Shown here piece by piece: positions 1 through 64,000 of a stretch of 64,000 nucleotides of DNA (position 1 is its first letter; each line of letters opens with the position of its first letter). A model generated the notes under the pieces. The model was not told the origin of the DNA, ran no database searches, and was given only the letters and a program-made list of their open reading frames with translations. Location of the stretch: contig NZ_OZ060408.1 in assembly GCF_964059115.1 (NCBI RefSeq), positions 372,001 to 436,000 on the forward strand. The letters run 5' to 3'. The translations under genes were made by a program, and so were the position numbers. This DNA comes from Buchnera aphidicola (Pemphigus immunis). GTDB taxonomy: Bacteria > Pseudomonadota > Gammaproteobacteria > Enterobacterales > Enterobacteriaceae.

Positions 1-828
1 AGAATCAAATGTTACACCTTTACCAATTAAAACAATTGGTTTACTAGCTTTATCATAACTACCATTATATTTAATTACTGACATACAAGGTTTATTTTTT
101 GAACCTTTCCCCACATATAAATAAGCATTCATTCCTAAATTTTTAAGTGTTATTTCATCTATAATTTCTATTATTATTTTTTTGTTATTCTTTTTTACTA
201 AATTTTGTGATTTGATCTCTAAATAACTTGGCGTACAAATATTCGGTGGTAAATTAGCAAGATCTTTTGCTATTTTTATTCCTTGATTAATAATGAATCC
301 GTGTTTTATTGCTACTTCTCCAGAAATCATTTCCGATTTCTTATATATATTAAAAAACATATTGTGTAACACAATATTTTCTTTTTTTTGTTCATTTTTT
401 AATATACTAAAATCGTATAAAGCACTATCAATTACTTCTACAGCAACTCTAATCTTCCAATACATGTTTCTATTTTTCACATATAAATCATTTAAAAAAC
501 ATACCGCTTCTGTAGCAGATGTATTTTTTAAAATTTTAATACTGTTAAATATTACCTTTCTATAATTTCTTTCATCAAACTCTGATTCTTTTCCACACCC
601 AATCAATAAAACACGCTCAGAAAAAACATACGGAACATGATACAATAACAGTGATTGATTTATTCTTCCATTTAATTCACCCGACATAATAAATTTATTA
701 ATATATCCTTGACTAATTTCGTCTAATTGTTTAGTAGAAAATGGTAATTTTTTATCTTCAAAAACACCTACAATAAGACATTCATTTTTTAATTTTTCTA
801 TACTTAAATAATTTATATGAAATTTCAT
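1..828 (-). CDS. pepA: Leucyl aminopeptidase (cytosol aminopeptidase A), 5' part; runs off the left edge
   Basis: Minus-strand reading frame open from an ATG at 828 down to base 1, giving residues 1-276 of about 500; the 3' half lies outside the window. The frame aligns with E. coli PepA throughout: an N-terminal segment with ERVLLIGCGKE and EAVCFLNDLYVK, then AKDLANLPPNIC and VLIGKGVTFDS at the edge. Lys270 and Asp275, two metal-site residues of the M17 family, are the last ones visible and keep the E. coli numbering. The family is a hexameric two-metal exopeptidase that recycles peptides in the cytoplasm. The gene is divergent from argI. Whether the metal site is complete cannot be judged here. 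Confidence 0.95.
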   Translation of the reverse strand, partial: MKFHINYLSIEKLKNECLIVGVFEDKKLPFSTKQLDEISQGYINKFIMSGELNGRINQSLLLYHVPYVFSERVLLIGCGKESEFDERNYRKVIFNSIKILKNTSATEAVCFLNDLYVKNRNMYWKIRVAVEVIDSALYDFSILKNEQKKENIVLHNMFFNIYKKSEMISGEVAIKHGFIINQGIKIAKDLANLPPNICTPSYLEIKSQNLVKKNNKKIIIEIIDEITLKNLGMNAYLYVGKGSKNKPCMSVIKYNGSYDKASKPIVLIGKGVTFDS

Positions 829-1336
829 AATATACACCTAAATATATACTTATAAAATATTTTATATTATTACAGAATATCAATTAATTTACTAAAAAAA
901 TATATTTCTAAAAAAGATTACTTTTTAATTAATGATATATGTTATTTTTTTAAATTAATTGATCAAATATATATATTAATATATATTTAATAATAATCAC
1001 TATATTTTAAAATGTTTCTTTAAATCAAATATTAAAAATATAAATTTAACATATAAAAATTAAAAATATAATTTTATTTTTTATAAAAATTATTTATCAA
1101 AAATTTGATAGACTGAATAATTTTAAATACATAATAGTAAATATATCAAATATAATCATATTTAAAAATATCGACTAAAATAGTAAAATTAGTTAATTAT
1201 TTTTAAAATGCTAACATTTTTAATAAAAATTGTATATATTTCACTTTTAAAGAATAATTTAATAAAATATGTATATATATAACATATATCAAATTATTAA
1301 CCACTGATACTAAAAATAAGTAGGTAGATATTTAAT
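829..1336. other. Gene-free divergent intergenic region pepA/argI
   Basis: 508 bases of about 85% AT or more between the divergent starts of pepA and argI. It must hold both promoters, but the sequence is so AT-rich that many -10-like hexamers occur and I cannot select one. No convincing hairpin, RNA gene or remnant reading frame was seen. A weak Shine-Dalgarno-like GTAGGTAG lies just upstream of the argI ATG. Confidence 0.6.
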
Positions 1337-2356
1337 ATGTCAACTTTATATAACCGCAGTTTTCTCAGATTATTAGATTTTAAAAATTCAGAAATACAAT
1401 ATTTAATTAATTTATCTTCTAAATTAAAAAAATTAAAAAAAAATGAAAAAGAAACCCAATATTTGAAAAAAAAAAATATTGTTTTAATCTTTGAAAAAGA
1501 ATCAACCAGAACCAGATGTGCATTTGAAGTAGCAGCTTTTGATCAAGGAGCTAATGTAACTTATTTAGGACCTGGTAATACCCATCTAGGATATAAAGAG
1601 TCCATTATAGATACAGCAAAAGTACTAAGTCGTATGTATCATGGAATAGAATATAGAGGACATAATCATAATATAATCAATATCTTAGCTAAATTTGCTA
1701 CAATTCCAGTATGGAACGGATTGACAGATCAATTTCATCCTACTCAAATATTAGCAGATTTGTTAACTATGCAAGAAATACTACCTAAAAAAAAATTAAG
1801 AGAAATTAGTTGTGCTTATGTAGGTGATGCTAATAATAATATAAGCAATACTATGTTAGAAGCAGCAGCTATTACTGGACTAAATTTAAGACTAGTAGCT
1901 CCTAAACAATGTTGGCCTAACAAGCAATTTTTTTCTCAATGCCGATTAATGTCAAAAGAAAACAAAGGTACCATACTATGCACTGAAAACGTTGAAGAGG
2001 GCGTAAAAAATGTAGATTTTATATATACAGATGTTTGGGTATCTATGGGAGAATGCGATAAATTATGGACAGATAGAATTCAATTACTAAAAAAATACCA
2101 AATAAATAACAATATGATTAAATTAACTAAAAACAAAAATGTTAAAATATTACATTGTCTACCTGCTTTTCACGATAAAAATACTATTTTAGGGAAAAAA
2201 ATATCAGAAAAATTTAATTTATGTTCAGGAATAGAAATTACTCATTCGATATTTGAAAAACATTCAAATACTATTTTTGAACAATCTGAAAATAGATTGC
2301 ATACTATAAAAGCCATCTTGATTGCTACTCTCATAAAAAATAATTATTCTTGTTAA
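1337..2356 (+). CDS. argI: Ornithine carbamoyltransferase
   Basis: Condenses ornithine and carbamoyl phosphate to citrulline in arginine biosynthesis; cytoplasmic trimer. The 339 residues compare with 334 in E. coli. The carbamoyl-phosphate motif STRTR is at 56-60, HPTQ at 134-137, the ornithine-loop motif DVWVSMGE at 232-239, and HCLPA with the catalytic cysteine at 273-277. The C-terminal helix [11 protein letters not shown] is also present. In E. coli two paralogues exist (argF, argI); the position next to the ridA locus marks this one as argI. Arginine is an essential amino acid that an aphid symbiont supplies, which fits retention. pyrBI, which follow in this chromosomal neighbourhood in relatives, are absent downstream. 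Confidence 0.97.
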
Positions 2357-2843
2357 TCTTTTTTAAAAATAAAATTAATAACTGAAATTTTTTTTAAATT
2401 ATTAAAATTAAATAAAAAATATGGTATATTTAACATAATAAAATTTAAGAAAATTTTTATATTATTCAGAACAAACAATATAAAAATGTATTATAAATAC
2501 TCTTTCATTTTTTAATTTAATAAAAACAGCACAAAAGTTTGATTAAAAAATTATTTTAATTTTTTTAATTTAAAATTTTATATATATTTCAAGACATTAT
2601 TGATAATAATTAAATAATAATCTAAAATAGTTCATATTTTCTATACAATTAAAAAATTATATTTTTAATAAAAACTATAAAAATTATTATTTTCTTAATA
2701 ATATATATTTAACATATTCTATATATATAAATATATATCATTATATATATTTTATTCATATATAAAATAATAAATAAATTTTCAATAACGTAATATATTA
2801 TATTCTAATGTAAATCATTAACTCAATAAGAAACAGGATATAC
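2357..2843. other. Gene-free gap at the expected pyrB-pyrI position
   Basis: 487 bases of AT-rich sequence between argI and ridA. In E. coli, ridA directly follows pyrI in the pyrLBI-ridA unit, so aspartate transcarbamoylase would be expected immediately upstream of ridA. I see no ORF or recognisable PyrB/PyrI fragment in either strand. The last bases include an AGGA ribosome-binding site for ridA. Confidence 0.6.
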
Positions 2844-3233
2844 ATGTTAATTCCAATATTAACCAAAAATGCTCCTCAACCGATAGGACCATACTCTCAA
2901 GCTATAAAAATAGGAAAATTACTGATTTTATCAGGACAAATTCCCATTAATTTAGAATCTGGAAAAATAGAAAAAGACATTATTAAACAAACAAAAACCA
3001 CTTTAAATAATATTTTATCAATAGTAAAATCTTCTGGATTTAAAATAGAAAACATCGCTAAAACAACTATTTTTTTAACAGACATTAATCAACTAGAAAT
3101 TGTAAATACAGTTTATGAAAAATTTTTTTTGAAACATAAAATAACTACTTTTCCAGCAAGATCGTGTGTACAAGTATCAGCATTACCTAAAAATGTAAAA
3201 ATTGAAATAGAAGCTTTAGCTATATCTAATTAA
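2844..3233 (+). CDS. ridA: RidA family enamine/imine deaminase (YjgF/YER057c)
   Basis: Hydrolyses reactive enamine/imine intermediates made by PLP enzymes such as threonine dehydratase, protecting other PLP enzymes; cytoplasmic trimer. The 129 residues match E. coli RidA (128) end to end. The family signature PARSCVQVSALPKNVKIEIEA is near the C terminus, including the arginine that binds the substrate carboxylate (in PARSC). GPYSQA is at about 17-22. The ATG is preceded by ACAGGA at a normal spacing. In E. coli it ends the pyrBI unit; here those genes are missing and ridA stands alone, so it probably needs its own promoter in the preceding gap. Confidence 0.95.
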   Translation: MLIPILTKNAPQPIGPYSQAIKIGKLLILSGQIPINLESGKIEKDIIKQTKTTLNNILSIVKSSGFKIENIAKTTIFLTDINQLEIVNTVYEKFFLKHKITTFPARSCVQVSALPKNVKIEIEALAISN

Positions 3234-3320
3234 AAAATGTGATACTATTCATCAAGAAATTATAAATTTATAAAAATATTTTTTAAAATTCATTTTTATA
3301 TTCATTAATTATATAAAAAA

Positions 3321-3339
3321 TATGCCACAAAGTGGCATA
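3321..3339 (-). terminator. Rho-independent terminator of deaD
   Basis: A perfect 8-bp stem (TATGCCAC 3321-3328, GTGGCATA 3332-3339) with a 3-base loop. Read on the minus strand it is followed at once by a TTTTTT run, 19 bases past the deaD stop. On the plus strand (after ridA) there is no U-tract, so termination should mainly serve deaD. Confidence 0.85.
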
Positions 3340-3357
3340 AATAAAATTAACAACTTA

Positions 3358-5157
3358 TTAAATATTACGACGACGAAATGAGAAATGATTTTTATTATCT
3401 CGGCGAATTCCTCTGGAATTTACGTAACGTTCATTACGTCTGCGAACATCTAAATGGTCTCCGACACCACGTATAGTTTTTCTATTGGAAACGCTATAAT
3501 GATCACGATTTAATAGTTTTAAATTGATTTGTTTATTAAGAATACGAGTACGAATTAAACGTTGTAATAAATCTTTAGACATACCAAAAGGTAATTCAAC
3601 TGTAGAATAAGAAGAAAATAATTTTATATTACCAATTTGACGACTACTAATATTCCCTTCATTAGCAATAGCACCAACTATATGTCGAACTTCCACACCA
3701 TCATCACGACCAACATCAATCTTATACAAATCAATATTTTTATTATGTCCTCGACGATCACGACGCATTTTATTAATTCTAACATTATCGCAGCGACGAT
3801 CTTCATAAGAATTAAAACTTTCATTTTTTCGTATTATAGAATCAGGTTTAACAATTAAAGATCTTTCTCCTTGAGCTATTTTTAACAAAGCTGCTGCTAA
3901 ATTCTTTAAATCCAATTCACTTTCTGGTTGTATTTTACATAATAAAGCACGATAATCCTTTAAATCTTTACTTTCTAATTGTTTTTCTACTTTTTTTGCA
4001 AATTTTTCAAGACGACGTTGACTTAATAATTCAGTTGTTGGTAAATTTACTTCTGTAATACTTAATTTCATTGTACGTTCTATATTTCTTAATAAACGAC
4101 GTTCTCTATTTTCAACAAATAACAAAGCTCTTCCAGTTCTTCCAGCTCTCCCTGTACGACCAATTCTATGGACGTATGATTCAGAATCCATAGGAATATC
4201 GTAATTTATAACGAAACTAATACGATCTACATCCAAACCACGAGCTGCAACATCCGTCGCTATTAAAATATCTAAACGTCCATTTTTCAATCTTGCTAAT
4301 GTTTGTTCACGTAAAGATTGATTCATATCCCCATTTAATGCCGCACTATTGTAACCATTTCTTTCTAAAGCTTCAGAAACTTCCAAAGTTGCATTTTTAG
4401 TTCTTACAAAAATAATAGTAGCTGAAAAATCTTCTACCTCTAAAAAACGTATCAATGCATCCGTTTTACGACCATACACCATCCAATAACTCTGTTTAAT
4501 ATCAGGACGAGTAGAAATGTTAGATTGAATACGTACTTCTTTAGGTTCTTTCATAAATCTACGTGAAATTCGACGAATAACATCAGGCATTGTGGCAGAA
4601 AATAATGCTGTTTGATGATTCGCTGGAATTTTAGCCATAATAGTTTCCACATCTTCTATAAAACCCATTCTTAACATTTCATCAGCTTCATCCAGAACTA
4701 AACTATGTAAATTAGAAAGATTTAAAGTTCCTCTTTTTAAATGATCTAATAAACGACCAGGTGTTCCAACAACAATTTGAGGTCCTTGACGAAGTGCTCT
4801 TAACTGCAATTCATATCTCTGTCCACCATATAATGCTAAAACTTGTATACCAGATATGTATTTTGAAAAACTTGAAAAAGCATCAGCTACTTGTACAGCT
4901 AATTCTCTAGTTGGAGCTAAAACTAAAATCTGTGGTGCTGTTAAAGATAATTTAATATTATTAAGTAAAGGTAATGAAAAAGCAGCTGTTTTTCCGCTAC
5001 CAGTTTGTGCCATACCTAATACATCTTTACCTAATAATAAATGAGGAATACAAGCTAATTGAATAGGAGAAGGTTTGATATACCCCATTTCATTTAACGC
5101 TTGAATAAGTTGAGAATTTAAACCAAGAGCAAAAAATGTATTTTCAGTGTGAGTCAT
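3358..5157 (-). CDS. deaD: DEAD-box ATP-dependent RNA helicase DeaD/CsdA
   Basis: Cold-shock RNA helicase for ribosome assembly and RNA decay. From the MTHTEN start it has 599 residues (E. coli 629). Visible parts: Q motif (KPSPIQ), Walker A AQTGSGKT at about 50-57, [20 protein letters not shown] at about 156-159, SAT at 187-189, then the second RecA domain with [11 protein letters not shown] and [12 protein letters not shown] DbpA-like RNA-binding domain ([14 protein letters not shown]) follows, ending in a shortened Arg/Asn-rich tail. Two ATGs are possible: 5166 lies only 3 bases from the AAGAGG ribosome-binding site, 5157 lies 12 bases from it. I prefer 5157 from homology (MTH start). nlpI, which lies between pnp and deaD in E. 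coli, is absent. Confidence 0.95.
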
Positions 5158-5495
5158 GCAGTACATGTACCTCTTAAGTTAAAGATACCAGTTAATACAA
5201 TTTTCTATAAAAATTTATTTTGTTTAAAAGTGTACACTGTATAAAATGAAATAATAAAAATTAAAAACAATTTAAATAAAACTATCTACAATTATAAAAG
5301 AAATATGATAACAAATACATATAATATAAGAAAATTTATTTAATAAAAAATATATTAGATGTAATATTTATAATTAAAATTACTATAAATTTTTTATTCC
5401 AAATTAAAATATTTTTTAAAAAAATATTTTATATATATAAAATTTATATAAATATTTTTCAATACAATTATACATTGTTATCATTAGTAACATAT
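5158..5495. other. Gene-free spacer between pnp and deaD
   Basis: 338 bases, strongly AT-rich, where E. coli carries nlpI. No reading frame or NlpI fragment is recognisable. Only weak short stems occur just after pnp (for example ACAAT/ATTGT near 5460-5475), not good enough to call a terminator. Confidence 0.5.
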
Positions 5496-7577
5496 TTATT
5501 CAGCAGCTTTAATACTGAGACGTAAGCGCCCTTGTCTATCTACTTCTAATACTTTAACAGATACTATTTGATCTATTTGAAGATAGTTAGTTACTTTTTC
5601 CACTCTTTTTTCAGCTATTTGTGAAATGTGAACCAATCCTTCTTTTCCTATTCCAATAGATACAAAAGCTCCAAAATCAACTATCCGTGTTACTTTCCCG
5701 ATATAAATTTTACCTACTTCAATTTCAGCAGTAATTTCTTCAATCCTGCGGATAGCATTATTAGCTTTTTCTTTAATAGTTGCGGAAATTTTTACTGTAC
5801 CATCATCTTCAATCTCAATCGTTGTTCCTGTTTCTTCAGTTAACATACGAATGACAGATCCTCCTTTTCCTATAACATCCTTTATTTTTTCCGGATTAAT
5901 TTTTATTGTATGTATCCGTGGAGCAAATTCAGAAATATCAGTACGAGGATTTTTTAACGCTTTTCCCATAACATTCAAGATATGTAAACGGGCCCTTTTA
6001 GCTTGATATAATGCTAATTTCATTATATTACTTGTAATTCCTTCTATTTTAATATCCATTTGTAAAGCAGTAATACCTTCTTTTGTTCCTGCTACTTTAA
6101 AATCCATATCACCAAGATGATCTTCATCTCCTAATATATCAGATAATATAACATATTTATCACCTTCCTTTACTAATCCCATTGCAATACCAGCAATAGC
6201 AGAAGTTATCGGAACACCTGCATCCATCAAAGCTAACGATGCTCCACAGACTGAAGCCATAGAAGAAGATCCATTAGACTCAGTAACTTCAGATACTATT
6301 CGTACAGTATAAGGAAAATCTTCTATTTTTGGCATAACTGCTAATATACTACGTTTTGCAAGTCTTCCATGACCTATCTCACGTCTTTTCGGTGATCCTA
6401 TCATACCAATTTCACCTACAGAATAAGGAGGAAAATTATAATGGAAAAGAAAATTATCTGTTTTATCACCCAACAAATCATCTAAATTTTGGGCATCTCG
6501 AGATGTTCCCAAAGTTGTAGAAACTAGTACTTGTGTTTCACCTCTTGTAAATAAAGCAGAACCATGTGTTCGAGGTAAAATACCAGTTCGTACATCTAAA
6601 GCACGAATCATATCGTTTTCTCTTCCATCAATACGTACTTTTCCGTTTAAAATACGATCACGTACAACATTCCTTTCAATATCATAAAAAATATATTCAA
6701 TTTCAGATGTATCTGAAAAAATATTTTCATTCATTAAACGTTCTATTATACTATCTTTAATTAATTTAAGCTGTTCAAATCTTTCTTTCTTTTCAATAAT
6801 TTTATAAGCATTACTAATTTCATCTTTACATAATTCTAATATACGAAACTTTAAATGATCACTGATTGGTAATGTATTTACACTCCATGAAGATTTTCCA
6901 TATTCATTCGAAAAAGAACGAATATTTTCAATTACCACTTTCTGATGTTTATGTGCAAATAAAATAGCGTTAAGAATTTTATCTTCATTTAATATATTAG
7001 CTTCAGCTTCTACCATTAAGACAGCATTTTCTGTACCAGAAACAATTAAATCTAAACAACTCGATTTTAATTCATCTACAGTAGGATTTAAAATGTATTT
7101 ATTATTAATATATCCTACTCTAGCTGCACCAATAGGACCACTAAAAGGAATACCAGATAAACTTAATGCTGCTGATGCTCCAATAATCGATACTATATCA
7201 GGATGCACTTGAGGATTAACAGAAACTACAGTCGCTATTATTTGAATTTCATTAAAGAATGTCTTAGGAAATAAAGGACGAATAGGACGATCTATCAATC
7301 TTGCTATTAATATTTCGTTTTCACTAGGACGACCTTCTCTACGAAAAAATCCTCCTGGAATTCTTCCTGCAGCATAAGTTCTTTCTTGATAGTTAACAGT
7401 TAAAGGGAAAAAATTTTGTCCTATTTTTGGTATTTTTTCACCTACAATGGTAACAAATACAGCAGTATCGTCCATGCTAACCATTACAGCAGAAGTTGCT
7501 TGTCGTGCCATCATACCAGTTTCTAAAGTAACAGTATGCCGACCATACTGAAATTTACGAACAATAGGGTTTAGCAA
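5496..7577 (-). CDS. pnp: Polyribonucleotide nucleotidyltransferase (PNPase)
   Basis: Phosphorolytic 3'-5' exoribonuclease, core of RNA decay. Two RNase PH-like domains are followed by a KH domain ([15 protein letters not shown]) and an S1 domain ([16 protein letters not shown]). The catalytic segment [14 protein letters not shown] is intact. The frame is open to an ATG at 7613, but homology begins at [11 protein letters not shown], and the TTG at 7577 is preceded by AAGGAT at good spacing. E. coli pnp also starts with TTG at this exact codon. This start gives 693 residues; E. coli has 711, and only its Ala/Pro/Glu tail is missing here. It follows rpsO across a conserved terminator hairpin. 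Confidence 0.96.
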
Positions 7578-7683
7578 AATAACATCCTTAATATATAATT
7601 TTTTAATAACCAATTCAACCTAATAGATATGATTAAATTTCAAATTGAAATAGACATATATTGTCATGATTTATTATATCAGC

Positions 7684-7706
7684 AAAAGGGCTAATTTAGC
7701 CCTTTT
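7684..7706 (-). terminator. Terminator/attenuator between rpsO and pnp
   Basis: Perfect 9-bp stem (AAAAGGGCT 7684-7692, AGCCCTTTT 7698-7706) with a 5-base loop. It sits between rpsO and pnp, where E. coli also has a partial terminator at the end of rpsO. On the minus strand the stem itself ends in TTTT but no long T-run follows, which suits read-through into pnp. Confidence 0.8.
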
Positions 7707-7784
7707 AAAAAACGGTATATCCTTAAAAATATTATATTATTGATTGCATAAAATTAGTCGATCAATATTTGAAATATTTAACTT

Positions 7785-8054
7785 TTAACGACGAAGTTGC
7801 AAGGACTCAAGAATATCATTGTAACGAACCAGATCCTTTCTTTTTAAGTAATTTAATAACTTTCTACGTTTAGAAACCATTTTTAATAAACCCCGTCGCC
7901 CAGAATGATCTTTTTTATGCATTAAGAAATGATTTTGTAAACTATTTATTTGGGAAGTTAACAATGCTACTTGTACTTCGGATTTTCCACTATCTTTATC
8001 ATTGAATCCATATTTTTGAAATATTTTTTTCTTTTCTGTTTCAGAAAGAGACAT
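7785..8054 (-). CDS. rpsO: 30S ribosomal protein S15
   Basis: Primary 16S rRNA-binding protein of the 30S platform. The start at 8054 gives 89 residues ([10 protein letters not shown]...), exactly the E. coli length. It is preferred over an upstream ATG at 8066 because GGAG lies six bases before it. Conserved blocks are [34 protein letters not shown] and [12 protein letters not shown]. Gene order truB-rpsO-pnp is as in E. coli. S15 autoregulates by a leader pseudoknot in E. coli; I could not demonstrate that fold here. Confidence 0.97.
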
Positions 8055-8131
8055 TTTATGCTCCATACATTAAAGTAAATGATGTATAATATCTTAATTT
8101 ATTTTACATTACTCTAATTAATATCAATACA

Positions 8132-9052
8132 TTATTTAATAATAGATAATAACCTTATTGGTTTTACACAACTTTGATTATAACTTTTACCTAATCCAAT
8201 AAATTTATTTTCTTCCATTACCCGTACTAATTGATTTTTATAATTATGAAAATATTGAATCTCTTGCCCTTTTTTAAAAAAAAACGCAACTTCACCAGAA
8301 ATAGAAATCTTAGGAAATGAAGCAATAGGAGAATCAACAGGCATTAAAAAATCAAATATATTTTTTTTTCCAATTAAGTTATTGTTTTTTGTTAATGAAT
8401 ACAATGTATTTAACGCAATCATTTTGCTAATTGGATAACATCCAACTTGTAAACGACGTAATAACGTTACATGTGCACCACAACCTAATAATTCTCCTAA
8501 ATCATCAATTATGGTACGAATATACGTCCCTTTAGAACATTTTATTTCTAATTCAAAAAAATTTTTTCTTCTATTAATACATTTTAATTGATATATCACA
8601 ACTGTTCTTTTTATACGAGGTATATAAATTCCTTTTCTTGCATACTTATATAATGGTATTCCTTTATATTTTATAGCAGAATATAAAGGAGGTAATTGTT
8701 TAATTTTCCCTTTAAAATGATTTAACGCTTTTTTAAATTCATTATCAGTAAAAGAAATTGAACGAATTTTTGTTATTCTACCGTCAGAATCAAAAGTTGT
8801 TGTCGATTCACCTAATTTAGCAATCACTCTATAATATTTATCAGAATCAATTGAATATTGTGCAAATTTAGTAGCTTCCCCAAAACAAATTGGTAACATA
8901 CCTGTAGCAAGAGGATCTAAAGATCCTGTATGACCAGCTTTTTTAATATCAAATAACTTTTTTATTTTCTGTAAAACATTATTAGAAGACAAACCAGAAG
9001 GTTTATCTACCAATAACACTCCATTCATACAATTAAATTTGGGGAAAAACAT
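8132..9052 (-). CDS. truB: tRNA pseudouridine(55) synthase
   Basis: Makes pseudouridine 55 in the T-loop of tRNAs. It has 306 residues (E. coli 314). The catalytic aspartate is D46 in GHTGSLDPLATGM, and the motifs NGVLLVDKPSG, SDKYYRV and KCSKGTYIRTII are present, the last with the active-site arginine region. The C-terminal PUA-like part is retained. The start codon directly abuts the stop of rbfA, so the two are translationally linked in the nusA-infB-rbfA-truB-rpsO-pnp order known from E. coli. Confidence 0.96.
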   Translation of the reverse strand: MFFPKFNCMNGVLLVDKPSGLSSNNVLQKIKKLFDIKKAGHTGSLDPLATGMLPICFGEATKFAQYSIDSDKYYRVIAKLGESTTTFDSDGRITKIRSISFTDNEFKKALNHFKGKIKQLPPLYSAIKYKGIPLYKYARKGIYIPRIKRTVVIYQLKCINRRKNFFELEIKCSKGTYIRTIIDDLGELLGCGAHVTLLRRLQVGCYPISKMIALNTLYSLTKNNNLIGKKNIFDFLMPVDSPIASFPKISISGEVAFFFKKGQEIQYFHNYKNQLVRVMEENKFIGLGKSYNQSCVKPIRLLSIIK

Positions 9053-9454
9053 TTATTCCCCTTTATCATGATCAATAATATTAAAACATTTTTTTTCTTT
9101 ATTGATTACACTGGAAAGAATATTAGATATTTTAATACCATTAGCAAATGAATCATCATAAATAAAAAATAATTTTGGTGTCATACGTAATTTTATTTTC
9201 TTGCTTAATAATTTTCTAATAAAACCAGTGGCATTATTTAAAATTTTAATAGTTTCTGTAATAATAATTTTTTTTTTATCATTTAAAAAAGTAACAAAAA
9301 TTTTAGCATATTTACAATCAGGAGATAAAAGAACCTCAGATACTGTTATCATTGTATTTAAACGAGGATCTCTTAATGAATATTGGATAATAAACGACAA
9401 TATTTTCTTTAATTCTTGGGCTACTCTAGAAGAACGGCTAACTTCTTGCAACAT
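9053..9454 (-). CDS. rbfA: 30S ribosome-binding factor A
   Basis: Late 30S maturation factor that binds near the 16S 5' helix; single KH-like domain. It has 133 residues, the E. coli length. Matching segments are RVAQELKKILSFIIQ, DPRLNTMITVSEV, KYAKIFVTFLNDKK and ATGFIRKLLSKKIKLRMTP. The acidic E. coli tail is replaced by a short Lys/Asp stretch. It sits between infB and truB; truB starts on the base after its stop. Confidence 0.94.
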   Translation of the reverse strand: MLQEVSRSSRVAQELKKILSFIIQYSLRDPRLNTMITVSEVLLSPDCKYAKIFVTFLNDKKKIIITETIKILNNATGFIRKLLSKKIKLRMTPKLFFIYDDSFANGIKISNILSSVINKEKKCFNIIDHDKGE

Positions 9455-9509
9455 AATATATTCTCTAAATTATCTTTTTTTAAAATTTCTTTTATTCAAT
9501 AATAGTAAT

Positions 9510-12143
9510 TTAAATATTTCTCTGACATTCTTTAACTTCAAATACTTCTATTATATCTCCTATCCGAATATCATTATAATTCTTTATACCAATGCCACAT
9601 TCCATACCATTTCTAATTTCATTTACGTCTTCTTTAAAACGACGTAAAGATTCTAATTCTCCTTCATATATTACTATATTATTTCTTAATATACGTACAG
9701 GATGATTTCTTTTTATAATACCTTCAGTTACCATACAACCAGCAATAGATGAAAATTTTGGAGATTTAAATATATTTCTTACTGCAGCTAAACCAATAAT
9801 TTCCTGTTTATATTCAGGAGATAACTTGCCTGACATAGCTATTTTAACTTCATCAATTAATTTATATATTATTGAATAATAACGCACATCTATATTTTCT
9901 AATAGAATCATTCGTTTAGCTAAAGAATCTGCTCTAACATTAAATCCAAGAATAACAGCATTTGATGCTGTTGCTAAAGAAACATCTGTCTCTGTAATTC
10001 CTCCCACACCTGATCCCACTATATTAATTTCAACTTCATTATTAGATAATTTTATTAAAGAATCAGAAATTGCTTCTAAAGATCCCTGAACATCAGATTT
10101 TAAAACAATATTTAATTCAGAAGTTTTCCCTGATTTAATATGATCAAATACGTTTTCTAATTTAATCTTTTTCTGCTTAGCTAATTTCACTTCACGAAAT
10201 TTACCTTGTCTATAAAAAGCAACTTCGCGAGCTTTTTTTTCATCATTAACTACTGTAAAGATATCACCTATATCTGGTATCTTAGATAAACCTAATATTT
10301 GTACAGGAATAGAAGGACCTGCTTCTGTTATACTATTATTAGTTTCACTTCTCATTGCTCGAACTTTACCATACGAACAACCACATAGTAAAATATCTCC
10401 TTTTCTTAATATACCTTCACGCACTAAAACAGTAGCAATAGGACCACGACCTCTATCAAGAAAAGATTCAATTACAACTCCACTAGCCATACCACTAAAA
10501 AAAGATTTTAAATCTAATATCTCTGACTGTAATAGAATAGCATCGAGTAAATTATTAATACCATATCCCGATTTAGCTGATACTGGAACAAATATGTTTT
10601 CACCACCCCATTCTTCAGGAATAATAGAATGTTTTATTAATTCTTTCTTTAACGGATCTAAAGAACCTTCTACTTTATCAATTTTATTAATAGCAACAAT
10701 AATAGGAACCTTAGCAGCATTTGCATGCTGAATAGATTCTATAGATTGAGGCATTACTCCATCATCAGCAGCAACAACTAAAACAACTATATCAGTAATG
10801 TTAGCTCCTCTTGCTCTCATCGAAGTAAAAGCAGCATGTCCAGGTGTATCTAAAAAAGTAATAATACCTTTTTTTGTTTTTACGTAATAAGCACCTATGT
10901 GTTGAGTAATACCACCTGCTTCTTTAGAAACAACTTTAGTTGATCTTATATAATCCAATAATGACGTTTTTCCATGATCAACATGTCCCATAACAGTAAC
11001 TACTGGAGGTCTTAATTTCATTGCATTACTGTTTATTTTTCTATCTTGCAGTAATAATTCTTCTAATTCATTATCGCGATATAAAGTAACTTTATGACCC
11101 ATTTCTTCAGCTACTAATTGTGCTGTTTCTTGATCTACAATTTGATTTATAGTAATCATTAAGCCTAACTGCATCATTTTCTTTATTACTTCTGAACTTT
11201 TTACTGCCATTTTATTAGCTAATTCAGATACAGTTAATTCATTACCTATTATAATATCTCTATTAATAGTTTGAAGTGGCTTTTTAAAAAATTGTTGTAA
11301 TATACTACCTTTATTTTTTAATTTACTATTTTTCCCAATACGCATTACTGTTTTTATTTCTTCACGATCTTTTTTAGACTCTAAATTTTTATTATTTTTT
11401 CTATAACGGTTATTTCTAGTTTTTTTATTTCTAATACGACGATTACCTTCAATTGCTCGATCATTTTCATCTTCTGCTTGACGAGCACGCAAAAATGTAG
11501 TTAAATGATAATCTTTTTTTATTTCTTCTTTATCTATTTTATTATTTAATATATCTTTAAATATTTTTTTTTCTTCTATAGAAATATTACGTCTATCTGT
11601 ATTTTTTTTTGTATTTTTCACTTTATAATCACGATTATTTTTTTTATTTCTTTTAGAAGAAATTAATTTATCATTCAATTTATTACCACCTATATTATTA
11701 ATCTCTTCACGTATTTTTTTATTAATTGATTCTTTTTTATTTTTTTGATTAATATTAATCAAAGATTTTTTTTTACTTTTAATAACTAAAAACTCCTCGT
11801 TTTTTTCAACATAATTAAGATTTGTTTTATCAGTCGGTAATCTATCTTGTTTAATATTATTTTTAAAATAAGTATGATTTTTCCTTATTTCAATTTTTAC
11901 CAATTTATTTTTTCCTCGGATACTGGAAACATTTAAAAAACTACGAATTTTTCTTTGTAAAATAAATGATTCCTGAAAAATATTCTTTTTTTTATATAAA
12001 AATTTTAACAATACCACTTTCTCTTGTGGAGTTATTACATCACGAATATTTTTCAATATACCTAGCTTATAAAAAGTATCAATTATTTTTTTTACTGAAA
12101 CATTTAATTCTATTGATAATAATTGTAAATTTACATCTGCCAT
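9510..12143 (-). CDS. infB: Translation initiation factor IF-2
   Basis: GTPase that positions fMet-tRNA on the 30S subunit and joins the 50S. It has 877 residues (E. coli 890). An N-terminal IF2-N fold is followed by a long low-complexity Lys/Asn/Arg linker (about 75-290) that carries the AT bias of the genome. The G domain has GHVDHGKT at 386-393, DTPGHAAFT from 432, NKIDK from 486 and SAKSG. Beta-barrel and IF2-C domains follow, ending at [12 protein letters not shown]. An internal-start shorter form, as in E. coli, cannot be judged. The gene lies 17 bases after nusA. Confidence 0.97.
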
Positions 12144-12160
12144 TCCATTTCTTCCTATTA

Positions 12161-13648
12161 TCAGGTCTTACTACCAAACCAACAAATATTACGAGCTTCC
12201 ATAATCAATTTACCTGCTTTATCACTATCTAAATCTTCAATATCACTAAGGTCATCAATTCCTTGATTAGCTAATTCTTCTAAAGAATAAATGTTTATAT
12301 TTGCTAATTTAATAGCTAAATCTCGACTCATCCCTTTTAAATTTAACAATGCTTCTTCAATATTCATTTTTTTTAATTTTTCTTTTTTTTCTGATTCCTT
12401 TTTTTTTAAAGCATTGTTAGCTTCCTCTCTAATTTGATAAACTATATTTTTATCAATACCAGAAACAGATAACAATTCGTTAAAAGGCACATAAGCTATT
12501 TCCTCTAAAGAAGAAAAACCTGTTTTAATTAGTGTGTTTATAACATCATCATTAATATTTAAACTATTACTTAATATACGTTTAATTAAATGCGATTCTT
12601 CTTTATATTTTAAATTCAAATCATCAACAGTCATTACATTTAATTCCCATCCACTTAATTGAGAAGCCAACTTAACATTTTGACCATTTCTACCAATTGC
12701 TTGAGCTAAATTAGCAGATTCCACAGAAACGTCCATGGTATGATGATCTTCGTCCATAATAATAGAAGATACATCTGCGGGAGACATTGCATTAATTACA
12801 AATTGTGCTGGATTACTATCCCATAAAACTACATCTATTCTTTCACCACATAATTCACTAGATACTGCTTGCACTCGTGCTCCTCTCATACCAACACATG
12901 CTCCTACAGGATCTATACGTTTATCGTTCGTTTTTACTGCAATTTTAGCTCGTGATCCAGGATCACGGGCAGCCGCTTTAATCTCGATTATTTCTTCTCC
13001 AATCTCAGGTACTTCAATACGAAATAACTCAATAAGCATTTCTGGTTTAGACCTACTCATAAATAACTGAGGTCCTCGAGATTCTGGATGAATTGCATAC
13101 AACAACCCTCTTACACGATCACCTAATCTGAAATTATCTCTTGGTAACATATCTTCTTTCATAATTAATGCTTCAGCATTATTTTCTAAATCTAAAATAA
13201 TATTATCTCTATTTATTTTCTTTACAATACCAGTAATAATATCACCTTTATATTCTTTAAATTGTTCAACTATCATAGCTCGTTCAGCTTCTCTCACTTT
13301 TTGAACAATAACTTGTTTTGCCGTTTGGGTAGTAATTCTATCAAAAGTAACTGATTGCATTAAATCTTCAATATAATCGTTCAATTGTATGGCATTGTTT
13401 TCTAAACGAGCTGCTTCTAATGTAATTTCTTTTGTCGGTTGAGTAACTTGAGATACAACCATCCAACGTCGAAACGTATAAAAATCTCCATTTTTACGAT
13501 TAATTTTTACTCTTATATCTATTTCTTGATCATGTTTTTTCTTTGTAGCTGTAGCTAATGCACATTCTAAAGCTTCAAATATCTTTTCACGTGGCAAAGA
13601 TTTCTCATTTGAAACTGATTCAACAACAGCTAAAATTTCTTTACTCAC
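12161..13648 (-). CDS. nusA: Transcription termination/antitermination factor NusA
   Basis: RNA-polymerase-associated factor for pausing, termination and rRNA antitermination. The frame is open to a TTG at 13663, but the GTG at 13648 ([16 protein letters not shown]) is preceded by GAGG nine bases upstream, matches the E. coli N terminus and yields 495 residues, exactly the E. coli length. Domain order: N-terminal RNAP-binding domain, S1 (about 135-200), two KH domains ([31 protein letters not shown]) and two acidic repeats ending [11 protein letters not shown]. rimP, upstream in E. coli, is absent. A terminator separates it from the tRNA-Leu/secG unit. Confidence 0.97.
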
Positions 13649-13890
13649 CTTGATTAGCCTCAATTCTAAATTAAAACAATGAAAATAAATTTATTATTTC
13701 AATTTTTTAAAAAATATTTAATCCATATAAAAATATTTTAACAAAAATTCTTTACAAAAAATGATATTCATAAATATAACTTTAAATATCAATTTAACGT
13801 ATTTATAAAAAATAAATTACTTTATTTTTCAAATATAAAAATGATAAAAATAAAGCTTAAAATATAATGAATATTTTTAAATAACAAAAA

Positions 13891-13908
13891 CCCCCGAATA
13901 ATCGGGGG
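13891..13908 (-). terminator. Rho-independent terminator after tRNA-Leu(GAG)
   Basis: CCCCCGA (13891-13897) and TCGGGGG (13902-13908) form a 7-bp GC-rich stem with a 4-base loop. On the minus strand TTTTTG follows directly. It ends the secG-tRNA-Leu transcript before the nusA unit and is one of the most GC-rich spots in the window. Confidence 0.9.
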
Positions 13909-14026
13909 AGTAGTACTTGAATATATCATTAATAAAAAAATTAACTATTATTTAAAAATTTTTGAAAATAATGAAAATTAATTAATTTTATATACTATAT
14001 ATAAAACGTTAATCAATTAAAAATCA

Positions 14027-14115
14027 TACCGAGGACGGGATTTGAACCCGCATATCTTTTAGAATAAGATACTACTACCTCAAAGTAGCGTGTCTGCCAA
14101 TTCCACCACCTCGGT
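14027..14115 (-). tRNA. leuU: tRNA-Leu, anticodon GAG
   Basis: Class II tRNA with the acceptor pair ACCGAGG/CCTCGGT and discriminator A. The anticodon arm is CTACT-TTGAGGT-AGTAG (anticodon GAG), with a long variable arm and T-loop GTTCAAATC. CCA is not encoded. It lies between secG and nusA, as leuU does in E. coli. Confidence 0.95.
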
Positions 14116-14210
14116 TTAATTTTCACTAATTTTATTTTTAATTAATGCAATATAGCATACCAATATAACCTTAATTTTATTTCATGGATAAATTCTTTTC
14201 ATAATAAAAA

Positions 14211-14477
14211 TCATTGATCATCTAATATACTACTTAAATTTATTGTTTTATTATGATTAACATGAACGTTCGACAAAGCTAACACAAAAACAAAAAAAAG
14301 AATTGCAAAAAAAACAGTAATATAAGTAATTAATTTGTTACGATTAGCATGAGTAAATAATTTTTCGGAACCACCAATAGAATAAGATGAATCTATATTA
14401 TCACCTTGTTGTATCATAATTAAAAAGATTAAAATAATTGATACAAACATTAATAAAATTAAAAAAAAATGATACAT
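14211..14477 (-). CDS. secG: Preprotein translocase subunit SecG
   Basis: Small inner-membrane partner of SecYE that eases protein export. It has 88 residues (E. coli 110). Transmembrane segments lie at about 3-21 (FFLILLMFVSIILIFLIMI) and 51-70, separated by IQQGDNIDSSYSIGGSEKLF, which matches the conserved QQGKGAD...FG loop. The C-terminal Pro/Ala tail of E. coli is missing. tRNA-Leu(GAG) follows it as in E. coli. Upstream, glmM and folP, its E. coli neighbours, are gone. Confidence 0.93.
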   Translation of the reverse strand: MYHFFLILLMFVSIILIFLIMIQQGDNIDSSYSIGGSEKLFTHANRNKLITYITVFFAILFFVFVLALSNVHVNHNKTINLSSILDDQ

Positions 14478-16178
14478 AAGAAATATGTTCCTATTGTCAT
14501 TACTGTTATAAAATTTTTTTATATAATATTATTTAATAAAAATATAAAATACATTTATTAAATAATGTTATATTTATTAAGAATATAATGTTCAATAAAA
14601 ATCAATTAATTTATCTAATTTTAAAATTGTAAATAAAATTTTTGCTTTCAATCTACATTTAAATTAAACATTTATTAGAATAAATTATATGTATTCTATA
14701 AAATCATTATTTCTAATATTTTTATAATCTTTATCCTATATTTTATATATAAATTTAATTTATTACAAAACATAAATATACTACACTATTAAAAAATAAA
14801 TTAATTAAATTTCAAAAAAATACCAAAAACATAAATCTAATTATTTTATTGAATACATCTAAAATAAAATTGTAGTAATTTTATTACTATTTGATTAATT
14901 TAAATAATTAATTTTTTTATAAAAAACTTTTCTATTACTCCCTGGTATTTAATACAAATGAAATATTAAAATTTAATAATTTGTCATACATTATAATTTT
15001 TTGATTATAAATAAAATGTACATTTCTTACCATAAAAGAAATTTTCGGTAAAAAATATAAATATGATAGTTATATATTCTATAGTTACAATATAATATAT
15101 TTTTAACTATAAATACTTAAATCTAACATCTTATAAATTCACTATCATAAAATTTATATTAAAAATAAAAATATCTTAAGATTAATTTATTAGAAAAAAA
15201 AATAAGTTATAATCATAACTTTATTAAGATTTTTACGTTTATAAAATCAGTAATAAGATAATTAAAATTGCACAAAATTTCAATTTTATAAATTTTATTA
15301 AAAACATTCTTTGTAAATAAAAACCAAATCTTTGCACTTGTATGTAAATTTTAAATTAATTATATATTAATTCTTTTTAAGAATTAATATATAATTTTCT
15401 ATAAAAATTTTATAAATTTGATAAACAATACTAATGTATTTAAATTAACTAAAGCAATAAAAATAATTTTTTCTAAATTTACTATTGTAATAAAAAATGA
15501 AAATATATTTTTATTTCATTAAATAAAATTATATATTTTATTAATCTATATTAACACATAACATAATATTAAGTATAACATACTTCATTTTTTGTTCTAT
15601 CTATAATAAGAATTATTATTAATTTTTTTAATTAAATGTACTTACAAAAATTATTTTTTTACTTTTAGTTTCATTTTTAATAAAAAAATATTGTTTTAAA
15701 AATAAATTAATTTTTACATAAATAAATAAATCCAATAAAAATATAATATTTTTATAAATATAAAATTTTAATTTTAAATAAAAATTAAAATAAAAGTAAT
15801 ATTCATTATATAAATAAACATATTTATTTTTAAATAAATCAACTATCTCCTATAAAATAAAGAGATAGTTGTACATTTTTTAATAAAAAATAATAATTTT
15901 TACATCTAAATTGAACTTGATTTAAAAATTAAAAATATTAATTAAACACATATTTATTTTAAATTACATTTTTAAAAAAAATATTTAAAATTTGCAATAC
16001 TTTGAATATTAATTTTCCATCAATGATTAAATTAACATTTAACCAAATTTTTCATCTAAAAATATTATTTAAAATGTATAAATAAAAAATATTTTAGTTA
16101 TATCTAAATAATTTTTTATAAAAATAAAATTACATTAAATATAATTTAAATCTTAAAATAACTATATTAAATATTAAT
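14478..16178. other. 1.7-kb gene-free region at the folP-glmM position
   Basis: The largest gap in the window: 1,701 bases, extremely AT-rich, with no ORF of 60 codons on either strand. E. coli has ftsH-folP-glmM-secG here in the same orientation, so the space fits an eroded glmM (about 1.34 kb) and perhaps folP. I could not recognise any surviving GlmM or FolP peptide by eye. One clear hairpin exists at 15840-15871. Confidence 0.7.
15840..15871. terminator. Terminator-like hairpin inside the 1.7-kb gap
   Basis: Perfect 10-bp stem (CAACTATCTC 15840-15849, GAGATAGTTG 15862-15871) with a 12-base loop. On the plus strand TACATTTTTT follows; on the minus strand (after ftsH, 308 bases past its stop) the flank is T-rich but has no clean U-tract. 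The stem-loop core is nearly identical to the rpmA terminator at 22002-22033. Which strand it serves is unclear. Confidence 0.55.
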
Positions 16179-18023
16179 TTAATTAAAAGAAGAATTTTCT
16201 ATCCAATTTACAGGTTTACGAACTTTTTTTCTGGCCATTAAATCGTCAATTTGTAAAGCATCAATTGTTTCATATTTCATTAACGCATCTTTCATAGCAT
16301 GTAATATATCTATATTATCATTTAAAATACTTCTTGCTCTTTGATAATTTAACTCTATTAATAATTTTACTTCTTTATCTATTATTCTGGCAGTTTCATC
16401 TGACATATGTTTAGCTTTAGCAACTGAACGACCTAAAAATATTTCATCCTCTTCTTCAACATATAACAAAGGTCCTAATTTATCTGAAAAACCCCATTGA
16501 GTCACCATATTTCTTGCTAAGGTAGTTGCAATCTTTATATCATTAAAAGCACCTGTAGATACATTTTTTTCACCATAAATAATTTCTTCAGCTAATCGTC
16601 CTCCATATAAAGTAGATATTTGACTTTCCAATTTTTGACGACTGATAGTAATAGTATCGCTTTCTGGTAAAAAGAATGTTACTCCTAATGCTCTACCTCT
16701 TGGAATTATTGTTACTTTATGTGCAGGATCATGCTCAGGAACTAATCTTCCTACGATTACATGTCCAGATTCATGATAAGCAGTAGCCTGTTTTTGCGCA
16801 TCAGTCATTACTAATGATCGACGTTCAGAACCCATAATAATTTTATCTTTAGCTTTTTCAAATTCTGACATAGATACAGTATGACGATTCATTCTAGCAG
16901 CAAAAAGAGCTGCTTCATTTACTAAATTAGCTAAATCTGCGCCAGAAAATCCAGGAGTACCACGAGCAATAATCATTGCATCAACATCTTTATCTAAAGG
17001 AATTTTACGCATGTGAACTTTAATAATTTGATTTCTTCCTCGAACATCAGGTAAAGCTACTACTATTTGTCTATCAAAACGACCCGGACGCAATAAAGCA
17101 GGATCTAAAACATCAGGACGATTCGTAGCGGCAATTAAAATAATACCCTCATTTCCTTCAAATCCATCCATTTCTACTAACATTTGATTTAATGTTTGTT
17201 CTCTTTCATCATGTCCACCTCCAACACCAGTACCTCTTTGACGACCTACGGCATCAATTTCATCAATAAATATTATACACGGTGCAGATTTTCTGGAATG
17301 TTCAAACATATCACGTACCCTGGATGCCCCTACTCCAACAAACATTTCAACAAAATCAGATCCAGAAATAGTAAAAAAAGGAACTTTAGCTTCCCCTGCT
17401 ATAGCTTTTGCAAGTAATGTTTTACCTGTTCCTGGAGGACCAACCATTAAAATTCCTTTTGGAATTTTACCACCTAATTTTTGGAAACGACTAGGTTCTC
17501 TTAAATATTCTACCAATTCACTAACTTCTTCCTTGGCTTCATCACAACCAGCTACATCAGAAAAAGTAATCTTAATCTCATCTTTAGATAACATACGAGC
17601 TTTACTTTTACCGAACGACATAGCACCCTTGCCACCACCAATATGCATTTGACGCATAAAAAAAATCCAGACACCTATTAATAAAAACATTGGAAACCAA
17701 GATATAAAAATAGAAGTAATCAAACTTGTCTCTTCAGGTGCTTCTCCTACTACTTTAACATTTTTTACTAATAGATTATCTAGTAACCTAGAATCGTTAA
17801 TTGGAAGATATGTTTTATATTTGTTATTATTTTTTTTGATAACATTAATTTCATGCCCATTTATATGTACCTCCCGGACTTGATCTTGATTAACTTCTGA
17901 CAAAAAAGTTGAATAATCTATTCTACGAATGTTCCCATCATCAGAATTAAAACTTTGAAATATAGACATGAATACAACTGCAATAACTAACCAAAGAATC
18001 AGATTTTTAACCATGTCACTCAA
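16179..18023 (-). CDS. ftsH: ATP-dependent zinc metalloprotease FtsH
   Basis: Membrane-anchored AAA+ protease that degrades damaged membrane proteins and regulators. Start is a TTG at 18023 ([10 protein letters not shown]) with GAGG eight bases upstream; the ATG at 18014 would be 17 bases from it. It has 614 residues. Transmembrane helices lie at about 7-24 and 103-123, Walker A GPPGTGKT at 195-202, [10 protein letters not shown] at about 251-260 and the zinc motif HESGH at 417-421. The third zinc ligand region FNDIKIAT is present. The C terminus ends at [12 protein letters not shown], about 30 residues short of E. coli, removing only the non-conserved tail. rlmE lies directly upstream as in E. 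coli. Confidence 0.97.
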
Positions 18024-18072
18024 GGTATTAACCTCATTATTACAATAATATAAAAAACAGCATAAGATATTA

Positions 18073-18695
18073 TTATTTTCTCTTAGCTGCTACAATAAAT
18101 ACCTCTCTAGAACTAGTTAGAGAAGAATATGGTTTACGAATTTTGACTAATGAAAACAAATCATAGATTTTTTTTAAAAATGTATCAAATCCTTCTCCTT
18201 GAAATAATTTTAATAATAATGTTCCTCCTTGTACCAAAGTTATTCTAGATACTTCAAGAGCCAAATTACATAAAAAAATAGACTTAGGAATATCAATACA
18301 AGAATACCCACTCATATTAGGAGCCATATCAGACATCACCACATTAACAGGTTTCAATTTTACAAAATGTAATAATTTATCAAATATAACTTTTTCTCTG
18401 ATATCACCTTGAATAAAAAGTACATTTTTAATAGGAAGCATCGGTAGTATATCACAAGCTACAATTTTTCCCTGTTTTCCTATTTTAGAAACAGCATATT
18501 CCGACCAACTACCAGGAGATGATCCTAAATCTATCACATTCATACCTATTTGAAAGATTTTATCAGAATTGTTTAATTCTGCTAACTTAAATTTTGCTCT
18601 TGATCGCAATCCTTTTTTATAAGCTAATTTTACATATTTATCACAAAAATGCCTTTTCAACCATTTATTAGAATTTGTTATTTTTTTTTTATCAT
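18073..18695 (-). CDS. rlmE: 23S rRNA (uridine-2552-2'-O)-methyltransferase, with a frameshift at an A10 run
   Basis: Methylates U2552 of the 23S A-loop late in 50S assembly. The clean reading frame (18073-18660, 195 residues) begins only at a TTG inside the conserved block. The real start is probably the ATG at 18695, with AGGA nine bases upstream. Its frame hits a stop after M-I-K-K-K because ten A's (plus-strand T's 18681-18690) follow; eleven A's would read on through [10 protein letters not shown], which matches SSSRWLQEHF of E. coli. The corrected length is 207 residues (E. coli 209). The catalytic Lys (SRAKFKL), Asp ([12 protein letters not shown]), Lys ([12 protein letters not shown]) and Glu (SREVFIVA) are all kept. 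Poly(A) slippage or TTG initiation could give function; sequencing error is possible. Confidence 0.85.
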
Positions 18696-18949
18696 GAAAA
18701 TATATCCTAAAAAATAAAAATTAAATAAAATTTATAACTTTTACTCAAAAAATAATTTACTCATTAATATTGATATAGTTTTTAATTGTTATATATAAAA
18801 GTCTCATTAAATCCTATGAATTATTAAAAAATAATTTTTTATAACATTTCTAACAAAAATTTTTTATCTATATAAAATATATTAAATTTTTACATATTAT
18901 TTCCCATATTTATTTTAATCATTATGTATATATTTATAGTATATAGATA

Positions 18950-19429
18950 CTATACATAATCTATTTTTAATATCTTATATTGTATTTTTCCACCTGGTGT
19001 TTTTATTACAGCAATATCTTTGACTTTTTTACCAAGTAATCCACGAGCCATAGGAGAATTAATAGAAATTAATTTTTTTTTAAAATTAGCTTCATCATTA
19101 CCAACAATACTGTAAGTAAATTGTTTTTTAGTATGTACATTCAACACCGTTACAGTAACACCAAAAATTACCGTACCATTATTAGATACCTTAGTGATAT
19201 CAATAATTTCGGCATTGGCAAGTTTAGATTCAATTTCTTGTATCCGTCCTTCACAGAATCCCTGTGCTTCTCTAGCTGCATGATATTCTGCATTTTCCTT
19301 TAAATCACCGTAAGATCTAGCATCAGAGATATCAGAAATAATACGAGGCCGTGTAATTTCTTTTAATTTTTGCAATTCTTTACGTAATTTTTTTATACCA
19401 CTTACAGTCATTGGAATTTTGCTTTTCAT
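18950..19429 (-). CDS. greA: Transcription elongation factor GreA
   Basis: Stimulates RNA cleavage in backtracked RNA polymerase. It has 159 residues (E. coli 158): an N-terminal coiled coil with the tip motif [17 protein letters not shown] (acidic tip residues kept), then an FKBP-like C-terminal domain ending [16 protein letters not shown] ([13 protein letters not shown]). The ATG has GAGG six bases upstream. It is transcribed toward rlmE but with about 250 bases between. Retaining a rescue factor makes sense where homopolymer tracts make RNA polymerase slip or stall; that link is inference. Confidence 0.97.
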
Positions 19430-19977
19430 ACAAAACCTCTAAATAATAATATTATTATTTTATTTTTTATATATTATAGAAAAGTAAATAAAATTAAAAA
19501 TACTAAAATTAGCAAAATATGCAATTAATTTAAAAAATGTTTTAAAAGAATAAAAAACATATGAATGAATATTCATAGATAGTACCGTATATAAAAAATA
19601 TGTTTTATAAATTATTACTTTTATGTTAATATCTAATTTATTTTAATGATACTGTATAACTATACAACATAATTAATTAACAAAAAGAAACAATAATTTC
19701 TATATATAAATAATATTTAAAAATATCGATAATTCAACATAAATATAATTATATCTAAAAATATTATTTATATAATAATAAAATTGTTATTAATATCGAT
19801 TAAATAATATGTTATATATATGATATATATCATATGTTTTTTGCTTTTTATAAAGATACTAAAAAATAATTTTTAATATTTTATTACTCAATTAAAATTT
19901 TATCCAACCCAATATATTGAATAAAATAAAAATTATTTTTTAAAAAATTTTTCCATTACATTAAATTAAAAATAACT
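19430..19977. other. Gene-free divergent region greA/ibaG
   Basis: 548 bases of AT-rich sequence between divergent greA and ibaG. It must contain both promoters; none stands out above the background. No RNA gene, long hairpin or remnant frame was seen. Confidence 0.5.
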
Positions 19978-20232
19978 ATGCAAAATAAAAAAATAAAAAA
20001 AATACTAATGAATAAATTAGCATTACAAGAAATATATGTAACAGGAGATAGTAATCATATAGAAATTATTGCTATTGGAGAAATATTTACAGGAATGAGT
20101 GAAGTAAAGAGACAACAATCTGTTTATACATCTTTAATGTCAGATATTATGGAAAAAAAAATTCATGCCATAACTATAAAATCTTATTCTCCTAAAGAAT
20201 GGAATAAAAAAAAGCACAATTATAGTCCATAA
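19978..20232 (+). CDS. ibaG: BolA-family protein IbaG (YrbA)
   Basis: Small BolA-like protein; the family works with monothiol glutaredoxins in iron-sulphur cluster handling. It has 84 residues, the same as E. coli IbaG, with matching blocks VTGDSNHIEIIAIGEIF, GMSEVKRQQSVYTSLM and IHAITIKSYSPKEW. In E. coli murA follows directly; here 1.17 kb without genes follows. No clear Shine-Dalgarno precedes the ATG, only an A-rich leader. Confidence 0.92.
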   Translation: MQNKKIKKILMNKLALQEIYVTGDSNHIEIIAIGEIFTGMSEVKRQQSVYTSLMSDIMEKKIHAITIKSYSPKEWNKKKHNYSP

Positions 20233-21400
20233 AAATATTAAAAAATTACAAATATATATCATAAAAATTATTTTAAAAATCGTACTAAAAAATAAAATAT
20301 TATATATTCGATAAAAAATTTAAAACGATTTTTTTTAAAAAAAATAAATAAATTTATCTTATTTATTAATTAGATTAATATGTATTCAATTAAAATATAA
20401 AAATTATTAAATAAAAATACAACATTACTAAAAAAATGCAATATAATTTACCATATTAATCGATATAAATAATTTCAATTTAAGAATAAAAACTATATAT
20501 ATGAGAAATAAGTATATATTAAAATGCTAAAAATTAAAATGACTAAAACAAATAAAAATTATAAATTTTATTTCTATAAAAATAAAAATAACTGGTAATA
20601 TTTTGTACTAAACATTCACTAATATATAAAAAATTAAACAATTAATTTTTCATATTAAAAATATAAAATTTTATATCTTCAATATAATTTCTATCTAACA
20701 CAACACTTAACATTTTAAAAATTATATAAAAAATATAAAACTGTAATAAAAAATATTTTAAATTCATTTTAAAAAAATAAAAATATACCAACATCTAATA
20801 CTTTATATCCTAAAACAATAAAAAACATAAAAATTAAATTTATATTATTAAATATAATAAAAAAATAAATAAAAGTTTTTCCTGAAAGTAATGTATATCT
20901 CATAACTATTTTAAATAGAAAAGTTATTTTTTATAAAAAATTCTTTTAAATTAATAAAAATAATTTTTTCCCCTTATTCTCATAAATTTAAAATTCGTTA
21001 TCAATATAATAAAAAATAATATTTTAATACAATTTATCATATATTATCTAAATTATAAATTTTAAAAAAAATACGCCAGAACTTACTTCTATTTAAAAAT
21101 AAAATAATTTATCTATATTTAATTTTAAAATATTCTATAACAATATTAATAATTAAAATATATATGTATAAAAAATAATGAAAATATTAAAAAATATAAT
21201 CAAAATTCACTAATCTTTCTGATTATAGGAAAAAATAAAATAATATATTTTTTTAGCATTAAAAAAATATATTAACATATCCTATACAATTTTATAATAA
21301 AATTTATTAACAGTTATTAATTAAGATTGGTATTTATATCTTAAAATTATTAATATTAACATCAGTATCTATATTAAACTATCAACTATTGGAGTTATTC
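20233..21400. other. 1.17-kb gene-free region at the murA position
   Basis: 1,168 bases, extremely AT-rich, no ORF of 60 codons. E. coli has murA immediately downstream of ibaG, and ispB next to rplU. The size is close to an eroded murA (about 1.26 kb). No MurA or IspB peptide could be recognised. The rplU promoter must lie near the right end. The last bases hold the GGAG site that fixes the rplU start. Confidence 0.65.
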
Positions 21401-21730
21401 ATGTATGCAATTTTTTTAAACGGTGGGAAACAACACCGAGTAAAAGAAGGACAAATTATAAGATTAGAAAAAATAAATTTAAAAATAGGAAAATCGATTA
21501 AATTTAAAGAAATATTAATGATTACAGATAAAAAAAATATTAAAATAGGTACCCCTATTTTATCACAATCTTTAATTGAAGCTTATATAGAAAATCATGG
21601 AAAACATAAAAAAATAAAAATTTTAAAATTTAATAAAAGAAAACATTATAAAAAAACGCAAGGTCATAGACAACTATTTACCGATGTTAAAATCACAAAA
21701 ATTATTACTAACACAAAGGAATTTAATTAA
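21401..21730 (+). CDS. rplU: 50S ribosomal protein L21
   Basis: 23S rRNA-binding protein of the large subunit. The ATG at 21401 ([14 protein letters not shown]) has GGAG six bases upstream and gives 109 residues (E. coli 103); the frame is open to a TTG at 21389 but homology begins at MYA. Conserved blocks are [17 protein letters not shown] and [23 protein letters not shown]. It overlaps rpmA by one base (TAATG), so the two are translationally coupled, with AAGGA inside the rplU end serving rpmA. Confidence 0.96.
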
Positions 21731-21984
21731 TGGCTCATAAAAAAGCAGGTGGTTCAACCCGAAATGGTCGCGATTCTAATGCTAAACGTTTAGGAATAAA
21801 ACGTTTTGGAGGCGAAAAAATATCTTCTGGCAGCATTATCGTTAAACAAAGAGGAACTAAATTTCATCCCGGCATTAATGTGGGTTGTGGAAAAGATTAT
21901 ACTTTATTTGCAACTGAAAATGGAACGATAAAATTTGAAATAAAAGGAATAAAAAAAAGAAAATACGTTAGTGTCGTAAAATAA
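21730..21984 (+). CDS. rpmA: 50S ribosomal protein L27
   Basis: Large-subunit protein whose N-terminal tail reaches the peptidyl-transferase centre. It has 84 residues (E. coli 85). It starts [17 protein letters not shown], the diagnostic L27 N terminus with no cleavable extension, followed by [10 protein letters not shown] and [20 protein letters not shown]. Forms a two-gene unit with rplU, closed by a strong hairpin 18 bases past the stop. Confidence 0.97.
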
Positions 21985-22001
21985 AAAATTACCTTTAAAA
22001 T

Positions 22002-22033
22002 AAAAGATCTCCTGTAAAATTAAGAGATCTTTT
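22002..22033 (+). terminator. Rho-independent terminator of rplU-rpmA
   Basis: Perfect 10-bp stem (AAAAGATCTC 22002-22011, GAGATCTTTT 22024-22033) with a 12-base loop, ending in a run of five T's. It separates rpmA from obgE. Its core matches the orphan hairpin at 15840-15871 at 20 of 22 positions. Confidence 0.85.
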
Positions 22034-22129
22034 TACTTTCTTAGTAATATAGTAATTAAAATGCCGTCTTAAAAATCTATAAATTTTTTATTTGTTTAGT
22101 TTATAATCAAAAATTTTCTTTTAAAATAG

Positions 22130-23188
<1,059 letters not shown>

Positions 23189-23235
23189 ATATGAAATAAA
23201 ACTATCAAAACTATATAAAAATTTTTATTAAAAAA

Positions 23236-23266
23236 GAAACCCGGTAAAAATCTATTCCGGATTCCT
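23236..23266 (-). terminator. Rho-independent terminator of rplM-rpsI
   Basis: The arms GAAACCCGG (23236-23244) and CCGGATTCCTC (23257-23266) pair with one or two G-U wobbles around a 12-base loop. On the minus strand a TTTTTT tract follows. It lies 24 bases beyond the rpsI stop and faces obgE from the other side. Confidence 0.85.
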
Positions 23267-23289
23267 CATAAAAAATCAACGATATCTTA

Positions 23290-23682
23290 CTAACGCTTAG
23301 AAAATTGTGGACGCTTTCTTGATTTACGCAAACCTACTTTTTTGCGTTCTACTTGACGAGAATCACGTGTAACAAATCCAGCTTTTTTTAAATCAATTTT
23401 AAATAATGCATTATATTTAATTAAAGCTCGAGTAATTCCATGACGTACTGCACCAGCTTGTCCAGAAATTCCTCCTCCTTTTACAGTAATATGAAAATCA
23501 AATTTAGAAACCATATCTACTAATTCTAAGGGTTGGCGTACTATCATACACGCTGTTTCTCTACTAAAATAATCTTCTAACTGACACTTATTAATAAATA
23601 TTTTACCAACACCGAACTTCATAAAAACTCGAGCAGAAGATCTTTTTCTACGACCTGTCCCATAACCTTGAATTACTGTCAT
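23290..23682 (-). CDS. rpsI: 30S ribosomal protein S9
   Basis: Small-subunit protein whose C-terminal tail touches P-site tRNA. It has 130 residues, as in E. coli. The diagnostic blocks [38 protein letters not shown] and the basic end [12 protein letters not shown] are present. It lies 17 bases after rplM and is cotranscribed with it, ending at the hairpin at 23236-23266. Confidence 0.98.
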
Positions 23683-23699
23683 TATTATATAAACCTAAT

Positions 23700-24128
23700 T
23701 TAAATATTTAAAAACTGTGGATTTTGTGCTGCATGATTATGATTATTACCAGCATAAACTTTCAACTTTTTAAACATCATACGACCTAATGGACCTCTTG
23801 GAAGCATACCTTTTACAGCTATTTCAATAATACGTTCTGGAGATTTTTGTATCATTTCCTTAAAAGAAAAACTTTTAATTCCCCCTATATAACCTGTATG
23901 ATGATAATAAATTTTATTATTTTCTTTTTTTCCAGAAACTAAAATGTTTTTAGCATTTAAAACAATTAGATAATCACCGACATCAACATGTGGCGTATAT
24001 TCTACTTTATGTTTTCCTCGCAAGTACTTAGACAACTCGGTTGCTAGTCTACCTAATATTTTCCCTGTAGCATCTATTACATACCAATTTTTTTTTACAT
24101 TACTTGATTTAGCTGAAAAAGTTTTCAT
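23700..24128 (-). CDS. rplM: 50S ribosomal protein L13
   Basis: Early-assembly large-subunit protein. It has 142 residues, the E. coli length: [54 protein letters not shown] and [36 protein letters not shown] ribosome-binding site precedes the ATG. It is the first gene of the rplM-rpsI unit. Confidence 0.98.
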
Positions 24129-24692
24129 CTAAAAACCACCTAAAAAATAAAATTAATCTTATACAATCATTTATAAAAATTAAAATAATGTCAAAAAAAT
24201 AGCTTTATATAATTAAAAATAAAAATACTAAAAATTTATAAATTAGATAATATTTATCAATACTGTCAAATAAAAACAAAATACTTTATGTTTGACAAAA
24301 TTAATTCATTACTTTAATATTATTAAATGAAATTTATAAATTATTTTTTTAAAATAATAAAATAAATTAATATACCTTATATAACATTATTCATATAAAA
24401 TATTAGCATTTTTAATAAAATAAAACAATCTTATATCTATGTCTTACGTTAATACAAAATTTATTTTTATTTAAAACAATTTAAAATTAAAATTTTATAT
24501 TTCGTATAATAATGATTTATTTTTTTAATTTAGTAAATAAATATTTAAAAATTTTATAAAAATTATTTTAAATATATTTATATATATAAATATATAGAAA
24601 CCTTTTTTTAAATTTTAATAAAAATATAACATATTACTTAAAACTTATTCTTCTGAAATCAAATTTATTAAATATTTGATAAGTAGCCAATT
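24129..24692. other. Gene-free divergent region rplM/pheA
   Basis: 564 bases between divergent rplM and pheA. I looked for a phenylalanine-rich leader peptide and an attenuator hairpin ahead of pheA, as E. coli has, and found neither. No RNA gene or remnant frame. Promoters must be present but cannot be picked out by eye. Confidence 0.5.
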
Positions 24693-25835
24693 ATGATTTA
24701 TAAAAATCACTTACTTTATTTACGTAATAAAATTAATTTAATTGATCAAAAATTAATAAAAAATTTTTCCAAAAGACAATCAATTATTAAAAAAATAGCA
24801 ATAGAGAAAAATAACACTTCTCAACCTATTAGAGATGTAACACGTGAAAAATTACTATTAAAAGAAGTAACTAATTTAGGAAAAAAATTAAATCTTAATA
24901 CCAATTTTATAAAAAATATATTTACACTTATAATAGAATATTCAGTATCAACTCAAACAAAAATACTAGAAAAAAAAAATAATTTTTTTCCTACCGTGTT
25001 TTCCTTTCTTGGACCTAAAGGTTCTTATTCCCATATCGCAGTTACGAACTGCAAAAAAATTTATAAAAAAATAAAAGAAAAAGCATATTCTTCTTTCACA
25101 GAAATTATTGAATCTGTAGAAAATAAAAAATCTAATTTTGCTATATTACCTATAGAAAACACTTCTTCAGGTCCTATTAATGAAGTTTATGATATATTGA
25201 AAAACACCAGTCTATCTATTGTCGGAGAAACTTATATCCCTATTAATCATTGTTTATTAGCTATACCTAATACCAATTTAAAAAATATAGAAAAAATTTA
25301 TAGTCATGCACAACCTTTCCAGCAATGTAGTAACTTTATGAAAAAATTTCCTAATTGGAAAATAAGACATACATCAAGTTCAGCTAATGCTATTCAATAT
25401 GTAGCCAAAACAAGAAAAAAAAATATTGCTGCTTTAGGTAGCGAAATTGGAGGAAAATATTATAAATTGCAGGTTTTATTAAAAAATATATCTAATCAAA
25501 AAAATAATATAACTCGTTTTCTAATATTAGGTCATAGCCCAATAAACATATTGGAAAAAAAACCTATAAAAACCACATTATTATTAACAATAGGAAAAAA
25601 AATAGAATCTCTACTAGAAATATTATCAATATTAAAAGAACATAATTTAATTATGACAAAATTAGAATCTAGACCGATGTATGATCATCCGTGGGAAGAA
25701 ATATTTTATATAGATATTCTAATGCATAAAAAATCATCTCTTACAGACAGTGCACTAACTAAATTAAATAATATAACTAAATCTTTAAAAATATTAGGAT
25801 ATTACCAAAACATATCTTCAAATATTAATATATAA
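24693..25835 (+). CDS. pheA: Chorismate mutase / prephenate dehydratase (P-protein)
   Basis: Bifunctional enzyme taking chorismate to phenylpyruvate for phenylalanine synthesis. It has 380 residues (E. coli 386). The mutase domain (1-90) keeps R11, R28, K39, D48, R51, E52 and Q88 at the same positions as E. coli. The dehydratase (about 102-282) has FLGPKGSYSH, LPIENTSSGPINEVYD and NITRFLILG. The C-terminal ACT domain has ESRP at 325-328, but the GALV motif of the phenylalanine site is replaced by ESLL at 305-308, which suggests weakened feedback inhibition. No leader-peptide attenuator is seen. Overproduction of phenylalanine for the host would fit. Confidence 0.96.
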   Translation: MIYKNHLLYLRNKINLIDQKLIKNFSKRQSIIKKIAIEKNNTSQPIRDVTREKLLLKEVTNLGKKLNLNTNFIKNIFTLIIEYSVSTQTKILEKKNNFFPTVFSFLGPKGSYSHIAVTNCKKIYKKIKEKAYSSFTEIIESVENKKSNFAILPIENTSSGPINEVYDILKNTSLSIVGETYIPINHCLLAIPNTNLKNIEKIYSHAQPFQQCSNFMKKFPNWKIRHTSSSANAIQYVAKTRKKNIAALGSEIGGKYYKLQVLLKNISNQKNNITRFLILGHSPINILEKKPIKTTLLLTIGKKIESLLEILSILKEHNLIMTKLESRPMYDHPWEEIFYIDILMHKKSSLTDSALTKLNNITKSLKILGYYQNISSNINI

Positions 25836-25842
25836 TAAAATG

Positions 25843-25886
25843 ATATAACTCTATATTAAAATTACATAATTACAATAGAGTTATAT
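25843..25886 (+). terminator. Probable terminator hairpin after pheA
   Basis: A perfect 12-bp inverted repeat (ATATAACTCTAT 25843-25854, ATAGAGTTATAT 25875-25886) with a 20-base AT-rich loop, 8 bases after the pheA stop. The flank TATTAATAAA is not a clean U-tract, so the call is moderate. Confidence 0.6.
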
Positions 25887-26077
25887 TATTAATAAAATAT
25901 AAAAATATCACTAAAACAAAAATTTTTATACATAAAAAACTAATTTATATTATTATTTTCATTTTAATAATATAAGATTATAGATTCCATTTTTAAATAT
26001 ATACAATTTAATCTTTAAATTTTATTTATATAGAATAAAATTAATCTTTTATTGTTACTTAATAATAGAGAAAAATT

Positions 26078-27436
26078 ATGTTTGATAATCTAACTAAACG
26101 TATATCAGAAACTTTAAATAAAATTTATAACAAAGGAAGATTAACAGAAAATAATATTTCTGCAACATTACGTGAAGTAAGAATTTCTTTGTTAGAAGCA
26201 GATGTTGCTTTACCTGTAATAAAACAATTTATACATCATGTGAAAAAAAAATCATTAGGAAATGAAATTAATAACACTTTAACTCCAGGACAAACATTTA
26301 TAAAAATTATTAAAAAAGAACTAATATTAATTATGGGAGAACAAAATAATACTCTAAATCTCAATGTATCTCCACCTGCAGTAATATTAATAGTAGGTAT
26401 GCAAGGATCTGGAAAAACCACTAATTTAGTAAAATTAGCAAAATTATTAAAAGAAACAAAAAGAAAAAAAATATTAATGGTTTCCACAGATATTTATCGA
26501 CCTGCAGCTATTAAACAATTAGAAATTTTATCATCAGAAGTTAATATCGATTTTTTCCCATCAGATTCTAATCAAAAACCTATAGAAATTGCTAATAAAG
26601 CATTAGAATACGCAAAAATAAAATTTTATGACATATTACTAATTGATACAGCAGGTAGACTTCATGTTGAAAAAAAAATGATGAATGAAATCAAAGAAAT
26701 ACATGATAATATAAAACCAATAGAAACATTACTGATTATTGATGCCATGATAGGTCAAGACAGTATCAATATACTGCCAGTATTTAATAATATTATACCT
26801 ATATCAGGTATAATTTTAACTAAAATGGACAGTGATACTAGAGGAGGAGTAGCATTATCAATACGATTTATTACCGGAAAACCAGTTAAATTTATGGGAA
26901 CAGGAGAAAAATTAAATGCTATAGAACCATTTTATCCAGATAGAATTGCATCTCGTATCCTTGGTATGGGAGACATGTTGTCTCTTATAGAAAATATTGA
27001 AGCATATACAAAAAAAAGAAAATCTGAAAAATTAAAAAATAAACTTAAAAACAAAAATAAATTTGATTTAAATGATTTTTTAATACACATTAAACAAATG
27101 CAAAATATGGGAGGTGTTTCAACTTTAATTGAAAAATTACCTAAAAATCAAATAAAATTAAATCATTTACAATCCTTTATTAATGATAAAATTTTAGTTA
27201 AATTTGAAGCAATTATTAATTCAATGACAAAAAAAGAAAGAAAAACACCAGAAATTATCAAAGGATCACAAAAACGTCGTATTGCTTCCGGATCTGGTGT
27301 AAATATACAAGATATCAATAAGTTACTAAAACAATTTAATGATCTAAAAAAAATAATGACAAAAATAAAAAAATGGAATATAAAAACAGTAATAAGTCAA
27401 ATTAAAAATATTATTCCCAAAAATATGTTTAACTAG
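26078..27436 (+). CDS. ffh: Signal recognition particle protein Ffh (SRP54)
   Basis: GTPase that, with 4.5S RNA, delivers ribosomes making membrane proteins to FtsY. It has 452 residues (E. coli 453). N domain, then the G domain with GMQGSGKT at 107-114, STDIYRPAAIKQLE, DTAGRLHVE and TKMDSDTRGG. The M domain (from about 330) contains the RNA-binding helix RRIASGSGVNIQDINKLLKQF. The methionine-rich groove is depleted of methionine and enriched in Ile/Asn/Lys, as expected of AT pressure. It lies upstream of rpsP-rimM-trmD-rplS as in E. coli. Confidence 0.97.
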   Translation: MFDNLTKRISETLNKIYNKGRLTENNISATLREVRISLLEADVALPVIKQFIHHVKKKSLGNEINNTLTPGQTFIKIIKKELILIMGEQNNTLNLNVSPPAVILIVGMQGSGKTTNLVKLAKLLKETKRKKILMVSTDIYRPAAIKQLEILSSEVNIDFFPSDSNQKPIEIANKALEYAKIKFYDILLIDTAGRLHVEKKMMNEIKEIHDNIKPIETLLIIDAMIGQDSINILPVFNNIIPISGIILTKMDSDTRGGVALSIRFITGKPVKFMGTGEKLNAIEPFYPDRIASRILGMGDMLSLIENIEAYTKKRKSEKLKNKLKNKNKFDLNDFLIHIKQMQNMGGVSTLIEKLPKNQIKLNHLQSFINDKILVKFEAIINSMTKKERKTPEIIKGSQKRRIASGSGVNIQDINKLLKQFNDLKKIMTKIKKWNIKTVISQIKNIIPKNMFN

Positions 27437-27544
27437 TAAAATAGTTAAATTAATTAATAAATGTATATTTTAATCATTTGACTTTAATGTAGATAAAAAT
27501 ACATAAATATTGAATATATACTATTTTATAAAAGAAGGATTTAT

Positions 27545-27805
27545 ATGTTAAAAATACGTTTAGCTCGTCATGGTTCAAAAAAACGTCCTTTTTACCAAAT
27601 TGTTGTATCCGATAGCCGTTTTCCAAGAAATGGACGATTTATTGAAAAAATTGGATTTTTTAATCCTATTGCTTCTTCTAAAGATAAAAAAATATATATT
27701 AATATGGAAAAAATACAATATTGGACCGGTCAAGGAGCTGCTGTTTCTAAAAGAGCCAATTACTTAATCAAAGAAAATAAAAAACTACTGAAATCTAATG
27801 TTTAA
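27545..27805 (+). CDS. rpsP: 30S ribosomal protein S16
   Basis: Early-assembly small-subunit protein. It has 86 residues (E. coli 82). [25 protein letters not shown] and [15 protein letters not shown] are diagnostic. AGAAGGA sits at good spacing before the ATG. First gene of the rpsP-rimM-trmD-rplS unit; its last eight bases overlap rimM, implying translational coupling. Confidence 0.98.
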
Positions 27806-28349
27806 TATATATAAAACAAGTAATAAACCCAACGATCCCTTTATAATAGGTAAAATAGGATCAGCTCACGGTATTTTAGGTATGGTTAAATTATTTTCTT
27901 TTACTGAAAATAAAAACGATATTTTTAAATACTATCCCTGGTTTACTAAAAAAGAAAATCAATGGATCATTTTAGATTTAGAATATAAAAAAAATAATAA
28001 AAATTTTTTTTTAATAAAAATAAAAAACATAAAAAATAGAAATCAAGCTAAAGAATTAACTCACTGTCATATTATAATAGAAAAAAAAACACTTCCAATA
28101 TTAAAAAAAAATGAATACTATTGGAATGATTTGATTAATTTTAAAATTATATCTGACACTGGTAGTTATTTAGGTAAAATAGATAAATTTTTACAAACTA
28201 AATCAAATGATATATTGGTAATAAAAAATTACGGGAAAAATATGGGAAAACAAGAAATACTAATACCCTTTATAGAAAATGAAGTTATAAAAAATGTCGA
28301 TATTATCAATAAAACTATAACGGTACATTGGAATCCTATATTTGAATAA
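27798..28349 (+). CDS. rimM: Ribosome maturation factor RimM
   Basis: 16S-processing factor that binds S19 and the 30S head. It has 183 residues (E. coli 182). An N-terminal RimM domain ([21 protein letters not shown]) is followed by a PRC-barrel domain ([29 protein letters not shown]). Sequence is more diverged than its neighbours but colinear with E. coli, and the order rpsP-rimM-trmD-rplS settles identity. It overlaps rpsP and trmD by eight bases each. Confidence 0.94.
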
Positions 28350-29127
28350 AAAATTATTAAATAAACCACATAAAACTTTAATTGAATTTAATATAGTTAG
28401 TATATTCCCAGAAATGTTTAATGCAATTAAAAATTATGGAATTATTAGCAAAGCAATTAAAAAAAATATTATCAAAATTACAATATGGAATCCTCGTGAC
28501 TATACATCTGATAAACATCATACAATAGATGATCGTCCTTATGGAGGAGGATCAGGGATGTTAATGAAAGTTAAACCTTTGCTTATGGCTATTGAACATG
28601 CAAAAAAGAAAATAAAAAATAATTCCAAAATTATTTATCTTTCTCCTCAAGGAAAAAAATTAAATCAAAAATATGTTGAAAAAATGTCTAAAATATCCAG
28701 TTTTATTTTAATATGTGGAAGATATAAAGGCATAGATGAAAGATTAATTTTTAGTTCAATTGACGAAGAGTGGTCTATTGGAGATTATATAACCAGTGGC
28801 GGAGAACTTCCAGCTATGATATTTATAGATACTTTGTCAAGATTAATTCCAGATTTAATAGGAAAAAAAAAATATATAGAAGAAGATTCTTTTTATAATG
28901 GATTACTAGATTGTCCTCAATATACCAGACCTAATATTATTAATGGAATGCATGTTCCTAAAATATTATTGTCCGGTCATCACGCTAAAATAAAAAGATG
29001 GAAATTAAAACAATCTTTGGGTGTTACTTGGATAAAAAGACCTGATCTTTTAAAGATTATAGATCTATCTAAAGAACAAAAAATTCTGTTACACGAATTT
29101 AAAAAAGATTGGAAAAATAAAAAATAA
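28342..29127 (+). CDS. trmD: tRNA (guanine-37-N1)-methyltransferase
   Basis: SpoU-TrmD (trefoil-knot) enzyme methylating G37 next to the anticodon, preventing +1 frameshifts. It has 261 residues (E. coli 255). Motifs are VSIFPEMFNAI, DDRPYGGGSGMLMK, YLSPQGKKLNQ, ICGRYKGIDERLI, DEEWSIGDYITSGGELPA and LLSGHHAKIKRWK. The only in-frame initiator upstream of the homologous core is a TTG at 28342, overlapping the end of rimM by eight bases with GGA upstream. An ATT nearer the core is the alternative, so the N-terminal dozen residues are uncertain. Confidence 0.95.
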   Translation: MNKKLLNKPHKTLIEFNIVSIFPEMFNAIKNYGIISKAIKKNIIKITIWNPRDYTSDKHHTIDDRPYGGGSGMLMKVKPLLMAIEHAKKKIKNNSKIIYLSPQGKKLNQKYVEKMSKISSFILICGRYKGIDERLIFSSIDEEWSIGDYITSGGELPAMIFIDTLSRLIPDLIGKKKYIEEDSFYNGLLDCPQYTRPNIINGMHVPKILLSGHHAKIKRWKLKQSLGVTWIKRPDLLKIIDLSKEQKILLHEFKKDWKNKK

Positions 29128-29154
29128 AGATTAATTTAAAGGAATAACTAATTA

Positions 29155-29499
29155 ATGAATATCATAAAAAAAATTGAAACAGAACAAATGAAAAAAAATA
29201 TACCTTTTTTTCGACCTGGAGATACCTTAGAAATACAAGTTTGGGTTGTAGAAGGTTCAAAAAAAAGAATTCAATCTTTTGAAGGAGTAGTAATTGCCAT
29301 CCGAAACAAAAATTTACATTCTGCTGTAACAATAAGAAAAATTTCTAATGGAGAAGGAATAGAACGAGTATTTCAAATATATTCTCCTTTAATTGATAAA
29401 ATATTAGTTAAAAGACGAGGAGATGTAAGAAAATCTAAATTATACTATTTAAGATACAGAAAAGGTAAATCAGCACGAATTAAAGAAAAAATAAATTAA
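29155..29499 (+). CDS. rplS: 50S ribosomal protein L19
   Basis: Large-subunit protein at the 30S/50S interface. It has 114 residues (E. coli 115). Matching segments are [42 protein letters not shown]-like [20 protein letters not shown] and [15 protein letters not shown] precedes the ATG by 11 bases. Last gene of the rpsP unit, followed by a clear hairpin. Confidence 0.98.
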
Positions 29500-29529
29500 C
29501 CAATTTATGTACTATCAAATAAAAATATC

Positions 29530-29559
29530 ATGCAGTCACATGTGAATATTTGACTGCAT
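29530..29559. terminator. Bidirectional terminator between rplS and tldD
   Basis: A perfect 9-bp stem (ATGCAGTCA 29530-29538, TGACTGCAT 29551-29559) with a 12-base loop. AATTTTTATT follows on the plus strand and GATATTTTTATT on the minus strand, so it can serve both converging genes. Confidence 0.85.
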
Positions 29560-29625
29560 AATTTTTATTCTAAAAAATGATTAGTAAACATTGATTCCCA
29601 TCATAAAAAATGCAAATACAATTAT

Positions 29626-31074
29626 TTAATTAGTACCACCTACCGTTAAACTATCTAATTTTATAGTAGGTTGACCTACACCTACAGGTACGCTTTGTCC
29701 ATCTTTTACACAAATACCAAGACCTTTATCCATAGATAAATCATTTCCTACCATAGAAATTTTATTCATACTATCTAATCCTGATCCTATTAACATTACT
29801 TTTTTTATTGGTTTAGTTATTTTCCCTTTTTCTATTAAATATGCTTCTGAAGTAAAAAAAACAAATTTACCAGAAGTAATATCTACTTGTCCCCCTCCAA
29901 AATTTGAAGCAAATATTCCATATTTTACACTATTGATAATATCATTAGGTTCAGATTTACCTGGTAACATATAAGTATTAGTCATTCTTGGCATCGGTAA
30001 ATGAGCGTAAGATTCTCTTCTTCCATTCCCAGTTGGTTGTACACCCATTAAATTAGCATGTAATTTATCTTGCATATACCCTTTGAGAATGCCTTGCTCA
30101 ATTAAAATATTATATTTACCGGGAATACCTTCATCATCTATATTTAAAGAACCTCTTCTATACTGTATCATTCCGTTATCGACTATTGTGCATAAATTAG
30201 ATGTAACTTTCTCTCCAATCTTACCTGTAAAAACAGATGTTCCTTTATAGTTAAAATCACCTTCTAATCCATGACCAACAGCTTCATGTAATAATACTCC
30301 TGGCCAACCTGGTCCAAGTACTACAGGAAAACTACCTGAAGGAGCTTCTTTTGCAAATAAGTTTAATAAAGCTATTCTTATTGCTTCTCTGACTAAATAT
30401 TCAAGATAAACAACACCAGAAGAATGTTGTCTTAAAAAATAATTGTAATCTTTACGAATTCCTCCTCCACTGGTACCTCTTTCTCTTTTACCTTTTTCTT
30501 CTACTATCACAGTAATAGAAATATGCACTAAAGGTCGAATATCTGCTTCTAAAATTCCATCAGTTGCTGCAATTAAAATTTGTTCATACTGACCATTTAA
30601 AACAGAATTAACTTTAATAACTCTTTGATCTAAATTTCGAGCTGTTTTATCTATAAAATACAACATTTCAATCTTTTCTTGATCAGAAAAGCTATCTAAA
30701 GGGTTTTTAAAATCATATAAAATTTTATTTTTTAATTTAGATAAATTCTTTATTTTTCTACCAGAATGGTTCTTAGCAATATCTTTAACTAAAATTACAC
30801 TATTTTTTAATTCTTTTAATGTTATTTGATTAGTATAAGAAAAACCAGTCGTTTTTCCAGAAATTACTCTCACCCCAATTCCTTGATCAATATCGTGAAT
30901 ACCTTCTTTAACAATTTTATCTTCTAATATCCATGATTCATGAAAAATAGACTGAAAATATAAATCTGCATAATTAATATCTTTTTTAGATAAATCACTT
31001 AAAATTAAATCAATATCTTGTTTATTTATATTATTTAATAATAATAATTTTTCTGTTACTAAATCAAGTATCAT
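29626..31074 (-). CDS. tldD: Metalloprotease TldD
   Basis: Catalytic subunit of the TldD/TldE(PmbA) peptidase, which in E. coli processes microcin B17 and degrades CcdA. It has 482 residues (E. coli 481). The zinc motif HEAVGH is in [15 protein letters not shown] near residue 263; [12 protein letters not shown] and the ending [16 protein letters not shown] are conserved. Its partner gene is not in this window. It converges with rplS at a shared terminator and diverges from aroQ. Why a symbiont keeps it is not evident from the context. Confidence 0.95.
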
Positions 31075-31444
31075 TGTAACTCACTTATTGTAATTAATAA
31101 TTATTCAATAATTACATTTGTTAAAAATAAATTATTCACATGAAATTTTTATAATCTATATTATAACTCTTTCAAAAAATTAAGACACATATTTTATATA
31201 TGTACCTTCTTTAAATAAAGATTATTTTATATTATTATAAACTATAAAAAAATTTATCATTTTTATAAAATAAAATATATAGATATTATTTCGTTTTTTT
31301 AAAAAAACGATCTATAAAAATAGATATACTGACATATATAAACATATAATATTAATTTTTTTTAATAAAAAATATTAATATGATAAACTTATAAATATAA
31401 AAATAAATTTTATTAAAAATTAATCTTTAAAAGAAAATATTACT
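31075..31444. other. Gene-free divergent region tldD/aroQ
   Basis: 370 bases holding both promoters. It contains a perfect 20-bp loopless palindrome at 31291-31310, described separately. No reading frame or RNA gene. Confidence 0.5.
31278..31316. repeat. Nested palindrome upstream of aroQ
   Basis: Inner perfect inverted repeat TCGTTTTTTT/AAAAAAACGA at 31291-31310, flanked by weaker outer arms TATAGAT (31278-31284) and ATCTATA (31310-31316). It could be an operator, an RNA hairpin or an accident of AT-rich sequence. No known regulator can be assigned. Confidence 0.4.
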
Positions 31445-31909
31445 ATGAATAATAAATTTAACATTTTATTACTAAATGGACCCAATCTCAATTTATTAGG
31501 AATCCGAGAACCTAATATTTACGGTGCAAAAACATTATCAGAATTACTAATACAATTAAACGAAAAAGCTAAAAAATTAAATGTAAAATTAGATCATTTA
31601 CAATCTAATGCTGAACATATTTTAGTCGAACGTATTCATCAAGCAAAAGATAATATTGATTATATTATAATTAATCCTGCATCATTTACACATACCAGTA
31701 TATCTTTACGTGACGCTCTTTTATCCGTAAATATACCTTTTATTGAAGTTCATATTTCTAATATTTTTGCAAGAGAACAATTTAGATCTACTTCATGGTT
31801 TTCTGATATTTCTGAAGGAGTTATTTGTGGATTTGGATTAGATGGTTATTTTTGGTCTTTAAAAAGTGCTGTTAAAAAATTAACATATAAACTTTTAACA
31901 AAAAATTAA
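31445..31909 (+). CDS. aroQ: 3-dehydroquinate dehydratase, type II
   Basis: Third step of the shikimate pathway (3-dehydroquinate to 3-dehydroshikimate); dodecameric type II enzyme. It has 154 residues. The catalytic Arg21 and Tyr26 are in [12 protein letters not shown], His103 is in EVHISN, and Arg114 is in REQFRS. E. coli K-12 uses the unrelated type I enzyme AroD, so this gene marks a lineage difference. Together with pheA in this window it supports aromatic amino acid supply. The start ATG is preceded by AAAAGAAAAT, a weak site. Confidence 0.96.
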
Positions 31910-31931
31910 AAAATAAATTATAATATTTCCT

Positions 31932-31962
31932 TTGCACTCTCTCTTCCTTTTAGAAAGTGCAA
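31932..31962. terminator. Hairpin between convergent aroQ and fis
   Basis: TTGCACT (31932-31938) pairs with AGTGCAA (31956-31962); an inner TCT/AGA extends the stem across one mismatch. It lies between convergent aroQ and fis. T-tracts are weak on both sides, so it may act in either direction with modest strength. Confidence 0.6.
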
Positions 31963-31972
31963 TACATATATT

Positions 31973-32269
31973 TTAATTCATACCGTATTTTTTTAATTTT
32001 TTGCGTAATGTACCTCTATTAATCCCCATTATTGATGCTGCTCTAGTTTGATTCCCTCGGGTATACTGCATTACTATATCTAATAATGGTTGTTCTATTT
32101 CAACTAAGACTAATTCATATAAATTAGTTACATCTTTATTATGAAATTGTAAAAAATAATTCTTTAAAGCTTGTTTTACTGACGTTCGTAAAGGTTTTTT
32201 AACAACTTGATTATTGGAATTGATAATAGAAACCGTCAATAAATCAGCAAGTATAGGTTGTTCTAACAT
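31973..32269 (-). CDS. fis: DNA-binding protein Fis
   Basis: Nucleoid-associated DNA-bending protein that activates rRNA and tRNA promoters. It has 98 residues, the E. coli length, with nearly identical C terminus: [39 protein letters not shown] carries the helix-turn-helix (shown in segments: [25 protein letters not shown]). The N-terminal beta-hairpin region is more diverged. dusB, upstream of fis in E. coli, is absent, so fis has its own transcript here. It is one of few DNA-binding regulators left in such genomes. Confidence 0.96.
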
Positions 32270-32438
32270 AGTAAAATTATCTCTTTTGTTAACTTAAATT
32301 AATTTTAAATCAATGAAAATATTCTTAAATTACTATTTAAAATTTACATTTATCGGATAGTAAATTAATAAATGTGATATAATAATCATGTTAAATAAAA
32401 TAAAAATGTTTATTTATTATTTAATTATTTTAATATAA

Positions 32439-33386
32439 TTAATTTTTTTTTAAAATGTTAATTAATTTTTGCATATCATTAGGAAGAAATATGTTAAATT
32501 CCATTAAGTTATTTTTTTTAGGATGAATAAATCGTAATTTACTAGCATGTAATGCTGGTCTAGAAAAAAAATTTATTTTTTTTAAAACTGTTATAGACAT
32601 ACCTTTAGGTTTAATACATGTACCATGATAAACAGGATCTCCTAATATAGGGTATCTAATATGCAGCATATGTACACGAATTTGATGTGTTCTCCCAGTT
32701 TCTAAATTAATTCTTAAATGAGTATGATATTTAAAACGTTCAATGATACGGAAATGTGTTATAGCTTTCTTACCGATAGAACTCACACACATTTTGGTTC
32801 TATATTTCATATGACGACCTATCGGTTGTTCTACTGTTCCACCTGAAATGACATTTCCAACAACTATAGCTTCGTATTCACGAAAAATTGATCTATTTTT
32901 TAAATTTTCTATTAAAATCTCATAAGAAACAATATTTTTTGCAATTAACATTAAACCGGTTGTATTTTTATCTAATCTATGAATAATTCCTGCTCTAGGA
33001 ATCTTATAAAATAAATTATCTTTATATAATAAAGCATTTAAAATAGTTCCGTTAATATTTCCAGCACCAGGATGAACAACAAAATTAATCGGTTTATTAA
33101 TTACTAATATATCATCATCTTCGTATACAATATTTAAAAAAATATTTTCAGCAAAACTACATTTTTTTTCGGAAATTGAATTAACTACTATAATATCTCC
33201 TGAATTAACAAAAGTATTAGGCTTTTTTATTATATTGCCATTAACATTCACTTGTTTATTTAATATCCATTTTTTTAAAGTAGTTCGCGAACATTGATGC
33301 AAAATCTTTGCTAAAACTTGATCTAAACGTTTATTTATTCCATAAAATTTTGGTATTTTTAATGATATTCTTTCTTTTTTAATCAT
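32439..33386 (-). CDS. rluD: 23S rRNA pseudouridine(1911/1915/1917) synthase
   Basis: Modifies helix 69 of 23S rRNA. It has 315 residues (E. coli 326). An N-terminal S4 domain (RLDQVLAKIL, KKWILNKQVNVNG) is followed by the RluA-family catalytic domain with GIIHRLDKNTTGLMLIAK holding the catalytic aspartate and LETGRTHQIRVHM near the C terminus. The S4 domain and the E. coli-like DPVYHG segment favour RluD over RluC; a search against both would settle it. Confidence 0.88.
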   Translation of the reverse strand: MIKKERISLKIPKFYGINKRLDQVLAKILHQCSRTTLKKWILNKQVNVNGNIIKKPNTFVNSGDIIVVNSISEKKCSFAENIFLNIVYEDDDILVINKPINFVVHPGAGNINGTILNALLYKDNLFYKIPRAGIIHRLDKNTTGLMLIAKNIVSYEILIENLKNRSIFREYEAIVVGNVISGGTVEQPIGRHMKYRTKMCVSSIGKKAITHFRIIERFKYHTHLRINLETGRTHQIRVHMLHIRYPILGDPVYHGTCIKPKGMSITVLKKINFFSRPALHASKLRFIHPKKNNLMEFNIFLPNDMQKLINILKKN

Positions 33387-33787
33387 AAATAACCTTGAAA
33401 ATATTTCTAATTGACTAACAATATTTTATTCAATAAAAAAATATTTACTTTTTTTATATAAAAAATTTATTATTTAATAATACATTCTAACTCTACATAA
33501 AACGAATTTAATTAAAATCAATACCTTATACTTATAATCTATAATTAATATATGATATATAAAACATAAAAAATGAAAATAATTGTCATTTACAATTTTA
33601 AAATTAATGAATGTTAAAATAAAAAATATTTAATTTAATATCTAACTAATTATCTATTTAATAAATTAATAAACAATACTAATATTTTTAGTAAAAATAA
33701 AATTAATTTAAAATCATAATTTTATTAACAATTTAAAATTTTTATAAAAAAATAAAAATATTAAATATCTACACTAAATTGAATCAT
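33387..33787. other. Gene-free divergent region rluD/alaS
   Basis: About 400 bases, very AT-rich. In E. coli recA and recX lie just upstream of alaS; no trace is visible. No RNA gene or strong hairpin. Confidence 0.5.
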
Positions 33788-36418
33788 ATGAATAAAAAAA
33801 CTATAAAAATACGTAATCAATTCCTAGAATTTTTTCGCAAAAAAAAACATAAAATAATACAAGGTAGTTCTTTAATACCTAAAAACGATACATCAATTTT
33901 ATTTACTAATGCAGGAATGAATCAATTTAAAAATATTTTTTTAGGACAAGATAAATCTTATCAATATTCTAAAATTGCTACTGCTCAATATTGTCTTAGA
34001 ACTGGAGGAAAACATAATGATTTAGAAAATGTAGGATATAGTAACTATCATCATACTTTTTTCGAAATGTTAGGTAACTTTAGTTTTGGAAGTTATTTTA
34101 AAAAAAAAGCTATTCTGTACTCTTGGGAATTATTAACATCTAAAAAATGGTTTTCATTACCAAAAGAAAATTTTTTAATAACTGTTTATGAAACAGACGA
34201 AGAAACATATGATATCTGGGCAAATATAATAGGTATTCCTCCTGATCGCATTGTACTAATTGGTAACAAAACAGAAAATTCTGATATTTCAGACAATTTT
34301 TGGCAAATGGGAGATACAGGTCCATGTGGTCCTTGCACTGAGATATTTTATAATCTTAAAAATAATAAATGCAACAAACAAATTAAAAATTTTAGAAAAA
34401 AAATAAATGATTTTATTGAAATATGGAATATTGTTTTTATGCAATTTAATCGTATTAATGACGGTTCACTTGTAAAATTACCTAATCCATCAGTCGATAC
34501 TGGAATGGGATTAGAACGTATTTCTGCTATTATGCACAATGTTTCTTCTAATTATGAAATTGATATATTCCAAATATTAATAAATGATATAGCTAAAATA
34601 AGTAACACTACTGATTTAAAAAATAAATCCTTATATGTTATTGCAGATCATATTCGTGCTTCATATTTTATGATAGTAGAAAATATTTTACCTTCTAATG
34701 AAAATAGAGGTTATGTATTACGTCGTATTATTCGACGAGCTATAAGACATGGATACTTATTAGGAGTAAAAAATATATTTCTCTATAAATTAGTATCCAG
34801 TGTCAATAAATCAATGAATATTAATAATTCTTATCTTTTAAATAAAAAAGAATACATTGAAAATATATTAAAAAAAGAAGAAATCCAATTTCGTTCTACT
34901 CTTAATCATGGTTTAAAACTTCTTCATTCGAAAATTAAAAAAACAATTAACCATACACTTGATAGCGAAATAACATTTTATTTATATGATACTTTTGGTT
35001 TTCCTTTCGATTTAACAAAAGAAATTTGTCGTGAACATAATATTAACGTAGATCGTTTAAGTTTTGAAAAACATATGGAAAAACAAAAAAATAGATCTAG
35101 AGAAAAAAAAATATTTAATCAAAATTATATTATGATGCATAATACAGAAAATATATCTATATTTATAGGATATAACACATATAAAACAGAATCTATTATA
35201 AAAAATATTATTAAAAATAAAACATCAGAACAATTTATATCATCAGGAGAACAAGGAATTCTTTTACTAAATAAAACACCTTTTTATCCAGAATCAGGAG
35301 GACAAATAGGAGATATTGGAATTATTTACAACAATGAAGGGAAATTTAAAGTAAAAAATACGGAAAAAAATGGGAACATGATTCTTCACTTTGGAATAGT
35401 CGAAAAAGGTATTTTACACATCGAACAAAAAGTTTTTTCTGAAATTGATGAACAATACCGTTTCGATATTCAGAAAAATCATTCAGCCACACATTTACTT
35501 AATTCAGCTTTACATAAAACGTTAGGTGATCATGTTTATCAAAATGGTTCTTTAGTAACTGCTGATTGGATTAGATTTGATTTTTTTCATAATATGCCTA
35601 TTCCATTAAAAAAAATTCAAGAAATAGAAAAATTAATTAATAAAAATATTTCCAAAAATATTCTTATAACAACAAAAATAATAAATTTTAAAAATATAAA
35701 AGAAAAAAATATAATTTTCTTATCGCACAAAAAATACGAAAAACACGTAAGAGTTGTTTCTATTGACCATTATTCTAATGAACTATGTAAAGGCACTCAT
35801 ACTGAAAGAACTGGTGATATTGGTTTTTTTAAAATTACGTCTGTACGTAAAATAGCATCTAATACATACCGTATAGAAGCAAAAACCGGTAAAAATGCAT
35901 TACATTTAATACACTCTCAAGAAAAAAAAGTTCTTGAAATTTGTTCAAATTTAAAAACTAATCCCAATAATTTAAAAAAAACTTTAGAAAAAATTATTAT
36001 AAAACAAAAAAATTTAGAAAAAGATATATCTAAATTAAAAGAAAAAAATATTACTAATATAATAGCAAAACTAAACAAAAACAAAATTAAAATAAAAAAT
36101 ATAATATTATTGATAAATACATTACAAGATCAAGATCCCAAAACACTTCGTAATATAATGGATATATTAAAAAATAAATTTAAAAAAGCAATAATAATTT
36201 TAGCAAATCTTATCAATAATAAAGTAACTTTAATTGTAGGTGTCACTAATAATTTGCATGAATTAATACAAGCTAATGATCTTATTAAAATAATATTAAA
36301 AAAAATAAATGGAAAAGGAGGAGGTAAACCAGATATTGCTGAAGGAGGAAGTACTTATATTCATAAATTACCAGAAGCATTAACAGAAATTAAATCATGG
36401 ATTTACTCAATAATATAA
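33788..36418 (+). CDS. alaS: Alanine--tRNA ligase
   Basis: Charges tRNA-Ala and clears Ser/Gly mischarging. The ATG at 33788 gives 876 residues, exactly the E. coli length; the frame extends to a TTG at 33779. Class II core: NAGMNQFKNIFLG, RTGGKHNDLENVGY, HHTFFEMLGNFSFG, FWQMGDTGPCGPCTEI, VDTGMGLERI. The editing domain keeps its zinc ligands in NHSATHLL and in LCKGTH, though the usual second glycine of CGGTH is Lys. The C-Ala domain with GKGGGKPDIAEGG is retained. No clear Shine-Dalgarno is seen. It precedes csrA as in E. coli. Confidence 0.97.
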   Translation: MNKKTIKIRNQFLEFFRKKKHKIIQGSSLIPKNDTSILFTNAGMNQFKNIFLGQDKSYQYSKIATAQYCLRTGGKHNDLENVGYSNYHHTFFEMLGNFSFGSYFKKKAILYSWELLTSKKWFSLPKENFLITVYETDEETYDIWANIIGIPPDRIVLIGNKTENSDISDNFWQMGDTGPCGPCTEIFYNLKNNKCNKQIKNFRKKINDFIEIWNIVFMQFNRINDGSLVKLPNPSVDTGMGLERISAIMHNVSSNYEIDIFQILINDIAKISNTTDLKNKSLYVIADHIRASYFMIVENILPSNENRGYVLRRIIRRAIRHGYLLGVKNIFLYKLVSSVNKSMNINNSYLLNKKEYIENILKKEEIQFRSTLNHGLKLLHSKIKKTINHTLDSEITFYLYDTFGFPFDLTKEICREHNINVDRLSFEKHMEKQKNRSREKKIFNQNYIMMHNTENISIFIGYNTYKTESIIKNIIKNKTSEQFISSGEQGILLLNKTPFYPESGGQIGDIGIIYNNEGKFKVKNTEKNGNMILHFGIVEKGILHIEQKVFSEIDEQYRFDIQKNHSATHLLNSALHKTLGDHVYQNGSLVTADWIRFDFFHNMPIPLKKIQEIEKLINKNISKNILITTKIINFKNIKEKNIIFLSHKKYEKHVRVVSIDHYSNELCKGTHTERTGDIGFFKITSVRKIASNTYRIEAKTGKNALHLIHSQEKKVLEICSNLKTNPNNLKKTLEKIIIKQKNLEKDISKLKEKNITNIIAKLNKNKIKIKNIILLINTLQDQDPKTLRNIMDILKNKFKKAIIILANLINNKVTLIVGVTNNLHELIQANDLIKIILKKINGKGGGKPDIAEGGSTYIHKLPEALTEIKSWIYSII

Positions 36419-36459
36419 TATTATAAATATATGCTATTGATATTTTGTATTAACATAGC

Positions 36460-36488
36460 TTTACGATATGTATTTAACCCCGTATTAT
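36460..36488 (+). promoter_or_regulatory. Candidate sigma-70 promoter of csrA
   Basis: TTTACG (36460-36465) and TATTAT (36483-36488) are separated by 17 bases, about 60 bases upstream of the csrA ATG. A second TATAAT overlaps just downstream. In this base composition such matches are common, so confidence is limited. Confidence 0.4.
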
Positions 36489-36500
36489 ATAATATAAAAC

Positions 36501-36546
36501 AGGAATCAAATAAGATAGATTCTCTCAATCGTTCAAGGAGCAAAGA
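36501..36546 (+). promoter_or_regulatory. csrA leader with GGA motifs overlapping the ribosome-binding site
   Basis: GGA occurs at 36502-36504 and within AAGGAG at 36535-36540, six bases before the ATG. The last 17 bases are essentially the E. coli csrA leader (TCAAGGAGCAAAGAATG). CsrA proteins bind GGA motifs at ribosome-binding sites, so autorepression is plausible. Confidence 0.6.
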
Positions 36547-36732
36547 ATGCTTATTCTAACTCGTCGAGTTGGAGAAACACTCATTATCGGCGATGAAGTC
36601 ACTGTAACAGTACTAGGAGTTAAAGGGAATCAAGTTCGAATTGGAGTAAATGCACCTAAAGAAGTTTCAGTACATCGTGAAGAAATTTATCAACGTATTC
36701 AGGCAGAAAAAAATAAAAAACCAGAATATTAA
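36547..36732 (+). CDS. csrA: Carbon storage regulator CsrA
   Basis: Homodimeric RNA-binding protein that represses or activates translation by binding GGA motifs. It has 61 residues, as in E. coli, and is nearly identical over [20 protein letters not shown] and [20 protein letters not shown], including Arg44, with only the last residues (NKKPEY) differing. Such conservation in a fast-evolving genome implies a kept function. It lies between alaS and tRNA-Ser(GCT), the E. coli order, and is closed by a strong terminator. Confidence 0.98.
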
Positions 36733-36743
36733 TACAATTAATA

Positions 36744-36774
36744 GTGTATCTTGCTGTCTCTCAGCAAGATACAC
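36744..36774 (+). terminator. Rho-independent terminator of csrA
   Basis: Perfect 13-bp stem (GTGTATCTTGCTG 36744-36756, CAGCAAGATACAC 36762-36774) with loop TCTCT, then CATGATTTT. It begins 12 bases after the csrA stop and is the strongest small hairpin in the window. Confidence 0.85.
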
Positions 36775-36969
36775 CATGATTTTCAATCATTAAACGTATT
36801 TTTTATTTATATAAAATGGAAAAATATTTTAGATTTATAATTTTACAAATAAATGTTTTTGCTAAAAAATATTTATTTGTTATAATTAAAAAATAAAAAT
36901 TTTTTTATTATTAATTAATTTTGTTTTTTAATAACTAAAATTAACTTAAATTTATAAAAAATAAAGCAA

Positions 36970-37055
36970 GGTGAGATGGCCGAGTGGTTGAAGGCGCTCC
37001 CCTGCTAAGGGAGTATGTAAATACTGCATCGAGGGTTCGAATCCCTCTCTCACCA
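36970..37055 (+). tRNA. serV: tRNA-Ser, anticodon GCT
   Basis: Class II tRNA: acceptor GGTGAGA/TCTCACC, anticodon arm CTCCC-CTGCTAA-GGGAG (anticodon GCT), long variable arm, T-loop GTTCGAATC. CCA is not encoded. The position between csrA and tRNA-Arg is that of serV in E. coli. Confidence 0.95.
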
Positions 37056-37067
37056 AAAAAAATATTT

Positions 37068-37141
37068 GCATCCGTAGCTCAGTTGGATAGAGCACTCGGC
37101 TACGAACCGAGAGGTCGAAGGTTCAAATCCTTCCGGATGCA
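37068..37141 (+). tRNA. argV: tRNA-Arg, anticodon ACG
   Basis: Acceptor GCATCCG/CGGATGC, anticodon arm CTCGG-CTACGAA-CCGAG (anticodon ACG, read as inosine-CG after TadA editing), T-loop GTTCAAATC, discriminator A. It is a single copy where E. coli has the argVYZQ array. It starts 12 bases after tRNA-Ser and is probably cotranscribed. Confidence 0.95.
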
Positions 37142-37280
37142 AAAATAATAATTAAAATAATTACATTTTCTATCAAAATTTAATAAAATATAACCTTTCT
37201 ATTTAATTCTTAATTAATTAAAATATTTTTATTTTTAGCAAAAATATAATTTTAAATATATTTAACACAAGGAGATAAAA

Positions 37281-38846
37281 TTGATACCTGATATTTCTAA
37301 TGCTCTTGATTGGTTAAAATATAATCCTAATATATTCAAAAATATTTCTAGAGGAATCGAACGAGAAACTTTACGAATCAACGAAAATGGATTTATGCCA
37401 AAAACAGACCACCCTTATTCTATGGGATCTGCTCTTACTCATAAATGGATTACTACTGATTTTGCGGAAATATTATTGGAATTCGTAACACCCAAAAGCA
37501 ATGAGTTAAATTATTCATTATCTTTTTTAAAGGATCTTCATAAATTTACTTATCAAAAAATAAAAAAAGAATTACTATGGCCTTTTAGCTTACCCTACTT
37601 TATACACCCTAACAGTTCCGTAAAAATAGCTAAATATGGAGAATCTAATCTAGGAAAAATAAAAACACTTTATAGAAAAGGTTTAAAAAATCGCTATGGA
37701 GATTATATGAACATAATTTCGGGTGTTCATTATAATTTTTCATTACCTATTAATTTCTGGAAGAAATGGAAAAATATAAAAAATGTAAAAAATGGAAAAG
37801 ATATTATTTCTGCTGAATATTTAAAATTAATACGAAATTATCATAAATTTGGCTGGATAATTCCTTATTTATTTGGTGCTTCTCCCGCAGTATATCCTTC
37901 TTTTATAAAAAATAAAAACTCTGATATTAAATTTAAAAAGAGCAAAAATGGGTTATTGTATTTACCATGGTCCACCTCTTTAAGACTTAGTTCAATAGGA
38001 TACCAAAATGATTCTAAAAAAAAATTAAAAATAAATTTTAATTGTTTACAAAAATATACCAATTCTTTAAGGAAGGCTACCAACACTATTTCAGAAAAAT
38101 TTAAAAAAATAGGATTAAAAGATAATTTAGGAAACTTAAAACAAATAAATACTAACCTATTACAAATGGAAAACGAATTTTATACACACATTAGACCTAA
38201 ACAAAAAATAAAAAATGATGAATTTTTATCCGATGCTTTAGAAAAAAGAGGTATAAAATATCTTGAAATAAGATCACTTGATTTAAATCCATTTTCACCT
38301 ATAGGAATCGATAAAAAACAAATATTATTTCTAGATTTATTTCTCATTTGGTGTGTATTAGCAGACGCGCCCAAAATGAACTATTCAGAATTAGAATTCT
38401 ATAACAAAAATTGGAAAATAATTGCCCTAGAAGGAAGAAAACCAAATCAAAAAATAAATATTAACAATAAATATGAAAAAGAAACACTAATTAACATAAG
38501 CTCAAAAATATTTAAAAATTTATATAAAATAGCGGAATATTTAGATCAAAATTCTAAAAATGAATCTTATAGAAAAATTTGTAAAGAATTTGAAATGAAT
38601 TTTAAACATCCAGAATTAACATATTCCAGTAAAATACTATCAGAAATATTAAAAAATGGAATAAAAAGAACAGGTTTAAATTTAGCAAAAAAATACAAAA
38701 AAAAATTTATTAAAGAAAAAATGAACATTCTAAATAACAAAATTTTATGTAAAGAATCTACTTTTTCTCATCAAAAACAAAAAACAATTGAAAAACAAGA
38801 CAATTTAAGTTTTAATGAATACTTAAAAAAATATAATTCATGTTAA
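37281..38846 (+). CDS. gshA: Glutamate--cysteine ligase
   Basis: First step of glutathione synthesis, joining glutamate and cysteine. It has 521 residues (E. coli 518). It starts with TTG (MIPDISNALDWL) six bases after AAGGAG; E. coli gshA also uses TTG at this codon. Motifs: GIERETLRI, HKWITTDFAEILLEF, SGVHYNFSLP, RNYHKFGWIIPYLFGASPA, KYLEIRSLDLNPFSPIGID and FLIWCVLADAP. The preceding tRNA pair and csrA follow E. coli order, with yqaB missing. Cysteine would come from the cys cluster in this same window. Confidence 0.97.
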   Translation: MIPDISNALDWLKYNPNIFKNISRGIERETLRINENGFMPKTDHPYSMGSALTHKWITTDFAEILLEFVTPKSNELNYSLSFLKDLHKFTYQKIKKELLWPFSLPYFIHPNSSVKIAKYGESNLGKIKTLYRKGLKNRYGDYMNIISGVHYNFSLPINFWKKWKNIKNVKNGKDIISAEYLKLIRNYHKFGWIIPYLFGASPAVYPSFIKNKNSDIKFKKSKNGLLYLPWSTSLRLSSIGYQNDSKKKLKINFNCLQKYTNSLRKATNTISEKFKKIGLKDNLGNLKQINTNLLQMENEFYTHIRPKQKIKNDEFLSDALEKRGIKYLEIRSLDLNPFSPIGIDKKQILFLDLFLIWCVLADAPKMNYSELEFYNKNWKIIALEGRKPNQKININNKYEKETLINISSKIFKNLYKIAEYLDQNSKNESYRKICKEFEMNFKHPELTYSSKILSEILKNGIKRTGLNLAKKYKKKFIKEKMNILNNKILCKESTFSHQKQKTIEKQDNLSFNEYLKKYNSC

Positions 38847-39624
38847 TACTATTAACCTAAATTTATTTAAATAATTAAGAATTAAAATACTTCATTAGTA
38901 CTATAAAAAATTACAATATTTTAAATAAAAATTTTCTAAATTTTTATTTCACTAATAGATAAAAAAATATAAAAAATTAAGTAATATAAACATATTTAGC
39001 ATGAATAAAAAAACATACTATTAACATAAATTAATATAACTTAACATAATATCTTTGCCCCTTCCTAAAAATATAAATAAATCTTTTCTTTAAATGATTT
39101 TTTTATATTACCAAAAACATTCTCATTTAATGACATGAAAATATATATTTCAATAATGTAAAAAATATACACATATATAATACATTAAGTATTAATATGG
39201 TTATATATATCTTGAATTCTATTTCTAATTAATATCCTTATCCTCACATAATTTTAATAAAAAAATATTTTAAATATATTTTTCAATAAAATCATAAAAA
39301 CATTCAGTAATAATTAATATATTTTTATAAAAAAATTTTTGAAAAAAATAATAAAATTAAATTTGAATCATTAATTAACAATAAATTATCAAAAATTATT
39401 TTTAACACCATATCCGTATATTCTTATAAATATATAATTTATACCATATATTATTAATCAACTAATTTCAAAAAAAATATATATAAAGAATTTAAATGTC
39501 AACTAGTAAATATTGATTAAATCAATCAAAAAATTATTTTATTTATTTTAAATTACATAAATAAATTTATATTTTTATATTACATATATTAAATATTTTA
39601 TAATTAATTAAGTTTTTTACATGT
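38847..39624. other. Gene-free convergent region gshA/fau
   Basis: 778 bases of AT-rich sequence between convergent gshA and fau, much longer than two terminators need. No ORF of 60 codons, no tRNA, no strong GC-bearing hairpin. Probably the residue of one or more deleted genes; I cannot say which. Confidence 0.55.
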
Positions 39625-40236
39625 TTATTTCCATAATGTTGTAGGAGTAATAATTACGGGAAGAGGAACATCCCAAGGAAAAATAGGAAAATTAGATACT
39701 AATTGAAAATTATAAGCCAAACCTATTGGAAGAAAATTATTTTTTTGCCAATCTTTTAAAATAAAATCATAAAATCCTCCTCCCATACCTAAACGATACC
39801 CTTTTTTATTAAATGCCACTAATGGAACAAAAATAATATCTAATTTATCGAGTAATATTTTACCATCAATAACATTTATTGGCTCAAAAAAATTTAATTT
39901 ATTCAATTTTAATGATGTATTTTCGTTATATTTAACAAATAATAAATTTTTTACATTAAATTTATCTAATACTGGTAAATAAACGTTTATATTTTTTTCC
40001 CATAATTTTATTATTAATGATTCAGTACCTATTTCTCCATCAAACGATAAAAATAAAGCTACATTTTTTACTCTATTCATCATTTCATACTGAAAAATAT
40101 GTTGAGCTATCTTTAGTGATGCTTTTTTCTTTTCGTAAGACATCAACCTATTACGAATGTTTCTAATATATAATCGTATATTTTGACGAATTAACATACT
40201 ATACAACATACCATTTTTATTTAATGCAAAATACAT
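39625..40236 (-). CDS. fau: 5-formyltetrahydrofolate cyclo-ligase
   Basis: Converts 5-formyl-THF to 5,10-methenyl-THF with ATP, clearing an inhibitory folate. It has 203 residues (E. coli YgfA 200). Motifs: RLYIRNIRNRL, VALFLSFDGEIGTE, VYLPVLDKFN, VPLVAFNKKGYRLGMGGGFYD (glycine-rich ATP loop near 150) and PLPVIITPTTLWK at the end. Homology reaches close to the first ATG, so that start is used. In E. coli the 6S RNA gene ssrS lies upstream; none is evident here. Confidence 0.93.
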   Translation of the reverse strand: MYFALNKNGMLYSMLIRQNIRLYIRNIRNRLMSYEKKKASLKIAQHIFQYEMMNRVKNVALFLSFDGEIGTESLIIKLWEKNINVYLPVLDKFNVKNLLFVKYNENTSLKLNKLNFFEPINVIDGKILLDKLDIIFVPLVAFNKKGYRLGMGGGFYDFILKDWQKNNFLPIGLAYNFQLVSNFPIFPWDVPLPVIITPTTLWK

Positions 40237-40558
40237 AAAAAATTATTAATAATAATAAGTAATATTCATTTAAATAAATTAATTATTATAAAATATTTAA
40301 TATCTAAATATAATTTAATTTATTTTTTAACTGTTTAATATTAATTTTATTTTTAATAATTAGTAAAAATTAATGTTTTATTAAATTTCAAATAAAAATT
40401 TATAATAGTAAAAAATCTAGATATAAATCATTCTGTAATATATAAAATAACGCTATATTGATTCTCAGTATCAACTAAAAAAATAGAATTATTTTTAACA
40501 AATACAATTAAATAAATTGCTTTTTTAGCATACATTTAAAAATAAATTACACACAAAA
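40237..40558. other. Gene-free spacer between rpiA and fau
   Basis: 322 bases. This is where 6S RNA would lie if it had stayed with fau, but neither its GC-rich closing stem nor its central bubble can be recognised. Nothing else seen. Confidence 0.45.
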
Positions 40559-41224
40559 CTACTTATTTTTTATCACATCTACACCAAATTTTGTACCCAC
40601 TAATACAATGTCCGCGGTTCTTAATGTAAATAACCCTACAGTAACAACACCAGGTAAAGAATTAATTTTACTTTCCATAGCAATAGGATCATTTATCTTT
40701 AAATTATGAATATCAATAATTATATTACCATGATCTGTAACAACATTTTCCCTATATTTAGGAATACCCCCTAACTTTATTAATTCATTAGATACATAAG
40801 AATAAGCCATAGGAACAACTTCTACAGGAAGCGGGAAAGAACCCAAAGTTTTAACTTTTTTAGATTCATCAATTATGCAAATAAATGTATCAGCTACAGA
40901 GGAAATTATTTTTTCTTGGGTTAATGCCGCACCTCCTCCCTTAATCATGTACATATCAGGATTAATCTCATCAGCACCATCTACATATGTTTTTAAAAAA
41001 TTTATTGCATTTAAATCATAAATAGGAATTCCAAACTGTCTTAAAATTTTAGTTGAATACAAAGAACTAGATACTGCTCCATCAATTAAATGTTTTATGG
41101 TTGATAATGCTTCAATAAAATAAGAAACTGTAGAACCAGTACCTACTCCAACCACGGTGCCAGGATAAATATACTTTAATGCTGACCATGCCACAGTTTT
41201 TTTTATTTTATTTAATTCAATCAT
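40559..41224 (-). CDS. rpiA: Ribose-5-phosphate isomerase A
   Basis: Interconverts ribulose-5-P and ribose-5-P in the pentose phosphate pathway, feeding nucleotide and histidine synthesis. It has 221 residues (E. coli 219). Motifs: [55 protein letters not shown] with the catalytic acidic residues, and [10 protein letters not shown]. It lies close to fau as in E. coli (serA between them there). The tRNA-Gln gene is 170 bases upstream on the same strand. Confidence 0.97.
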
Positions 41225-41393
41225 AATACAATCCGTGCTTTATTTAAAGTTTTTAATATTAAAATACGCCAAAATCAAAAAATAAATTGATATATGTACA
41301 ATATTTAATTTATTTTTATAAAATTTTAAAAAAAAATCACATAAATTTAATATTTTCCTTTAATAACACTTTCTTTTTAATATTTTAATAAAC

Positions 41394-41464
41394 CTGGGGT
41401 ACCTGGATTCGAACCAGGGATGCCGGTATCAAAAACCGGTGCCTTACCTCTTGGCTATACCCCA
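41394..41464 (-). tRNA. glnU: tRNA-Gln, anticodon TTG
   Basis: Acceptor TGGGGTA/TACCCCA, discriminator G, anticodon arm CCGGT-TTTTGAT-ACCGG (anticodon TTG), T-loop GTTCGAATC. It is last in a Met-Leu-Gln order matching the start of the E. coli metT-leuW-glnU operon. glnS, its synthetase, happens to be the divergent neighbour of the operon. Confidence 0.95.
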
Positions 41465-41505
41465 AAAAATAATTTAAAAATCACATTATCTTTAATTATA
41501 AATTA

Positions 41506-41587
41506 TACGGAAGGCGAGATTTGAACTCGCAAACCTTTCGGTGCCAGAACCTAAATCTGGTGCGTCTACCAATTTCGCCACTCCCGC
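41506..41587 (-). tRNA. leuW: tRNA-Leu, anticodon TAG
   Basis: Class II tRNA with anticodon arm CCAGA-TTTAGGT-TCTGG (anticodon TAG), long variable arm and T-loop GTTCAAATC. The acceptor pair GCGGGAG/CTTCCGT has two G-U pairs, including the terminal 1-72 pair, where E. coli leuW has Watson-Crick pairs. Discriminator A; CCA not encoded. Confidence 0.94.
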
Positions 41588-41605
41588 AAATATCTTAATA
41601 AATAT

Positions 41606-41679
41606 TAGCTACGACGGGATTTGAACCCATGACCCCAGCGTTATGAGTGCTGTGCTCTAACCAACTGAGCTACGTAGCT
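41606..41679 (-). tRNA. metT: tRNA-Met (elongator), anticodon CAT
   Basis: Acceptor AGCTACG/CGTAGCT, D-arm AGCTCAGTTGGTTAGAGC, anticodon loop CTCATAA, T-loop GTTCAAATC. A regular first base pair (A-T) and no initiator-type GGG/CCC anticodon stem make it the elongator. First in the tRNA operon, 13-20 bases from the promoter's expected start. Confidence 0.93.
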
Positions 41680-41698
41680 TTTTTTATTCAACAATTAA

Positions 41699-41727
41699 AT
41701 TATGCAAAATAAATTACTTATCGTCAA
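41699..41727 (-). promoter_or_regulatory. Sigma-70 promoter of the tRNA Met-Leu-Gln operon
   Basis: On the minus strand TTGACG (41727-41722) and CATAAT (41704-41699) are separated by exactly 17 bases, and tRNA-Met begins 20 bases past the -10 hexamer. This is the best promoter match I found in the window. Fis control, usual for tRNA promoters, cannot be shown. Confidence 0.75.
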
Positions 41728-41976
41728 TAAGTTTATATAAAAATATTTAAATAAACAAAAAAATACCTCTTCATAATGTATAATTTGACATAAAAATATA
41801 TTATATATGTATATATATATAATTTAAAATTGACGATTAATTGACATCAATAAATAAACATAAAATCATATAATTTATAAAAAATATTTTCATCATTATT
41901 ATTTAATATTAACAATAATTGATAACTAATTGTAAAATATACAATCTAATACATTTAGATACATATCAAGGTAAAA

Positions 41977-43632
41977 ATGAAAGAATATACTTGTTCTAAT
42001 TCTAATTTTATAAAAAAAATTATCGAAAAAGATTTAAAGAAAAAAAAGTATTTCTATTTACAAACACGATTTCCACCTGAACCAAATGGCTATCTTCATA
42101 TTGGTCATGCAAAATCAATATGTTTAAATTTTGGACTAGCTGAATATTATAAAGGTAAATGTAATTTACGATTTGATGATACTAATCCTACAAAAGAAAA
42201 TATAGAATACATTAATTCCATAAAAAAAGACATTCGATGGCTAGGTTTTCAATGGAATGGCGAAATTTTATATTCATCAAAATACTTTAATATATTAAAC
42301 AAATATGCTATAGAATTAATTAAAAAAGGACTGGCTTATGTCGATCAATTAAATAAAGAAGAAATACGTCAATATAGAGGAACTTTAAAAGAACCAGGAA
42401 TTAATAGTCCATATCGAAATCAAAGTATAACGGAAAATATATTACTATTTGAAAGAATGAAAAATGGTCATTTTGCAACAGGTACAGCATGTTTACGTGC
42501 AAAAATAGACATGAGTTCTCCCTTTATGATAATGAGAGATCCCGTTTTATATCGCATAATATTTTCTAACCATCATCAAACTAAAGATCAATGGTGTATA
42601 TATCCAACATACGATTTTTCACATTGTATATCTGATTCTTTGGAAGGTATAACACATTCTATCTGTACTTTGGAATTTCAAGATAATCGAAGATTATACG
42701 ACTGGATACTCGATAATATAACTATTACACATCGTCCTAGTCAATACGAGTACTCCAGATTAAATTTAGAATATACTATTCTATCTAAAAGAAAACTAAA
42801 TATCCTTGTCAAGAAAAAAATAGTACATGGATGGGATGATCCAAGAATGCCAACTATTTCAGGGTTACGTCGTCGTGGATATACACCATCTTCAATACGT
42901 ACATTCTGTCAAAAAATAGGTATTACTAAACAAGACAATTTAATAGAAACATCTTCTCTAGAATCATGTATACGAAATGAACTTAACAAAACAGCTCCTC
43001 GCAAAATAGCTGTACTAAATCCAATTAAAATACTTTTATCTAATGTACCTAATAATTATCAAGAAATTTTTACAGTTCCTAATCATCCTACTGATAATTA
43101 TATGGGTTTTCGTTCTTTACCATTTACCAACGAATTATATATCGATTATTTTGATTTTCATGAAACCAATAAAAAAGATTACCGTGGATTAGTACTAGGT
43201 CAAGAAATAAGATTACGTTACGGTTATGTGATTAAAGCTATAAAAGTTAAAAAAGATATCGAAAATAATATTATCAATATTATATGTACCTGCGATTTTA
43301 ATACTTTAGGAAAAAATCCGAAAAATAGAAAAATAAAAGGTGTCATCCATTGGTTATCTACTAAACATGCATTATCAGCAACCTTTCATTTATACAATAG
43401 ATTATTTACTATAAAAAACCCAGAAAAAGAAAAAAATTTTTTAAATTACATAAATCCAAAATCATTTCTAATTAAAAAAGGATTTGTCGAATCAAATATA
43501 AAAAACAAAAACAATGATCAAGTTTATCAATTTGAAAGAGAAGGTTATTTTTGTATTGAAAAAAATAAAAATAATAGTAATTTAATCTTTAATCGAATAA
43601 TACCTCTAAAGAATAAAAAAATACAAGATTAA
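41977..43632 (+). CDS. glnS: Glutamine--tRNA ligase
   Basis: Class I synthetase charging tRNA-Gln. It has 551 residues (E. coli 554). The HIGH-type motif is at 33-44 ([12 protein letters not shown]); [27 protein letters not shown] and the KMSKS-equivalent LSKRK near 267 are kept, with [16 protein letters not shown] next. Two C-terminal beta-barrels bind the anticodon. AAGG lies before the ATG. It ends at a 15-bp hairpin. E. coli has the same tRNA-rich neighbourhood (metT operon and glnS) close by. Confidence 0.97.
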
Positions 43633-43651
43633 CAAAAATATCTATATTTAT

Positions 43652-43695
43652 AAGTATTAGTTTGATGATTAATCATATTAATCAAACTAATACTT
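43652..43695 (+). terminator. Long hairpin after glnS
   Basis: A 15-bp perfect inverted repeat (AAGTATTAGTTTGAT 43652-43666, ATCAAACTAATACTT 43681-43695) with a 14-base loop, 19 bases past the glnS stop. The flank TAAAGTT is not a strong U-tract, but stem length and place favour a terminator. Confidence 0.7.
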
Positions 43696-45653
<1,958 letters not shown>

Positions 45654-45678
45654 TCTTAAAAAAATAAAAGGATAAAAC

Positions 45679-46989
45679 ATGTCTAAAATAATGAAAATTA
45701 TATCTCGAGAAATAATTGATTCCCGAGGTAATCCAACTATCGAAGCTGAAGTACATTTAGAAGGTGGATTTGTTGGTATGGCAGCATCACCTTCTGGAGC
45801 TTCTACCGGATCCAGAGAAGCATTAGAACTACGCGATAATGATAAATCAAGATTTTTAGGAAAAGGAGTAACTAAAGCTACTGCACTAATAAATGGTCCT
45901 ATATCTTCTGCAATTTATAAAAAAGATGCTAGAGATCAAGAAAACATAGATAGTATTATGATTAATTTAGATGGTACTAAAAATAAATCTAATTTAGGAG
46001 CTAATTCTATTTTAGCAGTATCTTTGGCAACAGCCAAAGCAGCTGCAGCAGCTAAAGGTATGCCTTTATACCAACATATTGCAGATATTAACGGAACATC
46101 TGGAATATTTTCTATGCCTCTTCCTATGGTTAACATAATTAATGGAGGAAAACATGCTAATAATAATTTAGACATCCAAGAATTTATGATACAACCAATT
46201 AGAGCTAAAAATATAAAGGAAGCTATTCGTATATCATCTGAAATATTCCATATATTAGCGAAAATATTAAAAGAAAAAGGTATGAATACAGCTGTTGGAG
46301 ATGAAGGAGGATATGCTCCAGAATTATCTTCCAATGAATCAGCATTAAAAATAATTAAAGAAGCTGTTGAAAAATCTGGATATATATTAGGCAAAGATAT
46401 TACTTTAGCTATCGATTGTGCAGCATCGGAATTTTATAATTCTTATACCAAAAAATATAGATTAAAAAATGAAAAAAAACTTTTTAATTCCCACGAATTT
46501 ACTAACTATTTATATAATTTATCCAAAAAATATCCAATTTCTTCAATTGAAGACGGACAAGATGAATCAGATTGGGAAGGTTTTTTTCATCAAACAAAAA
46601 AACTAGGTAATAAAATACAAATAGTAGGTGATGATTTATTTGTAACTAATACTGATATTTTATATCAAGGTATAAAAAAAGGTATAGCCAATTCTATTTT
46701 AATAAAATTAAATCAAATTGGGTCCCTTACAGAAACTCTTGCCGCAATAAAAATGGCAAAAAAAGCAAATTATACCGTAATTATTTCACATAGATCAGGA
46801 GAAACTGAAGATGCTTCTATTGCGGATTTAGCAGTAGGTACAGCATCTGGACAAATTAAAACAGGTTCTGTCAGTCGTTCCGAAAGAACAGCAAAATACA
46901 ATCAACTAATTAGGATAGAAGAAACATTGGGAAATGAATTTGCACCATTTAATGGTATAAAAGAAATAAAAAATTATAAATTGATTTAA
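45679..46989 (+). CDS. eno: Enolase
   Basis: Interconverts 2-phosphoglycerate and PEP; in E. coli also part of the RNA degradosome. It has 436 residues (E. coli 432). Motifs: [46 protein letters not shown], the acid-base pair Glu/Lys in VGDEGGYAP and [13 protein letters not shown], and [16 protein letters not shown] precedes the ATG. It follows pyrG as in E. coli and is closed by a strong hairpin. PEP made here feeds the shikimate pathway, and hence pheA and aroQ products. Confidence 0.98.
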
Positions 46990-47001
46990 AAATAAAATAT
47001 T

Positions 47002-47051
47002 AAAAAATAACAGACTTAATTATGACATTTAATAAAGTCTGTTATTTTTTA
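47002..47051 (+). terminator. Rho-independent terminator of eno
   Basis: ATAACAGACTT (47007-47017) and AAGTCTGTTAT (47035-47045) form an 11-bp stem, extended to about 16 by flanking A and T runs, with a 17-base loop, and followed by six T's. It lies 12-18 bases past the eno stop. Confidence 0.9.
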
Positions 47052-47913
47052 TATATGACATAATTTACATGAAAAATATTATTTATGTATATACTTAAAA
47101 GTATTTAGAAAAAATAACACATATAAAATTATTATAAATTTATATATCAATTATAAAATTGATAGAATATCAACAAGAACTTAATAAATTATTTGCAATA
47201 CGTTTTATTTTAAATAAAAAATATTAAATATTATTAAGATAATCAGAAAAATTTTTATATTTATAAAACTAAATTTTAAATTTATTAAATATATAATTCG
47301 TTTTTTATTCTTACTTATCTTATCTATCAACTTTAAAAATTTTTAAACTAATATTTTAAAAAACATTAATTTAAAAATTTTAAAAAATAAATATATAGTA
47401 TTTATTAAAAATAAAAATATTTATATATATTTTTTATATAAATAAAAATTTACTTAAACAATTAATCAACATTAAAAATATATACCAATATACGAAATAT
47501 AAATAAAAAATAATCATATTCTTATTTCTCATTAACTATTTTTTATTTCTATTAATAAATATAATTTTATATAAATAAAATATTATATATCTTTTTTGTT
47601 GAATGATCTTAAAAAATAATAATTGTAAATAAAATATAAATTTTAATGCTAATATGAAATTTTTATAATGTAAAAAATATTATTTAAAGTAAAAATTTTA
47701 CATAGAATTCACATAAATTACTGATTTTTCAGTGGAAAAATTAAAAAATATAAAAGAATCAATCAGCTATAAAAAATATCTGTTTTATCAAAAAAAATTA
47801 TTTATATTATTTTAATATAAAAATAAAGATAGTAAGTATTCTAAAAAAGCATTTCATTTTTATAAATTTATTACTTGACTTAATATAAAAATCTTATTAA
47901 TTTTATATTAATA
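47052..47913. other. Gene-free convergent region eno/cysC
   Basis: About 860 bases of AT-rich sequence between the eno terminator and the 3' end of cysC. A small hairpin (ATTTTTC 47724-47730, GAAAAAT 47735-47741) is the only structure I noted. No ORF of 60 codons on either strand and no recognisable gene fragment; probably the residue of deleted genes. Confidence 0.5.
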
Positions 47914-48522
47914 TCAAAATATTTTGTTTTTCTTAAGTACATATAATATATTATTTATGTTTTTAAAAAAAGAATCTTCTCCATTTAAATAAATATCTGG
48001 TTCATAAGGAATTTCATAACGAGAGGTAACACCAGTAAAATTATCTAATAAATTTAATCTAGATTTCTTATACAAACCTTTTGGATCACGTTTTTCACAA
48101 ATATGAATAGGAGTATCAACAAATATTTCAAAAAAATTTTTACAATCTATAATATTACGAATATTTTCTCTATCTTCTCGGTATGGAGAAATAAATGCTG
48201 TTATTACCAATAAACCAGCATCTACCATTAACTTAACTAATTCTCCTATTCTACGAATATTTTCTCTTCTATCATTTTCAGTAAAGTTTAAATCTCTACA
48301 CAAACCATGTCTAATATTATCTCCATCTAGTAAATAAGTACTAATATTTTTTTTATATAAAACTTTTTCTAATTTACCAGCAATAGTCGACTTTCCTGAT
48401 CCAGATAAACCTGTAAACCAGAGAACACCAGATTTATGATTATGTAATTTTTCACGTTTCTTTCGATTAATTTCATATTGATACCAAATAACATTTTCTT
48501 TATGTCCAATTTTCATTAACAT
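47914..48522 (-). CDS. cysC: Adenylylsulfate (APS) kinase
   Basis: Phosphorylates APS to PAPS in sulphate assimilation. It has 202 residues (E. coli 201). P-loop GLSGSGKS at 38-45, LLDGDNIRHGLCRDL, the phospho-acceptor-type Ser in TAFISPYR, and DPKGLYKKSR. Two starts are possible six bases apart (48522 and 48516) because AGGA overlaps the end of cysN. Last gene of the seven-gene cys cluster; 6 bases separate it from cysN. Confidence 0.96.
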   Translation of the reverse strand: MLMKIGHKENVIWYQYEINRKKREKLHNHKSGVLWFTGLSGSGKSTIAGKLEKVLYKKNISTYLLDGDNIRHGLCRDLNFTENDRRENIRRIGELVKLMVDAGLLVITAFISPYREDRENIRNIIDCKNFFEIFVDTPIHICEKRDPKGLYKKSRLNLLDNFTGVTSRYEIPYEPDIYLNGEDSFFKNINNILYVLKKNKIF

Positions 48523-48528
48523 TAAATC

Positions 48529-49968
48529 CTAATTATTAAATACTTTTTTTACTCCCCAATGAGGGAAATATCTAGATATTAAAAGACGTAACTCTAACTC
48601 AAAATTATTCATATTTACATCTTGTTTTTTATCTTTTTGATCCAATTTTTTTTGTATCATACCAGCAGCTATAGTAATATTACTAATTGGATCAATAAAA
48701 ATCATACTACCAGTTATTTTATTTTCACAATATAAATCAAATAATATAGGTTTTTCGAATTTAATTTCCACCACAGCGACACTATTCAAACATAAATTAT
48801 TTTTTTTATTTTTTTTTAGTGTATTAACATTAATCTCATATAATATATTTTTAATATAAACACGTGTATTTTGATTTCCTAATTTAACGTTATATAATTT
48901 ATTTAAAAACAAATCAGTTTCCGACATCCATACAATATAAATAATCGCTCTTTGTAAACCTATTAAATTCGAATTTAAATCTACTAACATATCACCACGA
49001 CTAATGTCTAAATTATCTTTTAATACTACAGTAATAGCTTGCCTTTCTTCTACTTGATCTTGATTACCATTAAAAGTAACAATTTTTTCTATTGTTGATA
49101 CCATACCAGATGGTAATACTTTAACTTTATCAAATACTCTTAAATTTCCAGAAACCAACGTTCCTGAATAACCACGGAAATCTAAATTAGGACGATTAAC
49201 ATACTGAATCGGAAATCTAACATTTGATTTTTTAAGAATATTATTAACTTTTACTGTTTCTAAAATATGCAATAAAGTTGATCCTTGATACCATTCCATA
49301 AGATTTTTTGAAGAAACAATATTCTCTCCAATAGTAGCAACTATCGGAACAAAAAAAATTTTTAATTCCTTGTTTAATTTATTAGAAAAACAAATAAAAT
49401 CTTTTTTTATTTTATCAAAAAAATCTTTTTTATAATCAACTAAATCCATTTTATTAATAGCTATAACCAAATAATTTATACCAAGAAGCACAGCGATAAA
49501 AGCATGTCTACATGTTTGCTCTAATAATCCTTTACGAACATCTATAAGCAAAATAGCAAGATCACAATTAGAAGCTCCTGTAACCATGTTTCTAGTATAC
49601 TGTTCATGCCCTGGTGTATCCGCAATAATAAACTTTCTTTTATTTGTAGAAAAATAACGATATGCAACATCAATAGTAATGCCTTGTTCTTTTTCTGCTT
49701 GTAGGCCATCAACCAACAACGCATAATCTAATTTATTACCTTGAGTTCCATGTCTTTTACTATCACCATGTAAAGAAAGTAAATGATCTTCATAAATATG
49801 TTTGGTATCATATAATAAACGACCAATTAAAGTACTTTTACCATCATCAACACTTCCACAAGTTAAAAATCGTAATAAACTTTTTTTCTTATCTAAACTT
49901 ATCCAATCTTTAAAATTCAATTTATAATGAAGATTGTTACCAACAAAAATATTATTTTTTTTATTCAT
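48529..49968 (-). CDS. cysN: Sulfate adenylyltransferase subunit 1 (GTPase)
   Basis: EF-Tu-like GTPase subunit that drives ATP sulfurylase (with CysD) to make APS. The preferred start ATG at 49968 (MNKKNN) lies just after the cysD stop and gives 479 residues (E. coli 475); the frame is open further into cysD. G motifs: CGSVDDGKST, DTPGHEQYTRNM, NKMDLVDY. Also VNRPNLDFRGYSGT and the ending SRYFPHWGVKKV. Unlike some bacteria, it is not fused to cysC. Confidence 0.96.
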   Translation of the reverse strand: MNKKNNIFVGNNLHYKLNFKDWISLDKKKSLLRFLTCGSVDDGKSTLIGRLLYDTKHIYEDHLLSLHGDSKRHGTQGNKLDYALLVDGLQAEKEQGITIDVAYRYFSTNKRKFIIADTPGHEQYTRNMVTGASNCDLAILLIDVRKGLLEQTCRHAFIAVLLGINYLVIAINKMDLVDYKKDFFDKIKKDFICFSNKLNKELKIFFVPIVATIGENIVSSKNLMEWYQGSTLLHILETVKVNNILKKSNVRFPIQYVNRPNLDFRGYSGTLVSGNLRVFDKVKVLPSGMVSTIEKIVTFNGNQDQVEERQAITVVLKDNLDISRGDMLVDLNSNLIGLQRAIIYIVWMSETDLFLNKLYNVKLGNQNTRVYIKNILYEINVNTLKKNKKNNLCLNSVAVVEIKFEKPILFDLYCENKITGSMIFIDPISNITIAAGMIQKKLDQKDKKQDVNMNNFELELRLLISRYFPHWGVKKVFNN

Positions 49969-49970
49969 AT

Positions 49971-50879
49971 TTAAAAATAACCTTGTCTTTTTTTTAATTC
50001 CATAGAACAATTTTTATCACTATCAATCAATCTTCCCGTTCGTTCACTTTTATTTGTTATTAACATTTCTGATATGATATCAGGAATAGTTTTAGCATCC
50101 GATAAATGAGCTCCAGTAAGAGGCCAACATCCTAAAGTCCGAAATCTGACCATTTTTTGTATAATTTTTTCATTTTCTTTAACAGTCATACGGTCATCAT
50201 CTACCATTATTAACATGCCATCTCTTTCTAAAATAGGTCGATGATCGGCGAAATACAATGGAACAATATTTATTTTTTCTATATATATATATAACCAAAT
50301 ATCTAATTCTGTCCAATTAGACAAAGGAAATATCCTGATATTTTCTCCTTTATTAATCTGACTATTATAGAGATTCCATAATTCAGGTCTCTGTTTTTTG
50401 GGATCCCATTGATTTGATAAATTTCGAAAAGAATATACACGTTCTTTAGCACGTGATTTTTCTTCGTCTCTTCTGGCTCCACCAAAAGCAGCATCAAAAC
50501 CATATTTACTAATAGCTTGTTTTAATCCTTCTGTCTTCATAATATCAGTATATTTAGTAGAACCATGTGTAAACGGACTTATACCAGAAGATATTCCTTT
50601 TTTATTACAATGGATAATTAATTCAATACCTAAATCTTTAACCACTTGATCACGAAATTTATACATTTCAGAAAATTTCCAACCTGTATCTACATGCAAT
50701 AAAGGAAAAGGTATTGTCCCCGGATAAAACGCTTTTCTAGCAAGATGTAACATAACTGAAGAATCTTTTCCTATAGAATATAACATAACTAGATTTTGAA
50801 ATTCTGCAGCTGCTTCACGAATAATATAAATACTTTCTGATTCAAGTTGATCTAAATAAGTAAACTTTTTTTTCTTCAT
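49971..50879 (-). CDS. cysD: Sulfate adenylyltransferase subunit 2
   Basis: Catalytic PP-loop subunit of ATP sulfurylase. The ATG at 50879 ([13 protein letters not shown]) gives 302 residues, exactly the E. coli length; the frame is open to 50897 inside cysG. Motifs: [22 protein letters not shown] (PP-loop, SIGKDSS), [25 protein letters not shown] and the ending [10 protein letters not shown]. It starts one base after the cysG stop, with GAG in the cysG end as ribosome-binding site, and is followed by cysN. Confidence 0.97.
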
Positions 50880-50880
50880 A

Positions 50881-52299
50881 TCACTTCTCAATAACATTTT
50901 TATATTTAATTTTATCTAATAAATTAATCGATTTAAACCATTTCAATTTTTTATGTAAATTGACTACTTTACCAATAATTAATATAGATGGATTGTTAAT
51001 ACGTAATGCCAAATATGGAATATTCTCTACAGTCCCAATTAAAATTTTCTGGTTTAATGTCGTTGCTTGTCCAATTAAAGCCACTGGAGTTTTTTTTAAA
51101 AAACCATAAAAAATTAATTTCTTATAAATTTTATTTACATTTACTTTAAACATATATATAACTACAGTAATAGCAGATATAGCTAAATGACACCAATTAA
51201 TTTTATTTAAATTGTTATCAGCATTATCACCTGTAATAAATATAACACCTTGAGAACAAGTTCGATGAGTCAATGGTATACCTGCATATGCCGCAGCACC
51301 AATAGCAGCAGTTACACCAGGAACCACTTGAAAAGAAATATCGTACCTTTTAAGATTCTTTAATTCTTCTCCTCCACGTCCAAATATAAAAGGATCACCA
51401 CCTTTTAAACGAACAACTTTTTTCCCTTTTTTTGCTAAAGATATTAATAAATTATTAATATCTCTTTGCAACATTCCCTTGCCCCCTGAACATTTTCCGA
51501 CATTAATACAATTAGCATCACGACGAACTAATCCTAATATCTCCTTGCTAACTAAAGCATCATACAAAACGTAATCAGCTTGCTGTATCACTTGCAAACC
51601 CCTTAAAGTTAATAAACCGCTATCTCCTGGTCCAGCTCCTACCAAAATAATTTCTCCTGTAGATACATTAGGAAACCTTATTTCTTTATTTAAAATACTT
51701 ATAGCATTTTTAATATTACCACTTAAAATCTGTCCAACGAATGCTCCATTAAATAAACGTTCCCAAAAAAAACGCCTTTCAGATGAAAACAAAAAAAAAT
51801 TTTTAACTTGTTCTCTCCATTTTTGAGCTATATTTGCTACCATACCCAATTTCATAGGTAACAAAGATTCTATACGTTCACGAATTAAACGTGATAATAC
51901 CGGTGCAGATCCACCTGAAGAAATACCTATCACTATAGGTGAACGATCAATAATAGAAGGAAATATAAAAGAACATTTAGAAGGATCATCTACAGTATTA
52001 ACCAATATACATCTTTTATTTGATGCTATAAAAACATTTTTATTTAAAATTTTGTTATTTGTTGCTGCAATCACTAAAAATACTTGTTCTAAATGCTCTT
52101 CTTTAAATTCAGTTTTTAACCATTTTATTATATTTTTTTTAAATAAATATAATAATTTCAAACAAATTTTATGAGCTATAACGGTGATTATAGCACCTGC
52201 ACGCAATAACAATATAACTTTACGAAGTGCAATTTCTCCACCACCAACTACTAATACACGTCTCGATTTTAAATTAGCAAAAATAGGTAAATAATTCAC
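50881..52299 (-). CDS. cysG: Siroheme synthase (trifunctional CysG)
   Basis: Makes siroheme, the cofactor of CysI, from uroporphyrinogen III. It has 472 residues (E. coli 457). The N-terminal NAD-dependent dehydrogenase/ferrochelatase (about 1-205) has [12 protein letters not shown], the Asp of TVDDPSK and the Ser of [12 protein letters not shown]. The C-terminal methyltransferase (from about 215) has [29 protein letters not shown] and [22 protein letters not shown] short extra C-terminal tail ([13 protein letters not shown]) is present. In E. coli cysG sits with nir genes; here it is inside the sulphate cluster. Confidence 0.97.
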
Positions 52300-52432
52300 G
52301 TCAACTCTACTTTAAAAGTATAAAAAATTATAAAAACACATTTTTATATAAAAATTATTTTAATAAAAGTAAATTAAATATTTTTTATATAAAACATTCA
52401 ATTTAAAATAAATAAAAATTATATTCAAAAAA

Positions 52433-53167
52433 TTATTCTATATGTAAACCACATTCGCGTTTCAAACCAAAAAAACGTGTATCTTCCTCTCTCATTCCAT
52501 ACTTATACTTACTAGTTGTATGCACATCTCCTACCGATAAATAACCTTGATGAAATAAAGGATGATATTCTAAATTATTTTTTTTAATATAATCAAAAAT
52601 TTTATTATTATCCCAATCTAAAATAGGCAAAAACTTAAATATTCTTTTTTGTATACTAATAAAAGATAAATTATATCTGCTTTTAGATTGGCTGCGCCGC
52701 AATCCAGAAAACCATGTTTTTGCCGATAATTTTTGCAAAGCAGCATTCATCGGTTCTATCTTGTTAATTTTATTATAGAATTCTATTCCTTTAAGACCTT
52801 TCTCCCATAATTTTCCATATCTTGCTTCTTGCCAAGCTGGCGTTATTTTCGAACGAAAAACATGTAAATTTAATTTAAATTTATCTTTCAATTGATCAAT
52901 AAAAATATAAGTTTCAGGAAATAAATAACCTGTATCAATTAGAATAACAGGAATATCAGGTTTTTGTTGTATTATAAGATGTAGACATACCACTGATTGG
53001 ATCCCAAAACTAGATGATAAAACAAATTCTGACGATAAATTTTCTATTGCCCAAATAATACGTTTTTCTGCAGAAAGATCTTGTAAAAATACATTAACAT
53101 GAGAAAAAAAATGATATTGTTCTTCTTTTTTTAATTCATTAATTTCAAGTAAATTTAAAACAGACAC
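52433..53167 (-). CDS. cysH: Phosphoadenosine phosphosulfate (PAPS) reductase
   Basis: Thioredoxin-dependent reduction of PAPS to sulphite. The GTG at 53167 ([12 protein letters not shown]), five bases after GAGG, matches the E. coli N terminus and gives 244 residues, exactly as in E. coli; the longer frame from a TTG at 53191 would overlap cysI. PP-loop region [36 protein letters not shown] and the catalytic cysteine in KRECGLH at the C terminus are intact. It is 11 bases after cysI; 133 bases separate it from cysG. Confidence 0.97.
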
Positions 53168-53178
53168 AATAACCTCTT

Positions 53179-54894
53179 TTATTTTATCCAAAAATCATTT
53201 TTTGCATCAATTACAGCTTTTACGATACCAAATCGAACAACAAAATCACCAAAATGTTCACCATGATATCTTTTTTTTGACCAAATTTTTATCAAAAATT
53301 TTAAATGATCTAATATTTCTTTTTCTGTACAATTTTCAGCATATATTTTAGCAATACGAGTACCAATATAGTTTCCACCTATATATAAATTATATCTTCC
53401 TGGAGATTTTCCTATCAATCCAATTTCAGCTAATAAAGATCTGCCACAACCATTTGGACATCCTGTAACTCTAAATATTAGTTTTTCCTGTTGCATATTA
53501 TATTTCAATAAAATTTTTTCTATTTGCATAATAAAAAAAGGTAATTTACGTTCCGCTTCTGCCATAGCTAAAGGACAAGTAGGAAAAGATACACAAGCCA
53601 TAGCATTTTTATTTAATTCAGTTATTGAACTTAACATCCCATTCATAAAAAAAATATTTTCAATTTCTTTTTTATCTTGTTCTTTAACTCCAGATATAAT
53701 TATATTTTGGTTAGCAGTCAAACGAAAATCACCTTTATGTATCTCAGCTACTTTAGATAAAGCTAATTTAATATTCTGATCTTCATTATCAATAATTCTT
53801 CCATTTGGAATAAAAACAGTTAAATGCCATTTTTGATCTATACCTTCTATCCAACCAAAACGATCACCTCTTTCAGTAAAATAATAAGGATAATTTTTTT
53901 TAAAAGTCACATTCGCTCTTTTTTCTACTTCTTTTTTAAAAACCTCATATCCTACACGATATAAAGTATATCTTGTTTTAGCATTTTTCCTATTAGTCCG
54001 ATCACCCCAATCACGTTGCGTAGTAACTATTGCTTCAGATACAGATAAAATTTTATCAACAGGAATAAAACCTAATTCAGTAGCACAAGATGGCCATGTA
54101 GTTTTATTTCCATGTTCAATAGATAAACCACCTCCTATTAATACATTAAATCCTATTAATCTTTTTTTTTCCGAAATAGCTATAAAACTCATATCATTAG
54201 CATGCAAATCAACATCATTATACGGAGGAATGACTATACAAGTTTTAAATTTTCTTGGTAAATAACTAGAACTAAGAATAGGCTCCTTATCAGTAGTAGA
54301 TAACTTTTTTTTATCTAACCAAATTTCTGCATAAGCTTTGGTTTTTGGTAATAAATGTTCAGATATCTTTTTCGCCCATTCATACACTTCATAATGTAAT
54401 TTTGATTCAACAGGATTAGAAGTGCAAATGACATTTCTGTTTACATCATTGGCTGTTCCAATTGAATCTAATCCAATACTATGTAACATTTTATGTACAG
54501 ATTTTAAATTCTTTTTAAGAATTCCATGAAATTGAAATGTTTGACGATTAGTTAAACGAATTGTTCCATATAAAGTTTTTTTGGTTGCAAATTTGTCAAT
54601 TTTTAACCATTGTTTGGCCGTGATTACTCCACCTGGTAATCTACAACGCAACATCATAGCATAACGAGGTTCTAATTTTTGTTCACTACGTTCTAAACGA
54701 ATATCTCTATCATCTTGTTGATACATTCCATGAAAACGAATTAAAGAAAAATTATCCCCATTAAATCCATTAGTAATACCATCTTTCAGATCTTCATTAA
54801 TGGTACCTCTTAAATAATTACTTTGTTTTTTTATACGTTCAAAATCAGTTAATTTTCCTTTAATATAAAATTTTTTATTTTTGTTTTCTTTCAT
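53179..54894 (-). CDS. cysI: Sulfite reductase hemoprotein beta subunit
   Basis: Siroheme/4Fe-4S protein reducing sulphite to sulphide with six electrons from CysJ. The ATG at 54894 overlaps the cysJ TGA by one base (TGATG), with AGGGA nine bases upstream, giving 571 residues (E. coli 570). The four cluster cysteines are in [11 protein letters not shown] and TGCPNGCGR. Other conserved blocks are [43 protein letters not shown] and [10 protein letters not shown]. Confidence 0.97.
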
Positions 54895-56693
54895 CAATAA
54901 AGATCCCTCTGGTAGCGTTTTTCTATACGAAGATGATTTAAAAATTTTTTAGCTTGAACTAAATTCATATTGTCATATTGAATAAATATATCAAGAAAAG
55001 TAGATTCGACACCTTTAGCCATATTAGAAGCATCACCACATATATAAATATAAGCTCCTTCTTTGATCCAACTCCATATTTTATCGCCTTTTTCTCTAAT
55101 TTTATCTTGTACGTAAATCTTATTTTTTTGATCTCTGGACCAAGCTAAATCTATATTTGTTAATAATCCTTTTTTGAAATATCTTTGCCATTCTATTTGA
55201 TATAAAAAATCTTCAGTAAAAGATGGATTACCAAAAAATAACCAATTTTTACCTTTTGCATTTTGGAAATCTCTTTCTTGCATAAAAGCACGAAAAGGAG
55301 CAATTCCAGTTCCTGCACAAATCATAATAATAGGAATATTATTATCTGCAGGTAAACGAAAATGATTATTTTCAACAATAAAAATCTTCAATGTATCTTC
55401 TTCTTGTACACGATGAGCTAAATATCCAGAAGCTCCTCCTAAATATATTTTCCCTTTATGAAAAGATTTTAATACCCTTACAGTAATATGTATCTCATTT
55501 TCAACCTCTGATAAAGATGAAGATATTGAATATAAACGGGGAGTCATTGGTCTCAAAATTTTTAAAATACGCAAACTATTTTCTTTAATAGGATATTCTC
55601 TAATCATATTAATAATAGATACTTTATCGGCATATAATTTTAATTGTTCTTTATCTAAAACCATATTTTTTAACATTTTACTATTAGATAATTTAGCATA
55701 AGACGACACAATATGAATATTATTAACAGTAAGTTCAAAATGATATTTTAATAAATTAAAAATTAATTTATCTTCTTCATTAAATTTTATTACAGTATCT
55801 TCTTTAATATTTAATAATTCCAAAAATTCTTTTATCAAACATGGATCATTTTCATACCAAATACCCAATACATCTCCAGGTTTATAAACAATTCCAGAAT
55901 TAGTAATATCTATCTCAATGTGACGAATATCTCTTATAGAATAACGCCCTGTAATTTTTTTATTAATAGATAATTTAGCAAAAAAAGGTTTTTCTTTTGT
56001 ATAATTCATAACAGAAGATACAGATTCTTTTTTCCCTAAAATGTTCCTATCAATTGTGTTATTTACACTTTGAAATAATAAATTTATTTTTTTAAGTAAA
56101 TCATCACACCACTTTTTAGCTATTTCAATATATTCAATATCAGCATCAACTCGATTTAATAACTGAATACCACCTAATTCATATAACCTTTTATCAAAAT
56201 CTTTTCCAGATTGACAAAACAAATTATAAGACCTGTCACCAAGTCCAAACACACTATAATAAAAATTATTTAATTTAGGGGCTTTTTTTGACATTAAAAA
56301 ATTATAAAAATCTAAGGCTTCCTCTGGAGGTTCACCTTCTCCTTGAGTTGAAGTAATAATAATAAATATTTTTTCTTTATTAATTTTTTTAAATTGATAA
56401 TCAAAAGCATTAACTAAATTAGCTTGAATATTCATTAAATTACATTTTTCATACAATAACTTAGATAACTCACGTGCATTCCCTGTTTGCGAAGCAGATA
56501 ATATGGTAACTATAAACTCATTTGAAACAATATCTTCAATTGATGATTTATTTTTTTTTCTTTTTGATAAACCCCAGAAATAACCAGATAACCAGATTTG
56601 CTCTGTAGTAGAAAAATTACTACTTACTGTTTCTAAAATAGCTATTTTTTTTTCATTTAAAGGCAATAAATAATCTTTTTCAATATCTTCCAT
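54894..56693 (-). CDS. cysJ: Sulfite reductase flavoprotein alpha subunit
   Basis: Passes electrons from NADPH through FAD and FMN to CysI. It has 599 residues, as in E. coli. An FMN flavodoxin domain at about 65-205 ([40 protein letters not shown]) is followed by the FAD domain with RLYSISSS and GASGYLAH, then the NADPH domain with [17 protein letters not shown] and [14 protein letters not shown], ending RYQRDLY. First gene of the seven-gene sulphate cluster, translationally coupled to cysI. Confidence 0.97.
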
Positions 56694-57040
56694 TGTATTA
56701 TTACCTATATATTATTATTTTTATATAATTAAAACCAAAAATAAACCATAAACATAATTTATTTACAAATATTATAAAAAATAAATTGTTATCAACAATA
56801 CAAAATAAATTAATATATTAAAAATATAATTAATTATTCTTTTATTTATATAAAATAATAATTAATTAGTATAAAAATACTACCACCACAATTTTAAAGA
56901 TACAATTCAAAATTCATATATAATATTATATTAAAAATATATAATCTTAAATAAATTAAATATTTTTTAAATACTATATAAATATTTTTATAAAAATATT
57001 TATTACATATATGTAATAAATTTATAATAATTATTTCACG
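56694..57040. other. Gene-free spacer between mutS and the cys cluster
   Basis: 347 bases that must hold the cys promoter. CysB-type control is not demonstrable. A loopless palindrome (TTATTACATA/TATGTAATAA, about 57000-57020) directly after mutS could be a weak terminator. Confidence 0.45.
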
Positions 57041-59602
57041 CTATACAATACTTTTTAAATAATATATGATTGCTAAAGCCTGACGTGGAGAAATTGTATC
57101 AGGATCTACCACATCTATAAAATGTAAAATAGAATTTTTTGATGAATCTTTAAAAAATTTTTTTTTTATTTTATTTATAAAATGATTATCATCATAATTA
57201 TTGGATAAATCTAATAATTCTTTTAATTTTATACTTGCTAAATCGGTAACAACTTTTGGTAAACCAGCCAAAGAAGCCACTGCTAATCCATAACTATTTC
57301 TTGTTGCTCCATCTTTAATAACATGTGTAAAAGAAACACCACCTTCATATTCGATAACACCACAATGAACATTTTTAATTTCCTTAAATTTTTTTTCTAA
57401 ATCAGTTAATTCAAAATAATGAGTAGAAAATAAAGTAATAGATTTAATAGATGTAATGAAATATTCAGCACATGCTAATGCTAAAGACAAACCATCATAA
57501 GTAGAAGTTCCTCTACCAATTTCATCAATTAAAACTAAACTATTACAACTAGCATTATGTAAAATACTTGCTATTTCAGTCATTTCCATCATAAAAGTGG
57601 ATTGACCCATGGATAAATTGTCAGCTGATCCAACTCTTATAAAAATTTTATCAAACATACCTATAACTGCTTTTTTAGCAGGAACATAACTGCCTATCCA
57701 CGTCATAATAACAATTAATGCTATTTGTCTCATATAAGTACTTTTCCCACCCATATTACTACCTGTTATAATCATCATTCTATTATATTCAGATAAAAAT
57801 ACCGAATTAGGCACGAAAGGAGTCTTTATTACTGATTCGATAACAGGATGACGACTATCAGTTAAAGAAATTACTGATTTTTTTTCTACTTTTGGACGTG
57901 TATAATTCATAGTAATAGAACGTTCTGCTAAATTAGTCAATACATCTATTTCTGCTAATGCTTGACTGCTAATTTGTAATTCATCCAAGTGAGAAAATAA
58001 AACATCAAAAATTTCTTCATATAATTTTTTTTCTAATTCTATACTTTTACTTGCAGCAAAAATAATATTTTTTTCATAATCTTTTAACTCCTTTATAATA
58101 TACCGTTCACAACTTTTTAACGTTTGACATTTTTTATAAGAATTAGGTACTAAATGACTATATCTCTTACTAATTTGAATGTAATAACCGATAATTTTAT
58201 TATGTCTAATTTTTAATGATTCTATTTTTAAAATACGTCTCGTTTTTATTTCAAAATTTTTAAGATACTGTTGTGCATCATTATTAATTAATCTCAATTT
58301 ATCCAATTCAACATTATAACCATCCGCTATTACTCCACCTTCTCGAATTGATTTAGCAGGAGATTTAGATATAGCTCTTTCTAACAAACTAGATAAATTT
58401 AAAAAATTTCCAATTGAATTACATAAATTTTGAATATGTTCTACTTTAATATCTATTAGTATTTTTTTTATTATAGGTAATTTTAAAAAAGTTTCCTTGA
58501 TAGAAATTAAATCTTTAGGAGACGCTGTACGCAAAGCAATACGAGAAGAAATACGTTCTAAATCACTTATACGATACAAAACATTTTGTAATACAGGAAA
58601 AACTTTTTGGAAACCTTGTATGCTATTTTGTCTATCATTAACAATTTTAATATCGCGTACAGGAGAACTTAACCAACGCTTTAACATTCTACTTCCCATA
58701 GATGTAGATGTGCGATCTAAAATACAACATAAAGTATTTTTATATCCTCCCGAAATATTTTTAATTATTTCTAAATTTTTACGAGTAGTTGAATTTAAGA
58801 TGATATTATCTTCTATATTATGCATTTTTATAGATTTTATATGAGGTAATAAAGAATTCTGTGTATTTTTTACATATTGAAATAAACAACCAGCAGCACA
58901 TAAAGCAACATCTGCTCCTTCCACACCAAAACCATTTAAACTATTTGTTCCAAATTGTAAATTTAATTGACGATAAGCAGTATCTAGTTTAAATTCCCAT
59001 AAAGAACGTTTACGTAGTCCATAATTATGTTTTATTAAATCATAATAAAAAAAACCTTCAGGATATAATAATTCTTTTGGATTAGTTCGTTGTAACTCAG
59101 ATAATAAATCTTCTGTACATGTAAATTCTGAAATAACAAATTCACCTGAACAAATATTTAAAATAGCATAACCAATAATATTCCTTTTAAAAAAAACAGA
59201 CGCTAATAAATTATCTTGATGATCTTGCAAAAAAAAATCATCTGTCACTGTTCCAGGAGTAACAATTCTAACTACTTTACGTAATAATAATTTTTTTCCT
59301 GAATTAGGTTCCTCCATTTGTTCACAAATTGCAACTGATTCTCTTAATTTCATTAATTTTAATAAATAAATATCTACTGAATTACAAGGTATTCCAGACA
59401 TAGGTACTTCTTTTCCTGCTGAATAACCCTTTTTCGTTAAAGTAATATTTAATAAATTAGATATTTTTTTAGCATCTTCATAAAATAATTCATAAAAATC
59501 ACCCATCCTATAAAACAATAACATATCTGGATAATTAGATTTTAATTTAAGATACTGTTTTATCATTGGTGTATGATCATTTTTTTTATTTTCTTTATTC
59601 AT
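57041..59602 (-). CDS. mutS: DNA mismatch repair protein MutS
   Basis: Recognises mismatches and starts repair with MutL. It has 853 residues, as in E. coli. The mismatch-wedge motif Phe36-Tyr37-Glu38 is kept in [11 protein letters not shown]; the C-terminal ABC ATPase has [13 protein letters not shown] (Walker A, one Pro to Ser change), [23 protein letters not shown] and FSTHYFELT. The last segment [18 protein letters not shown] matches the helix-turn-helix end of E. coli MutS. It is divergent from polA, whose proofreading site is lost, so mismatch repair may matter more here. Confidence 0.97.
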
Positions 59603-60008
59603 ACATAATCTCTATTTTTTTATTAATAAATCAAATTTATTTAAATCTAACCAATTTTTATAAATAATAAATATAAATTTTTAATAATCACTATTATCAT
59701 AAAAATTAATTTTTTTATTAAATAAAATAAATTGTCTTATTATTAAAATAATATATTTTATTAGTATATGTTTTGATAAATAATATTCATTATGTTATAA
59801 TAAATATTATTTATATATAAAAAATAACTTATTCATCATTTAATACACATTAAAATTTTTAATAAATTAAAAAAATCATGAATTCTAAAAATAAAAAAAA
59901 ATACTAATTGTAGATGGAACATCTTATTTATATCGTGCTTATTATACTTTTCCATATTGGATAAATAAATACGGAGAACCTTCCGGAGCAATATATGGAG
60001 TAATAAAT

Positions 60009-60782
60009 ATGTTACGTAAAATAATACTGAAATATCAAGATAATCAAATAATTGTAGTATTTGACTCACCTAATAAAACCTTTCGTCATGCTATTTTTAA
60101 AAAATATAAAAAAAATAGACCTGCTATGCCTGAAGATTTAAAAAAACAAATTCCATTTTTATATAAGATAATAAAATTAATTGGAATACCTTTAATCCTT
60201 GTTCCTTCAGTAGAAGCAGATGATATCATAGGAACATTATCGTATCGTGCTGAAAAAATTGGATTAACTATTTTAATTAGCAGCAATGATAAAGATATGT
60301 TGCAATTAGTAACTGAAAAAATCAATATTATTAATACTACATATGACGTTATAATTGGACCTAAAGAAATTAAAAAAAAATATGGAATAACACCAAAACT
60401 TATGATTGATCTATTAGCATTAATGGGAGATGTTGTCGATAACATTCCTGGTATACCAGGAATAGGAGAAAAAACAGCATTAATGCTAATCAAACATTTT
60501 GGATGTCTTGAAAAAATATATGAAGAAATAGAAAATATAAAAATATTACCAATACATGGAGCTAAAAATATATCTATAAAAATAAAAAAAAATAAAGAAA
60601 TTGCTTTTCTTTCTAAAAAATTATCGACAATTAAATTAGATATACCACTTGATGTTGATTTAGAGAATTTAAAAACATCAAAATTAAAAAAACAAAAATT
60701 ATTACATTTTTTTAATCACTACAATTTTAAAAAATGGAAAAAACAGGTAGAAAATGATTCATGGTTAACAACAAAAAAATAA
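60009..60782 (+). CDS. polA: 5'-3' exonuclease portion of DNA polymerase I
   Basis: Open frame of 257 residues from the first in-frame ATG, but homology extends 39 codons upstream to 59892 with no ATG, GTG or TTG there, so this ATG is not the true start. Metal ligands are kept: VFDSPNKTFR, EADDIIGTL, SNDKDMLQLV and GDVVDNIPGIPGIGEKTA. The first aspartate (VDGTSYLYRAY) is only in the upstream part. A protein from 60009 would lack it and probably be inactive. Removes RNA primers and flaps. Some Buchnera keep only a stand-alone version of this domain. Confidence 0.85.
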   Translation: MLRKIILKYQDNQIIVVFDSPNKTFRHAIFKKYKKNRPAMPEDLKKQIPFLYKIIKLIGIPLILVPSVEADDIIGTLSYRAEKIGLTILISSNDKDMLQLVTEKINIINTTYDVIIGPKEIKKKYGITPKLMIDLLALMGDVVDNIPGIPGIGEKTALMLIKHFGCLEKIYEEIENIKILPIHGAKNISIKIKKNKEIAFLSKKLSTIKLDIPLDVDLENLKTSKLKKQKLLHFFNHYNFKKWKKQVENDSWLTTKK

Positions 60783-62545
60783 AATTATGTCCTCATGTTA
60801 TACCAAATATAGAATATATTTTAATTTTAAAAAAAGAAAAATTTGAAAAAATGTTAAAAAAAATAGAAAAATTTAATTTTTTTTCTTTTATAATTCAAAC
60901 AAAATTATTCAATATAAATCACGCTTACATTACTGGATTCTCTTTTTCAATTACCATTAATCAAATATTTTATATACCTATAATTAATAATGACTTTTTT
61001 TCATTAAAAATACATGATCAATACGATATTTTAGTACAATTAAAAATTTTATTTGAAAACAAAAACATACTAAAAATAGGTTACAATATAAAAAAAAATT
61101 ATCATTTTTTTAAAAAATACAATATTACACTATCCGGTAACAAATTCGATACCATGATCGCATCACACATGCTAAAAAATATATATAAAAATAAAGAAAT
61201 ATTAGAAGATTTAGAAAAAACATGGATAGAAAAAAATGAAATTAATAAAAACAATATTGATATAAAAAAATATATAGATCTAAAATCCCACATAAATTTA
61301 AAATTATATGAAGAAATATTAGTATATTTAGAAAAAGAAAAAAAAATAAAAAAAATATTAGAAAATATAGAAATACCATTAATAGAAATAATAGCTAATA
61401 TTGAAAGAAATGGTGTATTGATAAATATTAAAAAATTAAAAAAACAATCAAAAGAAATTAATATTAAACTATCAAATTTACAACAAGATGCTTATCAATT
61501 AACAGGATTATCTTTTAATATCTTATCTAGTACACAATCAAGAAAAATGTTACTACAAATAAAAGAAAATAAAAATAATATTAAATCCAATATACAAAAA
61601 AAAGATATTCTTCTTAATATAATAAAAAATTACCGCAGTTTATACAAATTAAAATCAACTTATCTTGATCAATTACCTAAAAAAATAAACAAAAAAACAG
61701 GTAAAATACATACATGTTATTATCAAACAAATACTTTAACAGGTCGTTTATCGTCAAAAAATCCTAATTTACAAAATATTCCATCTAAAACCAAAGAAGG
61801 TTACAATATTCGTAAAGCATTTATAGCTAAACAAAATTTTTTCATAGTTTCTGCCGATTATTCTCAAATTGAATTAAGAATTTTAGCACACTTATCACAA
61901 GATAAAAAATTAATTAAAATATTTCTTAATAACTATGACTTACATAAAATAACAGCATCTGAAATATTTAATGTTCCTATAGCTAACATCACAAATGAAC
62001 AAAGACAACTTGCAAAAATCATTAATTTTAGTTTAATTTACGGTATAAGCCCTTTTAGTCTATCTAACAGATTAAAAATAAATATATTACAAGCTAAAGA
62101 ATACATAAAAACGTATTTTCAACGTTATAAAGACGTCCGTAAATACTTGCAAAATACTTATCAATTTGCATTGGAAAAAGGATACGTATTAACATTTTAT
62201 GGAAGAAAAATATTTATTCCTAATATTAATTCAAAAAATTTTTTAATCCGTAAATCAGCAGAAAGGACCGCCATCAACGCTCCTATTCAAGGTACCGTAT
62301 CAGACATAATAAAATTAGCCATGATAAAAATATATAATTGTTTTAAAAAAAAATATCATTTAGACGCAAAAATGATAATGCAAGTACATGATGAATTAGT
62401 CTTTGAAATAAAAAAAGAAAAAATAAAGAATATTTGTAAAGATATACGTCATATAATGGAATATAATACAAAATTAGATGTACCTATATGTATAAATATT
62501 AAAATAGGAAATAACTGGAACGAAAACATTAAACATATCCAATAA
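60761..62545 (+). CDS. polA: Klenow-like portion of DNA polymerase I, proofreading site lost
   Basis: Open frame of 594 residues overlapping the exonuclease frame by 22 bases. Polymerase motifs are intact: TLTGRLSSKNPNLQNIP, motif A SADYSQIELRILAHLS, O-helix RQLAKIINFSLIYGIS (Arg, Lys, Phe, Tyr kept), motif C MQVHDELVFEI. The 3'-5' exonuclease domain is still present as sequence, but E. coli FAFDTETDSLD corresponds to FSFIIQTKLFN and LKYDRG to IKKNYH, so at least three of the four catalytic acids are gone. Could be made by slippage or by re-initiation at 60761 (AGG upstream). Confidence 0.88.
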   Translation: MVNNKKIKLCPHVIPNIEYILILKKEKFEKMLKKIEKFNFFSFIIQTKLFNINHAYITGFSFSITINQIFYIPIINNDFFSLKIHDQYDILVQLKILFENKNILKIGYNIKKNYHFFKKYNITLSGNKFDTMIASHMLKNIYKNKEILEDLEKTWIEKNEINKNNIDIKKYIDLKSHINLKLYEEILVYLEKEKKIKKILENIEIPLIEIIANIERNGVLINIKKLKKQSKEINIKLSNLQQDAYQLTGLSFNILSSTQSRKMLLQIKENKNNIKSNIQKKDILLNIIKNYRSLYKLKSTYLDQLPKKINKKTGKIHTCYYQTNTLTGRLSSKNPNLQNIPSKTKEGYNIRKAFIAKQNFFIVSADYSQIELRILAHLSQDKKLIKIFLNNYDLHKITASEIFNVPIANITNEQRQLAKIINFSLIYGISPFSLSNRLKINILQAKEYIKTYFQRYKDVRKYLQNTYQFALEKGYVLTFYGRKIFIPNINSKNFLIRKSAERTAINAPIQGTVSDIIKLAMIKIYNCFKKKYHLDAKMIMQVHDELVFEIKKEKIKNICKDIRHIMEYNTKLDVPICINIKIGNNWNENIKHIQ

Positions 62546-62666
62546 ATACGAATATCTCTATCACGTAACTAATATTAATCAAAAATATATTATAAAATAA
62601 TAAATAAACATAAAAATATAAATTAATTAAAATGTTAAATATATTCATATTTAAAAAGTTTAATTA

Positions 62667-63269
62667 TTATTTATGATACCAATAATCTAATTTTTTACGG
62701 AGTTCACAAACACCAATCTTTTTTACAGCAGAAAATAAATTTATATCACAAGATATTAATGGAAACTTAGATAATTTTTCAGAAACAATTTTTAATTGTT
62801 CTCTTCGCTTTTCTAATATTACTTTATCTGATTTTGTCAATAAAATTAACATTGGAATTTTAAATCTTAAAGCAGAGTGAATTATATTTTTATCCAGTGG
62901 TTTTATAGGATTCCTAATATCCATAAATAACACTAATCCCTTTAAAGATGTCCTCATTGCAAAATATTTAATTATAGTTTTTTCCCATTCTAATTTTAAT
63001 AAGTTAGCTATCTTCGCATAACCGTATCCTGGCATATCTACCAGATATTTTTTTTTAGTAACAGCAAAAAAATTAATTAACCGTGTTCTTCCTGGAGTTT
63101 TACTAATTCTGGCTAATTTTCTTTTGTTTGTTAAAACATTAATAGCACTTGATTTCCCAGAATTAGAATAACCAACAAATGCAACCTCAGATATATCAGA
63201 ATTTCTTTGTTTCTTTACGATTGCAGTACTGGTCAAGAAATAAGTATTCTCATAATTATTTTTAAACAT
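62667..63269 (-). CDS. engB: Ribosome-biogenesis GTP-binding protein EngB (YihA)
   Basis: Small essential GTPase of 50S assembly. It has 200 residues (E. coli 210). G motifs: GYSNSGKSSAIN (about 33-44), the switch TPGRTRLINFF, DMPGYGYA, LTKSDK. Order polA-engB convergent is as in E. coli; the Spot 42 RNA gene (spf) that lies between them there is not recognisable in the 121-base spacer. The acidic C-terminal tail of E. coli is missing. Confidence 0.95.
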   Translation of the reverse strand: MFKNNYENTYFLTSTAIVKKQRNSDISEVAFVGYSNSGKSSAINVLTNKRKLARISKTPGRTRLINFFAVTKKKYLVDMPGYGYAKIANLLKLEWEKTIIKYFAMRTSLKGLVLFMDIRNPIKPLDKNIIHSALRFKIPMLILLTKSDKVILEKRREQLKIVSEKLSKFPLISCDINLFSAVKKIGVCELRKKLDYWYHK

Positions 63270-63539
63270 TTTTTTTCCGTTTATAATAAATTAATGAAAA
63301 ATATATAAATAAGAGTAAAATATAAATTTATTTATACATAAATAAATTTTATATTTATATATGTAAAAAATATATATGTAAAAATTAGTATAATTCATTT
63401 TCATATTTTATTATAATACATTATGAAAATTATTTAAAATAAACTAAAAATATTAAATTTATTTTATAATTTACATTTAATAAAATTTACATTTTAATAA
63501 TAATTAATCTTATTATCCCTAATATTTTAAGGTAGTAAA

Positions 63540-64000
63540 ATGAACAAAAATTTACGAAACATAGCCATAATAGCTCATGTTGACCACGGCAAAACAACAT
63601 TAGTAGATAAATTACTACAACAATCAGGTACCTTCCAAGATCATGAAGAAAAAACTGATAGAATTATGGACTCCAACGATCTAGAAAAAGAAAGAGGAAT
63701 TACCATTCTATCTAAAAACACAGCAATTCAATGGAATAATTACCGTATTAATATCGTAGATACACCTGGTCATGCTGATTTTGGAGGAGAAGTAGAACGA
63801 GTTATGACCATGGTAGATTCTGTATTATTAGTCGTCGATGCTCTTGATGGACCTATGCCTCAAACTAGATTCGTAACAAAAAAAGCTTTTAATTACGGTA
63901 TAAAACCTATTGTGGTAATCAATAAAATCGATAGAAAAAATTCTAGACCTAATTGGGTAGTAGATCAAGTATTTGATCTATTTGTTAACCTAAATGCAAC
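63540..64000 (+). CDS. typA: Ribosome-dependent GTPase TypA/BipA, 5' part; runs off the right edge
   Basis: First 153 codons of a gene of about 605. ATG at 63540 with AAGG seven bases upstream. It starts [21 protein letters not shown] motifs [29 protein letters not shown] and NKIDR follow, and the window ends in [15 protein letters not shown]. coli BipA matches almost residue for residue. The family binds ribosomes under stress and aids 50S assembly. The rest of the gene cannot be checked. Confidence 0.96.

Follow-up and report, generated by a model that had tools for sequence, protein, structure and literature searches.

Frameshifts in poly(A) tracts of Buchnera and Blochmannia genes are reportedly rescued by transcriptional slippage, an account associated with Tamas et al. 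2008 and Wernegreen et al. 2010. In the retrieved passages of the literature on these symbionts, such frameshifts are described as being kept by selection and are thought to be rescued by slippage, the replication genes dnaX and dnaG being among those affected (PMC3017870, PMC5009743, PMC4389277). In a passage of PMC5009743, the share of transcripts corrected is 12–50% for symbiont genes broken at poly(A). In the retrieved part of PMC5574713, 151 of 157 transcription insertions in Buchnera fall in homopolymers, deletions doing so less (16 of 57 as printed), and no restored frame was found; a passage of PMC3890641 states that the curators of Buchnera Mp merged genes across poly(A) indels. The polA gene described here resembles the cases in those passages (including Williams and Wernegreen 2010, PMC3017870) in that a single-base error in an A-run interrupts an otherwise conserved gene, the error at the first of its two sites is kept across species, and the bacterial group is the same. 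Unlike in those cases, the run is only a few codons past the start, the error is in different phases in different species, and the case is known here from DNA.

In this study, we analysed polA in a window, by which we mean the whole 64,000-nucleotide stretch of DNA under analysis, that sits in a 607-kb genome of four contigs. This genome is Buchnera-type, and its polymerase open reading frame shares 88% identity with the one from the Buchnera aphidicola of Pemphigus obesinymphae (P0002). The genus comparison comprised four genomes, the window genome (G000) and its relatives G001, G002 and G003; the polymerase of G001 differs little from the Formosaphis micheliae entry P0007. All four have polA flanked on one side by mutS and on the other by an engB-like GTPase and typA, as named from their sequences. 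For the nuclease, 17 proteins were picked for alignment from at least 120 relatives, P0121, P0122 and P0126 belonging to genomes compared here and P0123–P0125, P0128 and P0129 being protein sequences alone. The dN and dS quoted are NG86 values, and the frameshift surveys took in frames of at least 60 aa with tblastn matches. The best 80 of 580 relatives from a contig scan (36–44% identity) and 124 plasmid records matched by tblastn, every one below 60% identity, were set aside.

An earlier, sequence-only reading of this DNA held that polA is broken twice at A-runs, that one extra A repairs each break, and that selection maintains both halves. The layout of the frames agrees with it. The A9 run begins five codons into the frame of ATG 59878 and leaves that start out of the nuclease frame, so that its leader reaches a TAA (59905–59907) after eight further codons; one added A would join the two frames. 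At the A7 run the frame changes from nuclease to polymerase, the Pfam domains 5_3_exonuc_N and 5_3_exonuc falling on the exonuclease frame, which ends at TAA 60780–60782, and DNA_pol_A on the next; here also one added A would join the frames. A codon listing confirmed that the exonuclease frame has no ATG, GTG or TTG from the stop at 59892 to 60009, a stretch that includes the codon at 59913–59915, which we take to be that of the first catalytic Asp of the nuclease. Invariant acidic positions in the 17 aligned proteins include D66, E116, D118, D119, D141, D143, D188 and D191 (P0127 numbering). The features of the locus are as follows.

59878–59907, plus strand: conserved start and leader, ATG plus eight codons and then TAA (alignment with G002 and G003)
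59893–59901, plus strand: A9 run, the proposed slippage site (site 1); a run of equal length in G002 and G003, absent from G001
59895–60782, plus strand: 5'-3' exonuclease frame of polA, stop to stop (open reading frame list, Pfam)
59902–60008, plus strand: stretch of the nuclease frame without ATG, GTG or TTG, under purifying selection (codon listing, selection test)
59907–59909, plus strand: ATT codon, a rival start, where the gene model P0121 (MVDG...) begins
60009–60011, plus strand: first in-frame ATG of the nuclease, 3' of the catalytic Asp
60761–60782, plus strand: 22-nt overlap of nuclease end and polymerase start, with ATGGTT at the same place in all four genomes
60761–62545, plus strand: separate polymerase open reading frame, 594 aa, DNA_pol_A (open reading frame list, alignment, Pfam)
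60773–60779, plus strand: A7 run at the junction (site 2), at this place in none of the three relatives and apparently not needed for expression

Comparison within the genus revealed two things that the sequence-only reading could not show, namely that the defect at site 1 is common to G002 and G003 and that the A7 run is found in none of the relatives. An out-of-frame A9 stands behind a conserved start in three of the four genomes (G000, G002 and G003), each start consisting of ATGAAT, A or T, CT, a short A-run, T and nine A's, and G001 has an in-frame nuclease ATG without an A9 at the start. Both G000 and G002 are short by one A. G003 is in the opposite phase, as it lacks one of the A's before the run, and its frames would be joined by removing one A or adding two. 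We rejected conservation of the A9 alone as evidence, because at 19 of the 40 places with a coding A9/T9 run in the window G003 has a run of equal or greater length. Over the leader, from the ATG through the A9, 27 of 28 columns are identical in G002 and 25 of 28 in G003, against only 50/60 and 32/60 for the 60 columns 5' of the ATG. This conservation is about that of the coding sequence after the leader, and was measured by identity only, nine codons being too short for a selection test. An AAGGA lies five bases 5' of the leader ATG in G003; no clear Shine-Dalgarno sequence was seen at the leader starts of G000 and G002.

The 36 codons from the A9 to the first ATG were tested for selection in three genome pairs, which are not independent. 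The pairs show 3, 7 and 7 amino-acid changes, whereas random placement of the same substitutions gave means of 6.65, 11.84 and 12.48 (P 0.0027, 0.0039 and 0.0016, respectively). Because there are fewer protein changes than chance placement allows, this stretch is very probably translated. Between G000 and G002 its dN is 0.043 and its dS 0.258, close to the 0.040 and 0.258 of the neighbouring mutS; the polymerase has 0.057 and 0.256. The test supports translation of the stretch but cannot separate slippage from a start at ATT. Of the 17 nuclease proteins aligned, eight (P0121–P0126, P0128 and P0129) begin at or past the first catalytic Asp, presumably where gene callers met no ATG, and the N-terminus is complete in the remaining nine. 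AlphaFold modelling of one intact relative, P0127 (mean pLDDT 90.9), places beta-strand 1 at residues 11–16.

Slippage-rescued poly(A) genes can be recognized by an A/T-run of at least about nine, by conservation of the error across species together with the run, and by a gene that is otherwise intact under purifying selection. Site 1 has nine A's, shares its error among three of the four genomes of the genus, and is followed, 3' of the A9, by a frame under purifying selection with its conserved residues kept; it thus appears to be a previously undescribed case of the published poly(A) frameshift kind. We consider it rather probable that the nuclease is made via slippage on the A9 and, after an old fission, the polymerase from its own ATG. 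Translation of the nuclease would start at ATG 59878, from which the genomic frame dead-ends, and slippage on the A9, most likely by an RNA polymerase adding an A, would yield a fraction of in-frame messages. Such a partial supply would be expected to lower the dose of the nuclease. The slippage reading is favoured because the leader and run are conserved, a Shine-Dalgarno sequence precedes the ATG in G003, beta-strand 1 would need the residues upstream of ATT, and both phases are accounted for. G003 would be the less efficient case, because transcription insertions in Buchnera, more than deletions, fall in homopolymers in the data given in PMC5574713. The earlier proposal of slippage rescue thus stands at site 1 as the likeliest reading, with the ATT start keeping a smaller share of probability.

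That ATT start is the main and a serious rival to slippage on the A9, although we consider it unlikely overall. The nuclease would begin at ATT 59907, or at a neighbouring ATA, as an infC-like rare start, and the ATG leader with its A9 would be an untranslated leader or a short upstream open reading frame whose TAA overlaps the ATT. G000, G002 and G003 share the position of this codon, the database models P0121 and P0126 begin MVDG and P0122 begins MDG, and a start there would make the phase switch of G003 neutral. In addition, a more distant relative (G010), in which no ATG stands near the start of the nuclease, carries AAAAGGA eight bases 5' of an ATT, by which ATT starts in this group may be real, and manual curation of Buchnera Mp occasionally used a rare ATT start, according to a passage of PMC3890641. 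However, no Shine-Dalgarno sequence was seen before the ATT in G000, G002 or G003, the AAGGA of G003 being placed before the ATG instead, and conservation of the leader about equals that of the coding sequence behind it. Judged by the P0127 model, the ATT product would also lose three residues, half of beta-strand 1.

Ribosomal -1 frameshifting, which would leave transcripts unaltered and at the A9 would yield a protein identical to that from slippage, has a small probability in our estimate. The heptamer A AAA AAA is present in the zero frame of both the A9 and, possibly as a second site, the A7, and the -1 direction fits G000 and G002, as well as G013 and G021 from the other genera considered below; yet G003 requires the opposite shift and the A7 is not conserved. 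Heterogeneous transcripts would supply the shift of G003 more naturally than one-directional ribosomal shifting, and slippage by RNA polymerase is the more likely process at the A9. Comparison with dnaX-type frameshifting or slippage shows the same A-run and -1 direction; unlike that system, there is no evidence here for two useful products.

It is very improbable that the nuclease is dying, with ATG 60009 alone in use and a product without the catalytic Asp. Three metagenome gene models (P0123–P0125) do begin at the Met equivalent to 60009, but purifying selection acts 5' of that codon in the three genome pairs, and the dN/dS of the stretch resembles that of mutS.

Slippage is not required at site 2. 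Joining of nuclease and polymerase there had been taken to need a second, tandem slip, but two slips are not needed, because a conserved ATG belonging to the polymerase lies within the end of the nuclease frame. The two are separate open reading frames in all four genomes of the genus, with overlaps of 22 nt in G000, 22 nt in G002, 19 nt in G003 and 22 nt in G001, and in each the polymerase ATG straddles the Trp codon of a Ser/Ala-Trp-Leu motif (Ser-Trp-Leu in the window). They thus form an overlapping gene pair in which the second gene has its own conserved start. The longest A-run where both frames are open measures 7 in G000, 5 in G002, 2 in G003 and 8 in G001, the A8 of G001 lying about 20 nt 5' of the conserved polymerase ATG, where both frames are still open. 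Site 2 therefore has no A/T-run of about nine or more conserved with the error, and its A7 is incidental. Separate nuclease and polymerase proteins, P0124/P0005 and P0125/P0004, also come from two metagenome contigs of 2735 and 4855 bases, and from the ends of the proteins these pairs appear to share the same overlap.

Because the split is found in all four genomes, the ATGGTT is conserved, and G002 and G003 keep the polymerase without a long A-run, site 2 is best read as the product of an ancient fission within the interdomain linker, which left two overlapping genes. The polymerase would be translated from its own ATG at 60761, with initiation probably coupled to translation of the nuclease. 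Slippage joining the frames could in principle be feasible in G000 and G001, and not plausibly in G002 and G003, and a minor fused product could arise by slippage on the A7 in the window genome. A stand-alone 5' nuclease is also what the exonuclease-only PolA of other Buchnera amounts to; here, by contrast, the polymerase is retained as an overlapping neighbour gene. The Klenow fragment and the nuclease function apart, and the break between domains is common to those separately made fragments and to the present gene pair.

The window polymerase belongs to the family A DNA polymerases, as it has DNA_pol_A in Pfam and motifs A, B and C, which are kept throughout P0001–P0007, the window protein included. 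Proofreading residues are replaced, FDLETD of P0034 being FIIQTK in the window polymerase and KYD being KKN. Most acidic proofreading residues are also gone in other aligned Buchnera relatives.

The background rate of frame breaks was surveyed in the same genomes. Internal frame changes in G003 are absent from all 49 window genes that have a relative there, despite the 125 A/T runs of at least 8 that lie in those coding frames, and so the polA breaks exceed chance expectation. Nor does any G003 frame show an internal frame change in the window. One window frame flagged against G003 is antisense to kept genes and was not counted, as were three short G001 frames (64–103 aa) flagged against the window, which are antisense or short. 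A start-codon survey against G003 flagged nine of 49 window genes, in eight of which the start codon is 13–18 codons into the aligned part, which we attribute to alignments extending slightly 5' of a normal start; in polA it is 33 codons in. Elsewhere there were 3/43 start-codon flags against G001, 2/18 in G002, 5/51 in G003 and 7/50 in G001. Homopolymers are the usual site of indel errors, but assembly error is scarcely credible as the source of the polA breaks, given that three assemblies share the out-of-frame A9, one of them in the opposite phase, that the G003 frames show no shift in the window, and that site 2 is split in all four genomes, two of which lack a long run.

Beyond the genus, polA breaks recur in other Buchnera-like genera. 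Ten of the 16 genomes of genus g11 have fused polA frames of 891–933 aa. In G066 and G068 an out-of-frame poly(A) of the linker, A19 and A11 respectively, splits the gene, and G067 is fused with an in-frame A15; in G064 polA is broken across a longer stretch, and in G013 it is split and then broken again. An in-frame ATG lies 8–17 codons before the first Asp in 15 of the 16; in G013 the sole in-frame ATG is directly before that Asp, an upstream ATG being followed by an out-of-frame A12. In genus g19, the nuclease start of G021 is intact and an A10 run breaks the nuclease. Part of polA is the only gene with an internal frame change among the 38 tested in G013 and among the 42 tested in G021. 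The recurrence of polA breaks at poly(A) is real in these samples, and rests on few independent events, which we estimate at four to six. The linker tract of G066 (L169) and G068 (L171) lies near 1335–1360, L170 being the corresponding sequence of G067, and the polymerases there are still 80–90% identical. The second break in the polymerase frame of G013 (L180, near 1890–1960) is near an A12 run. No polymerase frame of at least 60 aa was found beside the nuclease in two further g11 genomes, G069 (L172) and G074 (L177), and in g19 the genome of G060 (L179) has the nuclease and no polymerase match anywhere.

Possibly, although we regard this joint reading as doubtful, Buchnera polA contains a pair of Lys-rich slippery spots, one after the start codon and one in the linker, that break repeatedly at poly(A) in separate lineages, the Pemphigus-type start being blind to phase and slippage in the linker initiating the split. 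If so, the A9 would disconnect the ATG from the frame, the leader could drift to any phase, and slippage would keep the nuclease at a low dose. On the favoured reading of site 1, the start of this DNA-repair gene has plausibly relied on errors in copying from before the divergence of three symbiont species. Linker slippage would likewise be a route to the split of polA and then to polymerase loss in several lineages, potentially from a fused gene with a poly(A) linker through a frameshifted linker and overlapping genes to a lost polymerase. Such a stepwise route suggests how shrinking genomes dismantle a two-domain enzyme. The new points are the recurrence in polA and the switching of phase, poly(A) rescue itself being already known, as the sequence-only reading had said of Buchnera and Blochmannia in agreement with the literature. 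Among the best-ranked matches in the literature on Buchnera polA and slippage, judged by titles and the starts of abstracts, the present finding does not appear, and the recurrence and phase switch are absent from the titles, abstract starts and passages of that literature.

Some further observations concern individual relatives. In G001, three of 43 genes are broken (truB, pheA and mutS) though the nuclease start is intact. Its mutS (L133–L136; relative of window 57044–59611) has three frame changes near A/T runs of 7–9, its pheA for phenylalanine synthesis (relative of 24687–25832) has a frame change near an A11, and its truB (relative of 8135–9052) has two frame changes without a long run. 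The G001 flags include two other frames, at 31719–32435 and 45184–46128 on the minus strand of the joined L133–L136, whose first ATG, GTG or TTG lies well inside the aligned part and which may be further 5' breaks. On L121 of G010, minus strand near 4265, an ATT that follows AAAAGGA by eight bases and is itself followed by an A9 is likely to be a natural ATT start.
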